A stretch of DNA of 64,000 nucleotides from Lentisphaerae bacterium WC36 (GTDB lineage Bacteria > Verrucomicrobiota > Lentisphaeria > Victivallales > SZUA-371), in contig CP085689.1 in NCBI GenBank assembly GCA_020683205.1, positions 1,736,001 to 1,800,000 on the forward strand, read 5' to 3'. The notes under the pieces were generated by a model. That model was not told the DNA's origin and did not search any database. It saw only the letters and a list, made by a program, of their open reading frames with translations. A program made the translations under genes and the position numbers. Positions 1 through 64,000 of this stretch are shown here, in pieces (positions within the stretch are counted from its first letter, which is position 1; each line of letters opens with the position of its first letter).

Positions 1-1
1 A

Positions 2-382
2 TTAATAGCTCTTTGTGGAGAAAATGTTAATTTTGAGGAAATTTTAACTCAATCATTAAATAATAGTTTGCTAGCATTTAGTGGCTATTGCAATAATGAG
101 ATTATTGGTATGTTTGGAGTTGGCGGCAATGTTCTTAGTGGCAATGGTTTTATCTGGTTATTAACTAGCAATAAGGTCAAGTTGCATAAAAGAGAACTGT
201 TAATTCAAGCAAATAGTTTTATTAAATATGGTTTAACAATTTACAAAAAATTAAGTAATGTTATTGATGTAAGAAATAAGGCAAATATGCTTTTTTTAAA
301 ACATCTTAATTTCAAGTTTGGCGACAAAATAAAATATAACGATTGTGATTTTATTTCATTTTGCCGAACAAGGGGGAAATAA
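2..382 (+). CDS. Internal virion protein gp13-like (5' end missing)
   Basis: The frame is open from base 2, so the start lies left of the window; about 126 residues are visible. The segment with GNGFIWLLTSN followed by FLKHLNFKFGDKIKY resembles the acyltransferase-like fold of phage T7 gp13 (WFVTSDQV ... HIRFLKTIGAVF), a small protein needed to assemble the internal core. The position directly before gp14-, gp15- and gp16-like genes on the same strand supports this. An internal ATG at 68 exists, but the coding pattern continues upstream of it. Family assignment rests on order and short motifs. Confidence 0.6.
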   Translation, partial: LIALCGENVNFEEILTQSLNNSLLAFSGYCNNEIIGMFGVGGNVLSGNGFIWLLTSNKVKLHKRELLIQANSFIKYGLTIYKKLSNVIDVRNKANMLFLKHLNFKFGDKIKYNDCDFISFCRTRGK

Positions 383-385
383 AAA

Positions 386-1141
386 ATGTGTATTTTTACT
401 GGGCTAATTGCTTCACTAGGTACAGCAATCGGAATAGGAGCGAGTGCCACTGCGGCAACAGGAGCTTCTGTAGGGGCAGCGGCTACTGGTATTGGTATGG
501 GTGGAGCTGTTACAGGTCTTGGAGGAGCTGCATTTGGAACAGCCGCAGCAACTGCAACAACAACTGGCATTGGTGCTGGTACAATGTCGTTAGTGACAGG
601 TATTACTGGAGTAGTTGGTTCTTTAACAAGTGCAGGTGTTGGGGCATATGGAGCATACAGTGCCAGCCAACAGCAAGCAGAATTTTACAAGATGCAAAAT
701 CAAGCATTAGCACAAAATAGCGCCATTCTTGATACCCAAAAAGCCAATGCGAAAGAACGTGCAATTCAAGATCAACGATTGCTTTATAATGATTATCAGC
801 AAACAAAAGGTACAGCACGAGCAACCATGAGTGCAAATAATGTGGTACTGGGGCATGGCTCAAGCTTAGATTTTGAGAGTGATTTAGATTTTCGCTATTT
901 AGCCGACAAACAAAATATGCTTTACAATCAAGCTATGGAACAATGGCAAATTGAAGCAAACAAAACCAACATTGGCAATCAAATGAATATTAATAGTTAT
1001 GCGGCAGATGCAAGCCGAAATGCTGGAACGCTTAATATTTTTGGTAATGCCATTAAAGGTATGACAAGTGCGGCCAGCGGCTCTTTTGATACATTCAAAG
1101 GATATCAATCAACGCAAGGTAAGCGTTTATTTCAATTCTAG
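386..1141 (+). CDS. Internal virion protein gp14-like
   Basis: 251 aa; the start is preceded by a GGGGG ribosome binding site and lies 4 bp after the previous gene. The first ~85 residues are Gly/Ala-rich and hydrophobic, the expected membrane-active part. The rest is polar and helical, rich in Gln, Asn and Ala (YGAYSASQQQAEFYKMQNQA, then TARATMSANNVVLGHGSSL). This layout is typical of T7 gp14-type ejection proteins, which leave the virion and form the outer-membrane part of the DNA channel. Gene order (13-14-15-16) is the main support. Confidence 0.7.
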   Translation: MCIFTGLIASLGTAIGIGASATAATGASVGAAATGIGMGGAVTGLGGAAFGTAAATATTTGIGAGTMSLVTGITGVVGSLTSAGVGAYGAYSASQQQAEFYKMQNQALAQNSAILDTQKANAKERAIQDQRLLYNDYQQTKGTARATMSANNVVLGHGSSLDFESDLDFRYLADKQNMLYNQAMEQWQIEANKTNIGNQMNINSYAADASRNAGTLNIFGNAIKGMTSAASGSFDTFKGYQSTQGKRLFQF

Positions 1142-1153
1142 GAGGAATAATTT

Positions 1154-2932
1154 ATGGCTAATTTAAAAGCACCACGACGACAAGTTTCAATAAATAGCAC
1201 TCCTGGAGTTTTTGCGAACGGCACTTATACCAATATCCCAAATATTGGTAATCAGCTTTATAGTGCCACAAATAATATTGCAAGTAGCTTAAATGGTATT
1301 AATAGTTTTACCAGCAAAGTACAAAATGCAATTTTACAAGATCAAGCACGGTCAAGTTCGGCAAAAATGAGTGAAATTTACAACCAATTTATGACAGAGC
1401 ATACTGAATTTATGAATAATAATATTTATAATGCTCAAGGGCATAATGCCAAAGATGTTGTTAGTAAAGTTGATGAATTTTTCAACAGTAAAAGCAATAC
1501 TCTTCTTTTAAATTTAAACCCACAAGAGCGTGAAATTCTCAGCAATAAATTTGCAAATTTGCGTAATAGCTCAATGGGAAATGCTTTTAGCATCAAAAAT
1601 CGTGAATTAGACAAAGCAATTATTGCGGATCATAATGCGTTAATTTCAAGTCATAGCAAAAATGCCGTTTATGATATTGCCAATAAAACTAGCCATACTA
1701 CCGAAGCGAACGAAAGTTTAATAACCGTTGCTAAACGTCAAGGCTGGGGAGCTGATAAATTACGCTCTGAACAAAATAATTTAATAAACAGCATTCACGG
1801 GTCAATAGTTGCCAATAGTATTGACTCTGGCGATTTAATGGGTGCTCAAGCTCAATTACAGGAGTATCAAAAGTTTTTAAATCCAGCACAAATGCAAAAA
1901 TTATCAACCGTCTTACAGGAGCGTAGTAAAATGGCACAAGTGCAAACTGATACCGAATCAAGCCTAGATTTTATTACTAAAAATGGTGGTGACTACCTTT
2001 TTAATAGTGCTGAATCATTCAACAATGAAGTTGCTAAAATTCGTCAAAACTATTCGGGTAAAGAAGAGGAAGAGCGTGTTAATTATCTCAAAAATCGTTA
2101 TAATGAAGCAGTAAAAGCAAATACTATGCAATTTGCTAGTGACGTTGCAAACTCAATGAACAGTTTAAGACGTATGAAAACAGTTGCAGAACAAGAGTTT
2201 GCCATAAGAAACATCGCCAATGAGTCATTGCGTAATGAAGTTCAAAACCGTTTTAATAAGCTCAAAAAGAACTCTCAACAAACTGACCCAATGGCATTAC
2301 AGCATCAATTATACTATTTCAAGCGTGATTTAGACCGTGGTTTCACAGTAGAAAATGGGCAAAAAATTGCTCTTGACAGTGAAACAGCTTTCAATGATTT
2401 TTTTAGCCGTGAGAGTTTGCCAATTAAAGAATATGATAACTTAAAGAAACGCTTTTACAAAAAAGGCAATCATGTTACTAATGATATGCGACACACTGCA
2501 TTAATTGCCAATGGTATTACAGCTGAACAAATTGCAGATAATGAAGAGTTAGATTTAATGCTTGATGGCTACTTAGAAAACAAATTCGGTATTGACGAAG
2601 AGCGTACACCAGAAAAAATCAAACGCTTAACAGCTGAATTTTTGGTCAAAAAAGTTACTGATAAAGATATTAAATGGCATAATTCAATTGAAGCTCAAGA
2701 TGCATTTAAAAATACAAATAATGGTATGTTTGATGGAAAAGTTGAGCTCAGTTTCACTAAAGAACAAATTATTGAGCGGATCAAAGAGGAAAGAATTGAT
2801 AACTTAATAATTGATAAACGCATTAGCCGAGCACGAGCAAGCAAAGAAGTTGCAGATGACCTTATTAATAGCGATGATATTAATAACTACTTAATTCGTC
2901 ACAATATTAAAGATAAATACTTGGGGGAGTAA
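1154..2932 (+). CDS. Internal virion protein gp15-like
   Basis: 592 aa, with a GGAGG site a few bases upstream of the ATG. It is a long soluble helical protein, rich in Asn, Gln and Lys, with no clear membrane segment and no enzyme motif that I can see. Size and place between the gp14-like and the very large gp16-like gene match the T7 gp15 class, which with gp16 spans the periplasm during DNA ejection. It ends 4 bp before the next gene, so the two are probably translationally coupled. Confidence 0.65.
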   Translation: MANLKAPRRQVSINSTPGVFANGTYTNIPNIGNQLYSATNNIASSLNGINSFTSKVQNAILQDQARSSSAKMSEIYNQFMTEHTEFMNNNIYNAQGHNAKDVVSKVDEFFNSKSNTLLLNLNPQEREILSNKFANLRNSSMGNAFSIKNRELDKAIIADHNALISSHSKNAVYDIANKTSHTTEANESLITVAKRQGWGADKLRSEQNNLINSIHGSIVANSIDSGDLMGAQAQLQEYQKFLNPAQMQKLSTVLQERSKMAQVQTDTESSLDFITKNGGDYLFNSAESFNNEVAKIRQNYSGKEEEERVNYLKNRYNEAVKANTMQFASDVANSMNSLRRMKTVAEQEFAIRNIANESLRNEVQNRFNKLKKNSQQTDPMALQHQLYYFKRDLDRGFTVENGQKIALDSETAFNDFFSRESLPIKEYDNLKKRFYKKGNHVTNDMRHTALIANGITAEQIADNEELDLMLDGYLENKFGIDEERTPEKIKRLTAEFLVKKVTDKDIKWHNSIEAQDAFKNTNNGMFDGKVELSFTKEQIIERIKEERIDNLIIDKRISRARASKEVADDLINSDDINNYLIRHNIKDKYLGE

Positions 2933-2936
2933 GTCC

Positions 2937-5900
2937 ATGCATGATGATGAAAAATTAAATATTTTATTTACCGCAAATACTGTTAATAGTGAAAATGAAG
3001 CATTAGCAGGGAGTCAATATGATTATGCTAAAAAGCATAAATTGCCAATTGAAACAGTACAAAATGCTGATAATAACCTTTTGCAAGAACCTATTAAAAT
3101 TGATAAAATTGAGCCAAAAACAAAACAATTTTTGCTTGATAATCCAGCACGCACAAAAATTTTTAATAATGTTGCAAGTACTGACCGTCTTAATAAAATA
3201 GAACAATTATCAAGCAGCTATAAAAATGCTCAAGATGATAATTTTGTTGCTCGAGAGTACACAGATGAAGAAATCAAAACTATTGAGAGTAAACTAGATT
3301 TAAAATTTACTGGTAACGGACGATTTATCCCGGCAAATACATTTGTTAGTACAGCAGATCAACAAGAAATTGATAACTTGCCAATGGATAAAAAATTTAA
3401 AGATGTGTTATTTACTGAGCCAAAAACGCAAGAAGAATATTTTAATATTGACCCAAATATTGACGTTGACATTTTTAATGATTATAAAACTGTTTTAAAA
3501 AAAGGATTACATGATAAAAGAGCCACTGAAAGTTTGAGTTATGGTACAAAAAATATCAATACTCAAGATGTAGTCCAACACCGTATAGGTCAATTTCGCG
3601 ACTACGGCAAAGCTCTAAATGCAGGTATACTAATGCAAGTGTTAGACATTGAAACAGCTGAAAACTGGCAACATTATGCCGAAGTTGACAAACCAATGCT
3701 GCAAGATCTAGTCAATAAATATGCAGATATTTACAATCTTGAAACTATTGATGTATCTGAGCTTGAGAAAGAGGGTGCATCTTGGGGCAGTGTTGGCAAA
3801 AAGCTAACAGATACTTTTACTACTGCTAAAGATTTTATAAATGGTAAAAGTGAAAAAATTAAAAACTTTGATAATGAAAATATCTTTAATAATGATTCTC
3901 AAACGATGAATTATATTAACGATGCCTTAGAGGATAACAATATTGCCAAAAAAGGAAGCACGACAGGGAAAAAAGTTGCGGACACAATTGCAGCTAGCAC
4001 CGCATTTATGGCGGAGTTTGCAGTTAGTGCCATGTTTACTGGTGGCTGGGGTAGTTTTGCCAAAATGGGAGTAAAGCAAGGATTTAAACAAGTTGTCAAA
4101 AATTCCGTAAAAAACACCTTGAATTTAGGGCGCTTAGAGCTGCAACGTAATGCCTTAGTTAGTCCAAAACTTTTAGCTGAAGCAATGAATGAACGTCATG
4201 ATGTCACTCTTGACATTGACAGCGCAAAAAATATTGTTGCAGGAGTAAAGAAAACTGATTTAAGCGTGGTCGAAAATTTTTCAAATAAGTTAATTAGTAA
4301 TTTTATTGAGGGCTATATTGAACGTAGCGGAGGGCTTTTTATTGGTTCAGCTTTTGGCAAAGCAGTGAGCAAAATTCCAGTAGCAAAAGTGACTGCCAAA
4401 ATTCCAAATGCCGTAAAACAAAATATCTTTGCAACTTTTGTGGCAAAAAATAGTGCAAAATTAGCAAACTTTGGCAAAAAAGCTCAAAAAGTTACTGCGT
4501 TCAATGGTTTTATTGCAGAAAACTTTGAGGAAGAAGTAACCGCCTTTAGTAACTATTTATTAACTCAAGTAGCCAATGAAACAAATATCAAGTTTTTAAA
4601 TATGCACCAAAATAGCCCTACCGTACTAGGCAACATGAACGAAAATAGTTTAATTCAACTTAGTAGTATTGGTTCAAGTTCTTTAGCATTTGCCTCTCTA
4701 GGACTGCCTGCAAATTTACAAAATTTACGCTTGCAAAAAAATATGCAACAAAACTTAGAACTGCAAGAAAAAGTAGTAGAGCTTATCCATGAAGAAAAGA
4801 TTGCTAGTAAAAGTGCTGTGAGTGAATATTTTGAAGAAGTCGGACTTGATAATGTACTAGCTCTTGATGCAAATAATGCTTTAACTCTCTTTCAAGAGCG
4901 CACTGATATTGCCAAAAGTTTGAATATTGATGATAATAAACTAGCTGAAATTGAGAATAAGGCAAAGCTTGGTGATGCCGTTTTATTTGATTTTAGTGAA
5001 GTTGCCGTCAATTTAAAGCCAGAACAATATAAAATGCTCTCTACTCACGTTGAAGCAATCAATGGACGTATGCAAGCACGCAAAATATACAATCAAACTA
5101 AAGCAAATGATTTAGCCGAAACTGTCAAAAATAACGACAAGACAATCGCAAAAGAATATATCACTAAAGAAGTGCAGAACCGCAATGCTTTAACTATTGA
5201 ATTAGAGCGTTTACGAGATGAATTATTAACTAGCAAAGTAAGCAATATTGATGCAGAAAATACCATCAATGTTTTAAATAGTTATGCCGTGACAACTGGT
5301 TATAATGAGAATTACCAACCATCAGACTTATTGAAAAACTTGAGTTTTCAAAACATTACAGCTGAACAGTTAAAAAATGGTGATATGTTTCAAGCCGCAG
5401 CAGCTTTACGGCGTAAGACAGACCCAAATAATGCGGAAAAAAAAGGACAATTAAGAACTGGAAATGTAGCACATAATAAGGCTTTTTTAAATGATTATGG
5501 ATTGAGTCTAAACAAAGGTCTTGATGTAGATTACGAGTTTATTTATGGTCGCCATAGTGCTAGTTTTATTGACCAATACGATGCAAAAGATAAAGTTGAA
5601 GCAGTTTTAAGCAATCCAGAATTTACAGTTAAGGATAATAAACATATAGCAATTTTAGCTCCAGTTGGAGACAAATATTTTAAAGTCAAAATAAAAGGAA
5701 AGCCTAAGTCTCGTAGAGATCAAATTCGTTCAGCTTTTGAAGTAACTGAAAAACAATATTTAAAAGACAAAAAAAACCAGCTACCTCGACCTGTCTCGGA
5801 ATTGTCCGACGGTTTAATTGCGGACTCGGCAACTAAAAAAGTTTTCAAGCACCCGCTAAGGGAAGCTGGTAATAGTAATGTAGCAGAAAGTAGCGATAAT

Positions 5901-8900
5901 GTCAAGCAAGATACTTTCAATCAAGACCTTAAAGGGGCAATTTCATTTCTAGAAAATGGTAGAGCCGTTATTAGTTTAATTGAAAATGAAAGCGATTTTT
6001 CAACCATTATTCATGAGGTCGGGCACTATATTCATAATATGTTTGAGGATTTGTCAGCAAGCCATGATGCATCTAGTCAAATAAAAACAGATAAAACTTT
6101 GCTTGATGTTTTTTTAGATAATGACACAACTAACGAAGTTGAGCGTAAAGAAAAGTTCGCTCGTGCCTTTGAACAATATTTTTTGGAGGGCAAAGCTCCT
6201 AGTAAAGAATTAACTGGAGTCTTTGCTTATGCTAAAAATTTATTAATGAATATTTATCAAGGCATGAATATTTTGCAACGTGAATTAAATCCAACTGTAG
6301 CAAATATTTTTAATCGTATGCTGGCAACAGAAAGCCAAATTAGTGAAGCATTTGATAATTTTAACGTAGCTAATTTTCTAGAAAAGTTTGATTTAAGCGG
6401 TTTGTTAGGCAATAAAGATCGTGCCGTTTACCGTAACTTAGCACGCAATAGCCGTGAGCAAATAGCCCATGAGATTAATGCCAAACGTGAAAAAGCACGC
6501 TCTAAAGCAGAAAAAAAACACCGCAAAGCAGCCAATGAAATAATAACTAACAGTGCAGCATACAAAGTTTATAACAAAATTAGAGCTATGGGACGACTGA
6601 ATGCAAATGAAGTTCGTGCGGCTTTTGGTGAAAGCACGGTCAAAAAATTGGCAGATTTGGGACTTATTCGCTTTCGTGCAACACCTCAAAAAAGAGCAGT
6701 TGAAAACTTAACCGAAGAAGAAAAAATTCTACAAACAAGTAAAAACCGTACTCGTGGCAATAAAGCTAGAGAAGAAAAATTCAATCAATTCTTGCTTGAT
6801 AATTACTTAATTTTGTGGGCGATGGAAACACAAGGTATCAAAAAGGTTATTCCAGATAAAATGCTAATGATTAACCGTGAGAGCTACGGAAGCTTTCTAA
6901 CTGACAAAGATGGTTATAAAAATGATGTTGCGGCTGGTCTTATCAGCACAACTTTAGATTTTGAAGTTACCACCGAGGAATTAGGTTACTACTTGCAAGA
7001 TTTAAGCAAGAAAGATATTAGAAGTCAATTTTACAAAGAGCAAAAAGATTTAGCAGATTATTATAATAAAACACAATTTGATAATGATGTTGAGCAATTA
7101 ACTGCAACTCTTTATGATATTGCCGAAGCTAATAATTTTGACAATTTAGATAACATGATTAATACCCTTGAAAAATTAGAAAAACCAAGAGTATTTGTGC
7201 AAAGTTACATTGAGGCAAAAATGAGTGACTTTGACCGCAACTTCAATGCAGAGGAGGCAGTTATCAAAGCAAATAATAAAGCTAGTGAATATGAGCTTTT
7301 AGAGCGTGTTTTGGCAACCAAAAGCAATAATGAACAAAATATATTAACGAAACGTAATTTTAATGCTAAAGTTGCCGACAGCTTAAATAATATGACTGTG
7401 CGTGATATTCTCAATAGTAATGTTTCATTAGCCTTAATTAAGAAAAATAGCAGAGAGCTTGAAACTGCCACCGCTAAAAAAGATTTTGACAGTGCTTTTA
7501 ATGCTGCAAAGAACTTGCGATTTAATGTTGAAAAACTACGTCAACAGCAAAAGTTAGCTAAAGCTTATGAAAAAAATATTGCCCGAATCCGTAAACGCTT
7601 GCAAGGAAAAAAGAAAAATATTCAAGGTGATTGGCTCTACTATTTTGTTGATTTAGGCTATCGCTTTGGCTTAACTTCTAGCAATCGAATCAATAAAGCA
7701 ACAGTTTCTTTTGAGGAACTTTTAGAAAATTTCGCTCTAGAAAATGAGAATGGCATCACATTTAGTAAATCATTAATTCATGCCCCAATTGACAGCAGTA
7801 TTTATAACTTAAATAAAAGTCAATTTGAAGAAACAGCGATGCTTTTTGATTTTGTTTACAGTGAGGGTCGTAGAGAATACACGGACGCAATCAAGGCAGA
7901 GAAAAACGGTTTATTAGCTCAAAGAGAAAGTTTACTAGCATCTTTAGATAAAAACTTTACAAACCGCCTTGATAACCGTACTGATAGTGTCCTTAAACAT
8001 GTCAAGAAATTTGCTGGTACTTATTTTAATAATATTAAAAATTTCAATACCTTAATTGAGGAGTTAGACAATTTTCAATATACCAAAGATAATACTCCAG
8101 GACTGTTTAGAGAAATTCTTTACAATCCAGTGTTAGAAGCTGAACATGACGCACTAAGTCGCAAACAAACAATCGCAACTGAACTCAAAGACGTTGAAGA
8201 TTATTTACGCACTCGCTACCGTAATTTTGATAAAGCAACACTAGCAAAGTTACCTGCATTTACTGGGGAAGTCGCCTACAACAGCCGTAACGAATGGGAC
8301 TTTATGAGCCTTTTTACCTTTGCGCTTAATACTGGAAACTTTGACAATTATAATAAATTACAGCATGGCTATAATTTTAATGATACGCAAATGGAACAAA
8401 TTTTAAGTGCGTTAAATAGTGCAGACTGGGATATAGTGCAAAAGGTGTGGGATATCTTCGAAACACACCTTAGCAAAGATTTAGCATCTACTTATAAAGA
8501 AATTAATCATGTCAATTTAAAAATGATTGAAGCTGATAGCTTTGAAATTACGACTAGTGATGGCGAACTTAAAAAGATGAAAGGTGGCTACTATCCCCTC
8601 TCCTATGACTTGAATATTAATAGTGACATTAGAGAAAAGGAGGAAGCAAAAAGCGTTTTAAATGCTCACAAAAACTTTTTAAGTCATCCAACTAACGGCA
8701 TGATTAAAGAGCGTAAAAATAATGTTGATCGAGTTGTTAGCCTTGAGTATGGTAAACTTGCAGAAGCGCTCTTTGAGAGCATTCACTATATCGCCTATGA
8801 GCCACGTTTAAGAAAAGTTAGTAAACTACTAAAAAATAACCAATTGCGTGAGAGTATCGAACACAAAAAGGGAAAACCTTTTTATAAAGCATTAAATAAA

Positions 8901-9977
8901 ATTGTCAATAACGTGCGTGTTCCAAGCACTAATAACGCTTTATTAAGTGCAAAAGTTTTCGAATGGAGTCGCACACTAGCAATTACTAAAGCTTTGTGGG
9001 GCAATATTGGCGCAAGTTTGATGCAGGCAAGTAGTTTTACTTCTGGAATTGCAACAGTCGGCTGGCACGATTATGTCGCTTACAATATCGAATTTCTAAG
9101 CAATCCTAAAATGGCTAAAAATGAAGTCTTTGAGTTATCGCCATTCATGCGTGATCGATTTAACAATGTTGATATTGACTTAAAAAAATCTATGAACTCA
9201 GTAAAAAACAGCAAAACAAAAAACTTTATAAAAGGTACGGCAAATGCTGGCTATATTGGGATAAAAATTATGGATACCGCTGTAGCATTTCCAATGTGGC
9301 GAGCTGCTTATTATCAACAATTAGAGAAACACGGCAATAGCAAGCAAGCAGTTATTTTTGCAGATAATTTAATTGCTACAACTCAAGGTAGTAGCCAGCT
9401 CAAAGATATGAGTGTAATGCAATTGCACCCTCTTGGTCGCTTTTTTACGATGTTCACCAGTGCTACTCAAGCATTAGGAAATCGCTTTTATACTCACGGC
9501 AAGGCAATAACTAAAGGACAATTAAAAGGCACTCATGCCGCATCATTTATTTTTAGTGAAGTATTAATTCAAGCGATGATGCAAGGACTAATTCGTTGTA
9601 TTGCAAGTGGCGAGCTAGACCCAGCTAACGAAAGAACTCAAAAGCTATTTGCTAGTGAAAGCTTGGGTTATTTTTTTCAAGGGTTACCAATAGTTCGTGA
9701 TGCGTTTAGTTTCACTTTTGCTCGGACGATGGGGGAAAATGTCTATTTCCGTGGGATTGGAAGTCCAGCAGCAGAAGTACCAACATGGGCGATAAAAACA
9801 CTTAATGATATTTTTCAAAGTGATACTAGCAACGAACAAAGACTTATTGCTATATCAGAAGCGGTTTGTATTCCTGCGGGGTTAAACCCAGCAAAAGTAT
9901 ATAAACAGCTTAAAAAATTCAATAAAAATAGTAATAACAAAAATAATGATGCAAAAATAAACTTAAATCTTAGATAA
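2937..9977 (+). CDS. Giant internal virion protein gp16-like with zincin motif
   Basis: 2346 aa, much longer than T7 gp16 (about 1300 aa), and the last gene of the ejection-protein block. I see no lytic transglycosylase domain at the N-terminus. Around residue 350 there is a hydrophobic Ala/Gly stretch. At residues 1026-1030 there is HEVGH in the context IIHEVGHYIH, a zinc metallopeptidase signature, with a following acidic segment (KFARAFEQYFLEG) as a possible third ligand. Long Lys/Asn-rich helical regions follow, and a hydrophobic C-terminal third (residues ~2000-2250). The combination resembles large polyvalent phage proteins injected with the genome. The peptidase role is inferred from the motif alone. 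Confidence 0.7.
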   Translation: MHDDEKLNILFTANTVNSENEALAGSQYDYAKKHKLPIETVQNADNNLLQEPIKIDKIEPKTKQFLLDNPARTKIFNNVASTDRLNKIEQLSSSYKNAQDDNFVAREYTDEEIKTIESKLDLKFTGNGRFIPANTFVSTADQQEIDNLPMDKKFKDVLFTEPKTQEEYFNIDPNIDVDIFNDYKTVLKKGLHDKRATESLSYGTKNINTQDVVQHRIGQFRDYGKALNAGILMQVLDIETAENWQHYAEVDKPMLQDLVNKYADIYNLETIDVSELEKEGASWGSVGKKLTDTFTTAKDFINGKSEKIKNFDNENIFNNDSQTMNYINDALEDNNIAKKGSTTGKKVADTIAASTAFMAEFAVSAMFTGGWGSFAKMGVKQGFKQVVKNSVKNTLNLGRLELQRNALVSPKLLAEAMNERHDVTLDIDSAKNIVAGVKKTDLSVVENFSNKLISNFIEGYIERSGGLFIGSAFGKAVSKIPVAKVTAKIPNAVKQNIFATFVAKNSAKLANFGKKAQKVTAFNGFIAENFEEEVTAFSNYLLTQVANETNIKFLNMHQNSPTVLGNMNENSLIQLSSIGSSSLAFASLGLPANLQNLRLQKNMQQNLELQEKVVELIHEEKIASKSAVSEYFEEVGLDNVLALDANNALTLFQERTDIAKSLNIDDNKLAEIENKAKLGDAVLFDFSEVAVNLKPEQYKMLSTHVEAINGRMQARKIYNQTKANDLAETVKNNDKTIAKEYITKEVQNRNALTIELERLRDELLTSKVSNIDAENTINVLNSYAVTTGYNENYQPSDLLKNLSFQNITAEQLKNGDMFQAAAALRRKTDPNNAEKKGQLRTGNVAHNKAFLNDYGLSLNKGLDVDYEFIYGRHSASFIDQYDAKDKVEAVLSNPEFTVKDNKHIAILAPVGDKYFKVKIKGKPKSRRDQIRSAFEVTEKQYLKDKKNQLPRPVSELSDGLIADSATKKVFKHPLREAGNSNVAESSDNVKQDTFNQDLKGAISFLENGRAVISLIENESDFSTIIHEVGHYIHNMFEDLSASHDASSQIKTDKTLLDVFLDNDTTNEVERKEKFARAFEQYFLEGKAPSKELTGVFAYAKNLLMNIYQGMNILQRELNPTVANIFNRMLATESQISEAFDNFNVANFLEKFDLSGLLGNKDRAVYRNLARNSREQIAHEINAKREKARSKAEKKHRKAANEIITNSAAYKVYNKIRAMGRLNANEVRAAFGESTVKKLADLGLIRFRATPQKRAVENLTEEEKILQTSKNRTRGNKAREEKFNQFLLDNYLILWAMETQGIKKVIPDKMLMINRESYGSFLTDKDGYKNDVAAGLISTTLDFEVTTEELGYYLQDLSKKDIRSQFYKEQKDLADYYNKTQFDNDVEQLTATLYDIAEANNFDNLDNMINTLEKLEKPRVFVQSYIEAKMSDFDRNFNAEEAVIKANNKASEYELLERVLATKSNNEQNILTKRNFNAKVADSLNNMTVRDILNSNVSLALIKKNSRELETATAKKDFDSAFNAAKNLRFNVEKLRQQQKLAKAYEKNIARIRKRLQGKKKNIQGDWLYYFVDLGYRFGLTSSNRINKATVSFEELLENFALENENGITFSKSLIHAPIDSSIYNLNKSQFEETAMLFDFVYSEGRREYTDAIKAEKNGLLAQRESLLASLDKNFTNRLDNRTDSVLKHVKKFAGTYFNNIKNFNTLIEELDNFQYTKDNTPGLFREILYNPVLEAEHDALSRKQTIATELKDVEDYLRTRYRNFDKATLAKLPAFTGEVAYNSRNEWDFMSLFTFALNTGNFDNYNKLQHGYNFNDTQMEQILSALNSADWDIVQKVWDIFETHLSKDLASTYKEINHVNLKMIEADSFEITTSDGELKKMKGGYYPLSYDLNINSDIREKEEAKSVLNAHKNFLSHPTNGMIKERKNNVDRVVSLEYGKLAEALFESIHYIAYEPRLRKVSKLLKNNQLRESIEHKKGKPFYKALNKIVNNVRVPSTNNALLSAKVFEWSRTLAITKALWGNIGASLMQASSFTSGIATVGWHDYVAYNIEFLSNPKMAKNEVFELSPFMRDRFNNVDIDLKKSMNSVKNSKTKNFIKGTANAGYIGIKIMDTAVAFPMWRAAYYQQLEKHGNSKQAVIFADNLIATTQGSSQLKDMSVMQLHPLGRFFTMFTSATQALGNRFYTHGKAITKGQLKGTHAASFIFSEVLIQAMMQGLIRCIASGELDPANERTQKLFASESLGYFFQGLPIVRDAFSFTFARTMGENVYFRGIGSPAAEVPTWAIKTLNDIFQSDTSNEQRLIAISEAVCIPAGLNPAKVYKQLKKFNKNSNNKNNDAKINLNLR

Positions 9978-9993
9978 ATATCTAGACAACTAT

Positions 9994-10022
9994 TAGACAA
10001 CTAAACAATTATCATGTATATT
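9994..10022 (+). promoter_or_regulatory. Candidate promoter of the tail fibre gene
   Basis: In the 73-bp gap before the tail fibre gene, TAGACA at 9994-9999 is separated by 17 bp from TATATT at 10017-10022. The gap also contains a repeated AGACAACTA. A GGGGG ribosome binding site follows near 10034. The match to a sigma70 promoter is moderate, and phage-specific promoters cannot be excluded. Confidence 0.4.
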
Positions 10023-10050
10023 ATACATAATTAATGGGGGATAATAAATA

Positions 10051-12237
10051 ATGACTGTTGAAGCAGAAAAACCTTTAATCGTTTATACGGCTAACGGTAC
10101 AAGTAATGAATTTCCAATAACTTTTAATTTTATAGACAAAAACCATGTTAAGGTTTTGTTAAATGACCTTGAATTACAAAATGGCATTGATTACACTGTA
10201 AACGATAATACCGCAATATTTGCCGTTATTCCAACACAAAATAGCAAAGTATTAATCAAGAGAAACACTCCAATTGAGCAAACAAGCTTTGATTCGGGAA
10301 TCAACACCAAAACGTCGACAAAAGCTGTTGAAGCCGCCCTTGATGCTGTTACAATGGCACAACAAGAGATTCAAAATCAAAATGATAGTACATTAAAAGT
10401 TGTGACAGCTCAAGACCTTAATTTAGAAATTGTAAGTCAAGAATTAGCAAACAAAGTAGTTTGCTTTGATGAAAATAATAATTTAATAGTTCGCCCTAAA
10501 AGTGATTTTGACGGTAAAGCATTTGTATTTGATGATTTAACAGAACAACAAAAACAAGAGTTAGTCGATTTAATTAATGACGAGCGTTATGCGGCTATTA
10601 ATCACACTCACGAAGAGTTAGGCAACGGCATTTCAGCTAATGCAAATAATTTAGAACAGCATAAAAATAGTTACCATGCGCCTAAGCCTAATTTATGGAT
10701 TAACCCTAACGGGGCAATTAATCAATACAATATTGACAATGCACTAACCAAAACTTTAACCGAAAGTAATTATTGGATGGATCGTCACTTTTGGGATATT
10801 CCCAATAATGATGAAAACTTAGAAATTGAAACTTTTAAAGGTGGCGGTTATAACGTTACGGCTACTGGCGAAACTTATAGTGTTATACAAGGCTTTGATG
10901 TTGGCGATTGTGCAAATCTTTTTGGTAAATTTTGCACAATGACAAACATTTCAAGCGCTTCAATGAGCAAGCAGATTATTTTAAAAACCAATGATAACAG
11001 TAAAACTATTTTAAACCCAACTTCATTGGACAATAACTCTGCAATCTTTGATTTAACAAGCTATAATTTAGCAGACTACAACGAAATTTGGTTTAAGTTT
11101 AGCTGTAACGCAACTGATAATAACATTGATTATTTAGCAGTCAATGAGGGCGACAAATTCTATGGAGTTGCTGAAGTTGAAACAGTTAGCGAATTATTTA
11201 GATGTCAAAAATATTACCATATTGAAAATATTAAGCCAACCCGAAGCAGTGGAGTTCATCTATATTATTGTCGGTTTAATGTTGCTATGCGTTGCACTCC
11301 TGCACAAAAGTATTTAGCAGGTGATACTTTTAAAATTGTTATTAATGATTCTTTGGGTTTTTATGTTACCGCAACAGCAAATTCTGACAAAGACCATTGG
11401 TACGCTTTTGATGCAGAATTAAAGTACGCACCAAGTCAGCCAAGCGCTTTAAATGTCGCTGATTTTACCTTGCAAAGTGGTTCTATTAGTGACGATGACG
11501 AAACCGCATATTCGCCATTATGGCTGCAAAAAGAGGGTAATTATTTAAGGTTTTCAAGTGATCAAGACTCTACCCACTGGCTCTATGATTTAGCGACTCC
11601 ATACGATTTAAACGGCTTAACAAAAAACTGGAGTTCGGGCTTTTTGGCTGGTATTCCGTATTCAAATTGTAAATATTATCAAACAAGCGAGGACGAATTA
11701 AGCGTTTATGCGCTTTATCAAAAAAATAATCATGACTATGAAATAGGTTCAATTAAGCGCACTGGCACTACTCCATTAATGACTGATTCAACCGTATTTG
11801 ATACATTTATTAATCTCAATACGTTAGCAAATAAAACGTACAGTAATGTTCAATATTGCTATAATAGTGACTTTACGCAAATTTGGTGCGTTGGTTATTC
11901 AAGCGCAACTAATAACGAATTAATAATTTTAGATTTAGCAACCGTTGGCGATGCGTCAAGTGCTTCACTTAAAAGCATTACACCTTTAGGGGAATTAGAT
12001 GGCGGTTATGCTGACGGGATTTGTTTAAGTGGTGACGAGTTCCATTTGTTAATCACCAAAAGCAACACGCTTTATCAGTATTCAATGACTGCGCCAAAAG
12101 ATGAAAACACGCTCAATTATAGCCAAAGTTTAGCGAATCAAAATATTAAAAGTTCGGTTCTTTTAACAGCAGACAATCAACACCTTTACATATCAAATAA
12201 CGGCATCATTAAACACTATTTAGCACCAGGAGAATAA
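10051..12237 (+). CDS. Tail fibre protein with T7-type N-terminal domain
   Basis: 728 aa. Residues 1 to about 120 match the T7 tail fibre anchor domain: IVYTANGTSNEFPITFNF, an N-terminal beta sandwich, then KVLIKRNTPIEQ and the STKAVEAALDAVTMAQQEIQ helix that starts the shaft. The remaining ~600 residues are unrelated to T7. They are rich in beta-type sequence with Tyr, Trp and Asp, and the last ~150 residues look propeller-like (GGYADGICLSGDEFHLLI, then SVLLTADNQHLYISNNG). This distal part is expected to bind the host surface and to be exchanged between phages. It is followed 5 bp later by a small gene that may be a tail accessory factor. Confidence 0.85.
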   Translation: MTVEAEKPLIVYTANGTSNEFPITFNFIDKNHVKVLLNDLELQNGIDYTVNDNTAIFAVIPTQNSKVLIKRNTPIEQTSFDSGINTKTSTKAVEAALDAVTMAQQEIQNQNDSTLKVVTAQDLNLEIVSQELANKVVCFDENNNLIVRPKSDFDGKAFVFDDLTEQQKQELVDLINDERYAAINHTHEELGNGISANANNLEQHKNSYHAPKPNLWINPNGAINQYNIDNALTKTLTESNYWMDRHFWDIPNNDENLEIETFKGGGYNVTATGETYSVIQGFDVGDCANLFGKFCTMTNISSASMSKQIILKTNDNSKTILNPTSLDNNSAIFDLTSYNLADYNEIWFKFSCNATDNNIDYLAVNEGDKFYGVAEVETVSELFRCQKYYHIENIKPTRSSGVHLYYCRFNVAMRCTPAQKYLAGDTFKIVINDSLGFYVTATANSDKDHWYAFDAELKYAPSQPSALNVADFTLQSGSISDDDETAYSPLWLQKEGNYLRFSSDQDSTHWLYDLATPYDLNGLTKNWSSGFLAGIPYSNCKYYQTSEDELSVYALYQKNNHDYEIGSIKRTGTTPLMTDSTVFDTFINLNTLANKTYSNVQYCYNSDFTQIWCVGYSSATNNELIILDLATVGDASSASLKSITPLGELDGGYADGICLSGDEFHLLITKSNTLYQYSMTAPKDENTLNYSQSLANQNIKSSVLLTADNQHLYISNNGIIKHYLAPGE

Positions 12238-12242
12238 AAGCT

Positions 12243-12824
12243 ATGATTTTAACAAAATATGATCAATTTTTCAAGGCAACAACTAAAATAGTTGAAGTTG
12301 ACAGCATTAAAAATGCTCCTGTAGGTTTTGGCTTGATGCCAATTCCCAATGAAGCATTACAAGAAAATCACGCATGGTTTTGGTGCTGTTACGAATGGAA
12401 ACAGCTTGAAAATAAAGTAAACTTTTTCCAATATTTAAAAAGCACTGGTGAAGCGTTCTACTGCAAAAATATGAATGATTTTGACAAAAGAAACTGCACT
12501 TTAATCGAACCGTCATTATTTGCGACCGTTTACGATGAAACACAACAATTATGGCAAGTTGATAATGAATCTTTAGCATCTTATGAAGCTTTAAATAGTC
12601 CGACAAAATTTGCCAAGCTAGATATTAGGCGAGCATTCCGAACTTTAAATAAAGAAAGCGTGCTTGATGAATTATTAGCAAGCAATACCGAATTTGCCAA
12701 AGACTGGCAAGATGCTAACGAAATCGACCTTAACGACCCAGTGACAGCACGAGCGTTAAGATACATTCACATTACCGATAATGGAATTAATATTATAAAT
12801 ATTTTAAATCAAATAACAAATTAA
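12243..12824 (+). CDS. Hypothetical protein after the tail fibre
   Basis: 193 aa, with an AGGAGA site upstream of the ATG. I do not recognise a domain. It is a soluble protein with several Trp and Phe residues near the N-terminus (HAWFWCCYEWKQ) and a helical C-terminal half (ARALRYIHITDNGINIINIL). Its place directly after the tail fibre gene suggests a fibre assembly or capping protein. That is inference from position only. Confidence 0.55.
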   Translation: MILTKYDQFFKATTKIVEVDSIKNAPVGFGLMPIPNEALQENHAWFWCCYEWKQLENKVNFFQYLKSTGEAFYCKNMNDFDKRNCTLIEPSLFATVYDETQQLWQVDNESLASYEALNSPTKFAKLDIRRAFRTLNKESVLDELLASNTEFAKDWQDANEIDLNDPVTARALRYIHITDNGINIINILNQITN

Positions 12825-12835
12825 AGGAGCAGTAA

Positions 12836-13090
12836 ATGGAAGATTATGTCGGAACGATTTTAAGTACTTTAGTTACCGTTGTGAGCGTTGTTATTGCAAT
12901 TGTGAGAGTTACTGGCAATGCACAAAAAGAAGCAAACAATCGCCACATTAAATTAATTGAAGCGATTGGCAGCCTTGAATCACACAAAGTAAGCCATTCA
13001 GTATGCGAAAAACGGCAAAAAGATTGCCCGTGCTACACTGAAATCAAACACGTCAAAGAAGATATCAAAGAACTCAAAAGGAAAAATTAA
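12836..13090 (+). CDS. Small single-span membrane protein, holin/spanin-like
   Basis: 84 aa, with a clear AGGAG site. Residues 4-26 form one transmembrane helix (VGTILSTLVTVVSVVIAIV), followed by a charged cytoplasmic or periplasmic tail with four Cys (SVCEKRQKDCPCYTEIK). Size, topology and location at the end of the late operon fit a holin or a spanin subunit. The sequence alone does not decide. It is followed 3 bp later by a lipoprotein gene. Confidence 0.55.
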   Translation: MEDYVGTILSTLVTVVSVVIAIVRVTGNAQKEANNRHIKLIEAIGSLESHKVSHSVCEKRQKDCPCYTEIKHVKEDIKELKRKN

Positions 13091-13093
13091 ACC

Positions 13094-13498
13094 ATGAAAA
13101 AATTATTAACCATTCTAATTTTAGCCGTCGCAACCACATTTTTATTTAGCGGGTGTCAAATATCCGAAAACATCAAAGAAGTTGCCAAAGAAAGCAACAC
13201 TTTAACCAATGGCACGACCGCAATTAATAAATTTAATTCGGTTTTCGATCCAGTAACAGGCACGTTTAACCCGAATGCGTTGCAATTATTCGTGCAAGGT
13301 ACTTACATTAGAGCTTTGCGTGACGCAAATTATGTAGCCTATATCAATCATCAAGATGCTTCAGTTTTCAATAGCGATGCCAAAAGTAGCTACATTGTTC
13401 TGGTCATTAGCGCCAAGACCGAAGAAAGGTTTAAGCAAGCACTCGACACGGTCGCCTTAAAAATAAATAAAGCCGCCAACAAGGTACAAAATGAATGA
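13094..13498 (+). CDS. Phage lipoprotein
   Basis: 134 aa. The N-terminus MKKLLTILILAVATTFLFSGC is a lipoprotein signal peptide with lipobox FSGC, so the mature protein should be lipidated and exported. The rest is soluble, with a possible alpha/beta domain (SSYIVLVISAKTEERFKQAL). It overlaps the next gene by 8 bp. An outer spanin is one possibility because the previous gene encodes a small membrane protein, but the length and lack of a Pro-rich tail are not typical. Confidence 0.65.
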   Translation: MKKLLTILILAVATTFLFSGCQISENIKEVAKESNTLTNGTTAINKFNSVFDPVTGTFNPNALQLFVQGTYIRALRDANYVAYINHQDASVFNSDAKSSYIVLVISAKTEERFKQALDTVALKINKAANKVQNE

Positions 13499-13973
13499 TA
13501 TTAAAAATATTTCAATTGAGGGGCAGTTAATTTTAAAGCCCCTTTTGTGCTACGAGCCAATTTGTGTAAATTGCGCCGTTTATGAAAATAATTGCCTAAA
13601 CGATTTGCACCAAATGAGAGTCCAAAAAGATATTATTTTTATCTTTAACGGCTACAAAATTACAATTTTAAAAGGCTTTCTTTTTGATGGCGCAAGCATT
13701 CCACAATTTTTTTGGAGTACAACTGGTAGTCCGTTTGATTTTCGCTTTTTAATTGCCGCATTAATCCATGACGCACTTTACGCAAGTGAATTATTACCAC
13801 GCAAAGAAGCAGACGAAATTTTCCTACTTCTTTTAAAATATTACGGAGTAAGCTATTACAATCGCAATAAAATATATTTAGGCGTTAGAATCGGTGGCGG
13901 TAATGTTTGGAAAACCCACACCCAAGAATCAATCACCGAAGCAAGAAATTTCGTAAAAACCGAAAAGAGTTAA
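13491..13973 (+). CDS. DUF1353 family protein
   Basis: 160 aa. The core FLFDGASIPQFFWSTTGSP, then AALIHDALYASELLPRKEADEIF, is the signature of DUF1353, common in phage lysis and tail regions. The HD pair in LIHDALY and the preceding DGASIP are the conserved residues. Function is not established. It is the last late gene and ends 7 bp before a strong bidirectional terminator. Confidence 0.8.
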   Translation: MNDIKNISIEGQLILKPLLCYEPICVNCAVYENNCLNDLHQMRVQKDIIFIFNGYKITILKGFLFDGASIPQFFWSTTGSPFDFRFLIAALIHDALYASELLPRKEADEIFLLLLKYYGVSYYNRNKIYLGVRIGGGNVWKTHTQESITEARNFVKTEKS

Positions 13974-13980
13974 TAAAAAA

Positions 13981-14010
13981 AAGCCCCTAACTTAATTGGG
14001 GCTTGATTTT
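13981..14010. terminator. Bidirectional terminator between late and early operons
   Basis: AAGCCCC (13981-13987) pairs with GGGGCTT (13998-14004) around a 10-nt loop. A-runs lie on the left and T-rich sequence on the right, so it works in both directions. It separates convergent rightward late and leftward early transcription and overlaps the last codons of the 63-aa minus-strand gene. Confidence 0.85.
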
Positions 14011-14178
14011 TGGTAAAAACCAGTTTTTGATAAAAGTATTTTTAGGCTTGGGTGGATTTGAGAATGTTACAAAATTAATTGAAACTTCGCTTTTGTAATT
14101 CCCTTTAGAAAGCATATAGGCAAGCTTGTTAAGTTCCTCAAATTCACTAGCTTTAATTCTTTCTTCTTCCATAATCAC
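13987..14178 (-). CDS. Small hypothetical phage protein
   Basis: 63 aa, last gene of the leftward early operon. It starts MIMEEERIKASEFEELNKLAYMLSKG, a charged helix, and ends in a basic Pro/Lys-rich tail. No family recognised. Its stop codon is inside the terminator hairpin, which is common for a last gene. An overlapping broken gene lies immediately upstream. Confidence 0.5.
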   Translation of the reverse strand: MIMEEERIKASEFEELNKLAYMLSKGNYKSEVSINFVTFSNPPKPKNTFIKNWFLPKIKPQLS

Positions 14179-14350
14179 ACTCCTAAATTTGTGCCTTTCA
14201 TGCGTTTAAGGATTTCATTTTTAACTAATGTCCCTCTTTCTCTAAGTCCCTCAAAATTTTCATCATAAAAAGTAGCATGCCACCAATCCTTAGATAACTT
14301 GTCATATTCATTGATTACCTACTCAATTTCTGAATTTCTTCTTTAGTCAT
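14175..14350 (-). pseudogene. Small phage gene broken by a frameshift
   Basis: ATG at 14350 overlaps the stop of the upstream gene (ATGACTAA), the usual junction in this operon. It gives MTKEEIQKLSR and then a stop. The adjacent frame is open straight afterwards as VINEYDKLSKDWWHATFYDE and continues to a stop at 14175 that overlaps the next gene's start. The two halves together would make a ~58-aa charged protein. This looks like a one-base frameshift. A sequencing error would look the same. Confidence 0.45.
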
Positions 14351-14909
14351 TTTCTGCTTCTCCCTTATAAATTAATAGATTTTTTCTAAATGCTTCTGAA
14401 ATGCAATCCAAACCATATTCTCCAATATCATCTTTATTTTTGTATTTATAGTGAAATAATGCACAGCCATTTGAGGTGTATTTTATAAAAAATAATCTTC
14501 TATTAGGTTTATTTTCTGATACATACTTATTGATCACTATATCTCCAAACCTTAAATCACGTTTTAAATTAAAATTTTCTCTCCATTCACCACACATTAA
14601 TTTCCTATATTTGGCTTCTTGCTCTGGAGTAGGTAGTCTAAATATTTCGCTATCTCTTTCGATAACAAGTCCATCTTTTTTACTGAAATCAACAACTGAA
14701 TGAAAAGGATAAGCTTTCTGTAATTCAGTTTTTGTAATATCATTGTAGTTTTCTGCCAAGTAATCTGTTAAGCATTTTATTAATTCATTAGCAAATTCAA
14801 ATGCATTGTAGCCAATACTGTGCATCTGTAGAACCGTATTTTCATTAAAAATATAACTAATCATACTTTGACATTCTTTCTTAAAATATTCTTCACTTGG
14901 ATTTATCAT
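14343..14909 (-). CDS. Hypothetical phage protein
   Basis: 188 aa, no family recognised. The N-terminal half is helical and acidic; the C-terminal half looks like a small beta domain (LRFGDIVINKYVSENKPNRRLFFIKYT). Start and stop overlap the flanking genes, so it belongs to the coupled early operon. The N-terminal ATG is preceded by GAGGTGG, which also encodes the end of the upstream protein. Confidence 0.5.
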   Translation of the reverse strand: MINPSEEYFKKECQSMISYIFNENTVLQMHSIGYNAFEFANELIKCLTDYLAENYNDITKTELQKAYPFHSVVDFSKKDGLVIERDSEIFRLPTPEQEAKYRKLMCGEWRENFNLKRDLRFGDIVINKYVSENKPNRRLFFIKYTSNGCALFHYKYKNKDDIGEYGLDCISEAFRKNLLIYKGEAEND

Positions 14910-15094
14910 TCCTCCACCTCATTGTTTATTATTTGTGGCACTTGGGGCACTTGGGGCACTTGGGGCACTTGGGGTTTAGGTGGCGGTTTCAATGCTTTTG
15001 CTAAGACTATTGGTATCATTAACATTATTAACGAACCACAAATAGATAATATTACAAAAGAAAAGAGTAGTAATGAATGTGATTCATTTTTCAT
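14906..15094 (-). CDS. Small membrane protein with PQV repeats
   Basis: 62 aa. Residues ~8-32 form a transmembrane helix (LLLFSFVILSICGSLIMLMI), followed by a Pro-rich tail PPPKPQVPQVPQVPQVPQ. The four PQV units are encoded by four exact 9-bp DNA repeats (14939-14974), so the length of the tail is probably variable. It overlaps both neighbours. Function unknown; a short anchored protein of this form could be a lysis or exclusion factor, but nothing shows it. Confidence 0.55.
   Translation of the reverse strand: MKNESHSLLLFSFVILSICGSLIMLMIPIVLAKALKPPPKPQVPQVPQVPQVPQIINNEVEE
14939..14974. repeat. 9-bp minisatellite, four units
   Basis: CACTTGGGG is repeated four times without change. It lies within the 62-aa membrane protein gene and encodes (PQV)4 on the minus strand. 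Because the unit is a multiple of three, slippage would change tail length without a frameshift. Confidence 0.9.
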
Positions 15095-15540
15095 ACTTCA
15101 AACTCCTTGACAACGCTTAACATTGCTAAGGCATCGCCATTTTTTAAGGTTGCTCTTAAATGTGGGTAAAGGTTTTGACTGTATGCTTTAAAATAATTTT
15201 TGCGTGCTTTTTTATCTTTTGGAGCACCGCCAACTTTCTTTTGCCATTCAATCGGACGAATTAATTTAAACGGAATATCTAAGGCGCTCAATACACCTTG
15301 ATAAGTACCATAATTTTGACCAAAACTAAACATACTTTTTACACCTTGACCAGGCATTGAAGCAACTTTTTCAAGTATACAAAATATTTCACCTTTGTTT
15401 TTTGCTTTTATCACCTTAAAAACGTCTGAAAGTTCCTGTACCGTATCTGGACAGTTAAAAGACTCAACCGCACTGCCATCGTTATAATTAACAGCGATTG
15501 CCCCGCTCTTGCCCGTATCAATTGCAATATGTGTTTTCAT
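15091..15540 (-). CDS. RuvC-like Holliday junction resolvase
   Basis: 149 aa. The N-terminus THIAIDTGKSGAIAV matches the first RuvC/RNase H-fold strand with the catalytic Asp. ILEKVASMPGQGVKSMFSFGQNYG carries the second acidic residue and the conserved phage-resolvase segment. NGDALAML near the end supplies the last Asp. It resolves branched DNA during phage recombination or packaging and resembles the small RuvC-like resolvases of phages, not host RuvC. It has a GGAGAAA site before the ATG and follows a 16-codon ORF (15550-15600 area), probably a coupling remnant. Confidence 0.75.
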   Translation of the reverse strand: MKTHIAIDTGKSGAIAVNYNDGSAVESFNCPDTVQELSDVFKVIKAKNKGEIFCILEKVASMPGQGVKSMFSFGQNYGTYQGVLSALDIPFKLIRPIEWQKKVGGAPKDKKARKNYFKAYSQNLYPHLRATLKNGDALAMLSVVKEFEV

Positions 15541-15601
15541 TGTGTTATTTCTCCTTATTTATTTTGATTTAATTTATTATTCTGTCGTATTTTCTTAAAA
15601 C

Positions 15602-16033
15602 TCATTTTACCACCTCGTTTTTTATTAAATTTTGCTCTTTTAGAATTTTGACGTTTTTGTGATATTCTGCGATGATTTCATCTAATTTTAAAATTATTTT
15701 TTGATAATCTTCACTATTTGTTGCTTTTAATTCTTGAATATCGCCGCCCGCAAAATTATAACTCAAATAAACCTCAACTTCTGGGAAAAATTCCCCAGTA
15801 ACATAAATATCTAGCGAAATAAGAGCTGAAATTGGATAAAACAACTCTGAAAATTCTGAAAACACATGAATATTTAAGTGGCTAAATTCATCATCATTGG
15901 TAATATCGCAGTAATTTCCGCCATCCTCATTGTAGTAATCAAAAGACTCATCTTTTATAATTTCAATCGCCTTTACTTTTGTTATAATTTCCTGCACAAC
16001 TTCATTATAAGTTTTCATTTTACCACCTCGCAA
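15602..16033 (-). CDS. Hypothetical phage protein
   Basis: 143 aa, acidic; the start may be the internal ATG at 16018 (MKTYNEVVQEIITKV), since GAGGTGG lies just before it. No family recognised. Predicted mixed alpha/beta with an acidic patch (DESFDYYNEDGGNYCDITND) and a Lys-rich C-terminal helix. The final residues NEVVK are encoded by the ribosome binding site of the next ORF, a pattern shared by several genes in this operon. Confidence 0.5.
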   Translation of the reverse strand: MRGGKMKTYNEVVQEIITKVKAIEIIKDESFDYYNEDGGNYCDITNDDEFSHLNIHVFSEFSELFYPISALISLDIYVTGEFFPEVEVYLSYNFAGGDIQELKATNSEDYQKIILKLDEIIAEYHKNVKILKEQNLIKNEVVK

Positions 16034-16389
16034 ATAATTTGTTTTTCATTGAAATAAAATGGCAATTCATGTGGATTTTTGCTAAAATCAATCAAGTATA
16101 AAACTTCAAATTCTGAGCCTGTTTGAGCGTTGTAATTAATGTTAATTTTAATATCAAGAATTCGACCAATAATTTTTTGTTTGTTAATGTGCTGAAATTT
16201 AACTTTGCGATTAACTTTAAACTTTGGTAACTCTGTAATTAATTTGGCAATTTCATGCTCAATTATAGCAGTTTTAAAATTTTTGTTAATATGACGTTTT
16301 TTTTGTCGCTCTTTAGTAAAAAAACCTCGTACTTTTCGAGCGTTAACAACCGCTTGCTGAACTGATTTTCTAACTCTTTTTTTCATCAT
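16015..16389 (-). CDS. Hypothetical basic phage protein
   Basis: 124 aa. The first ~50 residues are very basic (KKRVRKSVQQAVVNARKV), suggesting nucleic acid binding. The second half is beta-rich (KFQHINKQKIIGRILDI, then EFEVLYLIDF), possibly a small barrel. It overlaps the ASCH gene upstream by 4 bp and the downstream gene's start. Not recognised. Confidence 0.5.
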   Translation of the reverse strand: MMKKRVRKSVQQAVVNARKVRGFFTKERQKKRHINKNFKTAIIEHEIAKLITELPKFKVNRKVKFQHINKQKIIGRILDIKININYNAQTGSEFEVLYLIDFSKNPHELPFYFNEKQIICEVVK

Positions 16390-16792
16390 TCCACCTCGAT
16401 ATTTATAATTATTGCTTTTGGTTCATTCTCTCCGTAACATTCGACCCAACCTGGTAAGCTGTTTGGCTTGTGGCAAATTTCAACACTTTTAATTATCCCG
16501 CTTAAACGTTCCTTGGTGTATCCTTTTGCTAAGGTGACTTTGCGCCCTATTTTGCACGTTTTAAGGTTAAAATTATTACTAATTTTGCGATATTCAGCAG
16601 TTTTTTCGCCACTTTTAAACGCTTCAAAAAATTGCTTTTTCAACGGCACAAACAGCGGTTTCATACCTGCAATTTCTTGACACTCTTCACACAAGGTAGG
16701 TTCTTTATATTCTGAAATTTCATCATTAGTAACATAATTATTACAGCAACTGTCACATAGAAACCGCCACCCGTGTTTTTCAAATAAAGTTT
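16386..16792 (-). pseudogene. Zinc-ribbon plus ASCH-like protein, 3' part of a frameshifted gene
   Basis: The residues from MKPLFVPLKKQFFEAFKSGE (ATG at 16664) to the stop are an ASCH-like (PUA-related RNA-binding) domain: GEKTAEYRK and CKIGRKVTLAKGY are typical. The same frame is open upstream to the stop of the 70-aa ORF. It encodes a zinc ribbon (KHGWRFLCDSCCNNYV ... TLCEECQE) without any ATG, GTG or usable TTG in front. The ribbon therefore looks like the continuation of the preceding ORF after a one-base frameshift. An independent ASCH product of 92 aa from 16664 remains possible. Confidence 0.55.
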
Positions 16793-17005
16793 TTAAACTT
16801 GGTTACCGTCAATATTTGCGTATTGATCATATTCTTTTGCTCTATCACATAAAACAAATTCAAATTCATCGCCTAAAAATTCAGCACCTAAACGCCGTGC
16901 TTGTAATCCATGATTACAAAAAATAACGTAACTTTTTTCATTGTCACTATCACTTACAAGCCAAGCTTTTGTCGCTCCGTCTATTTTACAAAAAGGGTTA
17001 CTCAT
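16793..17005 (-). CDS. Phage protein, 5' part of a zinc-ribbon gene
   Basis: 70 aa, with a strong AAGGAGATAGGAAA site before the ATG. It starts MSNPFCKIDGATKAWLVSD, contains LQARRLGAEFLGDEFEFVLCDRAKEYDQYA, and stops after GNQV. Related phage proteins, as I remember them, continue from this point into a HGWxFxCxxC zinc ribbon. Here that ribbon is found in the -1 frame immediately after the stop. Adding one T to the TTT at the stop (16791-16795) would join both. Function unknown. Confidence 0.55.
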   Translation of the reverse strand: MSNPFCKIDGATKAWLVSDSDNEKSYVIFCNHGLQARRLGAEFLGDEFEFVLCDRAKEYDQYANIDGNQV

Positions 17006-17058
17006 TTTCCTATCTCCTTATTTTATTTTTAATTGTTTGAATTTTAATTCCCCACCCC

Positions 17059-17976
17059 CTAAAAGTTGAATTGCAACTGGCTTTCGTTGCTAAATTTTGG
17101 TTGTTTCTGATTGTATTCATGCCACGGAACACTTTTAAAAATTGCTTTATGATTTACCCAACGGGCAAAATCTTTTTGTAATTGATTTGGGGCAATATTA
17201 TTTTCAAAATCTCGAAACGGTTGAGCAAATGGATTAACATTTAATTTGCGTAAAAACTCAACTCTTTTTAACGCATCAGCAATATTTTTTACAAGAACAT
17301 AAACAAAGATTTGCACATTGTTTTTGTATTTTCTCAAGAGTTTTACCGCCTTTTCAACAGCTGGCATTTGAGCCACGGTGTCGCACGCTAAACGAATGTA
17401 ACGAATCCACTTGCAAGCCGCTAAAAGTTTTGCGATTGAGTCGTCAATTAATCGAGCGTCTAAGCCTTGATTGAAGTCAATTTTAATAGGCATTGTTGCG
17501 ATTTTTTCAATCTGTTTGATGCCAAATTCACTGGCTAAAACATTATTGTCTAGCAAAACAACCTGCTTAAAATCTCCTGCAATGCGTTCAATTTCCGCTA
17601 CTTCGTGAACATCTCCCTCTTTCTTTGGAACTACACACCAAGAACATTTATTCGGGCAACCTCTTGTCAAAAAGCCAATCGCATAATCTGAATGATCATA
17701 AATCGAATAATCTGGAGTCATACTCTCAATTATTGGCGGTAATTTTTTACTAAAATCATAGCCAGTTCCGCCCTTGACGATTTCACAATCTGCAACATAA
17801 TCAACGTCTTTTGTGAAAGTAAAAACTTTGCTTTGATAAATTTTTGACGGCTTATCAAATAACGGCTCAAACCATTTAACTGTATTCCCTTTTAGTTTAT
17901 GAAAAGCACTAATTTTCATCAACGCTAAATTTGGGATCTTACTATCAACATCAACTAAACAAATTAATCCACTCAT
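17059..17976 (-). CDS. Radical SAM protein
   Basis: 305 aa. RGCPNKCSWCVVPKKEGD carries the CX3CX2C motif that binds the 4Fe-4S cluster and SAM. It is preceded by ~95 residues without a clear B12-binding signature and followed by the expected barrel elements (VLLDNNVL, IDFNQGLDARLI, IRLACDT). Phage members of this family have no settled substrate. It starts MSGLI after GGGGTGCAGA, the same start context as the PAPS-reductase-like gene two genes upstream, and ends QLQFNF, similar to two neighbouring proteins. A role in DNA or nucleotide modification together with that gene is inference. Confidence 0.8.
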   Translation of the reverse strand: MSGLICLVDVDSKIPNLALMKISAFHKLKGNTVKWFEPLFDKPSKIYQSKVFTFTKDVDYVADCEIVKGGTGYDFSKKLPPIIESMTPDYSIYDHSDYAIGFLTRGCPNKCSWCVVPKKEGDVHEVAEIERIAGDFKQVVLLDNNVLASEFGIKQIEKIATMPIKIDFNQGLDARLIDDSIAKLLAACKWIRYIRLACDTVAQMPAVEKAVKLLRKYKNNVQIFVYVLVKNIADALKRVEFLRKLNVNPFAQPFRDFENNIAPNQLQKDFARWVNHKAIFKSVPWHEYNQKQPKFSNESQLQFNF

Positions 17977-17997
17977 TCTGCACCCCTTAAAAGTTGA

Positions 17998-18163
17998 ATT
18001 GTTGCTGATGTTTATTTTCTTGAATATCTTTTTGCTTTTCGGCTTGCCGTTTTACCGCATAAAGAATATTAAAGCGTTGCGATTTCGTTAAATTAGTTTT
18101 TGCTAAATAGTGTCCTAGCTGGCATAATTCTCTATTTCTTTTTATACTTCTCATAATTCACCC
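17998..18163 (-). CDS. Small basic phage protein (55 aa)
   Basis: A short ORF from the ATG at about 18,153 to the TAA near 17,989 reads MRSIKRNRELCQLGHYLAKT ... HQQQFNF, 55 residues, with a GGAGGGTGAATT ribosome binding site. It fills the gap between the radical SAM and PAPS-reductase-like genes exactly. It is rich in Lys, Arg and Gln. The last six residues QQQFNF are almost the same as the C-termini of its two neighbours. Boundaries given are approximate to about 10 bp. Confidence 0.6.
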
Positions 18164-18165
18164 TC

Positions 18166-18957
18166 CTAATCAAAGATAAATTCTTGTTGTTGTTCATGCT
18201 TGAATTTGCAACCTTTGACCGTTTTTTTAATCCACCAATCAAACATATTGTCGCCATCACTCCAACGGTCAACGCTCTTTTTGCCCTCAGCTTTTTTCTT
18301 TGCGTACATTTTACGAAATGCGATGCGATATGCTTTTTCGTATTGAGGGAACTGTTCAAGCTCTTTATTTGCGTTTGTACTCATAGGACAACCCAAACAA
18401 CCGACCCGTTTCCAGCCTTGATCGTAAAGCTCGCAGTATGGCACATTATACATTTTGATGAATTCCCATACGTCCGCTTCTGTCCAATCAATAATTGGGT
18501 GAAGATATTTTTTTGTGTTGTCGAACATACAAACTTCGGTCATTTTTCGCCGTGCTCTGCGGGTGCTTTCTGCGTGTCTAACTCCAGTAATTACCAATCG
18601 ACCAGTACCGCCACGCTCTTTTAATTCAGCACAACACCAGCGTTTTTGGCGCATTGGAAAACCTTTTTTAACTAATAATTTAAAAAATCCCTCTTTTGGG
18701 TAATGAATTTTTGTTTCAAGGTGATGTTTTTTTCCGAATTTAATTAAAGGCGGTGGATCTATCGTTGTTAAATTGTGGTGAGCATCAAATTTAACTCCGC
18801 TCATAATTAATAGTTGACGCACTACAGTTGAATCTTTTCCAAACGAATTTGCAAAATAATAACCCTCTGGTGGTTCAAATTCTTGCAATCTTTTAATGGC
18901 AATATCAATTCTATTTTGCTTTTTGCCCCATAAATCTGTGTAAATTAATCCACTCAT
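18166..18957 (-). CDS. PAPS reductase-like (adenine nucleotide alpha hydrolase) protein
   Basis: 263 aa. YYFANSFGKDSTVVRQLLI is the PP-loop (SxGKDS) of the PAPS reductase/ATP sulfurylase-like family. GTGRLVITGVRHAESTRRAR and HPIIDWTEADVWEFIKMYNVPYCELYDQGWKRVGCLGCP are the usual downstream motifs, including the CLGCP Cys pair. Phage members are common and of uncertain substrate; sulfur activation or nucleic-acid modification has been proposed for the superfamily. It ends QQQEFIFD, similar to the next two proteins. Confidence 0.85.
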   Translation of the reverse strand: MSGLIYTDLWGKKQNRIDIAIKRLQEFEPPEGYYFANSFGKDSTVVRQLLIMSGVKFDAHHNLTTIDPPPLIKFGKKHHLETKIHYPKEGFFKLLVKKGFPMRQKRWCCAELKERGGTGRLVITGVRHAESTRRARRKMTEVCMFDNTKKYLHPIIDWTEADVWEFIKMYNVPYCELYDQGWKRVGCLGCPMSTNANKELEQFPQYEKAYRIAFRKMYAKKKAEGKKSVDRWSDGDNMFDWWIKKTVKGCKFKHEQQQEFIFD

Positions 18958-19415
18958 TCTGCACCCCCTAAAAGCTCGGGATTTTCGTAGCGGTTGCCGA
19001 TGATTTCAACGTGTAATTCTTCGTCAAGCAAAAAATCAATATGAGTCGTAGAATAATTTTCATTTAAAAATTCACAATCAATAGTCAAATCATTATTTAT
19101 GACTTCTACAACTTCCTTACATTCAAACCCATCATCATATTTAATTTTTAAAATATCGCCTGCATACATCAATATATTTTCGTCATCTTTCCAACCTGTG
19201 CATTGAAGTAAAATAACGTTTTCGCCGTCGACAATTTTATGCTCATATTTTCTTAAATGTTGTAAAGGTGATGAAAACGGTCTTTTAGTTTCAAAAGTTA
19301 CTCTAATTTCTTGCTTGTTATAAGAAATTTCCGCCGCTTCAAAAACTTTGTAGCTGCCATCATCTTGCTTAACTGCCACCCGAAACTTAAATCTATCTAA
19401 ATTATTATTTTCCAT
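18954..19415 (-). CDS. YopX family protein
   Basis: About 153 aa from the ATG at 19415, which is preceded by GGGAGA; the upstream in-frame ATG at 19478 lies inside the previous gene. NLDRFKFRVAVKQDDGSYK followed by LLQCTGWKDDENILMYAGDILKI is the YopX domain pattern (LMQYTGLKDKNG-EIYEGD). YopX proteins are widespread in phage early regions; their function is not known. The stop overlaps the next start. Confidence 0.8.
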   Translation of the reverse strand: MENNNLDRFKFRVAVKQDDGSYKVFEAAEISYNKQEIRVTFETKRPFSSPLQHLRKYEHKIVDGENVILLQCTGWKDDENILMYAGDILKIKYDDGFECKEVVEVINNDLTIDCEFLNENYSTTHIDFLLDEELHVEIIGNRYENPELLGGAE

Positions 19416-19416
19416 T

Positions 19417-19902
19417 TCAAAATCTCCCTTGTATGTCGTATTTATCCATGCATTTGTCGCAATAAAATATTTCCTCAAAATCCTCCCAACCTTGAGAAAT
19501 TGGAATTGATTGATGGCATTTATTACATTCTTTTAATTCCTCTTTTTTATCGCAACAAACTTCATTTTCTGTATCCTCTATTTTTAAATATCCAACACAT
19601 TTAAAAATAACTGAGCAATTATCTTCTCGATCATCAGCATAACAATTTGGTATAATCTCAATATCGGCGAAGGATTCACAAATTCCCTCTTTTAAATCGC
19701 AATATTTTTCACAAAATTTTCGGGAATGCTGACAATGATCTTCTTTAAATTCGCATTTAGATGGCTTGCAATGTATAGAATCATGTAAAAGGCATTCGCA
19801 AGGATTTTTAACAACTTGATAAATTGCTGTTCCAAGAGCGAAAATTTCGCCAACTGCTAAATTTATAATATCGTGATTTGTTTCATTTATTTTTATTTCC
19901 AT
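19417..19902 (-). CDS. Cysteine-rich phage protein
   Basis: 161 aa from the ATG at 19902 (AAGGTGCAGAAA upstream). It contains at least 18 Cys, arranged as CECLLHDSIHC, CEFKEDHCQH, FCEKYCDLKEGIC and, at the C-terminus, two clear zinc knuckles (ECNKCHQ ... YCDKCMDKYD). The C-terminal ~35 residues look like a treble-clef or zinc ribbon. The N-terminal part could bind another metal cluster. Family not recognised. It overlaps a small membrane protein gene upstream. Confidence 0.55.
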   Translation of the reverse strand: MEIKINETNHDIINLAVGEIFALGTAIYQVVKNPCECLLHDSIHCKPSKCEFKEDHCQHSRKFCEKYCDLKEGICESFADIEIIPNCYADDREDNCSVIFKCVGYLKIEDTENEVCCDKKEELKECNKCHQSIPISQGWEDFEEIFYCDKCMDKYDIQGRF

Positions 19903-20047
19903 TTTCTGCACCTTTATTTTCTTTTTTATCAATTGCACCAGCAATTAAGCCGTCCACTATGCCTCTTTTGTAGCCTTGATTATAAACAACCACCATCAAG
20001 ACAATAACTAAAAATATGTAAAATATTAAATCTTTATCTATAATCAT
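19883..20047 (-). CDS. Small single-span membrane protein (54 aa)
   Basis: ATG at 20047 overlaps the stop of the upstream gene (ATGA). The product MIIDKDLIFYIFLVIVLMVV... has one transmembrane helix at residues 8-22 and a short Lys/Asn-rich tail ending at 19883. It is too short for usual ORF limits but fits the tight overlap pattern of this operon. Function unknown. Confidence 0.55.
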   Translation of the reverse strand: MIIDKDLIFYIFLVIVLMVVVYNQGYKRGIVDGLIAGAIDKKENKGAENGNKNK

Positions 20048-20259
20048 TTTCTGTCCTTGGGTTGTTGATTGTTGACCACAAATGCGACTAATTGTTTAAG
20101 GTTTTTATTGTTTCTTATTTCAAGAATTACTTTTTCTCGTTGTTGATAATTAACTTTGTGAAATTCATAGAAATCTTCATATTTGATTAGTTCAACATCA
20201 ACCATTTTTTTAACAATTTCTTCGGCTTCTTTGAGATAATGCACCACAAACTTTTTCAT
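20044..20259 (-). CDS. Small helical phage protein
   Basis: 71 aa, MKKFVVHYLKEAEEIVKKMV..., charged and helical throughout, with no recognised domain. It overlaps the DnaC-like gene by 4 bp upstream and the small membrane protein gene downstream, so it is part of the same transcription and translation unit. Confidence 0.5.
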   Translation of the reverse strand: MKKFVVHYLKEAEEIVKKMVDVELIKYEDFYEFHKVNYQQREKVILEIRNNKNLKQLVAFVVNNQQPKDRK

Positions 20260-21038
20260 GAGCTCACCCCGCTACTTTCATAAGGATTTTTAAAGTCGGT
20301 TCTTATTAAACGGCTTCTTGCACCCTCGGCGGCTTCTGCTGCGTTGCAGTTTTCAAGACGATCAAAAAATATTTTTGGCGTAACATTGGCACTTAACCAC
20401 ATTTTTCCACCGTAAAAACCGTTGGTGTAAACAAAATTTGTCAACTCATAAAAACACTCTAAATTACTATCTGTCATCTTCTTTTTACCTAAATCGTCAA
20501 CGATTAATAAATCGCATTTGGTGATTGATTTTAGCCAATAATTTGCACGATCTTTGTCTTGAGTTGAAAGTGTCGAGTAATGCGCTAATAATTCATTTGC
20601 GGTGATGTAAATAATTCTCACGCCTTGCAATAATAATTTTTTGGCAACGTAGGCGATTGAGCGTGTTTTACCACTATTAAATTCGTTGGCGATATATAAA
20701 TTTCTGCGGTAATTCGCCAGTAAATTATTTGCTAATTTGCCACCGTCGGGAATTAAAGAAAAATTAAAATGATCCTCTTTTTTGTCGCTAAATTCAAACG
20801 GTATTGGATAATCATGTAAAAGCATTAAATTGCGATTAATCACCGTCTGACGATCTTTTTTTTGCTGCTCTTTTTTTGCACATTTACGGCAAATATGCTT
20901 AACTTTGTGAAAAGTTTTTATTAAATCTGCTAGAATAACAATCGCTTTTTTATCGGTGCCATCGTCACCAGTGAGCGTTTCGTGGTATTGCAAATTACAC
21001 ACCTGGCAATTTGCCGTAACTTTTTCAGAAATCTGCAC
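20256..21038 (-). CDS. DnaC-like helicase loader
   Basis: 260 aa. An N-terminal zinc finger (CQVCNLQYH ... HICRKCAKK) precedes a AAA+ domain with Walker A NEFNSGKTRSIAYVA at about residue 119 and Walker B CDLLIVDDLGKKK. A sensor-1 segment (KMWLSANVTPKIFF) and an Arg-rich end follow (AEGARSRLIR). This is the phage DnaC/IstB-like class that loads the host replicative helicase. The Walker A is slightly atypical, lacking the usual first Gly. It lies directly downstream of the replication protein gene, which probably binds the origin. Confidence 0.8.
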   Translation of the reverse strand: MQISEKVTANCQVCNLQYHETLTGDDGTDKKAIVILADLIKTFHKVKHICRKCAKKEQQKKDRQTVINRNLMLLHDYPIPFEFSDKKEDHFNFSLIPDGGKLANNLLANYRRNLYIANEFNSGKTRSIAYVAKKLLLQGVRIIYITANELLAHYSTLSTQDKDRANYWLKSITKCDLLIVDDLGKKKMTDSNLECFYELTNFVYTNGFYGGKMWLSANVTPKIFFDRLENCNAAEAAEGARSRLIRTDFKNPYESSGVSS

Positions 21039-21816
21039 TATAACACCCTCCTACTTTTTTAGCATTTTTAAGTTCCTCTTTTTGCTGAGAAAAATTATTT
21101 AAATCATTTTTACTCGGAAAGTGAAATCCTCTAGCATCACGAATAACCTTTGAATTACTTGAAATGCTTCCTGCAATCGAGTTTGCTCTATTTGCCTTTG
21201 GAATCCTTGCCACGGTCAATAAATCAGCGTCAAAATCCATTCTTGAATATTGCCCTAAATTTGCAAATTTCTTTTTAATCCAATTCAATAATTGAGTAGT
21301 AATTTCACTATCATTTTCAAATTTCTCATCAATTACCATTTCAAAATATTGCAATTCAGATTCAAAATTTTCGCTATTAGAGAGATTTAATTGTTTAATT
21401 GTTTCTATTGTGTCCGTTGGTTGTTCGCTCGCTGTTTGTTGGTTGTTCACTTGCTGTTCGCTCGTTGTTCGCTTGTAATATTCTGAATTATTGTAATTAT
21501 CATAATTACAGATAGTTACAACTGTTTTCTTGCTGTCCGCTTTCAGTATTAAAAAGCCATCTTTTTGCAAGTTAGACAACATACGAACAACCTTTGAACG
21601 GCTAAAGGACAACCCCCTAGACACTGAAATATCTTTAGCAAATTTTGCCACGCCAATAACCAATTGACCACGTTTGATTAATTCGCCGTCAAAATACTTA
21701 TCAGTGTGATTTGCACTCGTATATAAAAAGTACATGAGCCCTAGATAGTCTATTCCTCTTGACGCACTAATGCTGCTTAAAAAAGAGCGTGGCGTCATAA
21801 TATATCCGTTACACAT
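21025..21816 (-). CDS. Phage replication protein (origin-binding, winged helix)
   Basis: 263 aa. The first ~110 residues form a winged helix of the phage replication-initiator type (GLMYFLYTSANHTDKYFDGELIKRGQ, SFSRSKVVRMLSNLQKDGFLIL). A Gln/Asn/Thr-rich linker follows, then a C-terminal domain (YSRMDFDADLLTVARIP). The order initiator then DnaC-like loader is the common phage replication module. It overlaps the RHH gene by 8 bp at its start. Confidence 0.7.
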   Translation of the reverse strand: MCNGYIMTPRSFLSSISASRGIDYLGLMYFLYTSANHTDKYFDGELIKRGQLVIGVAKFAKDISVSRGLSFSRSKVVRMLSNLQKDGFLILKADSKKTVVTICNYDNYNNSEYYKRTTSEQQVNNQQTASEQPTDTIETIKQLNLSNSENFESELQYFEMVIDEKFENDSEITTQLLNWIKKKFANLGQYSRMDFDADLLTVARIPKANRANSIAGSISSNSKVIRDARGFHFPSKNDLNNFSQQKEELKNAKKVGGCYSADF

Positions 21817-22210
21817 TGGCGTATTCCTTTAATATTTGTTGAGCGCCCTCGTTTTGTTTTGCAGCTATGTATTCGGGGGTGTATTTTTCGTCGCTTGCTA
21901 CCGTCTGAAACGGCAAACGTTGGCGGTCTTTGATTGATTCGAGGTGATTTAAATAATCTTCAAGAAAAGCTCTGAATTGCTCTGAAGTAATTTCAGCACC
22001 TTTGAGGTTAGCTTTAATTTTAATTGTTAAATTGTCGTCACTTTCAGAGTCTTTTTTGGTGTCGACATTAATATTTTTTCTAAAGCCACGACGGACGGCA
22101 CGGCGATAAATTCCACCATGACTAATTCCAAATCGTTCAGCTTGAACAATCACTCGCTGGTGTAAATCGGAGCTAATCCGACAACTAAATCTTTTCTCTT
22201 TGCAAGTCAT
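21809..22210 (-). CDS. Ribbon-helix-helix (Arc-like) regulator
   Basis: 133 aa. The N-terminal ~45 residues KRFSCRISSDLHQRVIVQAERFGISHGGIYRRAVRRGF fit the ribbon-helix-helix fold: a short strand, then two helices with an exposed basic surface. The rest is acidic and unassigned. It probably regulates the early operon, but no operator can be named from the sequence. Coupled by 4-bp overlap to the gene upstream. Confidence 0.6.
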   Translation of the reverse strand: MTCKEKRFSCRISSDLHQRVIVQAERFGISHGGIYRRAVRRGFRKNINVDTKKDSESDDNLTIKIKANLKGAEITSEQFRAFLEDYLNHLESIKDRQRLPFQTVASDEKYTPEYIAAKQNEGAQQILKEYANV

Positions 22211-22788
22211 TCCGTCACCTCGTTTTTTTCTGTATGCTCTTTTTCAGCCGCTTTATATTCACTAAATAAAATTTCAATTGCTCCCTTTGGTGGCTGATAT
22301 TTTTCATTAAAAGTGGCACTTTGAGTACCAACTTGCCAGTAAGCAAATTCATCATTTATAAATCCAGCGGTTAAATTGTCTAAAAAAAGAATTCTATTTG
22401 TATTCTCTACTTTTAAACAGTAATAATTTGATAATTTCACCATCTCTTCAAAGTTAGCAAACATCCATCTTCTTGTTTCAAAAGACATGATCATTTCATT
22501 ACATTTTTTTTCTAAATCAATTAAATTTTTATGTTTTTGGCGGATTCTCTGCGTATGGTTGCGACCGCTTTTTTTTGTAAAAACAACTAAAATTTTCTGT
22601 TGATTTCTGCCAGTGACTTTATATCTACAAATTTTGAATTGTCGGTGAAATATATTAATTTTTGAATCAGTTAATTTTTCTAAAGTTGCCCGCAATTCCT
22701 CAGTTTTTTCATACCAGTTATCAAAAATATCATTGGATTTGTCAGCTATTTGCTGGATTTCTTCAGCTTGAATTTTAAAGTATTTCAT
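22207..22788 (-). CDS. Hypothetical phage protein
   Basis: 193 aa, not recognised. It is helical and basic in the middle (KKSGRNHTQRIRQKHKNLIDLEKKC), with a beta-rich C-terminal part. The end KNEVTE is encoded by the ribosome binding site of the next gene. ATG and stop overlap both neighbours. Confidence 0.5.
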   Translation of the reverse strand: MKYFKIQAEEIQQIADKSNDIFDNWYEKTEELRATLEKLTDSKINIFHRQFKICRYKVTGRNQQKILVVFTKKSGRNHTQRIRQKHKNLIDLEKKCNEMIMSFETRRWMFANFEEMVKLSNYYCLKVENTNRILFLDNLTAGFINDEFAYWQVGTQSATFNEKYQPPKGAIEILFSEYKAAEKEHTEKNEVTE

Positions 22789-23294
22789 TCTGCCACCTCG
22801 TTTTTTAAGTGGTCATCTCTGAATTTTTGTAAAAGAGCGATATAATTAGCAGTATCTGAATTTTCGAAAATAATATAATCTTTATCAGGTTTGCTATAAG
22901 AATTGCAGCCATTGAAGTAAATATTCACTCCACACGATGATTCAGTTGGATAAAAAAAGAACCCTGCACTATGACTTGTATTTTTGCTAATTTCCAAACA
23001 TAACATAAAAATCTTAACAAATGGGTGCGAATATTTTTCAAATTCGCCATCGGCATAAGCTAATTCCTCTTGAAAACAAGCAACTGTTTCATCAAATTTT
23101 TTCTCTTGATCTGCAAACTCAAACAGCTTATCGCTTTTATTAATGTTTAATTTTTTAAGAGTTTCTATCTCTTCATGAAGTTTAGTAACCTCATTAATTA
23201 GTTGCACTTTTTCCGCTTTTAAACAAGCGTTTTCATTCTCTAAATGCGTGATATTTTCGACTAATTCCGCCCACGTTTTACTCTCTGCAATCAT
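22785..23294 (-). CDS. Coiled-coil phage protein
   Basis: 169 aa. Residues ~10-50 form a leucine-rich coiled coil (HLENENACLKAEKVQLINEV), with a mixed C-terminal domain. No family recognised. It starts 15 bp after the beta-clamp gene and ends KNEVAE, encoded by the downstream ribosome binding site. Confidence 0.5.
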   Translation of the reverse strand: MIAESKTWAELVENITHLENENACLKAEKVQLINEVTKLHEEIETLKKLNINKSDKLFEFADQEKKFDETVACFQEELAYADGEFEKYSHPFVKIFMLCLEISKNTSHSAGFFFYPTESSCGVNIYFNGCNSYSKPDKDYIIFENSDTANYIALLQKFRDDHLKNEVAE

Positions 23295-23309
23295 TTTAAT
23301 AGCCCCCTG

Positions 23310-24431
23310 TTATCGTCTTAATGGCATTAATGCCATTTCTAAACTTTGGTTAGTTAAATAAATCCCCGAAACCCTATCTTTAACGTAAAAATCAAGCCAA
23401 TATCCTGTTAGCGCTTGTTTAACTATATTTATCATTTCAACACTAAAAGCCATTTTTTCGACTTTTAAATTATTGTGATTAATGATTCTTATATTTTGCG
23501 TTGCAAGTGTCATATCGCTTGAATTTTCCAATGATAATTGCATGATGTTTTTATCAATTGAAATTTTAAGTATATCACGAAGATTTTTCCCAAATAAATT
23601 ATCAAGGGCAGTTTTAAATTCTATGACATTTAAGATAATTTCCGATTGAGCATTTTCTTTAATATCCTCCAAAACCGAGTCAGTATCGGGGAATTCACCA
23701 CTAATTTGTCTAAACATTAAAGTTGCGCTTTTAGATTCAAAAATATAATAATATTGATCTAAATATGTTGCTAAATAAAATTTAATCTCTTCGCAACTCT
23801 TGAATATTTTTAAATAATGTTCTATTGCTTCAAGAGAAATAATACCACTAAAATTTCCACAAACATCAGCCTTGCATTCGCCAAATTTTGAAATCAGTAA
23901 AACTTTACCATTAGTAGCTGTAAAACGTAAAAAAATACCGCTAATAGTATCAAATTTGATTCCGTGCAAAGTCTGTCTTGAGTCTTCTAAATCTATAGCA
24001 CTTTTAAAGCGGTTAAAAGAAGCGGATAAATTAACGGAATAAGTAGAAAATAATAATTTTTTGTCAGTTAATTTGTTAATTTCAATCGACTCGAAATCCT
24101 CAAATTTACGAGTTGAAATAATTTGAGTAAAATTATTAAAGGTCAATTCTAATTTATCATCTTTTAAATTAAATAATATTGATTCATTTTTCTTTGCTTT
24201 ATTAATTTTATTAATCAATTCATCAATGTAAATATTGCATTTACCTTTTAAAAATACATTCAAAGCTAATTCAAAACTTACAACTTTATCAACTCCAATC
24301 CCTTGAGTATAAAATTTTACTTTATTGTCTTTGAGAGCTTCAATTACTACGGCTGGATATGTTTTAGAAAACTTTTTTATTTCTCTTAAAACGTGTAAAA
24401 TATCATTTTTACTTTGTAGAATAAATTTCAT
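23310..24431 (-). CDS. Phage-encoded beta sliding clamp (DnaN-like)
   Basis: 373 aa, the normal length for bacterial DnaN. Support: LHGIKFDTISGIFLRFTATNGKVLL (domain 2), ISGEFPDTDSVL (the conserved FPD segment), and the C-terminus EMALMPLRR, equivalent to the MPMRL end of host DnaN. It would form a ring that tethers polymerase and other partners on DNA. Clamp genes are unusual in podoviruses. ATG at 24431 is preferred; a GTG lies one codon upstream. It overlaps a 42-aa ORF upstream. Confidence 0.85.
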   Translation of the reverse strand: MKFILQSKNDILHVLREIKKFSKTYPAVVIEALKDNKVKFYTQGIGVDKVVSFELALNVFLKGKCNIYIDELINKINKAKKNESILFNLKDDKLELTFNNFTQIISTRKFEDFESIEINKLTDKKLLFSTYSVNLSASFNRFKSAIDLEDSRQTLHGIKFDTISGIFLRFTATNGKVLLISKFGECKADVCGNFSGIISLEAIEHYLKIFKSCEEIKFYLATYLDQYYYIFESKSATLMFRQISGEFPDTDSVLEDIKENAQSEIILNVIEFKTALDNLFGKNLRDILKISIDKNIMQLSLENSSDMTLATQNIRIINHNNLKVEKMAFSVEMINIVKQALTGYWLDFYVKDRVSGIYLTNQSLEMALMPLRR

Positions 24432-24559
24432 CACTCACCCCCGTTGATTTTAGCTTTAAATTTTTTGATTGAAAGAGCGTAAACACAACGTCCAGGGGCG
24501 TGTTTATTGCCTTTTTCACGATTTTTTTTGTTTTTTGATTTGAAAAGTAGCTTTTTCAT
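24431..24559 (-). CDS. Small basic protein (42 aa)
   Basis: ATG at 24559 to the stop that overlaps the clamp start. The product MKKLLFKSKNKKNREKGNKH... is very basic (more than one third Lys/Arg). It may be a real early protein or a short leader whose translation couples to the clamp gene through the TGATGA overlap. Confidence 0.4.
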   Translation of the reverse strand: MKKLLFKSKNKKNREKGNKHAPGRCVYALSIKKFKAKINGGE

Positions 24560-24603
24560 AAGTAAGTTAATCCTTATATAAATTTAACGGGTTTATATAC
24601 TTG

Positions 24604-24638
24604 CTTAATAATTTTCGTAGAATTATTAAGCTTTTTTT
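24604..24638 (+). terminator. Terminator-like hairpin over the 3' end of the HTH gene
   Basis: CTTAATAATT (24604-24613) pairs with AATTATTAAG (24621-24630), followed by seven T on the plus strand. The neighbouring genes are on the minus strand, where no T-run follows, so it may stop antisense transcription. Confidence 0.4.
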
Positions 24639-24964
24639 GTGGTATGATTATTATTTATTGAATCCGTAACAAATTTTTCTAAGCTTTCAAACATGATGCG
24701 AACATTAGAGCGAACTCCACCAAAACTTGCTTTTGTTAGTTTTCCATCTGCGATTAAGCGATCAATGCTTTTTTCTGAACAGTCGAGAATTTCCATTGCC
24801 TTTTTCTTTGAAATCATTTTCAAATGTGCCGTTTCATTGTTGATTTGACGATTTAAGCGCAATACATCTAACGCTTCATCTAATTCATTTGGATTAATCA
24901 TCTCACTATTTGCAAGCGGACTCAGAACGCCTTTTATTAAATGAATAAATTCTAGCGAAATCAT
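24626..24964 (-). CDS. Excisionase-like helix-turn-helix protein
   Basis: 112 aa. Residues ~48-100 (MISKKKAMEILDCSEKSIDRLIADGKLTKA) are a MerR/excisionase-type winged HTH: helix, turn, recognition helix ending in SIDRLIADGKL. It is the first gene of the continuous early operon after a 440-bp non-coding zone with repeats, so it may control excision or early transcription. Assignment is at fold level only. Confidence 0.6.
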   Translation of the reverse strand: MISLEFIHLIKGVLSPLANSEMINPNELDEALDVLRLNRQINNETAHLKMISKKKAMEILDCSEKSIDRLIADGKLTKASFGGVRSNVRIMFESLEKFVTDSINNNHTTKKA

Positions 24965-25068
24965 TTTATCACCTTATGTTATTTTTTAAGTTATTTTTTT
25001 TAATTGTGGAGTACTCAAACTGGAGCTACTCCACTAGTGAGCGAAATAAAAATTTGCAAAATTAAAGA

Positions 25069-25921
25069 CTATTTATTAAGTTTATTAATATTTGAATTTG
25101 CTAAAAATTCGCTCAAATAAGTAGCAAATTCACGTTTTTGTGAACAATTAGTAAAATAAAGTAATTTAGAAAACATAAATTTATTTATTTGTACCCAGTT
25201 AGTAAAATCATCGCTCAAAACTTCACTAACTGCGAAATTATTAATTTTTCCAAACTTGAAAAATGCGAGGCGATTTGGTCGTATTAAAAAATGCGGCTGG
25301 AAAATTCAGCACCGCCCCTAAGTCAATCATTAATCAAGGAAGTAAAAATGTATTTTTTAAAGAGCTTCGGCGGTGTGTGGGTGATCCCAATACTTCACCG
25401 CCTAGCGTTTAAAGCCTGCTAAGGCTGGATTTATGAACTTTTAACTATAACTTTTCTTTTTTTGCCTAGTGTTTGCAACAAAAGTTTTATTTGAACCATT
25501 AAGTTTAATCTCTCCTAAATGTTCCCAGTCGCCATTGCTTCTTATTTTAGTAATAAAGCCTTTAGCGTTATGCTCTCTCATGGCTTTTTTAGCTTCTCTT
25601 AGGCTATAAAATTCCTCTCGATAATCTATATCGTTGTTTACAACCGTGTACTGTTTCATTATTCATAATTCCTTGATTTAAGTTTTAGTTAAATTGTTTA
25701 AAGTTTGGCGGGGTTTTACACCGACCGCCACGGTGTCTGTTTTACTTCATGACATAAGAAAAAAACAGAGAAAACCTTATGCCGTTAGCGTTTTAACACA
25801 CCCGCCAAGGTGGATTATTTTTATTTTTTTGTATAGCAGAGCTATAAAAATAATCTAAAAAATCACTGCTTAAAAATCTGTTTAAAGTTTGGCGGATTTT
25901 TACACCGACCGCCACGGTGTC
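25069..25921 (-). promoter_or_regulatory. Repeat-rich leader region, possible antisense-RNA immunity (Ash/C4-like)
   Basis: On the minus strand, hairpins with GGCGG/CCGCC and CACCG/CGGTG occur at 25,877-25,921, 25,787-25,815, 25,696-25,738 and 25,363-25,400, flanking a 72-aa gene. In two copies (25,707-25,736 and the 25.9-kb copy), CCGCC lies in the loop of ACACCG...CGGTGT and is complementary to GGCGG just outside, so the pieces can pair alternatively. Downstream, 25,069-25,305 is an open 78-codon frame without a normal start. The layout resembles the leaders of P4/P1-type phages, where such boxes mediate antisense RNA immunity (C4, Ash/Icd). I rate that family link as inference. Confidence 0.4.
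25441..25659 (-). CDS. Small phage protein between leader hairpins
   Basis: 72 aa, MKQYTVVNNDIDYREEFYSL..., with an AAGGAAT site. A compact alpha/beta pattern with a conserved-looking core (REAKKAMREHNAKGFITKIRSNGDWEHLGEI) and a basic tail. It lies between the GGCGG hairpins, a place where P4-like elements carry small regulated genes. Function unknown. Confidence 0.55.
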   Translation of the reverse strand: MKQYTVVNNDIDYREEFYSLREAKKAMREHNAKGFITKIRSNGDWEHLGEIKLNGSNKTFVANTRQKKKSYS

Positions 25922-25940
25922 AAAAAAGGGTAAATCTTAA

Positions 25941-26039
25941 TTAACTGCTTTTTGTTTTTTCTTTAATAGCTTCTCTAACTGCTTTAGGATCTAAACTTCT
26001 TGCTTTTTTAATACTTCTTGCATATGCCTTTCTAAACAT
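25941..26039 (-). CDS. Tiny basic protein (32 aa)
   Basis: ATG at 26039, stop at 25941, with GGAG ten bases upstream. The product MFRKAYARSIKKARSLDPKA... is a basic amphipathic helix. It follows the Cro-like gene by 19 bp. Real coding status is uncertain. Confidence 0.35.
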   Translation of the reverse strand: MFRKAYARSIKKARSLDPKAVREAIKEKTKSS

Positions 26040-26058
26040 TTTTTTTAAACTCCTATTT

Positions 26059-26241
26059 TTAAAGTTCAATTAATAATTGTGGCTTCACATCTAAAGCTTT
26101 TGAATATTTTTTAGCTGTTGAAATATTTTTTATTCCATGCTTTTTTCTTCTTAAAACTGTTGATGGTGCTACATTCATTTTTTTTGCTAATGAATTACAT
26201 GAAACATTCTTTTGTAATAATATTTTTTCTAGATTAGTCAT
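26059..26241 (-). CDS. Cro-like repressor
   Basis: 60 aa, a complete minimal HTH: SCNSLAKKMNVAPSTVLRRKKHGIKN carries the helix-turn-helix, followed by TAKKYSKALDVKPQLLIEL. It is transcribed leftwards with the early operon and divergently from the CI-like gene, the classic position of Cro. The shared 195-bp gap contains an inverted repeat. Confidence 0.75.
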   Translation of the reverse strand: MTNLEKILLQKNVSCNSLAKKMNVAPSTVLRRKKHGIKNISTAKKYSKALDVKPQLLIEL

Positions 26242-26436
26242 TATAAAGCACCTTTTTGTATGTCTTATAATTCAATTATATACCCAAAAAGGCATAATGC
26301 AAGCTGCAAAATGACTTTTTATTCAAAAAAAAAGAAAATTTATGCTTTTTTTATGTTTTTTATTGCCTTTTTAGTCATAATAATTATAATGTATATAGAA
26401 ATAAAATTAATAATAACTAAAATAAAAGGTAAAACT
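26242..26436. promoter_or_regulatory. Divergent promoter/operator of the lysogeny switch
   Basis: CCTTTTTG (26251-26258) and CAAAAAGG (26285-26292) form an inverted repeat. Between them each strand has TATAAT-like boxes (plus: TTATAATTC near 26265; minus: TATATAATTG). This is the expected site for Cro-like and CI-like binding. The rest of the gap before the CI-like ATG is AT-rich; an in-frame extension of that gene through it is hydrophobic and not convincing. Confidence 0.6.
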
Positions 26437-26826
26437 ATGAATTTTGGATTAAATTTAAGTCAATTAATGGCTGCTTATAATATTAAAGTTAATAGCATAG
26501 CTCAATTAATAGGTGTAAATCAAGGTTATATTTCAAAAGTTCGTCATGGTAAAGCTTCAGTATCATTTGAACAGTTTGAAAAAATTGGTGAGACTCTTGA
26601 AAAAGCTGGTGCTACAGAGATAGAATTAGAATTACTGTGCGACCATTTTATCAGTGAAAAAACAGGGATTCCATTTAAAAATTTGCAAAATAAAAAGTCT
26701 TTAAATGATGATATAACTGTCGATGAAATGTTATTACTTAATAACTTTCGCAAATTGCCTGATGATGAAAAAGTAACTATTGTTGAAACTGTCACTCGTA
26801 AAGTTTGGCAACTTGAAAATAAATAA
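26437..26826 (+). CDS. CI-like HTH repressor
   Basis: 129 aa from the ATG at 26437, preceded by AAAGGT; the frame is open further upstream, but that part overlaps the operator. Residues ~10-60 (YNIKVNSIAQLIGVNQGYISKVRHGKASVSFEQFEKIGETL) form an XRE-type HTH. The C-terminal part (ITVDEMLLLNNFRKLPDDEKVTIVETV) looks like a dimerisation helix. There is no LexA-like peptidase domain, so induction would not be by self-cleavage. Confidence 0.75.
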   Translation: MNFGLNLSQLMAAYNIKVNSIAQLIGVNQGYISKVRHGKASVSFEQFEKIGETLEKAGATEIELELLCDHFISEKTGIPFKNLQNKKSLNDDITVDEMLLLNNFRKLPDDEKVTIVETVTRKVWQLENK

Positions 26827-26850
26827 TTCTTCCTAATTTGATTGATTGGA

Positions 26851-26884
26851 CCATTAATGCAGTTTTGTGTTAGTGGTTTTTTTT
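26851..26884 (+). terminator. Terminator of the CI-like gene
   Basis: CCATTAA (26851-26857) pairs with TTAGTGG (26870-26876), followed by eight T. It lies 24 bp after the CI-like stop codon. Confidence 0.75.
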
Positions 26885-26952
26885 GATGTGTAAATTGCGA
26901 CAAGATAGATTTTAAAAAACTCATAGTGTAACTTCCTAATTTAGATAATTAA

Positions 26953-27138
26953 TTGAAATTTTGAGCTTTTTAAAATTATAGAAAGTCGGGCGGTTCAAAC
27001 CTCGTACCAAAGATAACAAGTATACAGCTTTCCCGCAGTGGGTATTGTATCACTGTATCCACCCGACAATAATACAATGTCGGCACGCAAAATATTTGCG
27101 CTATTTCTTTGGTTTAACGGGTTTGAAACCGTGTTTTT
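26953..27138 (+). ncRNA. Structured candidate ncRNA with kissing loops (promoter included)
   Basis: A TTGAAA box (26953-26958) and TATAGA (26977-26982) predict a start near GGGCGG at 26988. The closing stem is CGGTTCAAACC (26991-27001) with GGTTTG/AACCG (27120-27131, one bulged A), continued by CCAAAG (27007-27012) with CTTTGG (27107-27112). Inside are three hairpins: CAGTG/CACTG (27036-27055), CCGACA/TGTCGG (27063-27083) and CGCAAA/TTTGCG (27086-27100). Loop bases TTGTAT (27045-27050) and ATACAA (27072-27077) are complementary. Six T follow the closing stem. No ORF crosses it. I do not recognise a named RNA family. Confidence 0.65.
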
Positions 27139-27517
27139 TAACTTAACTTATTTTATCAGAATTTCAATTTTTCCAATAAAATTATAATATAAAAAGCTCG
27201 CTTGATTTAAAAACTTTTAAATTTTGCAATTTTTTACATAATTTTCTCCTGTTGTTAATTTCCCCGATAATTTATTTTATACTACTTTATTTAACATTGC
27301 AAATAAAAATTGTAAACTATTGATTATAAAAAACTTACCGATTTTATAACAGTCTAAAACATTAAAATATCTAACCATAATTAACAATTTTATAATCAGA
27401 ATATTAGAAATAAAAACTAAAAAATATTAAACTAATCTAACAAATAATTTGCGTTTAATATTATTTAGTATTAAATTATTTACCTAAATTTAAAATCAAA
27501 AAACGGGTAAAAATATT
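27139..27517. other. Non-coding AT-rich gap
   Basis: About 380 bp, very AT-rich, with no ORF, hairpin or repeat that I can support. It probably holds the promoter of the next gene. Confidence 0.5.
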
Positions 27518-27997
27518 ATGGATATTCAATGCACAAATTGCGGTCAAGTCCTCGAAATAGAAGACAAATATGCGGGTATGAAGTTTGAGTGCCCATCTTG
27601 CAGTACTGAATTAATCGCGCCTGAGCTTGCTGTTGCTGTAGCGGTAATTCCCACAAAAAATAATGAAAGTAGCGGTACTGGAGTAGTTGTTGCGGCTTTT
27701 ATTTGTCTGTTGTTTGCTGTTTTACTGCAATTTTTTAGCGGTAATTTATTATTTTTACTTTATAGTCCGCTTTATTTAGTGACCTTTATTCTTGGCATTG
27801 TCGCTTGTTGCAAAAGCCGTGTTCTTTCAGGAATTTTTTATATTCTTGGTTCAATTATTACTCCTGCAATTGTAGTAGCAGCACAGTTAATATTTTTAGG
27901 TACTGCAATGGCTACAAGTGAAACATTAGCAGAAATGGAGGAAGAAGAAACAGTCTTAAACGATAAATTTATAACCGAATCCCCATCAAAAAAGTAA
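27518..27997 (+). CDS. Zinc-ribbon membrane protein
   Basis: 159 aa. Residues 1-35 are a zinc ribbon (CTNCGQVLEIEDKYAGMKFECPSC). Three transmembrane helices follow (~residues 52-70, 73-96, 103-130) and a short acidic tail. This ribbon-plus-membrane layout is common in unassigned small proteins and in prophage cargo. It is transcribed rightwards, outside the lysogeny switch, so it may be expressed in the lysogen. Function unknown. Confidence 0.65.
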   Translation: MDIQCTNCGQVLEIEDKYAGMKFECPSCSTELIAPELAVAVAVIPTKNNESSGTGVVVAAFICLLFAVLLQFFSGNLLFLLYSPLYLVTFILGIVACCKSRVLSGIFYILGSIITPAIVVAAQLIFLGTAMATSETLAEMEEEETVLNDKFITESPSKK

Positions 27998-28063
27998 AAA
28001 AATTGCGCTAGAATTAGCTAAACCGATAATTCATCATTATAAAATAAATATTGAGCTTCAATT

Positions 28064-28624
28064 ATGAAAACTAAAAAATTTAATTTCATTTTTTGTTTTA
28101 TCTTTATTTTTTTTAACGTTTTTTGTAGTTGCGATAATCAAAGCGTATTAAATCAAAAAAGCACTAAAAAAGAAATAAAACCAATCACACTGCCCCCAGT
28201 CGAGGCGATAGTTTCATACGTCTACGACGGTGATAGCTTCAAAGCCAAGTCACACGGCGTTGATATTAAAGTGCGTTTATTCGGCATCGACGCACCCGAA
28301 AAAAATCAACCATACGGCAAAGAATCTTTAAATAATCTAATAAAACTAATCAAATATAAAAAAGTTATCCTTGAACCAATCGAAACCGACCGCTATGGAC
28401 GCATGATTGCTAAAGTTTATACAGTCAAAAAAGTTGACAAAAAAGAAGTCAAAACTTACATTAATCTGGAACAACTTAAAAGCGGTCTAGCGTGGCATTA
28501 TAAACGCTACGCAAAAAATGAAAAGGATTTAGCAAACGCAGAAAAAGCAGCTAAAAATAATAAGCTAGGACTTTGGAAACAATCAAATCCAGTAAACCCC
28601 GAAACCTACCGCCACAGGAAATAA
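28064..28624 (+). CDS. Thermonuclease (SNase) family lipoprotein
   Basis: 186 aa. A signal peptide with lipobox VFCSC precedes a staphylococcal-nuclease-like domain: SYVYDGDSFKAKSHGVDIKVRLFGIDAPEKNQPYG, then ETDRYGRMIAKVY, INLEQLKSGLAWHY and KNNKLGLWKQ. The Asp, Arg, Glu and Arg of the active site are present (RLFGIDAPE, DRYGR). It would degrade DNA or RNA outside the inner membrane. As the last gene before the attachment site it is a typical prophage cargo gene. Confidence 0.85.
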   Translation: MKTKKFNFIFCFIFIFFNVFCSCDNQSVLNQKSTKKEIKPITLPPVEAIVSYVYDGDSFKAKSHGVDIKVRLFGIDAPEKNQPYGKESLNNLIKLIKYKKVILEPIETDRYGRMIAKVYTVKKVDKKEVKTYINLEQLKSGLAWHYKRYAKNEKDLANAEKAAKNNKLGLWKQSNPVNPETYRHRK

Positions 28625-28767
28625 AGTAGCTAAAAAAAGCTAAAAAAAATGTTCTAAAAATGTTCTAAAAAAATAGTTAAAATAGTTAAAATAGTTGCTT
28701 TTCACAAGCTTTTACAAGCCTACTTTTTGAGCTTAAATAACCTCAAAATAAAAAACATAAACAAAAG

Positions 28768-28813
28768 CCTTCTAATCAGTAGGTCGAAGGTTCAATTCCT
28801 TCCCGGAGTGCCA
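28768..28813 (+). repeat. 3' half of a tRNA-Arg(UCU): prophage attachment site
   Basis: The sequence reads as anticodon loop CTTCTAA (28769-28775), stem half TCAGT, variable AGGTC, T-arm GAAGG-TTCAATT-CCTTC (28786-28802), acceptor half CCGGAGT, discriminator G and CCA (28811-28813). The 5' half of a tRNA is absent upstream. Integration into a tRNA 3' end leaves this kind of fragment at the far end, so this is the likely attR of the prophage. The intact tRNA should lie left of the window. Confidence 0.75.
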
Positions 28814-29239
28814 TTTTTTTTGCCCAAATTTCTACCTTTTACCCTCAAATCAAGCAAATTGCATCAATTCAAAGCAAAAATCCGTGATACGCCATTTTAC
28901 CCCCTTTTACGTCATGAGAAGGCAAATAACAACAACATAACAACAACAAGTTTTTTCTAGATTTAACTACAAAAATCACATTTGCTGAAACTATCAGAAA
29001 TCTAATAACAACAACAATTTTTATAAACCCTAAAAAATCCCCTAAAATATTTCACTTTTTGTTAGTAATGAATATATAAGGCTATTCGATATCTTGGCTA
29101 AAAGTTAATTAGCTCTATTAATAAATAAAAAGCAATCGCTCTAAAATGCATTTTAAAGCAATCTCAGAGCGATTTTGTTATAATAGATGATTACACGAAA
29201 AATTTAATTATATAAATTTAAACAGGCCTATAATTAAAA
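28814..29239. other. Non-coding junction between elements
   Basis: No convincing gene. It has AACAACAAC-type repeats (28,925-29,020) and a hairpin AATCGCTCT (29134-29142) with AGAGCGATT (29166-29174) followed by TTTGTT, which may end a transcript. It separates the tRNA fragment from the next element. Confidence 0.5.
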
Positions 29240-30544
29240 TTATCTTTCGTTAGTAGAACCATTTTTAATTTTTTGATTATTTTTATTTTCTTTGTTTAGA
29301 GAGTAGTCAATGTTCAGTTTTTCACATTTGCTTTTTAGCGCAGTCACCCCTGACATTCCTAACATTTTAGCTATAATAGTAGCACCAAGGTGTTCGTGTT
29401 TAAATGCTTTTTGTATATAACGTTTTTCAATATTTTTCAATTCATCAGAAAGTTTAAAATTATTACCTAAAGGCTTCAAATCGGAATATAAGAAGTTATT
29501 GTCTAAATTTATTTCAGCACATGTAATTTTATAAATTAATGACTGATCTTCATCTAATGCTGGCTCACATAACAATATTGCTTGTTTTAATTTGTGTTTG
29601 AATTCAATAAAATTCAATGGCCAGCTGTAATGACGGATTGTATTTAAGGCGTCTTCATTTAGTTCTATTTTAGCGTTTGTTTCATTTTTTATTGTATCTT
29701 TTAATATATCGTATGCTATATATTCAAGATCATCTGGGCGATCTTTTAAGTCTGGTAGCGTAATATTACAATCAACTATTAATTCAAGCAAATCTAATAA
29801 AAATAGATCTTTACTTGCTAATTCAAATAAATTTTTAGTAGCTGTTGAAATCACCTTTAAAATTTTATCATCATTCTCGATTAAGAAATCAATCAAATCT
29901 TGTTGCTTTTCTAATGAGTATTTATCGATATCTTTTACAAAAATTATCGAATTATTATTTACTTTTTTATTAGTTAAATCAGTATTGAAGTTGATATTAA
30001 ATTTACAGTTATTATCAATTGTTTGACTAGCCAAGAATGTACGACCTGTTCCCTTATTACCATAAATTACTAATGATTTTAATTTACTATTTTTAAATTT
30101 ATAAATAAAATTTAAGCATTTTAATAAATTATTATTTACTCCAAGTATTGATTTAAAACACTCTTCTTTGATAAAAATTTTATTATCTTCTGCGATTTTA
30201 TTGCCATATTTTAAAATATTTTTATCCAATTTTAAATGAGAAAAACCTAAACTTAAAGATTCTATTTCTTCAAAATCATTATGATTATTTGTTATTAAAA
30301 TTTTATTTTTAGGTTTATTTTTTTTAATTTTTTCACAATATAATATAATCAATTCGTTTTTATTATTATATTTTTGTTCTATTAAATTGATTTTTATATT
30401 TTTAAAATATGAAAATTTTTTCTTATTACTAACTATAATATTTATTTTTTTACAATTAATTTTATTTAATATTGAATTAACTATTTGCTCAAAATTATTT
30501 TGATTATCATCAAAATCTATAATACAATATGCTTCATAGTCCAT
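29240..30544 (-). CDS. Degenerate sigma54-activator-like AAA+ protein
   Basis: 434 aa. An unassigned Lys/Asn-rich N-terminal ~130 residues precedes a AAA+ domain: Walker A LVIYGNKGTGRTFLA, Walker B NNSIIFVKDIDKYS, LPDLKDRPDDLEYIAYDIL (the LPxLRxRxxDI segment) and YSWPLNFIEFKHKLKQAILL (the WPGNVREL segment). A C-terminal Fis-type HTH follows (HLGATIIAKMLGMSGVTALKSKCEKL). The region between Walker A and B is very short and has no GAFTGA loop, so it should not contact sigma54. It may act as a DNA-binding switch or a replication partner of the divergent ATPase gene. Confidence 0.6.
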   Translation of the reverse strand: MDYEAYCIIDFDDNQNNFEQIVNSILNKINCKKINIIVSNKKKFSYFKNIKINLIEQKYNNKNELIILYCEKIKKNKPKNKILITNNHNDFEEIESLSLGFSHLKLDKNILKYGNKIAEDNKIFIKEECFKSILGVNNNLLKCLNFIYKFKNSKLKSLVIYGNKGTGRTFLASQTIDNNCKFNINFNTDLTNKKVNNNSIIFVKDIDKYSLEKQQDLIDFLIENDDKILKVISTATKNLFELASKDLFLLDLLELIVDCNITLPDLKDRPDDLEYIAYDILKDTIKNETNAKIELNEDALNTIRHYSWPLNFIEFKHKLKQAILLCEPALDEDQSLIYKITCAEINLDNNFLYSDLKPLGNNFKLSDELKNIEKRYIQKAFKHEHLGATIIAKMLGMSGVTALKSKCEKLNIDYSLNKENKNNQKIKNGSTNER

Positions 30545-30777
30545 TAAAAATTCCTCAAATTTATATTTATATTTTTTCTTTATACAATTATATTAATATT
30601 TAAAATATATTTATTTCTATTATTATCAATATTTAAATAGTAAAAAATATTTATAAAATTACTTTTTATTATTGATAATTTATTTTATTTAGTAAATATA
30701 ACTTTTTATAACTTTTTAAATTGTTTTTATTGAGTTCATTATTATATTAAACATGCAATATATAACTGGAGTACATT

Positions 30778-32823
30778 ATGAATAATAACGATCATTATAT
30801 AAAAAAATATATTTATAATAATTTTATTGAAAGTAAATTTACACATCAAAAACATGATAAAGAAAAAGAAGATAATTTAAAATCATTTAGTGAAATTGAC
30901 TTTTCTATTAGATCTAATGTAGAACTTATTAAAAATAATTTTATTGACAATGGGAAAATTTTAAATGATAATCTCAGATTGAATTATATTGAAATATTTA
31001 AAAATAATTTTATTATTCAAGAAGAAAACTCTTTTCATTATGGAACATATTTATTAAATGAGAAACCGTTTAAGTATGACAATATACCAAATGTTTTATT
31101 TCTGGATTATTTTATAAGATTTGTTTTAGAAATACAATCATCAAAAGAAGAATTTAATATTGATAGAGATGTTATAGCAGAAAAAACTGAAATCAATAAA
31201 GTTAAAATTAAAGATATAGAATTAAACCAAGACTTTACTAAAATTTTAACTCAAAATTTAAATCCTGATTTTTTAACGAAATTAAATAAAAACTGTGAGA
31301 GATTTTACTTAAAAAGCTACAATGGTAATTATTATGTTATTAAAATAGAAACAAGGGGAATATATAAAAACTTTATTCCTGCTATTAAATATGGAGAACA
31401 CTCATTTGCAAACTTAGAGTACGCAGTGCCAGTGACTGATGATGGCAAATATAATTTTATAACTAGTGGTGATATTAAAAAAGCAGAGATAATTATTTTT
31501 ACCGATTGTATTGACTTAGCATTAATAAATCAGAGATGGCTGAATCAATTCAACAATCATGATATTGTTTGGATTAGTTACAGTGAAGTTTGGAATCCTC
31601 TTGAAGAGTGCGATTTTGAAATTTTAAAAGACAAAAAAGTTTACTATTTACTAGCTCAGCATTCAAAATTAGAACATGAAGAAATCTACGAAAAAGCAGA
31701 TCTCGCAGCCAAGTTATTTATAAAAAATAATATTGATTTCAAGTTTATTTCGTTATTAAAGCCTGATAAACTTTTTATAACTGAAGAACAATATTGGAGC
31801 GGTCAGTATTCATTGCTTCAAGATTATAATGATTTTAAAATTCCCAAAGGATATAATTTTGGCATTCCGTTAAACTTGACTCAATTTGAAAAAATTTGTA
31901 ATTCTCGAATATTTTTAAATCCTTATATAAAACCTAACTCTTTAACTAAAATAATAGGGAGACGTCATTCGGGAAAAACTTTATTTGCAATGAATTTAGC
32001 GTTTGCAATACAAAATAGTTTACAACCATTCAAGGGTTGGAAAAAAGGAACTATAAAATGTCACGTCTTATATTTGAGTTTTTCAAAATGGCATCTTAAA
32101 GAGTCAATAAACAAAAAATTTATAGAGCGAGTTTTTGCTAAACGAATAAAAAATAAGCAAGCATTATTTTCTTTTAATCACTATTTTGTTAATAATTATA
32201 GTGAAGCAAAAAAATTAATTTTCAACTTTAGTGAACTTGATGACAAATTAATTATTTTAGATGGCTATGTTGGAGATGAAAATTTATATTTAAAGTTACA
32301 AGATTTGGGTTGGACTGTAATTGTTGTAGATGCGCGAGATTTCAAAAACGAGCCACTAGAAAATGTGGATAACGAGATTTTAGGGAAAATAAATTCAGAA
32401 TCTCATATTAAAAATAGAACAAAACCATTGTCAGCTTTACATAAAAATTCAGGTTTTGATAACACTATTTATTTGGTTGAGAAAAAAGATAATAACAATA
32501 ATAGTTTAAATATAAAAGTAAAAGTTCTAAGCAATTATGCTCAAAATAGCCAATTTAACTGTAGTTTAAACTTTGAGCATAATACTTTCTCACGATTAAA
32601 ATCGACGGCAGAAAAGAAAAGTTTTAATAAAAGATTAAGCAAGTCTGAAAGACAGGAAATTATCGATTATATAAACGAAGCGTATTATAAAGGGCTACTA
32701 CCTCTTGAAAAAATTATAGCTGAGCGATTTCAGATCAGTTTAGCTATGGTTAAGAAATTAAAGCGTGAAGCTGGAGTGACAAAGAAAAGGAACAAAGAGG
32801 GCGATTATCTGCCCCCAATGTAA
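30778..32823 (+). CDS. RepA-like AAA ATPase (replication or mobilisation)
   Basis: 681 aa. The N-terminal ~380 residues are not assigned. Then SLTKIIGRRHSGKTLFAMNLAFAIQN is a Walker A of the RepA/RecA-like AAA_25 class, with KCHVLYLSFSKWH after it and KLIILDGYVG as a possible Walker B. A C-terminal HTH-like end (SERQEIIDYINEAYYKGLLPLEKIIAERFQISLAMVKKLKRE) may bind DNA. Ribosome binding site TGGAG. Proteins of this build occur in plasmids and phage satellites as helicases. Divergent from the AAA+ gene at 29.2-30.5 kb. Confidence 0.55.
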   Translation: MNNNDHYIKKYIYNNFIESKFTHQKHDKEKEDNLKSFSEIDFSIRSNVELIKNNFIDNGKILNDNLRLNYIEIFKNNFIIQEENSFHYGTYLLNEKPFKYDNIPNVLFLDYFIRFVLEIQSSKEEFNIDRDVIAEKTEINKVKIKDIELNQDFTKILTQNLNPDFLTKLNKNCERFYLKSYNGNYYVIKIETRGIYKNFIPAIKYGEHSFANLEYAVPVTDDGKYNFITSGDIKKAEIIIFTDCIDLALINQRWLNQFNNHDIVWISYSEVWNPLEECDFEILKDKKVYYLLAQHSKLEHEEIYEKADLAAKLFIKNNIDFKFISLLKPDKLFITEEQYWSGQYSLLQDYNDFKIPKGYNFGIPLNLTQFEKICNSRIFLNPYIKPNSLTKIIGRRHSGKTLFAMNLAFAIQNSLQPFKGWKKGTIKCHVLYLSFSKWHLKESINKKFIERVFAKRIKNKQALFSFNHYFVNNYSEAKKLIFNFSELDDKLIILDGYVGDENLYLKLQDLGWTVIVVDARDFKNEPLENVDNEILGKINSESHIKNRTKPLSALHKNSGFDNTIYLVEKKDNNNNSLNIKVKVLSNYAQNSQFNCSLNFEHNTFSRLKSTAEKKSFNKRLSKSERQEIIDYINEAYYKGLLPLEKIIAERFQISLAMVKKLKREAGVTKKRNKEGDYLPPM

Positions 32824-32828
32824 GAAAT

Positions 32829-33143
32829 TTATATATTAAGAATTTTTTCGAGGTCGGCTGAAGATATTCTTGTGGTATTTTCATTGATCTCGATTTTTTT
32901 TAATTTTCCATTCTTAAACATTCGGTAGATGGTTGGTTTTGATACTCCTAATATTTTCATAACTTCAGCAACAGTATATAATTTTGGAATTGTATTCGAA
33001 TTTTCAATTTCAGTAGAAGCTTCAGTTGAAAAACTTTGTAGAGCGTCAATTAATTTGGTTGGCGTTAATTCTGGAATGAACGGTTGTAGCATTGCTGTTG
33101 CTGCTTGAATAATTGCTGAATTGATTTGATTTTTAATTTTCAT
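32829..33143 (-). CDS. AlpA/excisionase-type HTH protein
   Basis: 104 aa. The C-terminal half LYTVAEVMKILGVSKPTIYRMFKNGKLKKIEINENTTRISSADLEKIL is a complete MerR-like excisionase HTH. The N-terminal half is a helical region that may dimerise. It is convergent with the RepA-like gene, with only 5 bp between. Typical regulators of excision or replication in satellites. Confidence 0.75.
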   Translation of the reverse strand: MKIKNQINSAIIQAATAMLQPFIPELTPTKLIDALQSFSTEASTEIENSNTIPKLYTVAEVMKILGVSKPTIYRMFKNGKLKKIEINENTTRISSADLEKILNI

Positions 33144-33640
33144 GATTGATTTTTCCTATGAATTTGATTTTTGGTTTCATAGGATGGTGAAAAGATAAAA
33201 AAATATTTTCCCCATAGAAGTGCGACTAACTCCGACAAATTCAAACATTTAAATTTATTGTAACTTTATACTTAAAATTCCTTCCTTAGTATTAAACTCT
33301 TTTGCTCAATATAAAACAGGTAAATGCTATTAACCTAACACAATTAGAGTAATAGTAACCCAAAATAGTAACCCAAAATAAAATAATTCATTATTGTAAT
33401 TCAATTCTTTTGATAGTAACCCCCTTTAGCTTCCAAATACTCAAGTGCACTCTTTTACCTAATCAGCACTGATGCTGTATGCATCAAGACGACGGCTTCT
33501 CTTCAAAAGAAGCCTAGGCGGTGTGATGATAGGGAAAACAAATTTGTCAATGTTAGGATATTTATAAAAAAGTTAGTAACACATCATTCTATACATAATT
33601 TTCAAAATTTACAAAAATTTCAAAAAAAGGATGTATAACA
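33144..33640. other. Candidate replication origin region
   Basis: A 500-bp gene-free gap before a replication-initiator gene. It has iteron-like ATAGTAACCC at 33352-33361, 33365-33374 (13-bp tandem) and 33413-33422. A perfect hairpin GGCTTCT (33494-33500) with AGAAGCC (33508-33514) has loop CTTCAAA. This arrangement is what a rolling-circle origin with a nick-site hairpin would look like. No experimental support. Confidence 0.4.
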
Positions 33641-34246
33641 ATGAATGAACAAATCACAATCGAAAAATTTTTTAATGGTAAACCCATTAACACTGGTGAT
33701 AGAAAGAAATTACCATGTTACATTTCTATTCTAGAAAAAATTGAAGCTCTCATGAATCAAGCCGTTGCCAAACACTCAAAAGTACTGTTTTTCAGAATGG
33801 ACTTAAGATTCCCCGATCAATCGTACTACACTGATCACAATAACATTTTGAGTAATTTCTTAGAAAGTTTCATGCGCAACTTAGAACGTCAAGGTCTTGA
33901 TCCTCATTACATTTGGGTAAGAGAACAAAATAGTAGCTTTAATCCACATTACCACGTTGTCATCATGCTCAATGGGCATAAAACGCAGTCGTCTTATAAG
34001 CATATAAAAATAGCAAATAAGTTATGGAGTAAGAATTTAGGTTTTGCTGATATTTATTACGGTCTTTTATACCACTGTAATGATTTCATGTCGCAAGTTA
34101 TGATTATGCGTAACAAAATAGAAACTTTTAATGATGCTTTCTACTGGGCTAGTTACTTAGCTAAAACACATAGCAAAACTAAAAGCACTAGGTATCGCAG
34201 TTTAGGTATGACTAAAATCAACAATAAAATTAAAACTATTATATAG
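33641..34246 (+). CDS. Inovirus Gp2-like replication initiator (YagK/YfjJ type)
   Basis: 201 aa. LFFRMDLRFPDQSYYTDHNNILSNFLESFMRNL, then DPHYIWVREQNSSFNPHYHVVIMLNGHKT, is the pattern of the inovirus-type Gp2/YagK-YfjJ family. HYHV supplies a His-hydrophobic-His pair, as in HUH-type nicking enzymes, and FYWASYLAKTHSK has a possible catalytic Tyr context. It probably nicks the element's origin, perhaps the hairpin just upstream. A Pif1-like helicase gene follows 12 bp later, so both likely form one operon. Confidence 0.75.
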   Translation: MNEQITIEKFFNGKPINTGDRKKLPCYISILEKIEALMNQAVAKHSKVLFFRMDLRFPDQSYYTDHNNILSNFLESFMRNLERQGLDPHYIWVREQNSSFNPHYHVVIMLNGHKTQSSYKHIKIANKLWSKNLGFADIYYGLLYHCNDFMSQVMIMRNKIETFNDAFYWASYLAKTHSKTKSTRYRSLGMTKINNKIKTII

Positions 34247-34258
34247 GGAGAAACAATT

Positions 34259-35725
34259 ATGAAAAAATTACATCTTACTGATAGAATATTTTTAGAATCA
34301 GGTGATTGCAAGAATTTGGATAAGACTCAACAATATGCTATGCTTAGAATGTTTCAAGGTCAAAATGTGTTTCTTACTGGAGAAGCTGGTTCTGGTAAGT
34401 CTCATGTCGTTAAATTATTTTTAGAAAACACTAGAAGTACTGTTACAGTTATTGCTCCTACTGGAACAGCCGCTCTTAATATTAATGGACGAACAATGAC
34501 TAATGTATTAATGAGTTCCCCAGTACACTTTAAGTTTAAGCTTGGTAATAAGTGCAAAAACTCTGATTCTATTCCTGATAAAATTTTTGTCAGTGATATT
34601 ATTTTAATCGATGAGATTTCAATGATTAGAATGTCTGAATTTGAAATTCTTGATAAGGCTCTCAGGAAATTTACAGGCAATCTTGATCAGTCTTTTGGAG
34701 GTAAGCAAATTATTGTAGTAGGTGATTTTTGTCAATTACAACCTGTTTATGAGCGTAAGTTTGAATTTGACTATTATAAACGTATTTATGGAGGAGAGTA
34801 TATTTTTCAAACTGATATGTGGCGCGATGCAAACTTTGAAAATATCTTCCTTAATACTATTCATCGTCAAAATGATAATAGCTTCAAAGAAATCCTTAAC
34901 GAATTACGTTTTGGGGTTCTAACAGAAAATAATTTTAACCTACTGGCAAAGCGTTTTAAACCTTTAGCTAGCCCAGATGATAAAACAATCTGTCTGTGTC
35001 CAACAATCAAGCAGCGAGATAAGTTTAATGCTTTGGCATTTAAAGATAATCCTGAGCCTGCTCATACTTTTAATAGAAAGATTAATGGATCTGTTCTCAA
35101 ACCTAACGTTGCACCATTAACTGTAAAATTAAAAAATAATCAAAAAGTAATGGTGAATAGAAATATCTACGATGGAGATTCATTATTATTGGTGAATGGA
35201 GATGTTGGAGTTATAAAAAATATTAATGAAGATACTAATGCTGTCGAAATTGATTTTAGTATAAGTAAAGAAGATCACAAGTTTAAGCGGATTACACTTT
35301 TTCACGCTGAATGGTCTGAGTGGGCTAATTACGCTGAGAAAATGAAAAATTCTAAATATAAGCATAAATCAGCTAAATTAGGTTCAATAAGACAAATGCC
35401 GTTAGTTTCAGCGTACGCACTAACAATTCACAAAGCTCAAGGTAAAACTTTAGAGAAAGTTCATATCACTAATGATAATTTTTTTGCACCATATCAGTTT
35501 TATACAGCATTAAGTCGAGCAAAGTGCTTAGATGATATTACCCTTGAATATCCATTAAGTCCCGATATGATTTCAGTAGATTACACTATTACAGAATTTT
35601 ATCAAAACTTACAAACTGCTAATATCACGGATTTTAACATTAAAGAGCATATCAAAATAGAGAATCATGAGATAATAGATTTGGATTTTGTCGACTTTTA
35701 TGTGAGATATTGCCTCAATCAATAA
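34259..35725 (+). CDS. Pif1-like DNA helicase
   Basis: 488 aa. Walker A VFLTGEAGSGKSHVVKLFL, motif Ia VIAPTGTAALNINGRTM, Walker B DIILIDEISMI, motif III GGKQIIVVGDFCQLQPV, and C-terminal motifs PLVSAYALTIHKAQGKTLEKVHI and FYTALSRAK define superfamily 1B helicases of the Pif1/RecD2 group. It would unwind DNA 5' to 3' during replication of the element. Ribosome binding site GGGAG; strong terminator downstream. Confidence 0.9.
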   Translation: MKKLHLTDRIFLESGDCKNLDKTQQYAMLRMFQGQNVFLTGEAGSGKSHVVKLFLENTRSTVTVIAPTGTAALNINGRTMTNVLMSSPVHFKFKLGNKCKNSDSIPDKIFVSDIILIDEISMIRMSEFEILDKALRKFTGNLDQSFGGKQIIVVGDFCQLQPVYERKFEFDYYKRIYGGEYIFQTDMWRDANFENIFLNTIHRQNDNSFKEILNELRFGVLTENNFNLLAKRFKPLASPDDKTICLCPTIKQRDKFNALAFKDNPEPAHTFNRKINGSVLKPNVAPLTVKLKNNQKVMVNRNIYDGDSLLLVNGDVGVIKNINEDTNAVEIDFSISKEDHKFKRITLFHAEWSEWANYAEKMKNSKYKHKSAKLGSIRQMPLVSAYALTIHKAQGKTLEKVHITNDNFFAPYQFYTALSRAKCLDDITLEYPLSPDMISVDYTITEFYQNLQTANITDFNIKEHIKIENHEIIDLDFVDFYVRYCLNQ

Positions 35726-35791
35726 TCAAACGAGGTTCTATAAAAATACAAGAAAAAAAATTTATGCAATAATATTATATTACAATATGAA

Positions 35792-35829
35792 AAAGCTACT
35801 AGGTGGGGTAATTCTCACCTAATAGCTTT
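35792..35829. terminator. Terminator after the helicase gene
   Basis: AAAGCTACTAGGTG (from 35792) pairs with CACCTAATAGCTTT (to 35829) with one mismatch, flanked by A-rich and T-rich sequence, so it may work in both directions. It separates the convergent helicase and lipoprotein genes. Confidence 0.8.
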
Positions 35830-35898
35830 AGTTTTATTTTATGGAGTTATTCTTAAATTTCCGTATTTATTTTCAAATTCCAAAATATTTTTAGTTGC

Positions 35899-36243
35899 TT
35901 ACCAACGTGGTAAATCACCATAAACTTCAACATATAATTCGCCATTTTCATTGATTTGAGCTGTGTATTTAATAGGAGTTTTTGTATCGATTGAACCAGA
36001 AAAACTATAGTGCAAATCAGCCTCTGAAGTTGACTTTTTAATATCTTTATTCACTTCAACTGTGCGAATATTTTCTATTTTCGCATACTTCAAAGACCTT
36101 ACGCCTGTGTTTTCCTTTACTATACTAATAACTAATTCTTTTACCTGTTCATCGCTTCCCATTGGGGTCGGCTTTGAACATCCTGTTAAAATAACCGCCA
36201 CTATCGTTACCAACATTATTGTAAACAATTTTAAAAACTTCAT
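35899..36243 (-). CDS. Small lipoprotein
   Basis: 114 aa from the ATG at 36243 (AAGGAAAAA upstream); the longer frame from 36288 is less likely. Signal peptide MKFLKLFTIMLVTIVAVILTGC with lipobox LTGC. The mature part has a compact beta-rich pattern (ADLHYSFSGSIDTKTPIKYTAQI). Function unknown. It is 63 bp downstream of a membrane protein gene on the same strand. Confidence 0.65.
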   Translation of the reverse strand: MKFLKLFTIMLVTIVAVILTGCSKPTPMGSDEQVKELVISIVKENTGVRSLKYAKIENIRTVEVNKDIKKSTSEADLHYSFSGSIDTKTPIKYTAQINENGELYVEVYGDLPRW

Positions 36244-36305
36244 TACATTTTTTCCTTTTAGTTTTATATAATTTAAATTCTTTTTCATATTCCATTTCCT
36301 TTTAA

Positions 36306-36659
36306 TTACGAAATTACGCTTAAAATCACATTGCGAAACGCATTAATCATCCAGCCAACAACAATTAAAAAGCTGACCCCTCGATTAAAAATATTGAATG
36401 GACATACTTTGCCACGACGTTTATAATAGGCATTTCCAAAAACGATAATCGCAAAACATCCAGATAACGTCAAAATCTCTAACAAATTCATATACCACGG
36501 ATTACCCAGATAGACGTTCGTAAGGCTGGGTACCAATAATAATAACCAAAAGAACCATTGACGGCGAAATATTGGGACATCCGCATATTCTTCATACTCT
36601 TTAAATTTAAACAGCGATTCAACGATTTTGTTGCGTGAACTTTTTTGACAATTTTCCAT
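36306..36659 (-). CDS. Three-span membrane protein
   Basis: 117 aa from the ATG at 36659, preceded by GGAG. Hydrophobic segments at about residues 37-55, 58-78 and 92-112, with a positively charged loop (YYKRRGKVCP). No family recognised. It lies directly downstream (on the minus strand) of a structured RNA element and its terminator, so its expression may depend on that leader. Confidence 0.55.
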   Translation of the reverse strand: MENCQKSSRNKIVESLFKFKEYEEYADVPIFRRQWFFWLLLLVPSLTNVYLGNPWYMNLLEILTLSGCFAIIVFGNAYYKRRGKVCPFNIFNRGVSFLIVVGWMINAFRNVILSVIS

Positions 36660-36699
36660 TTTACACTCCATAAAATTAGAACTAAGTTAAATTATTATT

Positions 36700-36722
36700 G
36701 ATCGTCAAAAAAAATGACGATC
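36700..36722. terminator. Hairpin between RNA element 1 and the membrane protein gene
   Basis: GATCGTCA (36700-36707) pairs perfectly with TGACGATC (36715-36722) around an A-run. It is a possible second terminator or anti-terminator on the minus strand. Confidence 0.4.
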
Positions 36723-36770
36723 ATTCGATTATTTCAGCTCTTTTATGAAGTGGAAGCAAAATGCAGGCAC

Positions 36771-37035
36771 AAAAAAAGAGCGTATTCAAATTCCTACACA
36801 TGTTTCAAGGTTACGCCAATAACCTACATACGAATGCAGAAAAAGAATACGCTCAAAATATCTATAAAGCCGTATTCAAAAAAAATACAGCTTGAAAAAC
36901 AGTCTTTATAGATATAGTGAACGGTATCTTTCAGTTCTTTCGTTAGCGTTTCGTATGTAAAAAATTTGGCGTATTTTGAAACAAAACGCAGAAATAGTGA
37001 AAGTAAACACTATAAATTATTCAATTGTACTAAAA
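36771..37035 (-). ncRNA. Structured RNA element, copy 1
   Basis: Read on the minus strand. A 17-bp box AGTACAATTGAAT-type (37019-37035) and TATAGT (37009-37014) mark the probable 5' end. Two stems follow: ATCTATAAAG (36860-36869) with CTTTATAGAT (36904-36913), and GAGCGTATTC (36778-36787) with GAATACGCTC (36845-36854), then seven T (36771-36777). The first stem encloses an inner hairpin AGC-GTATT/AATAC-GCT, the second AGGTT/AACCT. Copy 2 has the same plan with compensatory base changes. It may be a stand-alone RNA or the leader of the membrane protein gene. No family recognised. Confidence 0.65.
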
Positions 37036-37132
37036 ACTAATACCTAAAAAATCAAATTGCAAACCAAAAGCAATAAAAACATCAAAACTACAATTTCAGA
37101 ATAATGATAAAATTACATTAAGCAAAATGCTA

Positions 37133-37312
37133 CTAACCTTGCAACGTTAACAAATAACCATGCACTTTATTTTTCTTATTATCGTTGGAGGTGCTGATTG
37201 AAAAACATTCTAAAATAGCTCCTTCAAAGTCTCCGTTCTCATACTCCTCTTTGGAATAATATTTTACTTTATGTGGCGAATTCGTTTCCTGATCATTTTG
37301 CTTTTGGGACAT
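37133..37312 (-). CDS. Hidden small gene between the RNA copies (59 aa)
   Basis: ATG at 37312 with GAGGAAAAA upstream; stop at 37133. The product MSQKQNDQETNSPHKVKYYS... is hydrophilic, with KEEYENGDFEGAILECFSIS and a C-terminal VHGYLLTLQG. It is the only coding sequence between RNA copies 2 and 1, in the same orientation. Function unknown. Confidence 0.55.
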   Translation of the reverse strand: MSQKQNDQETNSPHKVKYYSKEEYENGDFEGAILECFSISTSNDNKKNKVHGYLLTLQG

Positions 37313-37414
37313 CGTTTTTCCTCATTAATTTGTTGACTATTATTTGATTAAATGAGAACTACTAAACTTAAAACTTCCTAAAAAAATTCTATAACGCCCC
37401 TGCATTTTAAGCAT

Positions 37415-37673
37415 AAAAAAAGAGCGTATTTAAATCTTCACATCTAAAGTAGGGCTAGACCTAATAGCCTCGCAAAAAATGCAAAAACAAAAATACGCTC
37501 AAAATATCTATAACAGCCGTATTCAAAAATACTGCTGTTGAATAAACACGGTTATAGATACAATGAACGCCCTTAAATATTTGTTTACGTTTTTTTGCTA
37601 AAAATTTGGTCTATTTTATTGTAAAACGTCAAAATACAAAGGGTATCACTATACTAATTCAATTGTACTAAAA
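37415..37673 (-). ncRNA. Structured RNA element, copy 2
   Basis: Same plan as copy 1, on the minus strand: the 17-bp box at 37657-37673, TATAGT at 37648-37653, stem ATCTATAAC (37506-37514) with GTTATAGAT (37551-37559), terminator stem GAGCGTATTT (37422-37431) with AAATACGCTC (37491-37500), and seven T (37415-37421). In both main stems a base pair differs from copy 1 and the partner base differs too, which supports a selected RNA structure. The next gene downstream is the 59-aa ORF. Confidence 0.65.
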
Positions 37674-37985
37674 TTTAATCCTTAAAAAAATAGATTACAA
37701 ATCAAAAGTAATAAAAATCGCAAAACAACAAGAAGATAATAATGATAAAATTTTATATTTGGTGTAAATTGACTAGCATTTGAATAAAGATAATGCTAGT
37801 TTAAAAGTGCTAATTTATTTTTTATAAAAAACGGTGTTAAACGATGAAAAAGAAAGTGGAATTATAAAACCAAAGCATTGTGGTTATAAAAAATTTGTAA
37901 CTATGCTAAAGAAATTAGCTTAAAAATAATTAAGAAAGAAAAAGGTCGTAATTATAAAAAAATATTAATTAAAAGTGGTTTAAAA
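37674..37985. other. AT-rich gap with coding debris
   Basis: No gene of useful length. Short open pieces such as ATGAAAAAGAAAGTGGAATTATAA (from 37843) end quickly. It may contain the promoter of the next operon and remnants of an older gene. Confidence 0.4.
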
Positions 37986-39272
37986 ATGTTTAATTTTTTG
38001 AAATCAATTTCCTCAAAAAATAAAAATGTGAAATGGTCTGAAATTGAGAATCTTTTTGAGGGCAATCTTATTGCTACCAGTAATAAAAAACAAACAAATA
38101 AAGTCAATAATCCATGGATTCAAAATAGTTTGAATGGACTTTTAAATGTAACTCCATCATTACCTTCAGCAGTAAATAGCAATAAATATTTAAAGGTTAT
38201 TGGTCCTCCTGAAGCCTTTGATGGCAAATTAATCCATCAAATTGACAGAGATGGTAATATCCTTGGAGGTCTAACTAACAAGAAAGACAAAAAAATTGTC
38301 AGACAAAAAAGATTTGACAGTGCAAATGACTTGAAATCTCCTGCAATAGCTGCTACAATTTTTCAAATAGCAAGCGTAGCCACATCGCAATATTATCTTC
38401 ATAATATTTCTAATAGTCTATCTAACATTAATAATAAAATGGCTGATATTTGTCAAAATATTGAAAATAAAAAATATAGTAAAATCAAAACAGCAAATGA
38501 AATTATTGAAGAAATATATTACGGAAATATGAAAATTATTGAAAGGACTGGCTCTATTATTTGGCAACCTAGAGATAATATGGAATTTTGGACACGAATG
38601 AGTCATGCTGAAACATCATTAAGAGAAAATTTATATGTATTAGAATCTGAAATTAAACAACAATTTAATGGAATGATACAACAAATAGTTGATAAAGATG
38701 GTAATAGAATCAAGGAATCCTATAGAAATCATACAGTACTTTTAAAAAAGTTGAAAGAATTCCATAACTCTAACACGCCATATTTTTATATAATGGCTAT
38801 AAAAGGGTTAATGCAATGGTATCAATTAACTCTTGCTTTTGACTCTCACAAAATTAATGATTTTAGTTTATTTTCAAATGGACGTTATGATCAAATGGTA
38901 AAATTTGTTAAAGAAAGAACTATTTTCTTAAATAAATTAAAAGAAAACTATGAAATTATTTTTTCTAGACCTAACGGTAAATCATTTATAGACAATTTAA
39001 TTGATTTTTCTTTTGCCTTACCAGGACATTTTATTCCTGGTGGATTTGCTACCACATCATTAACAGTAAAAGCTGCTAGCGATTACAGAAGCAAAAGTTT
39101 TAATAAAAATAAAGAGCAGATTACAAAAAACATAGATTTTGAAAATTCATTTTTAAACTCAGTAATTAATAATTTTAATCAAATGTCAAACTCTTTTAAA
39201 ACTAAATCAAATTTTTATATATTGCATGATACTTCTAATAATAAATTATCTTTAGAAATAGAAGTTGATTAA
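37986..39272 (+). CDS. Unrecognised 428-aa protein
   Basis: Mostly helical, Asn/Lys/Ile-rich. It has a polar N-terminus, a possible amphipathic segment at ~110-135 (SPAIAATIFQIASVATSQYYL), long helices, and a Gly/Phe-rich hydrophobic stretch at ~335-360 (FSFALPGHFIPGGFATTSLTV). No enzyme motif. The 140-aa gene 15 bp downstream is probably co-transcribed. A two-gene effector/partner unit is possible, but nothing in the sequence proves it. Confidence 0.5.
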   Translation: MFNFLKSISSKNKNVKWSEIENLFEGNLIATSNKKQTNKVNNPWIQNSLNGLLNVTPSLPSAVNSNKYLKVIGPPEAFDGKLIHQIDRDGNILGGLTNKKDKKIVRQKRFDSANDLKSPAIAATIFQIASVATSQYYLHNISNSLSNINNKMADICQNIENKKYSKIKTANEIIEEIYYGNMKIIERTGSIIWQPRDNMEFWTRMSHAETSLRENLYVLESEIKQQFNGMIQQIVDKDGNRIKESYRNHTVLLKKLKEFHNSNTPYFYIMAIKGLMQWYQLTLAFDSHKINDFSLFSNGRYDQMVKFVKERTIFLNKLKENYEIIFSRPNGKSFIDNLIDFSFALPGHFIPGGFATTSLTVKAASDYRSKSFNKNKEQITKNIDFENSFLNSVINNFNQMSNSFKTKSNFYILHDTSNNKLSLEIEVD

Positions 39273-39287
39273 GGGGATATATAATTT

Positions 39288-39710
39288 ATGAAAATTCCGT
39301 TGGATCATAAAGAAATAAACTCATTGTTAAACAAATTTGCAACTGATAAAATTGAATTATTAGAATGTCAAGATAATAAACTAAAAGTTGAAGTTGAAGC
39401 TCCAATTTCAAACATTTGGGCTTATTTATTTCCAGAAATTTCTAAGTGTGGAAAAACTATTTTTATTAAAATTGAATTAAATAGTTCAATACTGCAAGGC
39501 TTTGCTAAAGTTGCAAATTTCTTCAAAATTGGAGCAGTTGATCAAATTGTAAAATATTCTGAAGGATTGGTTAAAAAAGAAGAGGATGATTTATTAAGTA
39601 TTTCACTAGATAAAATATATGAAAAGTATAATGTTGAAATTACTCCGCAAATAGAAAATCTATCTTTAGAGAATAATAACATAATAGCTCAGTTGTCTTG
39701 GGTTAATTAA
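39288..39710 (+). CDS. Unrecognised 140-aa partner protein
   Basis: Alternating beta-rich and helical segments (KLKVEVEAPISNIWAYLFPEI, then TIFIKIELNSS, DQIVKYSEGLVKKEEDDLL). It has no signal peptide or membrane helix. It follows the 428-aa gene by 15 bp with GGGG upstream, so the two likely act together. Family unknown. Confidence 0.5.
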   Translation: MKIPLDHKEINSLLNKFATDKIELLECQDNKLKVEVEAPISNIWAYLFPEISKCGKTIFIKIELNSSILQGFAKVANFFKIGAVDQIVKYSEGLVKKEEDDLLSISLDKIYEKYNVEITPQIENLSLENNNIIAQLSWVN

Positions 39711-39889
39711 ACATAGTAATAAAAAGATGAAATAATAAGATTTTTTTATCTATTTTATGATTTAACAATTTTTATATTAAAATGGATCTCGAATAAATTA
39801 TATTTATATATTGCCTCTTTGATTAATGGAAAATGTGTAGAATTTTAGTCAAATTTTCAACATTTAAACTAAATCAAGGAGGTAATTTC

Positions 39890-40261
39890 ATGATTATTGA
39901 TCCCAATAAATATGATAAACACTACTCTGAAAAAAAATTCTTTAGCAAATTAAAGAAAATTCTTAAATCTTTAATTTCAAAGGCATTGGAACAAATCATC
40001 ACATTGTATGTTCTACTCAAAAGTGATGACGTGCCGCTTTACGCTAAAACTCTGATTATTGCGACACTTGGCTATCTGATTTGTCCAATTGACATTATTC
40101 CAGATTTTATTCCTGGAGGGCTTGTCGATGACCTGATGGCTATTGGCTGTGTGCTTGCTGAACTCAATTTTTACAACACCAAAGAAACTCAAGCCGAAGT
40201 TGATGAAATAATCAAATCAATTTTTGGTGACGAAAAGTTTCACTACGAACGCAAAGAATAA
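39890..40261 (+). CDS. YkvA/DUF1232 membrane protein
   Basis: 123 aa from the ATG at 39890, which follows a perfect AAGGAGGT site; the frame is open further upstream but without a good start. PLYAKTLIIATLGYLICPIDIIPDFIPGGLVDDLMAIGCVLAEL is the DUF1232/YkvA signature (YLxxPIDLIPDxIP). Role not known. Confidence 0.85.
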   Translation: MIIDPNKYDKHYSEKKFFSKLKKILKSLISKALEQIITLYVLLKSDDVPLYAKTLIIATLGYLICPIDIIPDFIPGGLVDDLMAIGCVLAELNFYNTKETQAEVDEIIKSIFGDEKFHYERKE

Positions 40262-40348
40262 ACAAAATCCACGACTAAAATTCTACAACATTAATCACCT
40301 CCTATTACCACAAAATTACTTAAATTCAAAATATATGGAGACAAGATT

Positions 40349-40759
40349 ATGTTAAAATTACATGCTTCTTATTCGAAAAAAGTTCCTGCAGAGGAAAAGT
40401 ATTCAAGTCATAGCTTTCACGCTTCAGTTGAGGTTGAATTGCCTGATGGTTTAGCTGAAAATGAACTGCAAAATCGCATTCATCAAACCTTCAAAATGGT
40501 GCGAAATTCAGTTGAAAATGAAATCAGAAATCCTAATTATTCTCAGCAGAACAATTCACAAAATCAAATTAATAATCAAAATCCACCGCAACAAAATGCT
40601 TCAAACGATGTTGCAAGTCCAAAGCAAATTAAATATTTACTGGATTTGTTAAACCAAAGCAACACCCCAATTCAAAACGTCATTAATCGTTTCAATGTCA
40701 ATAGCCTACAAGAATTAACCCGCAAGCAGTGTAGTCAATTAATCGATGAAAGTCAGTAG
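40349..40759 (+). CDS. Conserved small protein of the nuclease/MoxR/VWA module
   Basis: 136 aa. The N-terminal ~60 residues (HASYSKKVPAEEKYSSHSFHASVEVELPDGLAENELQNRIHQTF) form a compact conserved block. A Gln/Asn-rich linker follows, then a C-terminal helical domain (ASPKQIKYLLDLLNQ ... SLQELTRKQCSQLID). This two-part protein is, to my knowledge, regularly found beside Cas4-like nuclease and CobS/CobT-like genes in integrative elements. It may bind DNA or the nuclease. The stop codon lies in an intergenic repeat. Confidence 0.6.
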   Translation: MLKLHASYSKKVPAEEKYSSHSFHASVEVELPDGLAENELQNRIHQTFKMVRNSVENEIRNPNYSQQNNSQNQINNQNPPQQNASNDVASPKQIKYLLDLLNQSNTPIQNVINRFNVNSLQELTRKQCSQLIDESQ

Positions 40760-40800
40760 CACTGACAGGCATTGTAATTCGCTTCGCTCATGGCAAAGTA
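40753..40800 (+). repeat. Intergenic repeat, copy 1
   Basis: TCAGTAGCACTGA (small hairpin) followed by CAGGCATTGTAATTCGCT and CTCATGGCAAAG. Nearly the same 48 bp occurs at 48661-48708; part of it (AATTCGCTTCGCTCATG) is also near 42325. Confidence 0.8.
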
Positions 40801-40829
40801 GCCTTAAAGTTTAAAGTGAAACTCTAACA

Positions 40830-40934
40830 TTGGCGTGAGCTAATTGCGTAATCATTTTAAAAGTTGAAATAAAAATAGTTTTTTATGAAAATTTTAAAAT
40901 ATAAATCTACAAAACAATCAAACAAGAAAAACAC
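40830..40934 (+). repeat. Upstream repeat of leader A
   Basis: TTGGCGTGAGC to CAAACAAGAAAAA is almost identical to 42414-42518 upstream of leader B, so the promoter and leader have been duplicated as one unit. Confidence 0.85.
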
Positions 40935-41024
40935 GTCTCCATCACAAATGCAGACAAAACTGCGAACCCCGTTCCGAATCGTATTCGGGCGGGATCGAAC
41001 GTCGAAACGTTCGCCGTCGGAGAC
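40935..41024 (+). promoter_or_regulatory. Structured leader RNA, copy A
   Basis: 90 nt closed by GTCTCC (40935-40940) and GGAGAC (41019-41024). Inside are GCAG/CTGC (40950-40963), CCGAA/TTCGG (40974-40988) and GAACGT-CGAA-ACGTTC (40997-41012). The ribosome binding site GAGGAAA and the ATG follow within 17 nt. Copies B and C precede the ATPase and VWA genes. Confidence 0.75.
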
Positions 41025-41040
41025 AAATAGAGGAAAAGCT

Positions 41041-42159
41041 ATGAATATTATAAAAAATCTGGAGTCAGCTCTCGTTAAACATGGTGCTGAACATACGGCA
41101 TCAACGCTGGGTGACCGCACAAAATATATTGGGATGTCCGATATCGCAAAAGGTGCTGAATGTTTGCGTTCGGCGGTTGCTGGCAAGTTGGGTGTAAAAG
41201 GTAAAAATAATTGCCTAAATAAACAATTAATTTTACAGCGTGGTCATTGGTTCGAAGGTGGATTGGTTGAAGCGTTGAGAGGTAACAGTCAGCCGTTTTT
41301 TGAGCAACTTGAGATTGCAGTCAATGTTGATGGCGTACCGATTAAAGGACATCTTGATATGGTGTTTTTAAGTGCGGATGAAATTCATGTTGTTGAGGTT
41401 AAAAGCATGGAAGTGATTCCAAATGAAATCTATCAATCGTATAAAATGCAGCTTTATGCTCAGCTGGGATTTTTAGAAAAGTACTTTAACGAACCATGTT
41501 TTAGTTTGCAGGATTCGCACGTTGAAATTTTGCATCAGAGTTTAACGTTATCTGAAATTGTAGAGCAAACTTTCAACATGAAATTAAGTTCAAATCCAAG
41601 TATCAAAGGATCGATATTAGCAGTTTCAATGACTGAAGCGAAATCATTCGATGGCTTTGAGCCAGATGCTAATCGCACACTTCAAGCTGAGTTAATTGCT
41701 AAAGAAATTTGGCAGAACTCTCAAGAGCTTCTCAATGGCCATAAAACGCTAAATGATGTTGAATATTGCCTCAAGTTTTATCCATTATGCGATTGGTGTG
41801 AAGTACAAAATAATTGTCCGAAATTTACCGCAGTAAAATTAGCTAATGATAATTTTGACAGCTTCATAAATGATTTAAAACAGATGAAAATCGATAAGAA
41901 AAAATTAGCTGAATTGATAAAGATTAAGGAAAATAATTTAATTAAATTTTATCAAAATAACAACCTAATCAACGACTGGTTAGAGACGGTAAATTATCGC
42001 TTCAAGGTATCCGATATCAACGGCAGAAACACGATTAACATCAAGGAACTCTGCAAAGAAATCAAGCTAATCATTGGCGAATCCCAAGTCGAAACGCTAA
42101 TCCAAAAGCACACCAAACAAGGTAATCCTTACAGTCGTTTGCAAATTAGTAAGTTGTAG
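41041..42159 (+). CDS. Cas4-like PD-(D/E)XK nuclease
   Basis: 372 aa from the ATG at 41041; the frame is open further upstream through the leader RNA, which is not coding. QRGHWFEGGLVEAL, then VPIKGHLDMVFLSADEIHVVEVKSMEV, is the PD-(D/E)XK core (D...E-x-K). QLYAQLGFLEKYF is the QxxxY motif of the RecB/Cas4 clade. YCLKFYPLCDWCEVQNNCPKF adds Cys residues that may hold an iron-sulfur cluster. It would be an exonuclease, for recombination or defence, in the module with the MoxR-like, DUF3150 and VWA proteins. Confidence 0.75.
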   Translation: MNIIKNLESALVKHGAEHTASTLGDRTKYIGMSDIAKGAECLRSAVAGKLGVKGKNNCLNKQLILQRGHWFEGGLVEALRGNSQPFFEQLEIAVNVDGVPIKGHLDMVFLSADEIHVVEVKSMEVIPNEIYQSYKMQLYAQLGFLEKYFNEPCFSLQDSHVEILHQSLTLSEIVEQTFNMKLSSNPSIKGSILAVSMTEAKSFDGFEPDANRTLQAELIAKEIWQNSQELLNGHKTLNDVEYCLKFYPLCDWCEVQNNCPKFTAVKLANDNFDSFINDLKQMKIDKKKLAELIKIKENNLIKFYQNNNLINDWLETVNYRFKVSDINGRNTINIKELCKEIKLIIGESQVETLIQKHTKQGNPYSRLQISKL

Positions 42160-42413
42160 GTTAATGATTGCTCCGCAGGGCAACGGTTCCGCCGTTGCAT
42201 CACGCCTCCGTACGACGGAGTGCGTTTATACTGAGTGGGTTGCGATTGTGTACTGCAGACGTGTTTTTGCTTACAGATTATGTTGTGAAACTCTATTGAA
42301 ATCTGCACAAAGTGCAGATTTATAATTCGCTTCGCTCATGTTTTCAATTACGATTTTCACAACGATAGCACATAGCAACGCACGCCTTAAACTTCAACAT
42401 GGAACCTTAAATT
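42160..42413. other. Hairpin-rich gap after the nuclease gene
   Basis: No ORF. It has a perfect hairpin AAATCTGCAC (42299-42308) with GTGCAGATTT (42312-42321), likely a terminator, short GC-rich palindromes near 42,180-42,225, and a fragment of the AATTCGCTTCGCTCATG repeat. Confidence 0.55.
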
Positions 42414-42518
42414 TTGGCGTGAGCAAATTGCGAATTCATTTTAAAAGTTGAAATAAAAATAGTTTTTTATGAAAATTTTAAAATATAAATCTACAAAAAA
42501 TCAAACAAGAAAAAACAA

Positions 42519-42609
42519 GTCTCCAATACAAATATAAAACTAGCTACGAACATCGTACCGAGTCCTACTCGGGCGTGATCAAACGGCGAAAGCGTTTGCC
42601 GTCGGAGAC
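42519..42609 (+). promoter_or_regulatory. Structured leader RNA, copy B
   Basis: 91 nt closed by GTCTCC (42519-42524) and GGAGAC (42604-42609). The inner stems are CCGAG/CTCGG (42558-42572) and AAACG-C/G-CGTTT with a GAAA loop (42581-42597, one bulged G). These stems differ from copies A and C, but pairing is kept. The first small stem is weak here. AAAGGAAA and the ATPase ATG follow. Confidence 0.75.
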
Positions 42610-42630
42610 AAAACTAAAGGAAATAAAGTC

Positions 42631-43608
42631 ATGATACATAAAGAATTAGAAACGCTAAAAATGGTTGAAATGGACGCTGGTGAGGTGTTCAGTGGGAAGA
42701 AAAGTAATACGAAGATTATGGGATATGAGGCGAAGAATAGCTTTACTCCAATTAAGGATGAACACTACGTTTTTCACGAACTTAGCCGTGACGTGATTGT
42801 GTGGTTTATGCATAATATTTCACCACTTTATCTGTTTGGTCCAAGCGGTTCAGGCAAGACTTCAGTCATTAAACAATTGGCTGCAAAATTGAATTACCCT
42901 GTGTTTGAAATTAATGGGCATTCGCGCCTTGAGTATCTCGATATGGTGGGTCATTTATCGTTGCAAAATGGTTCGATGAATTTTGAATATGGCCCATTAG
43001 CACTCGCAATGAAATATGGTGGGATTTTCCTGATAAACGAGATGGATTTGCTTGACCCAGCAACAGCGGCAGGATTAAATTCTGTGCTTGATGGGGCTCC
43101 ATTGTGCATTCCTGAGAATGGCGGTGAATTAATTAAACCGCATGAAAATTTCAGATTTGCAGCGACGGCTAACACAAACGGTGGAAGCGATGAAACTTCT
43201 TCATATAACGGCACTTTAAAGCAAAATATGGCGTTAATGGACCGCTTTTTCCTATGCGAAGCACCATATCCAACAGCCGATATTGAGCTGAAATTATTAG
43301 CAAAAGTTCAGCCAAATTTACCTGAAATGGTTCGTAATAAAATGGTTGAATTTGCTAACGAAGTTCGCAATTTATTCATGGGTAACATCAAAGATGAATT
43401 TGAATGCACCCAACGAATTGACGTAACATTTTCAACTCGCACGCTACTTCGTTGGGCTGAATTGACAATGCTATTTCAACCCTTAGCTAAACAGAAAATC
43501 AACGTCGTAAATTATGCACTTGATCGTGCGTTAAGTTATCGAGCATCAACTGAAGGACGCATATTATTAACCGAATTATCGCAAAGAATTTTTGCGGAGG
43601 AGAAATAA
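42631..43608 (+). CDS. MoxR/CobS-like AAA+ ATPase
   Basis: 325 aa. Walker A LFGPSGSGKTSVIKQLA (~residue 72), Walker B GGIFLINEMDLLDP, sensor 1 RFAATANTNG and an Arg-finger context NMALMDRFF define a MoxR/CbbQ/CobS-type AAA+ protein. Such ATPases work with VWA-domain partners as chaperone or remodelling machines. Here the partner is the CobT-like VWA protein at 48.96-50.49 kb, with a DUF3150 protein between. It is preceded by leader copy B. Confidence 0.85.
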   Translation: MIHKELETLKMVEMDAGEVFSGKKSNTKIMGYEAKNSFTPIKDEHYVFHELSRDVIVWFMHNISPLYLFGPSGSGKTSVIKQLAAKLNYPVFEINGHSRLEYLDMVGHLSLQNGSMNFEYGPLALAMKYGGIFLINEMDLLDPATAAGLNSVLDGAPLCIPENGGELIKPHENFRFAATANTNGGSDETSSYNGTLKQNMALMDRFFLCEAPYPTADIELKLLAKVQPNLPEMVRNKMVEFANEVRNLFMGNIKDEFECTQRIDVTFSTRTLLRWAELTMLFQPLAKQKINVVNYALDRALSYRASTEGRILLTELSQRIFAEEK

Positions 43609-43902
43609 CTACAAAGCAACTTGGTATTGTTCAATTGATGCTAATTCTCTAGCAATTTGCTTTTGAGTCTCTCTTACATCGTATTCGTCTTGTAAGCCTA
43701 GCCAAAAATTGGTGCTAGTGCCAAAGAATTTGCTCAAACGCAGTGCTGTGTCGGCAGTGATACGACGTTTGCCTTTGACAATTTCATTGATACGGTGTGC
43801 AGGGACTCTTAGGCCAATTGCTAACTTGTTTTGGCTTAAGTTCATCGGCTTCAAAAATTCTTCTAAAAGAATCTCGCCTGGGTGAATATTTAATGGTTCC
43901 AT
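43609..43902 (-). CDS. higA: HigA-type antitoxin
   Basis: 97 aa. NIHPGEILLEEFLKPMNLSQNKLAIGLRVPAHRINEIVKGKRRITADTALRLSKFFGTSTNFWLGLQ is the classic HigA/VapI XRE-type antitoxin. It would bind HigB and repress the pair. It lies 12 bp after higB, in the usual toxin-first order, convergent with the ATPase gene (stop codons adjacent). Confidence 0.9.
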   Translation of the reverse strand: MEPLNIHPGEILLEEFLKPMNLSQNKLAIGLRVPAHRINEIVKGKRRITADTALRLSKFFGTSTNFWLGLQDEYDVRETQKQIARELASIEQYQVAL

Positions 43903-43914
43903 TTTAGTACTCCT

Positions 43915-44193
43915 TTAATGGTAATCAACGATTTCTACGTTATAAACATGGCCGTCATCAAAAGTAAAACAGATACGCCACTGCTTATTTATTCGAATGC
44001 TGTACTGACCTTGACGAGTGCCTTTTAAAGCCTCAAGATGATTACTTGGAGGAATCAATAAATCCTCAATAATTTCTGCGTGCGAAAGCATAAATAACTT
44101 ACGTAATGCTTGACGCTCAAAGGCTTTGAAATGGCGACTACGCCCTTTATTGAACAGTTCAGCGGTCTTTTTACACTTAAAATTTTTAATCAT
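43915..44193 (-). CDS. higB: HigB-type toxin
   Basis: 92 aa. MIKNFKCKKTAELFNKGRSRHFKAFERQALRKL ... SIRINKQWRICFTFDDGHVYNVEIVDYH is the HigB/RelE-like plasmid maintenance toxin, an mRNA interferase acting at the ribosome. The conserved WRICF and VEIVDYH end are present. A good promoter lies upstream on the minus strand: TTGACA, 17 bp, TAAAGT, with GTTATAAAG repeated twice as a possible operator (about 44,205-44,250). Confidence 0.9.
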   Translation of the reverse strand: MIKNFKCKKTAELFNKGRSRHFKAFERQALRKLFMLSHAEIIEDLLIPPSNHLEALKGTRQGQYSIRINKQWRICFTFDDGHVYNVEIVDYH

Positions 44194-44284
44194 TAGTTAA
44201 ACCTTTATAACTTATCTTTCTATACTTTATAACCTTTAACATACAATGTCAAGCATTTAACTAAAAACATAAGGAAAATAAATC

Positions 44285-47200
44285 ATGAAAAATCAAAATA
44301 AATGTAATACTCAAATTTTGAAAAATATTATTGCTGTGAACCTGGATGTTAGAATCTGGTCGGCACGCAAAAAATTGCACGAAAATGACTTTGAACATTC
44401 ACAGTTGCCACCTGAAAGTTTGGCTTCATTGGGTCATAAACGAGTATGTGGTGCGACTTGTTGTTAATTGAAAAGATTAACTATAGCAATTTATTTGCTA
44501 TAAACTAATAATCTGAGAAGATGGAATGATGGAGTAACGCCCTGAAACGTCTCCTTTAATACTCCGATATGCGTTCAGTTATGTTATCAACTGAAGGTGT
44601 AAAGCTCGGTGAAGTCGGCTGAGAAGATACCCTAACGAGTAATGTCGAGGAATAGCGAACCAGAGGTGGTCGAGTATCTGATAGGCCGGAAGTCTATAAA
44701 TTATCTATGGTGAGAATGTCCATTGAGGACTGACGAACTTCTGAATGTACAGGTCTAAACTTTTAAAATACAGAAATGTATTTATCACAATTGTGATGTA
44801 AGTGTGGTTGAGTAGGATTCGCATATACGAAAATCCATGTATTGTTACAGGCAATATCAAGCTTACAGGTTTATAGGAAGCATCTAAGGATAAATGCATA
44901 GATAAGATTATTGGAACAAGGAAAGGTCAGAACGTGGAGTGATAACACACTGAGAAGCGGAATGCTATATAAAACCATTAGGTATTAAAAGCAATTTGTC
45001 TGACTGAGAGCGGAGGCATGAGCTATGAATTTGTTGTAATGGCAAAGGAGCAACAGCCTCTAGTCAATTATAACTATAATCAAAAACACATATCCATTCG
45101 TAGGTTTCGGGTATGACTAAGAGAGGTCAAATCAATTCAATAGAAAATGAGGAGACCGACTATGAGTAAAACAAAAGAAAACTTAAAGAGGCAAAATTTG
45201 CGAAATAACGAATACTATAATTTTCAAGAAACTTTTGATAAACTGTATGAACAAAGTTACAATGGTAAAAAATTCCAAAATTTATTAAAATTTATAATTC
45301 GGGAAGAAAACATATTGTTAGCCTACAGAAATATTAAAAGAAACAAAGGGAGTCAAACGCAAGGAGTCGATTCGAAAGACATCAGATTTCTTGCAAATAT
45401 GACTACGAATGAATTAGTATCATTTATACGCAAAAAATTGCAAAATTATTTTCCTAAAAAAGTTAGACGTGTAGAAATTCCTAAAGCAAATGGAAAAACT
45501 AGGCCTTTAGGGATTCCAACAATAGAAGATAGATTAATACAACAATGTATTATGCAGGTATTAGATCCTATTTGCGAAGCCAAATTCTATAAGCATAGCT
45601 ATGGTTTTAGACCTTTACGATCTGCAAAACATGCAATTGCAAGATGTAACTTTAATATAAATAGAACAAAGCTACACTATGTAGTAGATGTTGATATTAA
45701 AGGATTTTTCGATAATATAGACCATGCAAAACTATTAAAACAATTATGGGCATTGGGAATACAAGATAAATCTTTATTGAAGGTAATATCTAAAATGCTT
45801 AAGGCAGAAATTGCTGGGGTGGGAGTTCCTACAAAAGGGACTCCACAGGGCGGTATTTTATCACCTTTGTTAGCAAATGTAGCTTTAAATGAATTTGATT
45901 GGTGGATAGCGAGTCAATGGGATCAATATAAAAGTCATCATCAATATACAGGAAGCCATAAATTTCGAGCCTTAAAAACAACAAGGCTCAAAGAAATGCA
46001 TATTGTACGCTATGCTGATGACTTTAAAATCTTCTGTAGAAACTATACCGATGCAAAAAAGATTTTCACTGCGGTCAAAAACTGGCTTGAAACGCGATTG
46101 AAGCTAGAAATCAGTCCAGAAAAATCTAGAATAACGAATTTAAAAAAGAATTATTCAGAATTTCTTGGAATAAAGATTAAAGTGAAAAAAAAAGGAAAAA
46201 GAGTCTTAAAAGGACAGTTTGAAGATAAATATGTGACAGATTCACATATTGCAGATAAAGCAAAGAAAAGAATATTATTACAAGTTAAAGTCTTTATTAA
46301 AAGAATCCAACGCTCTACAGGTATAGAGGTACTTATAAATATTGATAAGTATAATGCCTATGTGATTGGAGTTCATAATTACTACAACATCGCAACATGT
46401 TGTAATTTAGACTTTCACAAAATAGCCTTTCTTAGTCTTCGGGCACGGGAAAACAGACTTACTTTAAGAAGAAGAAAGCACGACGAAAAATTGCCACGAT
46501 ATATACAGGACAGATATGGTAAATCAAAATGCCTACGGTTTATATATAATAAACCGTTCCTACCTGTAAGCTATGTACAATTTAAGATGCAGCCCTCATA
46601 TAGTGGCTGGTCCCCTTATGTTGAAAATGACAGGAAAAATTTTCATAGCAATCAAAAATCCGTTAGTTCAATTTTTATACAAGAACTTCTTAAGCGTCCA
46701 ACGCCAAGGAAAAGTGTAGAATTTAATGATAATCGGATTGCTTTATTCGTAGCACAGTATGGAAAATGTGCCATTACTGGTGAAAAATTAGATATTGATG
46801 ATATTCACTGTCACCATAAAAAACCGATAAAACACGGTGGAGGCGATGAATATAGGAATCTCATAATTATACATGAGAAAGTTCATAAACTGATTCATGC
46901 CAGTAAAACTAACACAATCCAAAAGATTATACGTCAACTCAATCTTAGTGCAAAAATGATTGAGAAGCTGAATTCTTTGAGAATACAAGCTCAACAAGTG
47001 CCTATACTTTAAGAACCTATATGTTTTACGAGATATGATTGTATTGAGTAGTTATAAATGATGGAACGCCGTGTGCGGTGAAAGTCGCACGCACGGTGTG
47101 GATGGAGGGAAAACTTGGAGATAACTTCAAAGGGTTACCTATCCATATATCCAAATAAATTGAAAATCTTCAGTACTCTTAAATCACGGGCTGTGAAATT

Positions 47201-47936
47201 GTTGGATAAATTCGGAGTACGATTCTTAGGTGGCTGGGGTGTACCAATGGCGAAGGCAGATAAAATCGTCGCTGAGCTTAAAAATATCCAAACTGAGTTC
47301 ATGACGGCAAAATCAGAGTTCATAAAAAATTATGATAAAGCAGTCAAAAATTGGATCAAAAATAATGCCGAATGGGAAAATATGATTAAAAATTCGGTGG
47401 TGAGTGCGAATTATGTCGCAGGCAAAATTGACTTTATATTTCAGTTATTTGAGGTCAAAAATAGTACAGTTGATAACCTCAATTCTGGATTAAATTATGA
47501 AGTTTCCAGCCTCGGCAATCGCCTTTTTGATGAAGTCGCTAAGCAAGCACAACAGGCCTATGATAAAAGCTTCAAAGGTAAATCAAACGTCACTCGAAAA
47601 GCATTATCGCCAATTAAATTAATCAAAGACAAATTGAATGGTTTGAGTTTCACTGAGCCACATATTTGTGCAGTGGTTAGTTTAATTGACAACGCCTTAA
47701 CGTGCATCCCAAAGCGCGGCGCAATCGAAGGTGAAAATCTTGAAATGCTTAAAAAGTTACTAGAATTAATCGCCGAAAAGAAAACGCTTTTAGACATGGC
47801 TGAAAAAGTTCTTAATGGCACTTCTGAGCAGGAAATAATTCAGAAGTTAATGGTAGTATCAACAAGAACTAAACCTAAAAAATCAAAGAAAAAATCTACA
47901 ACCAACAGTCACATTGACAGTTGCGGTTTATGGTAG
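44285..47936 (+). CDS. DUF3150 protein gene, interrupted by a group II intron
   Basis: Exon 1 is 44285-44450 and exon 2 is 47149-47936. Joined, they give 954 nt, 317 aa, in frame. Exon 1 ends GHKRVC plus one base; exon 2 supplies AT then PNKLKIFSTLKSRAVKLLDKFGVRFLGGW, restoring the DUF3150 pattern (LGSKRV ... FLGGW). The rest is helical, with a Lys-rich end and Ser/Thr tail. Without splicing, translation stops five codons into the intron. AAGGAAAA precedes the ATG. DUF3150 genes occur between CobS-like and CobT-like genes in SXT/R391-like elements; function unknown. Confidence 0.8.
44451..47148 (+). mobile_element. Group II intron with maturase
   Basis: It starts GTGCGAC, ends in AT, and contains a reverse transcriptase gene. 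Domain V is 47066-47099 (34 nt): ACGCCGT (47066-47072) pairs with ACGGTGT (47093-47099), with GTGCG/CGCAC inside and a GTGAAAGT loop. The catalytic triad is CGC. Candidate exon-binding sites: EBS1 CGCATA (44820-44825) with exon TATGTG (44445-44450), one G-T wobble; EBS2 TTTAT (44781-44785) with exon ATAAA (44436-44440). The 3' boundary was set by restoring the host frame. It lies in the same orientation as the host gene. Confidence 0.85.
45162..47012 (+). CDS. ltrA: Group II intron reverse transcriptase/maturase
   Basis: 616 aa from the ATG at 45162, with GAGGAG upstream. The RT domain runs from about residue 60 to 320 (RVEIPKANGKTRPLGIPTIEDRLIQQ, YGFRPLRSAKHAI, VDVDIKGFFDNIDH, GTPQGGILSPLLANV, and IVRYADDFKIFC with the catalytic YADD). 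A maturase (X) domain follows, and a C-terminal HNH endonuclease (CAITGEKLDIDDIHCHHKKPIKHGGGDEYRNLIIIHEKVHKLIH). All catalytic residues look intact, so the intron should be able to splice and move. Confidence 0.95.
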   Translation: MSKTKENLKRQNLRNNEYYNFQETFDKLYEQSYNGKKFQNLLKFIIREENILLAYRNIKRNKGSQTQGVDSKDIRFLANMTTNELVSFIRKKLQNYFPKKVRRVEIPKANGKTRPLGIPTIEDRLIQQCIMQVLDPICEAKFYKHSYGFRPLRSAKHAIARCNFNINRTKLHYVVDVDIKGFFDNIDHAKLLKQLWALGIQDKSLLKVISKMLKAEIAGVGVPTKGTPQGGILSPLLANVALNEFDWWIASQWDQYKSHHQYTGSHKFRALKTTRLKEMHIVRYADDFKIFCRNYTDAKKIFTAVKNWLETRLKLEISPEKSRITNLKKNYSEFLGIKIKVKKKGKRVLKGQFEDKYVTDSHIADKAKKRILLQVKVFIKRIQRSTGIEVLINIDKYNAYVIGVHNYYNIATCCNLDFHKIAFLSLRARENRLTLRRRKHDEKLPRYIQDRYGKSKCLRFIYNKPFLPVSYVQFKMQPSYSGWSPYVENDRKNFHSNQKSVSSIFIQELLKRPTPRKSVEFNDNRIALFVAQYGKCAITGEKLDIDDIHCHHKKPIKHGGGDEYRNLIIIHEKVHKLIHASKTNTIQKIIRQLNLSAKMIEKLNSLRIQAQQVPIL

Positions 47937-47950
47937 TTTTGTTTTATCTA

Positions 47951-47978
47951 TTGAATTATACGTTTAACGTATTATATT
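47951..47978 (+). promoter_or_regulatory. higBA promoter with operator palindrome
   Basis: TTGAAT (47951-47956), 16 bp, TATATT (47973-47978). The spacer holds the perfect palindrome ATACGTT-T-AACGTAT (47958-47972), a likely HigA operator for autoregulation. Confidence 0.65.
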
Positions 47979-48002
47979 AAAAGTAATTAACAGGATTTGA
48001 TT

Positions 48003-48281
48003 ATGATAAAAAGTTACAAATGTAAAGAGACTTTGAAGCTCAAATCCACTGGTAAAAGCAAGAAGTTTAAGGCGTTTGAACGCTTGGCATTGAGGAAGTT
48101 AGACATGCTTGATGCTGCGGTTAGCGTTGAGTCCATGCGTATCCCTCCAGGCAATCGTTTGGAGGCGTTGCACGGAAAACGCGAAGGACAATGGAGCATT
48201 CGTATTAACAACCAGTGGCGAGTTTGTTTTAAGTGGCATGATGGTCATGCATATGATGTGGAAGTCGTTGATTATCACTAG
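48003..48281 (+). CDS. higB: HigB-type toxin (second module)
   Basis: 92 aa from the ATG at 48003, with CAGGA upstream; a TTG two codons earlier is less likely. IKSYKCKETLKLKSTGKSKKFKAFERLALRKLDMLDAA ... SIRINNQWRVCFKWHDGHAYDVEVVDYH is a second HigB. It is clearly related to, but distinct from, the one at 43.9-44.2 kb. It reads rightwards with the module. Confidence 0.9.
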   Translation: MIKSYKCKETLKLKSTGKSKKFKAFERLALRKLDMLDAAVSVESMRIPPGNRLEALHGKREGQWSIRINNQWRVCFKWHDGHAYDVEVVDYH

Positions 48282-48292
48282 GAGACAGAAAA

Positions 48293-48589
48293 ATGATTAG
48301 AACAGAAACCTTGATTCATCCAGGCGAAATTTTGTTGGAGGAATTTTTAAAACCGATGGACATTAGTCAGCATAAATTAGCAATGGATATTCATATTCCT
48401 GCGACAAGAATCCATGCAATTGTGCATGGTAAACGTGCAATTACTGCTGATACTGCATTAAGATTAGCGAAGTATTTTGGCATGGAAGCGCAGTTTTGGA
48501 TGAATATGCAAAACAGTTACGATTTGTGTTTAGCTGCTAAAAAAGCTCAACAAGATTTAAAGACAATTCCACAGCTAATCGCTTCGTAA
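48293..48589 (+). CDS. higA: HigA-type antitoxin (second module)
   Basis: 98 aa. IHPGEILLEEFLKPMDISQHKLAMDIHIPATRIHAIVHGKRAITADTALRLAKYFGMEAQFWMNMQNSYDL is a HigA antitoxin, 11 bp after its toxin, with AGGAGA upstream. It diverges enough from the first HigA, in the recognition helix too (TRIHAIVHG against HRINEIVKG), that the two modules may not cross-neutralise. Confidence 0.9.
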   Translation: MIRTETLIHPGEILLEEFLKPMDISQHKLAMDIHIPATRIHAIVHGKRAITADTALRLAKYFGMEAQFWMNMQNSYDLCLAAKKAQQDLKTIPQLIAS

Positions 48590-48616
48590 TAAACTAACTA
48601 CAATTATAAAGCATAG

Positions 48617-48656
48617 AACACCCTCTGAGTGCAATTTTGCATTTAGTGGGTGTTTT
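48617..48656 (+). terminator. Terminator after higBA
   Basis: AACACCC (48617-48623) pairs with GGGTGTT (48648-48654), with further pairing GTGC/GCAT-type inside, then TTTGTG. Confidence 0.65.
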
Positions 48657-48660
48657 TGTG

Positions 48661-48708
48661 TCAGTAGCACTGACAGGCATTGTAATTCGCTATGCTCATG
48701 GCAAAGCA
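48661..48708 (+). repeat. Intergenic repeat, copy 2
   Basis: Almost identical to 40753-40800 (TCAGTAGCACTGACAGGC, then TGTAATTCGCT and CTCATGGCAAAG). Confidence 0.8.
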
Positions 48709-48742
48709 CGCCTTAAACATTAATAAAATTTTAAGGGTTGCA

Positions 48743-48817
48743 AGGGATTTTTATAAAAATCCCTGCCAAGCGGAGCGCAGAAAAACAACTCAATTTATGT
48801 TGAGTAGCAACATAAAT
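48743..48817 (+). other. Two perfect hairpins upstream of leader C
   Basis: AGGGATTTTT/AAAAATCCCT (48743-48764) and ATTTATGTTG/CAACATAAAT (48793-48817). They may be terminator-like barriers before the VWA gene's own promoter and leader. Confidence 0.5.
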
Positions 48818-48851
48818 ATTAATCGTTAAGCAACCAAACAAGAAAAAACAC

Positions 48852-48941
48852 GTCTCCAGCACAAATGCAGACCTAACTGCGAACATCGATCCGAATCGTA
48901 TTCGGGCGAGATCGAACGTCGAAACGTTCGCCGTCGGAGAC
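48852..48941 (+). promoter_or_regulatory. Structured leader RNA, copy C
   Basis: 90 nt, closed by GTCTCC (48852-48857) and GGAGAC (48936-48941). The GCAG/CTGC, CCGAA/TTCGG and GAACGT-CGAA-ACGTTC stems are the same as in copy A, although the linker bases differ. AAAGGAAT and the VWA gene's ATG follow. Confidence 0.75.
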
Positions 48942-48963
48942 AAAAAGAAAGGAATAAAATATA

Positions 48964-50487
48964 ATGAAAGATTTTTCAATAGCACAAATATGTCAGGCAC
49001 TGCCACTTGTTGCGGGGGTGCTTGGACAACGTTATGGAGTTGAGGTGACGATTGGTGGGAATACTGCTTATACTGATGGTAAACGCATTAATTTACCATC
49101 GTTACCTGTTGAATGCGATGAAGTTCTGATGCATTTAATACGAGGGTGGGTTGATCACGAATCTGCACATATTAGGCATACAAACTTTGAATTAATTAAG
49201 GGTAAACGATTGAGTGATTTAGAGAAGAATATTCTCAATATTTTTGAAGATTGGCGCGTCGAGCGTGAACTTTCAAATCAGTACATTGGCTGTAAAAATA
49301 ATTTTGCGTGGCTGGTTGATTATTACTTCAATAAAGATGTTGATTTGAGTTCAAAACAGAGCAACGATGCGAAACTAATAGTCAACTATATTCTGCTGAA
49401 AGTACGTAGTTTTACCGTTACTGAAGTTGGCGTTCATGCTGAGAATTTACGTTCATTTCTAGAATCACATTTTAGTAATGTGTTAACTGAAATTGATAAA
49501 ATAATTCAGAGCATGAAAGCTAATGCAAACTCAACTCAAGATTGTTTGAAGTATGCGAAAAAGGTTACTGCGTTGCTGAGAAAGTTAATTAAAAGTGATG
49601 CTGAATCGAAAGCAACTAAAAAGCAGTTAGAAAAGTTGCTCAAAGCTAAAAGTGGTGATCTGCCTAAAGATTTCGCTGGAAAAATCCAAGGTGAATTAGA
49701 AGCAAAAGCTCCGAATCATAGCAACAGTTTAGTACAATCGTCGCGCGCTGTTGAGAATAAAGCTAAAGCGTTTGATAGTGAAATGTTAAATAAAGGAAAC
49801 ACCACGGCAAATCAGTTAAGAAGATATTTTTGCAATCTACTTCAAGCTAAAGATTTGCAACGTGTTCGAGAATCGAGTTACGGGCATAAAATCAATGTTA
49901 AAAAGTTGGCGAAAGCTCCATTCAATTGCAAACTATTTCTCAAAGATGCGGAGAAGATTAAGAGCAATACCGCAGTGCATTTATTGCTTGATTGTTCGCT
50001 TTCAATGCGTGATGACATTGAGTTGGCGAGCCTCTCGTGTTATTCGATTGCAAAGGCGTTACACGGCTTAAATAATATCAGTGTTGGCGTGACTGCGTTC
50101 CCAGTTTTCGTTCCTGAAAGTAGTGATAATTATGTCGTGAATGTGTCGCAAATTCTAAAGCACGATGAGCGTATGCATAATAATTTCAACATTAAAGTTT
50201 GTGGTTCAACGCCGATGGGTGCAGCTCTTTGGAGCGTGTTGCAAGCGTTTTATCAGCGACGTGAAAATCGTAAGATAATTTTCATCATCACTGACGGCGA
50301 ACCAGATGAAATCGACAACGTAAAGTTAACACTCAAAGCTGCTGAAAAACTCAACATTGAAGTCTATGGTATCGGCATCAAAGATACCCATATCAAGGAT
50401 ATTTTACCTCAAAACAGCAAAATAATCCACAACTTAACTGACTTAACCTCAACCATAAAAACATTGCTAAAAAAGAGTTTAATTTAA
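48964..50487 (+). CDS. CobT-like VWA protein
   Basis: 507 aa. The N-terminal ~300 residues are helical and contain HESAHIRHTNFE (an HExxH-like motif of unclear meaning) and a Lys-rich middle. The C-terminal ~200 residues are a von Willebrand A domain with an intact metal site: LLLDCSLSMRDD (DxSxS), CGSTPMGAALW (Thr) and IFIITDGEPDE (Asp). It resembles CobT of the cobaltochelatase pair and would be the partner of the MoxR/CobS-like ATPase at 42.6 kb. No cobalamin genes are nearby, so a role in metal insertion is unlikely. Confidence 0.85.
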   Translation: MKDFSIAQICQALPLVAGVLGQRYGVEVTIGGNTAYTDGKRINLPSLPVECDEVLMHLIRGWVDHESAHIRHTNFELIKGKRLSDLEKNILNIFEDWRVERELSNQYIGCKNNFAWLVDYYFNKDVDLSSKQSNDAKLIVNYILLKVRSFTVTEVGVHAENLRSFLESHFSNVLTEIDKIIQSMKANANSTQDCLKYAKKVTALLRKLIKSDAESKATKKQLEKLLKAKSGDLPKDFAGKIQGELEAKAPNHSNSLVQSSRAVENKAKAFDSEMLNKGNTTANQLRRYFCNLLQAKDLQRVRESSYGHKINVKKLAKAPFNCKLFLKDAEKIKSNTAVHLLLDCSLSMRDDIELASLSCYSIAKALHGLNNISVGVTAFPVFVPESSDNYVVNVSQILKHDERMHNNFNIKVCGSTPMGAALWSVLQAFYQRRENRKIIFIITDGEPDEIDNVKLTLKAAEKLNIEVYGIGIKDTHIKDILPQNSKIIHNLTDLTSTIKTLLKKSLI

Positions 50488-50493
50488 TTAAAA

Positions 50494-50517
50494 AGAGAGC
50501 TAAATATGCTCTTTTTT
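50494..50517 (+). terminator. Terminator after the VWA gene
   Basis: AGAGAGC (50494-50500) pairs with GCTCTTT (50508-50514) with one G-T pair, within a run of T. Confidence 0.8.
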
Positions 50518-50656
50518 TTCTTTAATTATGAAATTTATATTTTTTATTGAAATGATATAGTTTTTGATTTAATGTATTAGAGATTGAGTTTCAATTATTA
50601 TATAGAAATTAATTAGTAGTGTAAAAAATTGTGATAAATTAATTATAGGTGAAGTA

Positions 50657-51577
50657 ATGTTAAAAAAATATTCTTTTGAAATAATTTTAAGTGCATTTTT
50701 AGTTATCATTATTAGTTGTGTGATAAAGTATTGGATTCCTTTGAAGTCTTTTGTAGGCATCAATAAAGAAATTCTGACCATTTTAAGTGGAATTTTAACT
50801 GCGTTGTTTACAGCTTTGCTTTCAATTCTTTATACTAACTGGCGTTTATACAAAAATGAGATACAGAAAAAGGAAAGAGAATATGATGAATTTGCTTCTA
50901 TTTGTAATGCATACACCAATGAAATTATTAGTTTTTTAAAAAGATTTTTAAAAAGATATGGGAAAATACACGAGTCCAATATTTTTGAAAATTTTAATTC
51001 TGATGACCAATCAATTATGCTAATTGAAAATTATAAAAATAAGTTAAGTCATTTAGATTACGTACGAATTAATAATCTTTCACCAGCTAGTTTTGAAAAT
51101 TATGAAGTTGGTTTAGAATATTTAAAATATTTAAATAAGAATATCGAAAATGCTAAACAAAAATTAAAAAATGAAAATAATTCAAAAGAAAATAAAAATA
51201 TCTACGATTATAAAGAGATTTATACTTCTGAATTTATGAATGTAGTACTTTGTATGGTAAATGCTTTACTTGAATTACAGTGTGACGCTAATAAAAAGGG
51301 TATAAAAATTGATATTAACTCAAAGGCATTTACTATTATACCATTAGAAATTCATGAATTGCTTGATGATTGCGAATACTTTGGTAAATATCAAAAAGAT
51401 TTTGATATTGCTGCAGATAACCTTACTTTAAGTATCGGTTGCGGTTGTTTATCAAAAGCTATGAGATTAGAAAACGGCTATAATGATTTGTTAAGTGGTA
51501 CTGAAAAAGTACATAGGGAAATGCATCAAACAGGGGGAAATTTTAAATACCCTAGTTTTTTTAATGAAAGAAATTAA
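50657..51577 (+). CDS. Hypothetical two-span membrane protein
   Basis: 306 aa, AGGTGAA upstream. Two transmembrane helices (~residues 8-27 and 37-62) are followed by a ~240-residue soluble helical part with coiled-coil character (WRLYKNEIQKKEREYDEFA) and an unassigned C-terminal region. No family recognised. It lies between the VWA gene and umuD; membrane-anchored helical proteins of this build are frequent in defence and stress loci, but this is only context. Confidence 0.5.
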   Translation: MLKKYSFEIILSAFLVIIISCVIKYWIPLKSFVGINKEILTILSGILTALFTALLSILYTNWRLYKNEIQKKEREYDEFASICNAYTNEIISFLKRFLKRYGKIHESNIFENFNSDDQSIMLIENYKNKLSHLDYVRINNLSPASFENYEVGLEYLKYLNKNIENAKQKLKNENNSKENKNIYDYKEIYTSEFMNVVLCMVNALLELQCDANKKGIKIDINSKAFTIIPLEIHELLDDCEYFGKYQKDFDIAADNLTLSIGCGCLSKAMRLENGYNDLLSGTEKVHREMHQTGGNFKYPSFFNERN

Positions 51578-51600
51578 TATTAACTCGAAACGTGACTTAT

Positions 51601-52011
51601 ATGCACAACAAAGATAAAAAATCAAAAAAGCCTGCGATTGCTGGAGAAATTATTGCGGGATTTCCGAGTCCTGCTGAACAATATTTGGAATCACCTCTCG
51701 ATTTAAATGAATTATTGGTCAAGCACCCTGCGGCGACATATTATGTACGAGTTGCTGGTGATTCGATGATTAATGCAGGAATTCAGCAAGGCGATATTTT
51801 GGTTGTTGACCGAAGTTTGCAACCTCAAGATGGTTCGGTAGTAATTGCGGCTATTGACAATGAATTCACCGTTAAATATTTACGCACTGATGGCGAAAAC
51901 GTTCGTTTAGAGGCGGCAAACGAAAACTTTAAGCCAATAGTATTTAAGTCAGGAATGGAATTAAAACTTTTTGGCGTAGTGACTTCTGTCATCCACCAGT
52001 TTGTGAAGTAG
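51601..52011 (+). CDS. umuD: UmuD-type SOS mutagenesis protein
   Basis: 136 aa from the ATG at 51601 (a GTG three codons upstream is possible; neither has a strong ribosome binding site). IAGFPSPAEQYLESPLDLNELLVKHPAATYYVRVAGDSMINAGI has the self-cleavage site (AG in IIAGFPSP) and the catalytic Ser (GDSM). EFTVKYLR has the catalytic Lys. After RecA-stimulated cleavage it would join UmuC to form a translesion polymerase. No canonical LexA box is visible upstream. Confidence 0.9.
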   Translation: MHNKDKKSKKPAIAGEIIAGFPSPAEQYLESPLDLNELLVKHPAATYYVRVAGDSMINAGIQQGDILVVDRSLQPQDGSVVIAAIDNEFTVKYLRTDGENVRLEAANENFKPIVFKSGMELKLFGVVTSVIHQFVK

Positions 52012-52039
52012 AGATTAAAGAAAGTTGAAGGAGAAAATT

Positions 52040-52762
52040 ATGATAAAAAAACATAAAGTTTTATTGAGGTTGATAATATTTGCCGTATTGTCAGTGGGGA
52101 TTTTTTCGTTTTATTTAATGAAAGAATATCGTGCATATAAAGAACAAGAAAGACTCACAACCCAATTTTCTTTTTCAGAATACAACCAATTTTTTATCGA
52201 TGGAAGTTATAGATTTGATAAAAATAAAATGTTGATAACACGAGTGATACTACATTTTCAATCTCAATATTACGATGAAAAAGAAAATAAAGTAAAATCC
52301 ATGAAATTTCCTCCTAATAGTGTCGAGGTTAACATAGGAGGGAAGTTTTATAAATTATCAGATCTCAATTTGAGGAAAATCAAATCCTTAAACAAGTTCT
52401 ATGTGGTTAACTATGATACAGGCAATAAATTTACTGCATCCATGACAAATAAAAAGAGAAAAAGAGGAGATGCTGATTCAAGCTTTGGAATAGATGGCTT
52501 AATTTGTGTTACATTCAAAAAAGATAAAGTAGTGAGCCTAAGAATTGAGCGTGTGTTGGATAACAACGATTTTATTTCAGAAATAAAAATTGATAACAAA
52601 GTAATTCATTTACCTTTAACATTAAAAGAATTAAAAGAAAAGTTACCGTGGATCAAATATTCTGTAAAAAGTACAAATACTCCAAAAACATCTTTATCAA
52701 AAATGTTTCTATTTTTTGATAAACTTTTAGGAAAAGAATTAAAACCATGTACTGATTTATAG
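52040..52762 (+). CDS. Membrane-anchored protein, paralogue 1
   Basis: 240 aa from the ATG at 52040 (AAGGAG upstream). One N-terminal transmembrane helix (~residues 10-28), then a periplasmic or external beta-rich domain (SVEVNIGGKFYKLSDLNLRKIKSL, SEIKIDNKVIHLPLTLKELKEKLPWIKYS). The next gene encodes a related protein with the same layout. No family recognised. The pair separates umuD from umuC. Confidence 0.6.
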   Translation: MIKKHKVLLRLIIFAVLSVGIFSFYLMKEYRAYKEQERLTTQFSFSEYNQFFIDGSYRFDKNKMLITRVILHFQSQYYDEKENKVKSMKFPPNSVEVNIGGKFYKLSDLNLRKIKSLNKFYVVNYDTGNKFTASMTNKKRKRGDADSSFGIDGLICVTFKKDKVVSLRIERVLDNNDFISEIKIDNKVIHLPLTLKELKEKLPWIKYSVKSTNTPKTSLSKMFLFFDKLLGKELKPCTDL

Positions 52763-52784
52763 GTAAAAAATAGCGGAGAAATTT

Positions 52785-53465
52785 ATGAAAAATAAGAAAA
52801 ATAAAGTTTTGAAAAGAATAATAATTTTGCTTTCGGTAGTAGTTTTTTTAGTATTAGGTAGTTACATTGCTTATTGTTTATATGAACGATATGAATCAAA
52901 TTATACCTATAAATATTGCGAACAAATTTGGTTTAATGGTTATTATCAGCAGAATTTAAAACTTAAATTTAATTATTTAAGAATGGATTTTAAAGATGAA
53001 TATTATGATTATGAGAAATCTGAATTGGTTAAAGCAAAATATAAAAGAAAAGATGTTGCAATTAACATTAAAGGAAAATTTTATAATATTGCAGATTTAA
53101 CACTTGATAGGTTAAATGAACTTATTAAGCAGAAAAAAATTAAAGAACTTTATGGAAAAACATTAAGATATATTAATGGAAAATTAGATACAAATAGTGT
53201 TGTTAAAACATATATTGTTAAAGATAAAGATTTTATATATGGAAGTATTACATTAGAATATAAAAATGGCAAAGTACACCAGATTGAAATTTCTGCAGGT
53301 GGAAAAGACAATAAATTTATTCCTGAAATTAAATTTAAGAATCAAATTCTAAAAATGCCAACATCTTTACAAAAAATTGAGGAATTTATGCCAGAAATAA
53401 AATACTATAGTAGAAGTTATACTTCATTTAACGAACGGTTACGCCGATGGTTTTTTAAGCCATAA
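52785..53465 (+). CDS. Membrane-anchored protein, paralogue 2
   Basis: 226 aa, GGAGAA upstream. Same plan as the preceding protein: N-terminal membrane helix (~11-33), then DVAINIKGKFYNIADLTLDRLNEL and PEIKFKNQILKMPTSLQKIEEFMPEIKYYS. Shared positions (NIxGKFYxxxDLxL, EIKxxNxxxxxPxxLxxxxxxxPxIKYxS) show tandem duplication and divergence. Lower G+C than umuC, which suggests separate origin. Confidence 0.6.
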   Translation: MKNKKNKVLKRIIILLSVVVFLVLGSYIAYCLYERYESNYTYKYCEQIWFNGYYQQNLKLKFNYLRMDFKDEYYDYEKSELVKAKYKRKDVAINIKGKFYNIADLTLDRLNELIKQKKIKELYGKTLRYINGKLDTNSVVKTYIVKDKDFIYGSITLEYKNGKVHQIEISAGGKDNKFIPEIKFKNQILKMPTSLQKIEEFMPEIKYYSRSYTSFNERLRRWFFKP

Positions 53466-53480
53466 TATTGTGGAAAATAA

Positions 53481-54761
53481 ATGTACGCCTTGATTGATTG
53501 TAATAATTTTTATGTTTCATGTGAACGCATTTTTGACCTTTCGTTAGAGAACAAGCCAGTGGCGATTCTCTCAAATAACGATGGGTGTGTGATTTCGCGC
53601 TCAAATGAATTAAAGGCGCTTAACGTCAAAATGGGGACGCCATTTTTTCAATTGAAACCGTTGATTAAGAAGCATGGCATTGAATGTCGTTCGAGTAATT
53701 ATGAACTTTATGGTGATATTTCTCAACGCGTCATGAATGTGTTAAATCAATTCACTCCTGAGGTTGAACCGTATTCAATAGATGAAGCTTTTGTGCGCAT
53801 AAAATTACCTGAAAATCAGAGTTATTTTGAATATGGCGTGAAAATTCGTCAAACGATTTTGCAATGGGTTGGCGTGCCTGTTGGAGTTGGTTTCGCTTCT
53901 ACTAAAACGTTGGCAAAAATCGCTAATCATATCGCTAAAAAGAGAGCTGACGGTGTATTTGTGATGCCAGGGAATTCAATGCAAATTCTTAATGATTTAG
54001 GTGTCGAAGAAGTGTGGGGAATTGGACGACGAATTGCAAAACGGCTTCATGCGATTGGCATTTATAAAGCTGGAAATTTCGCATCTCAAGAGCAAAGTCT
54101 CTTAAAGAAAAAATTTAATGTTATGGTCGCACGGACTGCGTTGGAATTGAATGGCATTAATGCCGTTCCAGTTGAAGATGTGACTGCATTGCCACAAAGC
54201 ATAAGTTGTTCACGTTCGTTTGGATCGCCCGTTTTTGAGCTTAAACATCTACAAGAAGCGGTTTCAGATTATGCGAGCAAAGCCGCCGTCAAATTGCGTG
54301 AATCGAAGCAGTTAGCGGCTGGGGCTCAAGTTTATATTCAGTATTATCCCGAATACAATCCAATTTATCGTGAAGGCGGATTTCGAGGAGCAACAGTGCG
54401 TTTTGAACAGCCAACGGCAGCCACTGGAACAATTTTAAATTCATTATTAAATGCATTGCCAAAATTATTTATCAAAGGGCGACGTTACAAAAAAGCTGGA
54501 GTAGTATTTTTTGAATTAAGTTCAACAGAAAACGTTCAAGAACAATTATTCAACTTCAATGTAAACTCAAATACAGTAGCAAATTCTGAAAACGAAAAGC
54601 AAACCGAACTCTACAAAACACTTGATGAAATCAATAAAAAATTCGGTTCAAATACCATCTTTAACCTCTCAAGCGGCATCGAAAAGCCATGGAAAATGAA
54701 ACGAGACCATTTATCAAAACGCTATACCACAAATTGGAACCAATTAATGACTGTAAAATAA
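53481..54761 (+). CDS. umuC: UmuC-type DNA polymerase V subunit
   Basis: 426 aa, full length for UmuC. ALIDCNNFYVSCERIF has the first catalytic Asp, SNNDGCVISRSNELKALNV the fingers motif, and YSIDEAFVRI the DE pair of Y-family polymerases. GVGFASTKTLAKIANHIAKK and WGIGRRIAKRLHAIGI (helix-hairpin-helix) follow. It carries out translesion synthesis with cleaved UmuD. It lies 1.5 kb from umuD, an uncommon separation. A convergent HEPN gene ends 31 bp downstream. Confidence 0.95.
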   Translation: MYALIDCNNFYVSCERIFDLSLENKPVAILSNNDGCVISRSNELKALNVKMGTPFFQLKPLIKKHGIECRSSNYELYGDISQRVMNVLNQFTPEVEPYSIDEAFVRIKLPENQSYFEYGVKIRQTILQWVGVPVGVGFASTKTLAKIANHIAKKRADGVFVMPGNSMQILNDLGVEEVWGIGRRIAKRLHAIGIYKAGNFASQEQSLLKKKFNVMVARTALELNGINAVPVEDVTALPQSISCSRSFGSPVFELKHLQEAVSDYASKAAVKLRESKQLAAGAQVYIQYYPEYNPIYREGGFRGATVRFEQPTAATGTILNSLLNALPKLFIKGRRYKKAGVVFFELSSTENVQEQLFNFNVNSNTVANSENEKQTELYKTLDEINKKFGSNTIFNLSSGIEKPWKMKRDHLSKRYTTNWNQLMTVK

Positions 54762-54791
54762 TAAATATTTGAATAAATATAAAATAATTTC

Positions 54792-56654
54792 TTATTGTGG
54801 ACTATATATTTTTACTGCTCTTGCTTCGTTCCAAAAATTACAGAATAATAATTTAAGGCAAAGCCACCAAAAGTATATAGCTGGATTTGAATTGCAATTT
54901 CCTAATTCAGCCAATCCATGTGCTATTTCATTCCTGAAATTTGGTCCAAAAGAGCTGCATAATAGAGCTTCAAATTCAAATTTTAAATTTTTACCAAATA
55001 TCTTTTCTACAGCAGGTTCTTTTATTAATGAACTTAGCCCTTTTTCATTTTCTATGCCAATTTCGTCTATAGTCGTTGTAATTATGTCTGCTTCATTTAA
55101 ATGATATCTCACCATATTCTCAATTTGGGGACATAATATATGAAGAGCTGTGATGTAATCATAGTTATAACCAGCATAAAGTCCTTTTGCGAACATCATA
55201 GCTCGACCTGGAGGAACTATTGATGAATTTTTTGCTAATTCAAGAAAAAATTCTTCACGATAGTTTTGTTCTAAATGTAAGGTTTCAAGAGCTGGAAAAA
55301 TATAGCCATTTATAGCAAAAAAGATATGAATTTTATGATTTCTTATCATAACTTCTTTAATTTTATCATTATTATCTATTAATTCTTCACTTAAATTAAT
55401 GCCATCTGTTTTTGCTACAACTCGTCCATTTTTAGAATGTGTGGAGCCTATCATATTAATCAAAGGGTAATCTTTGATTTGTTTCTTAGCATCATCAAAA
55501 GATTTTTCATAGTTTGATATATTTACTATATTTATAAAAGTTAATATTGCTTCTAGGGCGTTAAGTCCCGAAATTATTTTTCTAACATCTTCGACATAAT
55601 TGGTAAAATCAATAGGATCCGATTTAAAAGTTCCCATTTGTTCATGGCTTCTGTTACCAGCTTCAGTCATTACTAAATTAATTTCTTGTAATCGCTGATT
55701 AACATTATATTGTTCTCGATATGTCGCTGGTATTCGTCGGTATGTTTGAATTGCTTTTTCATAAATTGATGCTGATGACATAAAATCTTTATTTTTACCA
55801 CTAATTCTAGATTCAGCATCTTTTACATGGCATTCAGCCAAAGCTACAATAGTTGCAATTTTGCTTACTTTATCTTCTAAATAATCATAATAACTTATTA
55901 TTTTATTTAAACAACGAATAGCATCATAAAAATCTTGTTCTTCTTCGAGCTGTTTTACTATTTTTTCTAATTTATTTATAAAAATTAAATAATCATTTTC
56001 AACATATTCAAGTTTTCTAATTAAATCAAAAACTCTTATGGAAACATTTAAATGCTCTGAACTAATACCTTTATCACAGAGTTGCTTGAAAAAAGATTTT
56101 AATTTAGCTTTTAAAATCTCTTTTTGAGTTTTAGCCCCATCTCCTAGTTGAAGAGCTAAAATAGTAGCACGTTCCCAATAATCATGATGGCGCTGCCACT
56201 TTTCTTTACACATAGGAAATTCCGAATATGCTTCAATTGCTGTAAGTGCACATTTATAATACCCTTTTTTAAGTGTACTCCAAACAATATCAGCAATTCT
56301 AGCTTTAAGGTATACATCATCAATATAATCTAAGCATTGTGCTAAGAATTCAAGGTCATGTATTTCAAAATCGTCGGGAATCAAGGTTCTTAAATCTCTA
56401 TCTCTAAATTGAGGTTTAAATGGATTAGTTTTATCAGCAACATCAAAATGATTATAACATGAAACATTAAGTAAGAAATATAACTTGCTATAATGTAAGT
56501 TCCCTTGCTCATGGTTTTTAACAGCTTTGTTTTGAAATTGTTTAGAAAACAAATAGTAAACTCTTTTTTCATTTTCTAATTCAACTACAAAATCTTCTTT
56601 TTGAAAATCTGAAACTGATAATTTTAATTTACGATTATATTGTAATTGTGACAT
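54792..56654 (-). CDS. HEPN-like (DUF4209-type) protein
   Basis: About 620 aa; the ATG at 56654 has AGGGG at proper spacing, the one at 56663 does not. The long helical body (residues ~1-450) looks like helical repeats. The C-terminal part GRAMMFAKGLYAGYNYDYITALHILCPQIENMVRYHL ... FGPNFRNEIAHGLAEL resembles the DUF4209/HEPN class. RNEIAH is the Rx4H motif of HEPN RNases. It may be an RNA-targeting effector. Direct neighbours are an Mrr nuclease and a type I restriction operon, so defence is the likely context. Confidence 0.6.
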   Translation of the reverse strand: MSQLQYNRKLKLSVSDFQKEDFVVELENEKRVYYLFSKQFQNKAVKNHEQGNLHYSKLYFLLNVSCYNHFDVADKTNPFKPQFRDRDLRTLIPDDFEIHDLEFLAQCLDYIDDVYLKARIADIVWSTLKKGYYKCALTAIEAYSEFPMCKEKWQRHHDYWERATILALQLGDGAKTQKEILKAKLKSFFKQLCDKGISSEHLNVSIRVFDLIRKLEYVENDYLIFINKLEKIVKQLEEEQDFYDAIRCLNKIISYYDYLEDKVSKIATIVALAECHVKDAESRISGKNKDFMSSASIYEKAIQTYRRIPATYREQYNVNQRLQEINLVMTEAGNRSHEQMGTFKSDPIDFTNYVEDVRKIISGLNALEAILTFINIVNISNYEKSFDDAKKQIKDYPLINMIGSTHSKNGRVVAKTDGINLSEELIDNNDKIKEVMIRNHKIHIFFAINGYIFPALETLHLEQNYREEFFLELAKNSSIVPPGRAMMFAKGLYAGYNYDYITALHILCPQIENMVRYHLNEADIITTTIDEIGIENEKGLSSLIKEPAVEKIFGKNLKFEFEALLCSSFGPNFRNEIAHGLAELGNCNSNPAIYFWWLCLKLLFCNFWNEARAVKIYSPQ

Positions 56655-56679
56655 TTTAATCATCCCCTACGGTATTTTA

Positions 56680-57591
56680 TTAATCGTTACTCCCTAAAAA
56701 ATAAATAGGCTGTAAAGGAAGCATATTTTTTTCTTCATCAGTTAACTTGTGATAGTAATTTTGCCACAAATTAATAAAACTAGCAAAGTCAATCAATTCT
56801 ATATGTGTATGAGAGGTTCTCGCTTCAGTTTTAGCAGCACTACTGAAGCGTCCCGAAGTTACAAATAAACCAACATCGCCATCCTTACTTAATACTCCAA
56901 GTAAACTTCTAATTTCTGCAACGCTAATTGACGCTTCAGGTTTATGTTTAACTTGAACTTTAATTCTTGGAGGTTTTACACCTAGTGGATCCTGATAAGC
57001 AATAACATCAATGCCTCCATCTTTTCCCTTTGGAGAAACAAAGGGAGTGTAGTACCCCATGCCACGCAACAGTGCAGCCACTAAGTCTTGAAATTCATAT
57101 GGATTCATGCTGCAAACAAAATCTTTTAAACCTTCAATGGCTTGACCTTGTAATTGATCAAGGTTTATTTTTTGCATTCTGTGATCATCATCAACACAAT
57201 CATCATCATTGTTTACTTTTATTTCATTCTGATTTCGTTTTGCTTCCCATTCACGGTATTTTGCTGTTGCTTCGTCTAAAAGGTCAGCTGGCGATTTTTT
57301 TAAAGCTTTTTCTCCTTCAGTAGTTAAAATCCAAAGACCTTTTTCTTTTTTCATAAAACCTGCTTTTACACAATCGATAGTAAAAAAATGTAATATAGAC
57401 TGCCATCTTATATTATTAGTTTTTTCATAGCGTTGATTTTCCCACTCATTAAAATGTACACGTTTTTGGATTAGTTGAACAACTTCTCGCCCTGGCAATT
57501 CACCATCATTTTTCTTAAGAATTGTTAACGCTTCATAAATGACTTTTGATGCTAATTCTCTAGACCTTGATTGTTTTCTATTTTTTATCAT
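56680..57591 (-). CDS. mrr: Mrr-type restriction endonuclease
   Basis: 303 aa, GAGG upstream. Residues ~8-95 form the Mrr N-terminal winged helix (ASKVIYEALTILKKNDGELPGREVVQLI, GLWILTTEGEKAL). The catalytic domain (residues ~165-290) has FQDLVAALLRGMGYYTPFVSPKGKDGGIDVIAY and KVQVKHKPEASISVAEIRSLLGVL, the D...QxK version of PD-(D/E)XK. Type IV enzymes of this family cut modified DNA. It ends 25 bp before the HEPN gene, on the same strand, so they may form one operon. Confidence 0.85.
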   Translation of the reverse strand: MIKNRKQSRSRELASKVIYEALTILKKNDGELPGREVVQLIQKRVHFNEWENQRYEKTNNIRWQSILHFFTIDCVKAGFMKKEKGLWILTTEGEKALKKSPADLLDEATAKYREWEAKRNQNEIKVNNDDDCVDDDHRMQKINLDQLQGQAIEGLKDFVCSMNPYEFQDLVAALLRGMGYYTPFVSPKGKDGGIDVIAYQDPLGVKPPRIKVQVKHKPEASISVAEIRSLLGVLSKDGDVGLFVTSGRFSSAAKTEARTSHTHIELIDFASFINLWQNYYHKLTDEEKNMLPLQPIYFLGSND

Positions 57592-57792
57592 ATTTCAACC
57601 TCATACTTAGAACTACGTAACAAACATAACCATTTTAAATGTAATATTAATTTCATTAATTGCAAAAAGAGAATGCTATAAAAATTCTATAATATTATAT
57701 TTTTTGTTTGCAATGATATTCCTTTAAAGTTATATTTTTTAGTTAATTATTAAAATGAAAAGATTTTTACCTTCCAAGGGAGTTTTATATAT

Positions 57793-59361
57793 ATGACAAT
57801 TGCAGAACAAAGAAATGAATTACAACGTGCAATTTGGAGAATTGCTGATGATGTCCGCGGAGCGGTTGACGGCTGGGACTTTAAGCAATATGTTTTAGGG
57901 GCTTTGTTTTACCGTTTTATTAGTGAAAATTTTAAAAATTATATTGAAGCTGGCGATGAGAGTGTTAAGTACGCAAGGCTTTCAAATAACGTCATAACCC
58001 CAGAAATTAAAATAGATGCTATAAAAACAAAAGGGTATTTTATTTACCCTAATCAGTTGTTTGAAAATATTGTAGCTAATGCTGATGATAATGAAAACTT
58101 AAATACAGAGCTTGCTGAAATTTTTTCTGAAATTGAAAATTCTGCTAATGGATATCCATCTGAAAAAGATATTAAAGGGTTATTTGCGGATTTTGATACA
58201 AGAAGTAATCGCCTAGGAAGCACAGTAAAAGATAAAAATGAAAGATTAGCCGTAGTTTTAAAGGGAGTTGCAAAGTTAGATTTTGGTTCTTTTGAAGATA
58301 ATCAAATTGACCTGTTCGGTGATGCTTATGAGTTTTTAATTTCAAATTATGCTGCTAACGCTGGTAAATCTGGTGGAGAGTTTTTCACACCTCAGCACGT
58401 TTCTAAATTAATTGCTCAATTAGCAATGTATAAACAAACTTCAGTAAATAAAATTTATGACCCAGCTGCTGGTTCTGGATCGTTGTTGTTGCAGTCAAAG
58501 AAACATTTTGATTCACATATTATTGAAGATGGGTTCTTTGGTCAAGAGATTAACCATACTACCTACAACTTGGCAAGAATGAATATGTTCTTGCATAATA
58601 TTAACTATGATAAGTTTAATATAGCTCTAGGAAATACACTGACAGACCCTAAATTTGGAGATGATAAACCTTTTGATGCGATTGTATCCAATCCTCCTTA
58701 TTCGATTAAATGGGTTGGGAAAGACGATCCAACGTTAATTAATGACGATCGTTTTGCTCCTGCTGGAGTGTTAGCTCCTAAGTCTAAAGCTGACTTTGCG
58801 TTTGTGCTTCATGCATTAAGTTATTTGTCAGCAAAAGGGCGAGCGGCGATTGTCTGTTTCCCTGGAATTTTTTACCGTGGTGGAGCAGAACAGAAAATTC
58901 GTAAATATTTAATTGACAACAATTTTGTCGAAACAGTTATTTCTTTAGCTCCTAATTTATTCTTTGGTACGTCAATAGCAGTTAATATTATAGTTTTATC
59001 AAAGCATAAAATTGACACTAAGACGCAATTTATTGATGCTAGTGGGGACAATTTTTTCAAGAAAGAAACGAATAATAACGTATTGACGGATAATGATGAT
59101 GAACAAAATCCAGGGCATATTCAGCAAATAATAAAGCTTTTCGATGAAAAAGCAGATGTAAAACATATTGCCCAATGTGTTGAATATGATACTATTGTTG
59201 AAAATGATTATAATTTATCGGTTAGCTCTTATGTGGAGCCAGAAGATACTCGTGAAAAAATTGATATTAAAGAATTAAATGCTGAAATTAAAACTACGGT
59301 CAAAAAGATTACTAAATTACGCCGTGACATTGATAAAATTGTTGCGGAGATTGAAGGATAA
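57793..59361 (+). CDS. hsdM: Type I restriction-modification methyltransferase subunit
   Basis: 522 aa, full length. [16 protein letters not shown] (N-terminal boundary of the catalytic domain), [15 protein letters not shown] (SAM binding) and [13 protein letters not shown] (catalytic NPPY) identify an N6-adenine methyltransferase of the HsdM family. With HsdS it forms the modification enzyme that protects host DNA. GGGAG upstream; the specificity gene follows after 5 bp. Confidence 0.97.
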
Positions 59362-59366
59362 GCAGT

Positions 59367-60575
59367 ATGAGTTATTTAGAAAAATTGCTTGACGGCATAA
59401 AAGTCGAATGGAAACCGTTAGGGGAAGTGGCAGAAGTTGGAACTGGTAGATCAAACCGTAAAGATGAAGTACAAAATGGTTCTTACCCGTTTTATGTACG
59501 TTCAAAAAATATTTTAAAATCTAATGAATATCAATTTGATGAAACTGCAATAATTATTCCTGGAGAAGGAGGAATTGGAGATATTTTTCATTACGTTCAG
59601 GGAAAATATGCTCTACATCAAAGAGCTTACAGAATTTATATTAATATAGAAAATATGAGTACAAAGTTTTTATATCATTTTATGAGAAGCTGTTTCAAAA
59701 AATATATTTTGTCAAGAAGTGTTGGAGCCACGTCAATATCAATCAGAAAGCCAATGTTACAGAAATTTTTAGTTCCGATTCCTTGTCCTGATGATGTTGA
59801 AAAATCTTTAGAAATTCAAGGGGAGATTGTGCGAATATTGGACGCGTTTACAGAGCTTACAGCAGAGCTTACAGCAGAGCTTACAGCAGAGCTTACAGCT
59901 CGTAAAAAGCAATACAATTATTACCGTGATAAATTATTAACTTTCGACGGAAACCAAGCCGAATGGAAACCGTTGGGGAAAATTGGAAAATTTACATACG
60001 GGTATGCCGCAAAAGCTAAAGATTCTGGAAATGCTAGGTTTGTCAGAATATCAGATATTAATGGAAATGGAGTTTTACAGGTTAACGGAGCAAAATACGT
60101 TGATATTTCAAAAGAAAATGAAAAATATGTTTTACAAAAAAATGATTTATTAATGGCTCGTACTGGAGCAACTTATGGAAAAACTATGATTTTTAATGAA
60201 GATTACCCTGCTATTTATGCTGGCTTTTTAATTAAACTATCTTTTGATAAAAATATTATTAACCCAAAATATTATTGGCACTTTGCTCAAAGTATTTACT
60301 TTTGGCAACAAGCTAAGAACTTAGTAGCTGGTGGAGGACAACCTCAATTTAACGCAAATTCATTAAGAAGAGTAATCATTCCAATTCCTTTTGCCGATGA
60401 CCCTGAAAAATCTTTAAAAGAACAAGAGCGGATTGTGGCAATTTTAGATAAATTTGATGCGTTGACTAATTCAATTACAGAAGGTTTACCACAAGAGATT
60501 GAATTACGCCAAAAACAATATGAATATTACCGAGATTTACTATTGAATTTCTCAAAAGAAGAAGTAGAGGTTTAG
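59367..60575 (+). CDS. hsdS: Type I restriction specificity subunit
   Basis: 402 aa. Two target-recognition domains (residues ~10-155 and ~195-375) begin with similar words ([25 protein letters not shown]) and end with similar helices ([31 protein letters not shown]). Between them lies the TAEL repeat spacer (residues ~162-178), as in EcoR124I. That makes it type IC-like. Repeat number sets the distance between the two DNA half sites. It ends 1 bp before the next gene. Confidence 0.95.
59853..59900 (+). repeat. 12-bp repeats in hsdS (TAEL units)
   Basis: Four tandem copies of GAGCTTACAGCA (the last one ends in T), encoding ELTA units. Change in copy number keeps the frame and would lengthen or shorten the spacer of the recognition sequence, as known for EcoR124I and EcoR124II. 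Confidence 0.95.
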
Positions 60576-60576
60576 T

Positions 60577-61788
60577 ATGGGCAAAACATTAACAGAAATT
60601 GCAAAGGAGCTCAAAGATTCCCCCAAAAAAGTTCAACTTATTTATGCATTTAATGGCACTGGAAAAACTCGCTTATCTCGTGAATTTAAAGATTTAATCA
60701 GTAATAAAGATATTAATGGCGATATAGAAGAAGTTGATGAAAGAGCCACAATATTATACTACAACGCTTTCACTGAAGATTTATTTCATTGGGATAATGA
60801 CTTAGAATATGGTATAAACCCTGTATTAAAAATCAAACCTAATTCTTTTACTAAATGGGTATTAGAAGAAGAGGGACAGGACATAAATGTAATCACTAAT
60901 TTTCAGAAGTATACCAATGAAAAATTAGTACCTGCCTTTAACCAAGAATACTTAAAGGATAAAAAAAAACCAAAATCAAAAGTAGATGCGTTTACTGAAG
61001 TAACATTTTCATTTAAACGTGGGAATGATGAAGACTCTGAAAATATTAAAATTTCTAAAGGTGAAGAAAGTAATTTTATTTGGAGCATTTTTTATTGTTT
61101 ACTTGAACAACTAATAGATACACTTGATGAACCTGAAACTGATAAACGAAATACAAATAAATTTGATAATCTTGAATATATCTTTATTGATGACCCAGTT
61201 AGTTCCTTAGATGAAAATCATTTGATTTCATTAGCTGTTGATTTAGCTCAACTTATAAAATCAAGCGAATCAAATTTAAAGTTTATAATTACAACTCATA
61301 ATCCATTATTCTACAATGTATTGTGGAATGAGTTTAATAACGTTATGAAGAAAAATAATGAAAATATTTATAAACCTAAAAAGTGTAATAGATATCGACT
61401 TAAAAAATTGGAAGATGAAAAATTAGAATTAATATCATCAAAAGATTCACCGTTTGCTTATCACCTATATCTGAAGTCTGAGCTTGAAAAAGCTGTGGAT
61501 ACTGGTGAAATATATAAATATCATTTTAACTTTGTAAGAAATATTTTAGAAAAGACATCCACTTTTTTAGGTTTTCCAAATTGGGAAGATTTGCTGCCCA
61601 AATCTAATGATGGCAGACCTAATCCATACAAATCTAGAATACTTAACATTTCAAGTCACTCAAAACACTCTGGAGAAGAGGTTCATGATGTCTCAGACAA
61701 TGATAAACGAGTATTAGGTTTTTTAGTTGACCATATTAATAAAATATACGACGGTAACGTGAATTATAAATTGGAAGGTAAAAAATGA
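60577..61788 (+). CDS. PrrC-like AAA ATPase / anticodon nuclease candidate
   Basis: 403 aa. [18 protein letters not shown] is a Walker A of the AAA_13 (PrrC/RloC) group; [16 protein letters not shown] is the signature region; [25 protein letters not shown] is the Walker B. The C-terminal part has [15 protein letters not shown] with Rx3E and, 36-39 residues later, SSHSKHS. This agrees in order with the Arg-Glu-His triad of PrrC anticodon nuclease. PrrC is guarded by a type IC restriction enzyme encoded around it, exactly this context. Nuclease activity is inferred. It overlaps hsdR by 4 bp. Confidence 0.65.
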
Positions 61789-64000
61789 TTGAACAAACTA
61801 AAACTATCGCCGAAACAAATAACTTTATTGTTTTGGATAAATACACAAAAATTATTGACAATAGTGAAAGTTACCAAAGTGAATACGACTTAGAAGCTGA
61901 ATTAATAAAGGATTTAACACTACAAGGATATGAATATTTAAAGGATTTACACACTCCTGAGACAATGCTTGCTAATGTTAGAACTCAAATCCAAGAGTTA
62001 AACAACATTCAATTTGAAGATGACGAATGGCGACGCTTTGTTGAAGAATATTTAGACAACCCTAGCGATAGAATTGTCGATAAAACTCGTAAAATCCATG
62101 ATGATTATGTTTATGATTTTGTTTTTGATAATGGACGTATTCAAAATATTTATTTAGTAAATAAAAAAAATATTACAAGAAATAAAGTTCAAGTAATTAA
62201 TCAATTCGAGCAAACCGGAACCCACGCTAATCGCTATGACGTTACTATTTTAGTTAATGGTTTACCATTAGTACAAATTGAACTAAAAAAACGTGGCGTT
62301 GCCATTCGTGAAGCTTTTAACCAAGTTCACCGTTACAGCAAAGAAAGCTTTAATAGTGATAATTCACTTTATAAGTTTTTACAAATTTTTGTCATTTCAA
62401 ACGGCACCGATACTAGATATTTTGCTAATACTACCAAACGCAATAAAAATAGTTTTGACTTTACCATGAACTGGGCTAAATCTGATAACAGTTTAATTAA
62501 AGATTTAAAAGATTTTACGGCAACTTTTTTACAAAAAAATACTTTATTAAATGTGATTCTTCATTATTCAGTGTTTGATATTACTGATACTCTGTTGGTA
62601 ATGCGTCCCTATCAAATTGCTGCGACTGAACGTATTTTATGGAAAATTAACGGCTCATATCAAGCTAAAATTTGGAGAGCTTCAAAAAAACATGATTTTC
62701 CGCAAAATGGTGGGTTTATCTGGCATACTACTGGTTCAGGAAAAACGTTAACGAGTTTTAAGGCTGCACGTTTGGCAACTGAACTTGACTTTATTGACAA
62801 AGTTTTCTTTGTGGTAGACCGTAAAGACTTGGATTATCAAACCATGAAAGAATATCAGCGTTTCTCACCTAATAGCGTCAATGGCTCAGATAGTACTGCT
62901 GGTTTGAAACGTAATTTAAATAAAAGTGATAACAAAATCATTGTCACTACCATTCAAAAATTAAATAACTTAATTAAAGGTGAAAGTAATTTAGACGTTT
63001 ACCAGCAACAAGTGGTCTTTATTTTTGATGAAGCTCATCGTTCACAATTTGGTGAAGCTCAAAAGAATTTAAAGAAAAAATTTAAAAAATTCTATCAATT
63101 CGGTTTTACTGGTACACCAATTTTCACTGAAAATGCTTTAGGTGCTGAAACTACCGCTAGTGTCTTTGGTAAACAGCTACATTCGTATGTTATTACAGAT
63201 GCTATTCGCGATGAAAAAGTTTTAAAATTTAAAGTTGATTATAATGACGTTCGTCCAAAGTTTAAAGCATTAGAGACAGAGAAAGATGAAGAGAAATTAT
63301 CTTCTGCTGAAATGAAAAAGGCATTTTTGCACTCAAAAAGAATTGAAGAAATTTCTCAATATATTTTAAATAACTTTAATCAAAAAACTCATCGATTGCA
63401 TACAAATAATGGATTCAATGCGATGTTTGCAGTTGCAAGTGTTGACGCCGCAAAAGCTTATTATGAAACGTTTAAAAATTTACAAAAACAAAGCGATAGA
63501 CCGTTAAAAATTGCGACAATTTTTTCATTTGCTGCTAATGAAGAACAGGATGCAAAAGGAAATATCCCCGACGAAAGCTTTGAAATTACAGCAATGGATA
63601 GCAGTGCAAAAGAATTTTTAACAATGGCAATTGATGATTATAACAAAACATTTACTACTAATTATGGTGCAAACAGTAATGCTTTTCAAAATTATTATCG
63701 CGACCTAGCAAAACGTGTCAAAAAGAAAGAAGTCGATCTATTAATTGTTGTTGGTATGTTTTTAACAGGATTTGATGCTCCAACATTGAATACATTGTTT
63801 GTTGATAAAAATTTACGTTATCATGGCTTAATACAGGCTTTTTCGAGAACAAACAGAATTTATGATGCAACTAAAATTTTTGGAAATATTGTAACGTTTA
63901 GAGATTTGGAGCAAGCTACTATTGATGCAATAAAAACTTTTGGTGATAATAACAAAAAAGATGTTATTCTTGAAAAAAGTTATAAAGAATATATGGAAGG
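61785..64000 (+). CDS. hsdR: Type I restriction endonuclease subunit (3' end missing)
   Basis: The frame is open from the ATG at 61785 (ATGA overlap with the previous gene) to the window end, 738 codons. [26 protein letters not shown] is the PD-(D/E)XK nuclease core. [21 protein letters not shown] is Walker [14 protein letters not shown] the DEAH box, [10 protein letters not shown] motif III, and [41 protein letters not shown] motifs V-VI. It cuts unmodified DNA after ATP-driven translocation, in complex with HsdM and HsdS. Confidence 0.95.

Follow-up and report, generated by a model that had tools for sequence, protein, structure and literature searches.

A phylum-wide family of structured RNAs with two mutually exclusive predicted folds, probably leaders of diverse genes

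Attenuators of the pT181/pIP501 type carry hairpins with complementary loops, a pre-emptor strand competes with the terminator, and the outcome is antisense-controlled. More broadly, transcription attenuators form a diverse and fast-evolving class (PMC2965389). Leaders that work by terminator and antiterminator, i.e., riboswitches, trp-type leaders, and protein-controlled leaders (PMC2965389), have in common with the RNAs described here the 5′ leader position, an intrinsic terminator, and a gene directly behind it; they are also alike in that the alternative pairing employs one strand of the terminator. By analogy, our leader RNA would work like these known transcription attenuators, and we consider it likely that each of its copies acts as a bistable attenuator of transcription, placed in the 5′ leader ahead of its gene.

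The window, i.e., the whole 64,000-nt stretch of the Lentisphaerae bacterium WC36 genome analyzed here, holds two copies of this RNA, RNA A and RNA B, with the following features.

36306-36659, minus strand: gene after RNA A, a 117-aa predicted membrane protein, with Shine-Dalgarno site GGAG and its start 112 nt past the T run
36771-37014, minus strand: RNA A, predicted bistable leader RNA (stems, T7, covariance-model match)
36771-36854, minus strand: terminator of RNA A, stem P5 of GAGCGTATTC (36854-36845) with GAATACGCTC (36787-36778), then T7 (36777-36771)
36801-36834, minus strand: 3′ arms of RNA A, namely c′, b′ (TTGGCG), and a′, with hairpin P5c (36824-36820 with 36813-36809; its loop is b′)
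36950-36983, minus strand: 5′ arms of RNA A, namely a, b (CGCCAA), and c, complementary to its own 3′ arms, with covariation
37019-37035, minus strand: 17-bp box 5′ of RNA A (TTTTAGTACAATTGAAT), identical before RNA B, containing TACAAT
37133-37312, minus strand: 59-aa ORF after RNA B, with Shine-Dalgarno site GAGG and its start 103 nt past the T run
37415-37653, minus strand: RNA B, a diverged leader RNA copy with terminator and T7 (37421-37415)
37657-37673, minus strand: 17-bp box 5′ of RNA B (TTTTAGTACAATTGAAT), with the same letters as the box of RNA A

RNA A and RNA B are 72-75% identical, both open with TATAGTG and close with GCTC-T7, and each contains two main stems with inner hairpins, then a stem and T7. 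Compared with dinucleotide shuffles, folding energy was lower for both (z of -6.8 for RNA A and -4.8 for RNA B), and 0 of 200 shuffles equaled them. The TACAAT within the box before RNA A is a possible -10 element of a putative promoter. A sequence-only reading of this DNA had described two diverged minus-strand copies of a structured RNA with covarying stems, had taken the main-stem differences between them as compensatory, and had placed each copy upstream of a small minus-strand gene. It was borne out: the two copies are real, their stems covary across homologues, and a same-strand ORF with a Shine-Dalgarno site lies 103-112 nt downstream of each. The gene after RNA A would encode 121 aa if read from an upstream ATG at 36671. 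We also observed AAAAGAGC, or a variant of it, about 30 nt past the terminator in many copies of this genome (window 36740-36778 and its sisters); it is complementary to the terminator 3′ strand GCTCTTTT.

The same reading had proposed a fold of local stems plus terminator. This fold is real, but a second one exists. For most copies, energy minimization instead yields a rod that joins the 5′ half of the RNA to its 3′ half, segments a, b, and c pairing with c′, b′, and a′. The two folds share a strand: in the sequences inspected, helix P4 uses as its 3′ strand the same bases that serve terminator stem P5 as its 5′ strand. When the 3′ half was folded alone, the terminator formed in 64/64 homologues, and the full-length minimum-energy fold was without it in 58/64, compared with 64 of 320 folds (20%) in which the terminator was lost when the 5′ half had been shuffled. 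The full-length fold was lower by a median of 11.9 kcal/mol among these 64 homologues, which were picked with an arm-containing model and are thus a non-independent sample whose rod energies are partly selected for. The rod was already the best fold before the 3′ strand of the terminator had been made in 61/64 homologues, so that energy by itself would make read-through the default. In RNA B, the energy gap between the folds is small (-2.4 kcal/mol), and arm a pairs poorly. In the predicted structures, then, the conserved folds exclude each other.

Covariation was assessed in a MAFFT alignment of 19 sequences. The arms scored 0.637, with 126 double changes, compared with at most 0.171 for slid versions, and the local helices P2, P3, and P5c scored 0.336, against a control of at most 0.126. 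P5c is a hairpin with b′ as its loop, and its inner 3′ bases pair either with their own 5′ strand or with arm b, both of which covary (columns 207-215 and 35-215). Among 63 distinct rows of a larger alignment, made with model R2 (below) and fitted to the arms, the arms showed 588 double changes; helices P2 and P5c, which are absent from that model, showed 103 in the 63 rows, and P5c was paired in 94.5% of cells. Both folds covary; if our reading is right, this is an unusually clear case of mutually exclusive folds that can each be seen in covariation.

A homology search with covariance models, which the earlier reading had suggested as a check, uncovered a large family across the phylum. Within the order, the matches to model R1, built on P4-P5, were weak, yet the whole layout was common to them, namely CTTTC..ACGTTT, a, AAA-b-UUU, c, AAACG..GAAAG, P4, TTCTTTC, c′, GG[b′]CC, a′, and the terminator. 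Model R2, made from 19 sequences with the arms alone as its structure, had matches with E down to 1e-32 within the order, where 91 of 137 genomes and 36 of 48 genera were positive; in a draw of 387 genomes from the phylum, 119 were positive, representing 62 of 197 genera. It gave no match under E = 0.3 in 6 genomes from elsewhere and none at E = 0.001 in 146 genomes of another phylum. Covariance models were needed because blastn in 60 relatives returned one 47-nt match and missed nearly the whole family. Exact 18-base pattern scans of genome and viral collections yielded only chance matches in coding sequence, a degenerate P2/P3 pattern had no match in viral contigs, and a DNA search of phage and plasmid collections found no match.

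Across the family, the RNA ends in a run of at least five T in 48 of 61 loci (background 5%). A same-strand gene, called from a Shine-Dalgarno site, a start codon, and an ORF of at least 60 aa rather than from annotations, lies within 200 nt downstream at 41 of 54 loci, compared with 3 of 54 for the upstream mirror-image control. The sequence-only reading had left open whether the copies are leaders/attenuators or independent small RNAs; this placement, with the mutual exclusion of terminator and rod, supports the former well and weakens the latter. An independent small RNA would have its own promoter and terminator, its folds would bind a partner RNA or protein, and its neighbors would use promoters of their own. 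There is indeed an apparent -10-like box of its own within 50 nt upstream (30 of 61 homologues vs. 18.7 expected, a modest enrichment), the terminator is conserved, 13 of 54 loci lack a gene as defined above inside 200 nt, and 44 first downstream proteins have no family in common. Nevertheless, we regard an independent small RNA as improbable, since the gene placement is strongly one-sided and a conserved second fold that removes the terminator makes little sense if the RNA must end there. Moreover, at several loci (L095, L113, L077, L119, and L112), the start codon comes 0-34 nt past the T run, which leaves no room for a separate promoter; a -10-like box was present below the terminator in 6 of 61 homologues.

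The downstream proteins matched Pfam families as different as double zinc ribbons, PEP-CTERM, GtrA, glycosyltransferases, Sel1 and ankyrin repeats, a PAS sensor, an EcoRI-type methylase, and an SNF2 helicase. Hence the earlier idea that each RNA serves a small effector suits this genome but not the phylum, where the downstream genes are highly diverse. A general link to phage defense was considered and dropped, PADLOC giving isolated matches only among the downstream genes. In four relatives (L107, L111, L127, and L049), the same-strand gene just 5′ of the RNA resembles, by eye, a Ser/Thr protein kinase.

As we picture the attenuator, transcription would begin just 5′ of the RNA, as the -10-like box suggests. 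In the terminating state (P2, P3, P5c, and P5), hairpin P2/P3 would form in the 5′ part and present b in its loop, while terminator P5 and P5c, the latter with b′ as its loop, would form in the 3′ part, so that transcription would stop at the T run. For read-through (a, b, c, and P4), arms a, b, and c would pair with c′, b′, and a′, P4 would capture the 5′ strand of the terminator, and RNA polymerase, with no terminator in its way, would enter the gene. The exchange probably starts where the loops of b and b′ meet. Switching would take place during transcription and would presumably be set by a cue, for which a protein, a small molecule, an antisense RNA, and polymerase speed are candidates. 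Since the fold computed as the ground state is the rod, an RNA left to itself would tend toward read-through; formation of the rod could be delayed by the 5′ hairpin (median -15 kcal/mol), and a cue that stabilizes this hairpin would turn the gene off. Promoter, termination, and read-through at these leaders are all putative, being read from the sequence.

The genome, a single contig of 3.66 Mb, contains 15 copies, the same set being returned by blastn and by model R1. Ten of them sit in five A/B modules, with the order RNA B, 59-aa ORF, RNA A, and variable ORF; the other five are solitary. Each of the 15 is followed by a small same-strand ORF, a Shine-Dalgarno site was seen at all distinct copies except one, and at most copies the start codon lies 100-120 nt past the terminator despite unrelated proteins. 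The five modules are near-identical between RNA B and the start codon after RNA A, the 59-aa ORF being DNA-identical between the window module and its four sister modules. The ORF after RNA A, in contrast, is swapped exactly at the start codon and encodes 121, 211, or 176 aa. Because the ORFs are replaced at the start codon, the leader and start region appear to act as a unit with exchangeable genes behind it. Within the modules, the RNA A arms have changed jointly on both sides (the window, L014, and L017 vs. L012 and L015), and the RNA B arms less so.

Such concerted change of both arms between near-identical modules, together with the dispersal of the copies, partly in modules resembling mobile elements, could also be expected of an element acting at the DNA level, either a quasi-palindrome whose arms are kept complementary by gene conversion or template switching, or a recombination site that folds, in each case lacking a function as RNA. 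This we judge very improbable, since the short-range helices P2, P3, and P5c covary as well, the T run is conserved, the orientation to the downstream gene is fixed, and the flanks of most solitary copies have no common ends.

The arm sequences are highly variable between copies and complementary inside each copy. Cognate arm duplexes had energies of -18 to -44 kcal/mol, non-cognate (swapped) ones of -7 to -25 kcal/mol, and the cognate partner was the best in 9 of 9 distinct copies tested. These properties bear on a variant of the attenuator that differs from our preferred explanation solely in its cue, i.e., one set in trans by a pT181-like antisense RNA, in which a loop-complementary RNA would block arm pairing and force termination, and copy-specific arms would reflect orthogonality between leaders. 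The hairpins with complementary loops, the fast and joint divergence of the arms between near-identical modules, and the strong preference of cognate arms for each other are all in keeping with it. However, blastn of the genome with either RNA returned the 15 full copies only and no separate antisense locus, and fast neutral drift under pairing would also yield diverse arms; we therefore think this variant unlikely.

Several features were noted around the modules. In L014, an extra 170 bp, possibly a small inserted element, separates RNA A from its gene compared with the near-identical sister modules, and a long masked stretch (N) adjoins the modules in both L014 and L017, some 0.3-4 kb 5′ of them. 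Beside the RNA module of the window (33641-35725), a YagK_YfjJ_C replication-type protein precedes a PIF1-like helicase, and similar proteins also occur near the modules in L014, L015, and L017. A HigB/HigA-type toxin-antitoxin pair occupies window positions 43609-44193 on the minus strand, and a group II intron with a reverse transcriptase occupies 44451-47148; in L015, the intron-flanking genes are joined without the intron, an apparent empty site. That intron, alternatively placed at 44500-47148 and about 7 kb away, holds the nearest reverse transcriptase, so the earlier exclusion of a typical retron, for want of an adjacent reverse transcriptase, stands; inspection of translations likewise revealed no retron reverse transcriptase in ORFs adjoining the window copies or the other loci of this genome.

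Beyond the attenuator itself, we suggest, with somewhat less than even confidence, that these RNAs constitute a new class of signal-sensing leader RNA, common across the phylum, that refolds over almost its whole length and, through fast-evolving, copy-specific arms, sets the expression of accessory, envelope, and mobile-element genes as one broad regulon that answers to a single shared cue. Roughly one in three sampled genomes of the phylum carries the structured RNA, and a genome can contain as many as 15 copies. If our reading is right, it would be a general gene-control device of little-studied bacteria, and many unannotated genes would be joined as one candidate regulon.

How, then, does this RNA relate to those already described? 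The structured RNA family is apparently absent from Rfam 15, which gave no gathering-score match to it either in the window or in any relative scanned and, for the window region, no match over RNA A or RNA B up to E = 5; nor did we find a description of the leader RNA in the open-license papers searched. The closest Rfam resemblance is to Pedo-repair RNA (RF01715; Weinberg 2010, PMC2864571), which relative L041 matches over its full length at 26.7 bits and with similar long-range helix nesting; kinship was rejected, this best score being far under the gathering score of 150 and the best RF01715 matches in the order falling elsewhere than those of R2. T-box riboswitches (reviewed in PMC7583486) are alike in having a UGGN segment, a terminator/antiterminator region, and a facing GCCA-like segment; unlike theirs, the downstream genes here are not aminoacylation or amino-acid genes. 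There was no Rfam T-box match up to E = 2-5, and T-box-like sensing of the tRNA end was dropped, as the UGG is not invariant, a quarter of 63 rows differing at its positions. No invariant unpaired core of the riboswitch type stands out in the phylum-wide consensus. The likeness to pT181/pIP501 lies in the hairpins with complementary loops and the pre-emptor strand, and the difference is that here the partner lies within the same RNA. With attenuators in general, the family shares a terminator 5′ of a same-strand gene (T run in 48/61; gene in 41/54 vs. 3/54) and a conserved fold that excludes it (covariation; 58/64 vs. 20% when shuffled). Unlike known attenuator leaders, it has no recognizable leader peptide or known aptamer and no common pathway among its genes; and, unlike in known terminator/antiterminator leaders, its read-through fold spans nearly the whole molecule through three fast-evolving arms.

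Follow-up and report, generated by a model that had tools for sequence, protein, structure and literature searches.

The three elements of about 90 nt that stand before the nuclease, ATPase and VWA genes of a module in Lentisphaerae bacterium WC36 are very probably copies of a dispersed, non-coding, two-hairpin palindromic repeat of REP/MITE-like character. They lie in a window of 64,000 nucleotides (contig CP085689.1, positions 1,736,001 to 1,800,000 of the forward strand), and the initial annotation had read them as one structured leader RNA that coordinates the three genes. The module genes and the elements are these:

41041-42159, + strand: Cas4/RecE-like exonuclease, the nuclease (phrog_434, 2.6e-7; Cas4-domain phrog_1990, 1.5e-6)
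42631-43608, + strand: CobS/CbbQ-like AAA+ ATPase
44286-47936, + strand: DUF3150 gene, with a group II intron at about 44451-47148 and an intron ORF at 45147-47012
48964-50487, + strand: CobT-like VWA protein
40935-41024, + strand: element A, ending 16 nt 5' of the nuclease ATG at 41041
40974-41013, + strand: two-hairpin core of element A
42519-42609, + strand: element B, ending 21 nt 5' of the ATPase ATG at 42631
48852-48941, + strand: element C, ending 22 nt 5' of the VWA ATG at 48964

All three elements are found within the 11-23 nt before a gene start that had been described (the gaps are 16, 21 and 22 nt), each is closed by GTCTCC/GGAGAC as claimed, and each folds better than its dinucleotide shuffles (z = -4.6, -4.0 and -3.5 for A, B and C, respectively). 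As described, no element precedes the DUF3150 gene, whose reading frame is interrupted by the group II intron. The paired changes reported between A and B (pair 44-50, A-U to G-C, and pair 63-79, G-C to A-U) also hold; beyond these, a third pair, 17-28, is compensated between A and B, and pair 35-58 is compensated between A and C only. Three or more compensated pairs arose in about 0.5% of 100,000 simulations with 20 random changes, and the double-sided changes among A, B and C exceed chance. Some details have to be amended: in hairpin 3 of copy B the left arm reads AAACGGC where AAACGC had been given, and the right side has an additional G; in copy B half of the first hairpin (GCAG/CTGC) is disrupted, and the wider family does not keep this hairpin; and the outer GTCTCC/GGAGAC stem, counted as part of the element, lies outside the conserved core of the family. 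Nor are the copies independent, as had been implied, since A and B have about 190 nt that are 81% alike, and A and C have their upstream start in common. The frame 5' of the nuclease gene (40885-41040) is open through element A and could encode an N-terminal extension. A promoter scan gave only chance-level signal.

The module is present in five versions in this 3.66 Mb genome, that of the window and four others (L007, L008, L013 and L014), among which the following units vary:

40752-41024, + strand: unit A, between an ORF at 40349-40759 and the nuclease gene; junction empty in L013 and L014
42170-42609, no strand assigned: unit B, between the nuclease and ATPase genes; missing from L007 and L013, while L014 has its left part
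42170-42260, - strand: element D, the left end of unit B (covariance-model scores R1 38 bits, R2 80 bits)
48660-48941, + strand: unit C, behind a HigBA-like gene pair; junction empty in L013 and L014

In L013, the compact version, the genes overlap or lie 8-17 bp apart, the DUF3150 gene is uninterrupted, and none of the three elements is present. Because these short junctions are empty, the elements sit on insertions, and comparison of the versions shows that the units entered between genes that originally lay close together in a compact operon. L014 has no element before the nuclease or VWA gene. L007, whose ATPase is identical to that of the window and whose nuclease is 97% so, has element A but neither unit B nor an element ahead of the ATPase or the VWA gene, and unrelated sequence stands at the end of its junction to the VWA gene; in L008 element A adjoins the ribosome site of the VWA gene with nothing in between, as recombination between copies predicts. 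A switch shared by the nuclease, ATPase and VWA genes is contradicted by this absence of elements from L013 and, in part, from L014 and L007. Unit B is bounded by outward-facing inverted elements, D (-) and B (+), the former of which had been missed, and units A and C each have a truncated reversed element at the left end and element A or C at the right end. The truncated elements consist of a variable stem around AGC (a GTCAGT-AGC-ACTGAC hairpin in unit A) and then GGCATTGTA.

Other inserts are found in the same module. Two HigBA-like toxin-antitoxin pairs lie within it (43609-44193, - strand, and 47997-48589, + strand) and are absent from L013; the intron at 44451-47148 carries an HNH-bearing maturase, and a related intron lies inside the VWA gene, near residue 67, in L007 and L008. 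The gene set is that of the SXT/IncC-type bet/exo/CobS/DUF3150/VWA module, and Proteus pR997 and an IncC plasmid carry it adjacent to genes for Bet and a lambda-type exonuclease; unlike the window module, these plasmid loci are without the element, and blastn did not find the insert unit in plasmids. The ATPase had no match at E<=1e-20 in the 59 other genomes of the 60 searched, matching its own genome only, and an initial search of genome contigs with the ATPase protein gave no match.

A covariance model made from the three copies, the search that the initial annotation had proposed, recovered five more diverged copies in the WC36 genome, and a second model added those at 834119+ (clear, E 1e-4) and 346192- (weak, E 0.09). 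The genome holds six further diverged copies, in both orientations and adjoining unrelated genes; from the translations we take some of these neighbours to be leuS and ahcY, which have a copy behind them, and an rRNA methyltransferase gene, which has one before it. At the copy behind ahcY (L032, 1330-1930), about 150 bp of the 3' end of the gene, with its terminator, are duplicated on both sides. Inverted pairs of copies also surround two ORFs without a Pfam match; the inverted pairs in this genome are 1778170-/1778519+, 832467-/834119+ and 346192-/347883+, the last including the weak copy. Within the order (Lentisphaeria/Victivallales) the second model matches at least 35 of 137 genomes at E<=0.01, WC36 included; three of these genomes have 57, 38 and 20 copies. 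The tandem copies brought integron attC sites into consideration, but copies in CP087563 span 0.7-6.7 Mb, which speaks against a single attC array. A tRNA-like origin was rejected after an ARAGORN scan of the window detected no tRNA. The exact motif is also present in Phycisphaeraceae, one complete planctomycete genome, Hydrogenedentota and single proteobacterial MAGs; these matches have the hairpin 3 motif in common and weak model scores, so common descent outside the order is only a candidate. In Planctomycetes bacterium syqfu (L131, L144, L156, L157, L172 and L205) the motif lies inside a longer intergenic repeat, of which about 200 nt are alike between copies scattered over the chromosome, and at two other loci (L077 and L078) elements lie amid intergenic arrays of very short palindromes (GCCGTAAGGC and CCGCCGGAGGC). 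The motif had not been recognised as a named family, and in agreement with this an Rfam scan at gathering and relaxed thresholds matched the group II intron only; a literature search on the core letters gave no match.

The conserved part of the family is a double hairpin of 50-55 nt, CG-NN-[6 bp stem, T-NNN-A loop]-(A/G)CG(T/C)G(A/G)TC-[6 bp stem, GCG(G/A)AA loop]-(T/C)CGCCG. Among 69 distinct copies, in an alignment fitted to the structure, both core hairpins are almost always paired, every pair of hairpin 2 shows double changes, and helix 3 is paired in 98.6% of cells with all six of its pairs changed on both sides, which none of 500 shuffles matched. Double-changed cells number 253, against 75 in column shuffles, and slid-partner controls collapse. 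A structure-free MAFFT alignment with RNAalifold gives the same two hairpins (9 of 12 pairs doubly changed), and a perfectly paired stem of 6 bp or more (hairpin 2) lies upstream of the exact hairpin 3 motif at 54 of 76 sites as against 5 of 1520 shuffles. The hairpins proposed at the outset are thus real, and their pairing is strongly kept across a large family. Two findings had been named in advance as telling against a leader function, unrelated neighbours and loss of pairing; the former was found, and the pairing is conserved. The outer pair of the stem is C-G in 64 of the 69 copies, with a 3-nt loop, and the loop orientation is constant (CGT or GCT rather than ACG or AGC). The reverse strand folds equally well, and the counts of G-U pairs (9-11) show no excess over those of A-C mismatches (7-10), which gives no preference for the RNA level; the property under conservation would be the hairpin structure itself, as single-stranded DNA or in a transcript.

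How does this repeat relate to the known classes? It has the general features of a REP, being a dispersed extragenic palindrome mostly in unidirectional and convergent gaps, which REPs likewise prefer to divergent ones (PMC3733652), though its copy number here (57 at most) is below the >100 usual for REPs (PMC2817692). Like the CGTC REPs (PMC3733652) it is a short intergenic palindrome found in several phyla, in unidirectional and convergent gaps, with complementary stem changes and no dedicated transposase found. On the reverse strand CGTC precedes the hairpin in about half of the copies here, the rest having CGCC or CGAC. However, the CGTC REPs have an 8-9 bp stem starting with A-T, a 4-5 nt loop and a CCA tail, whereas here the stem has 6 bp, starts with C-G and closes on a 3-nt loop; and, unlike them, the repeat consists of two hairpins joined by a fixed linker. 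Direct tandem pairs, which prevail in the relatives here, are negligible for CGTC REPs in that account, from which Lentisphaeria are absent. With the GTAG REPs and BIMEs (PMC2817692, PMC3733652) it has in common extragenic palindromes, mosaic clusters and a position mostly 3' of genes, but the GTAG tag at the hairpin base is absent. MITEs such as ERIC, NEMIS and RUP (PMC3733652) resemble it in that non-coding inserts of 270-440 bp adjoin genes and carry, in three cases, inverted copies of the element at both ends; unlike MITEs, the element also stands singly and in direct tandem, no matching transposase was found, and the empty sites are too diverged to define target duplications. A Y1/RAYT transposase was considered as the driver and rejected: the WC36 genome has no RAYT-type/Y1 gene, and the 30 Y1 genes examined in relatives have no element closer than about 1.5 kb. 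The repeat is apparently an undescribed family outside the published GTAG and CGTC families, whose defining features it mostly lacks.

The most probable history is one in which the repeat, found at the termini of inserted units (three times as an outward-facing inverted pair), spread passively, through an enzyme acting in trans or by recombination between copies. Nearby genes may experience side effects or exaptation, through polarity, mRNA stability, new promoters or the context of ribosome sites, and any putative effect on the nuclease, ATPase and VWA genes would be incidental or exapted.

Placement in the relatives gives some ground for a role beyond this. Many copies begin between about -23 and +40 relative to a stop codon. 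Of 78-101 copies, 63-75 are in sense with the upstream gene and 15-26 are antisense to it (p about 1e-6); the gaps are convergent in 18-21 cases, unidirectional in 40-45 and divergent in 1-6, and close pairs are direct tandems in 18 cases and inverted in one (these counts are approximate, with ORFs called mechanically, contigs overlapping between collections and identical copies removed). The neighbouring genes are functionally unrelated (symporter, SDR, DnaB, PriA, LacI, AraC, MFS, HAD and others). Sense bias and direct tandem pairs are unexpected for a purely passive element, and the position just 3' of stop codons lends plausibility to a function in the transcript, at the 3' ends of mRNAs. 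Tentatively, then, the element might act in stability, end protection or processing of mRNA 3' ends and multiply as a repeat, the window copies being displaced; the avoidance of divergent gaps agrees with this, while the parity of G-U and A-C, and the copies in the WC36 genome, which unlike those of relatives are frequently antisense, do not. Slightly less likely still is a broader proposition: that this undescribed two-hairpin element is widespread, occurring in Lentisphaeria and perhaps in several other phyla, that it works within transcripts at their 3' ends, and that an enzyme or copying mechanism different from that of RAYT-driven REPs spreads it.

We consider it improbable that the compensation reflects template switching that repairs quasi-palindromes in replication, with little selection on the fold. 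Such switching can create compensatory changes (PMC8794818), and near-perfect stems with G-U and A-C intermediates in equal frequency are what it would leave, but the linker and loop letters are conserved and the loop orientation is fixed, for which copying of arms alone is insufficient. Very unlikely is a riboswitch or protein-binding leader co-regulating the nuclease, ATPase and VWA genes, which would likewise predict the common sense orientation of A, B and C at 16-22 nt from start codons and accords with their stable fold and compensatory changes, but which is opposed by the paralogous modules without it, by related elements that adjoin unrelated genes elsewhere, partly antisense (as in WC36 itself) and in relatives mostly after genes, and by the lack of a G-U excess, of a retained outer stem and of an Rfam match.

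The initial annotation, in short, caught a real conserved fold and attached the wrong function to it: when the copies belong to a repeat family, compensatory changes at a single locus are poor support for a riboswitch. The dispersed two-hairpin repeat is best classed as a new family of REP/MITE-like type. It gives a little-studied group of bacteria a family of palindromic repeats that seems not to have been reported before, and offers for study a strong sense bias 3' of stop codons together with a covariance model.
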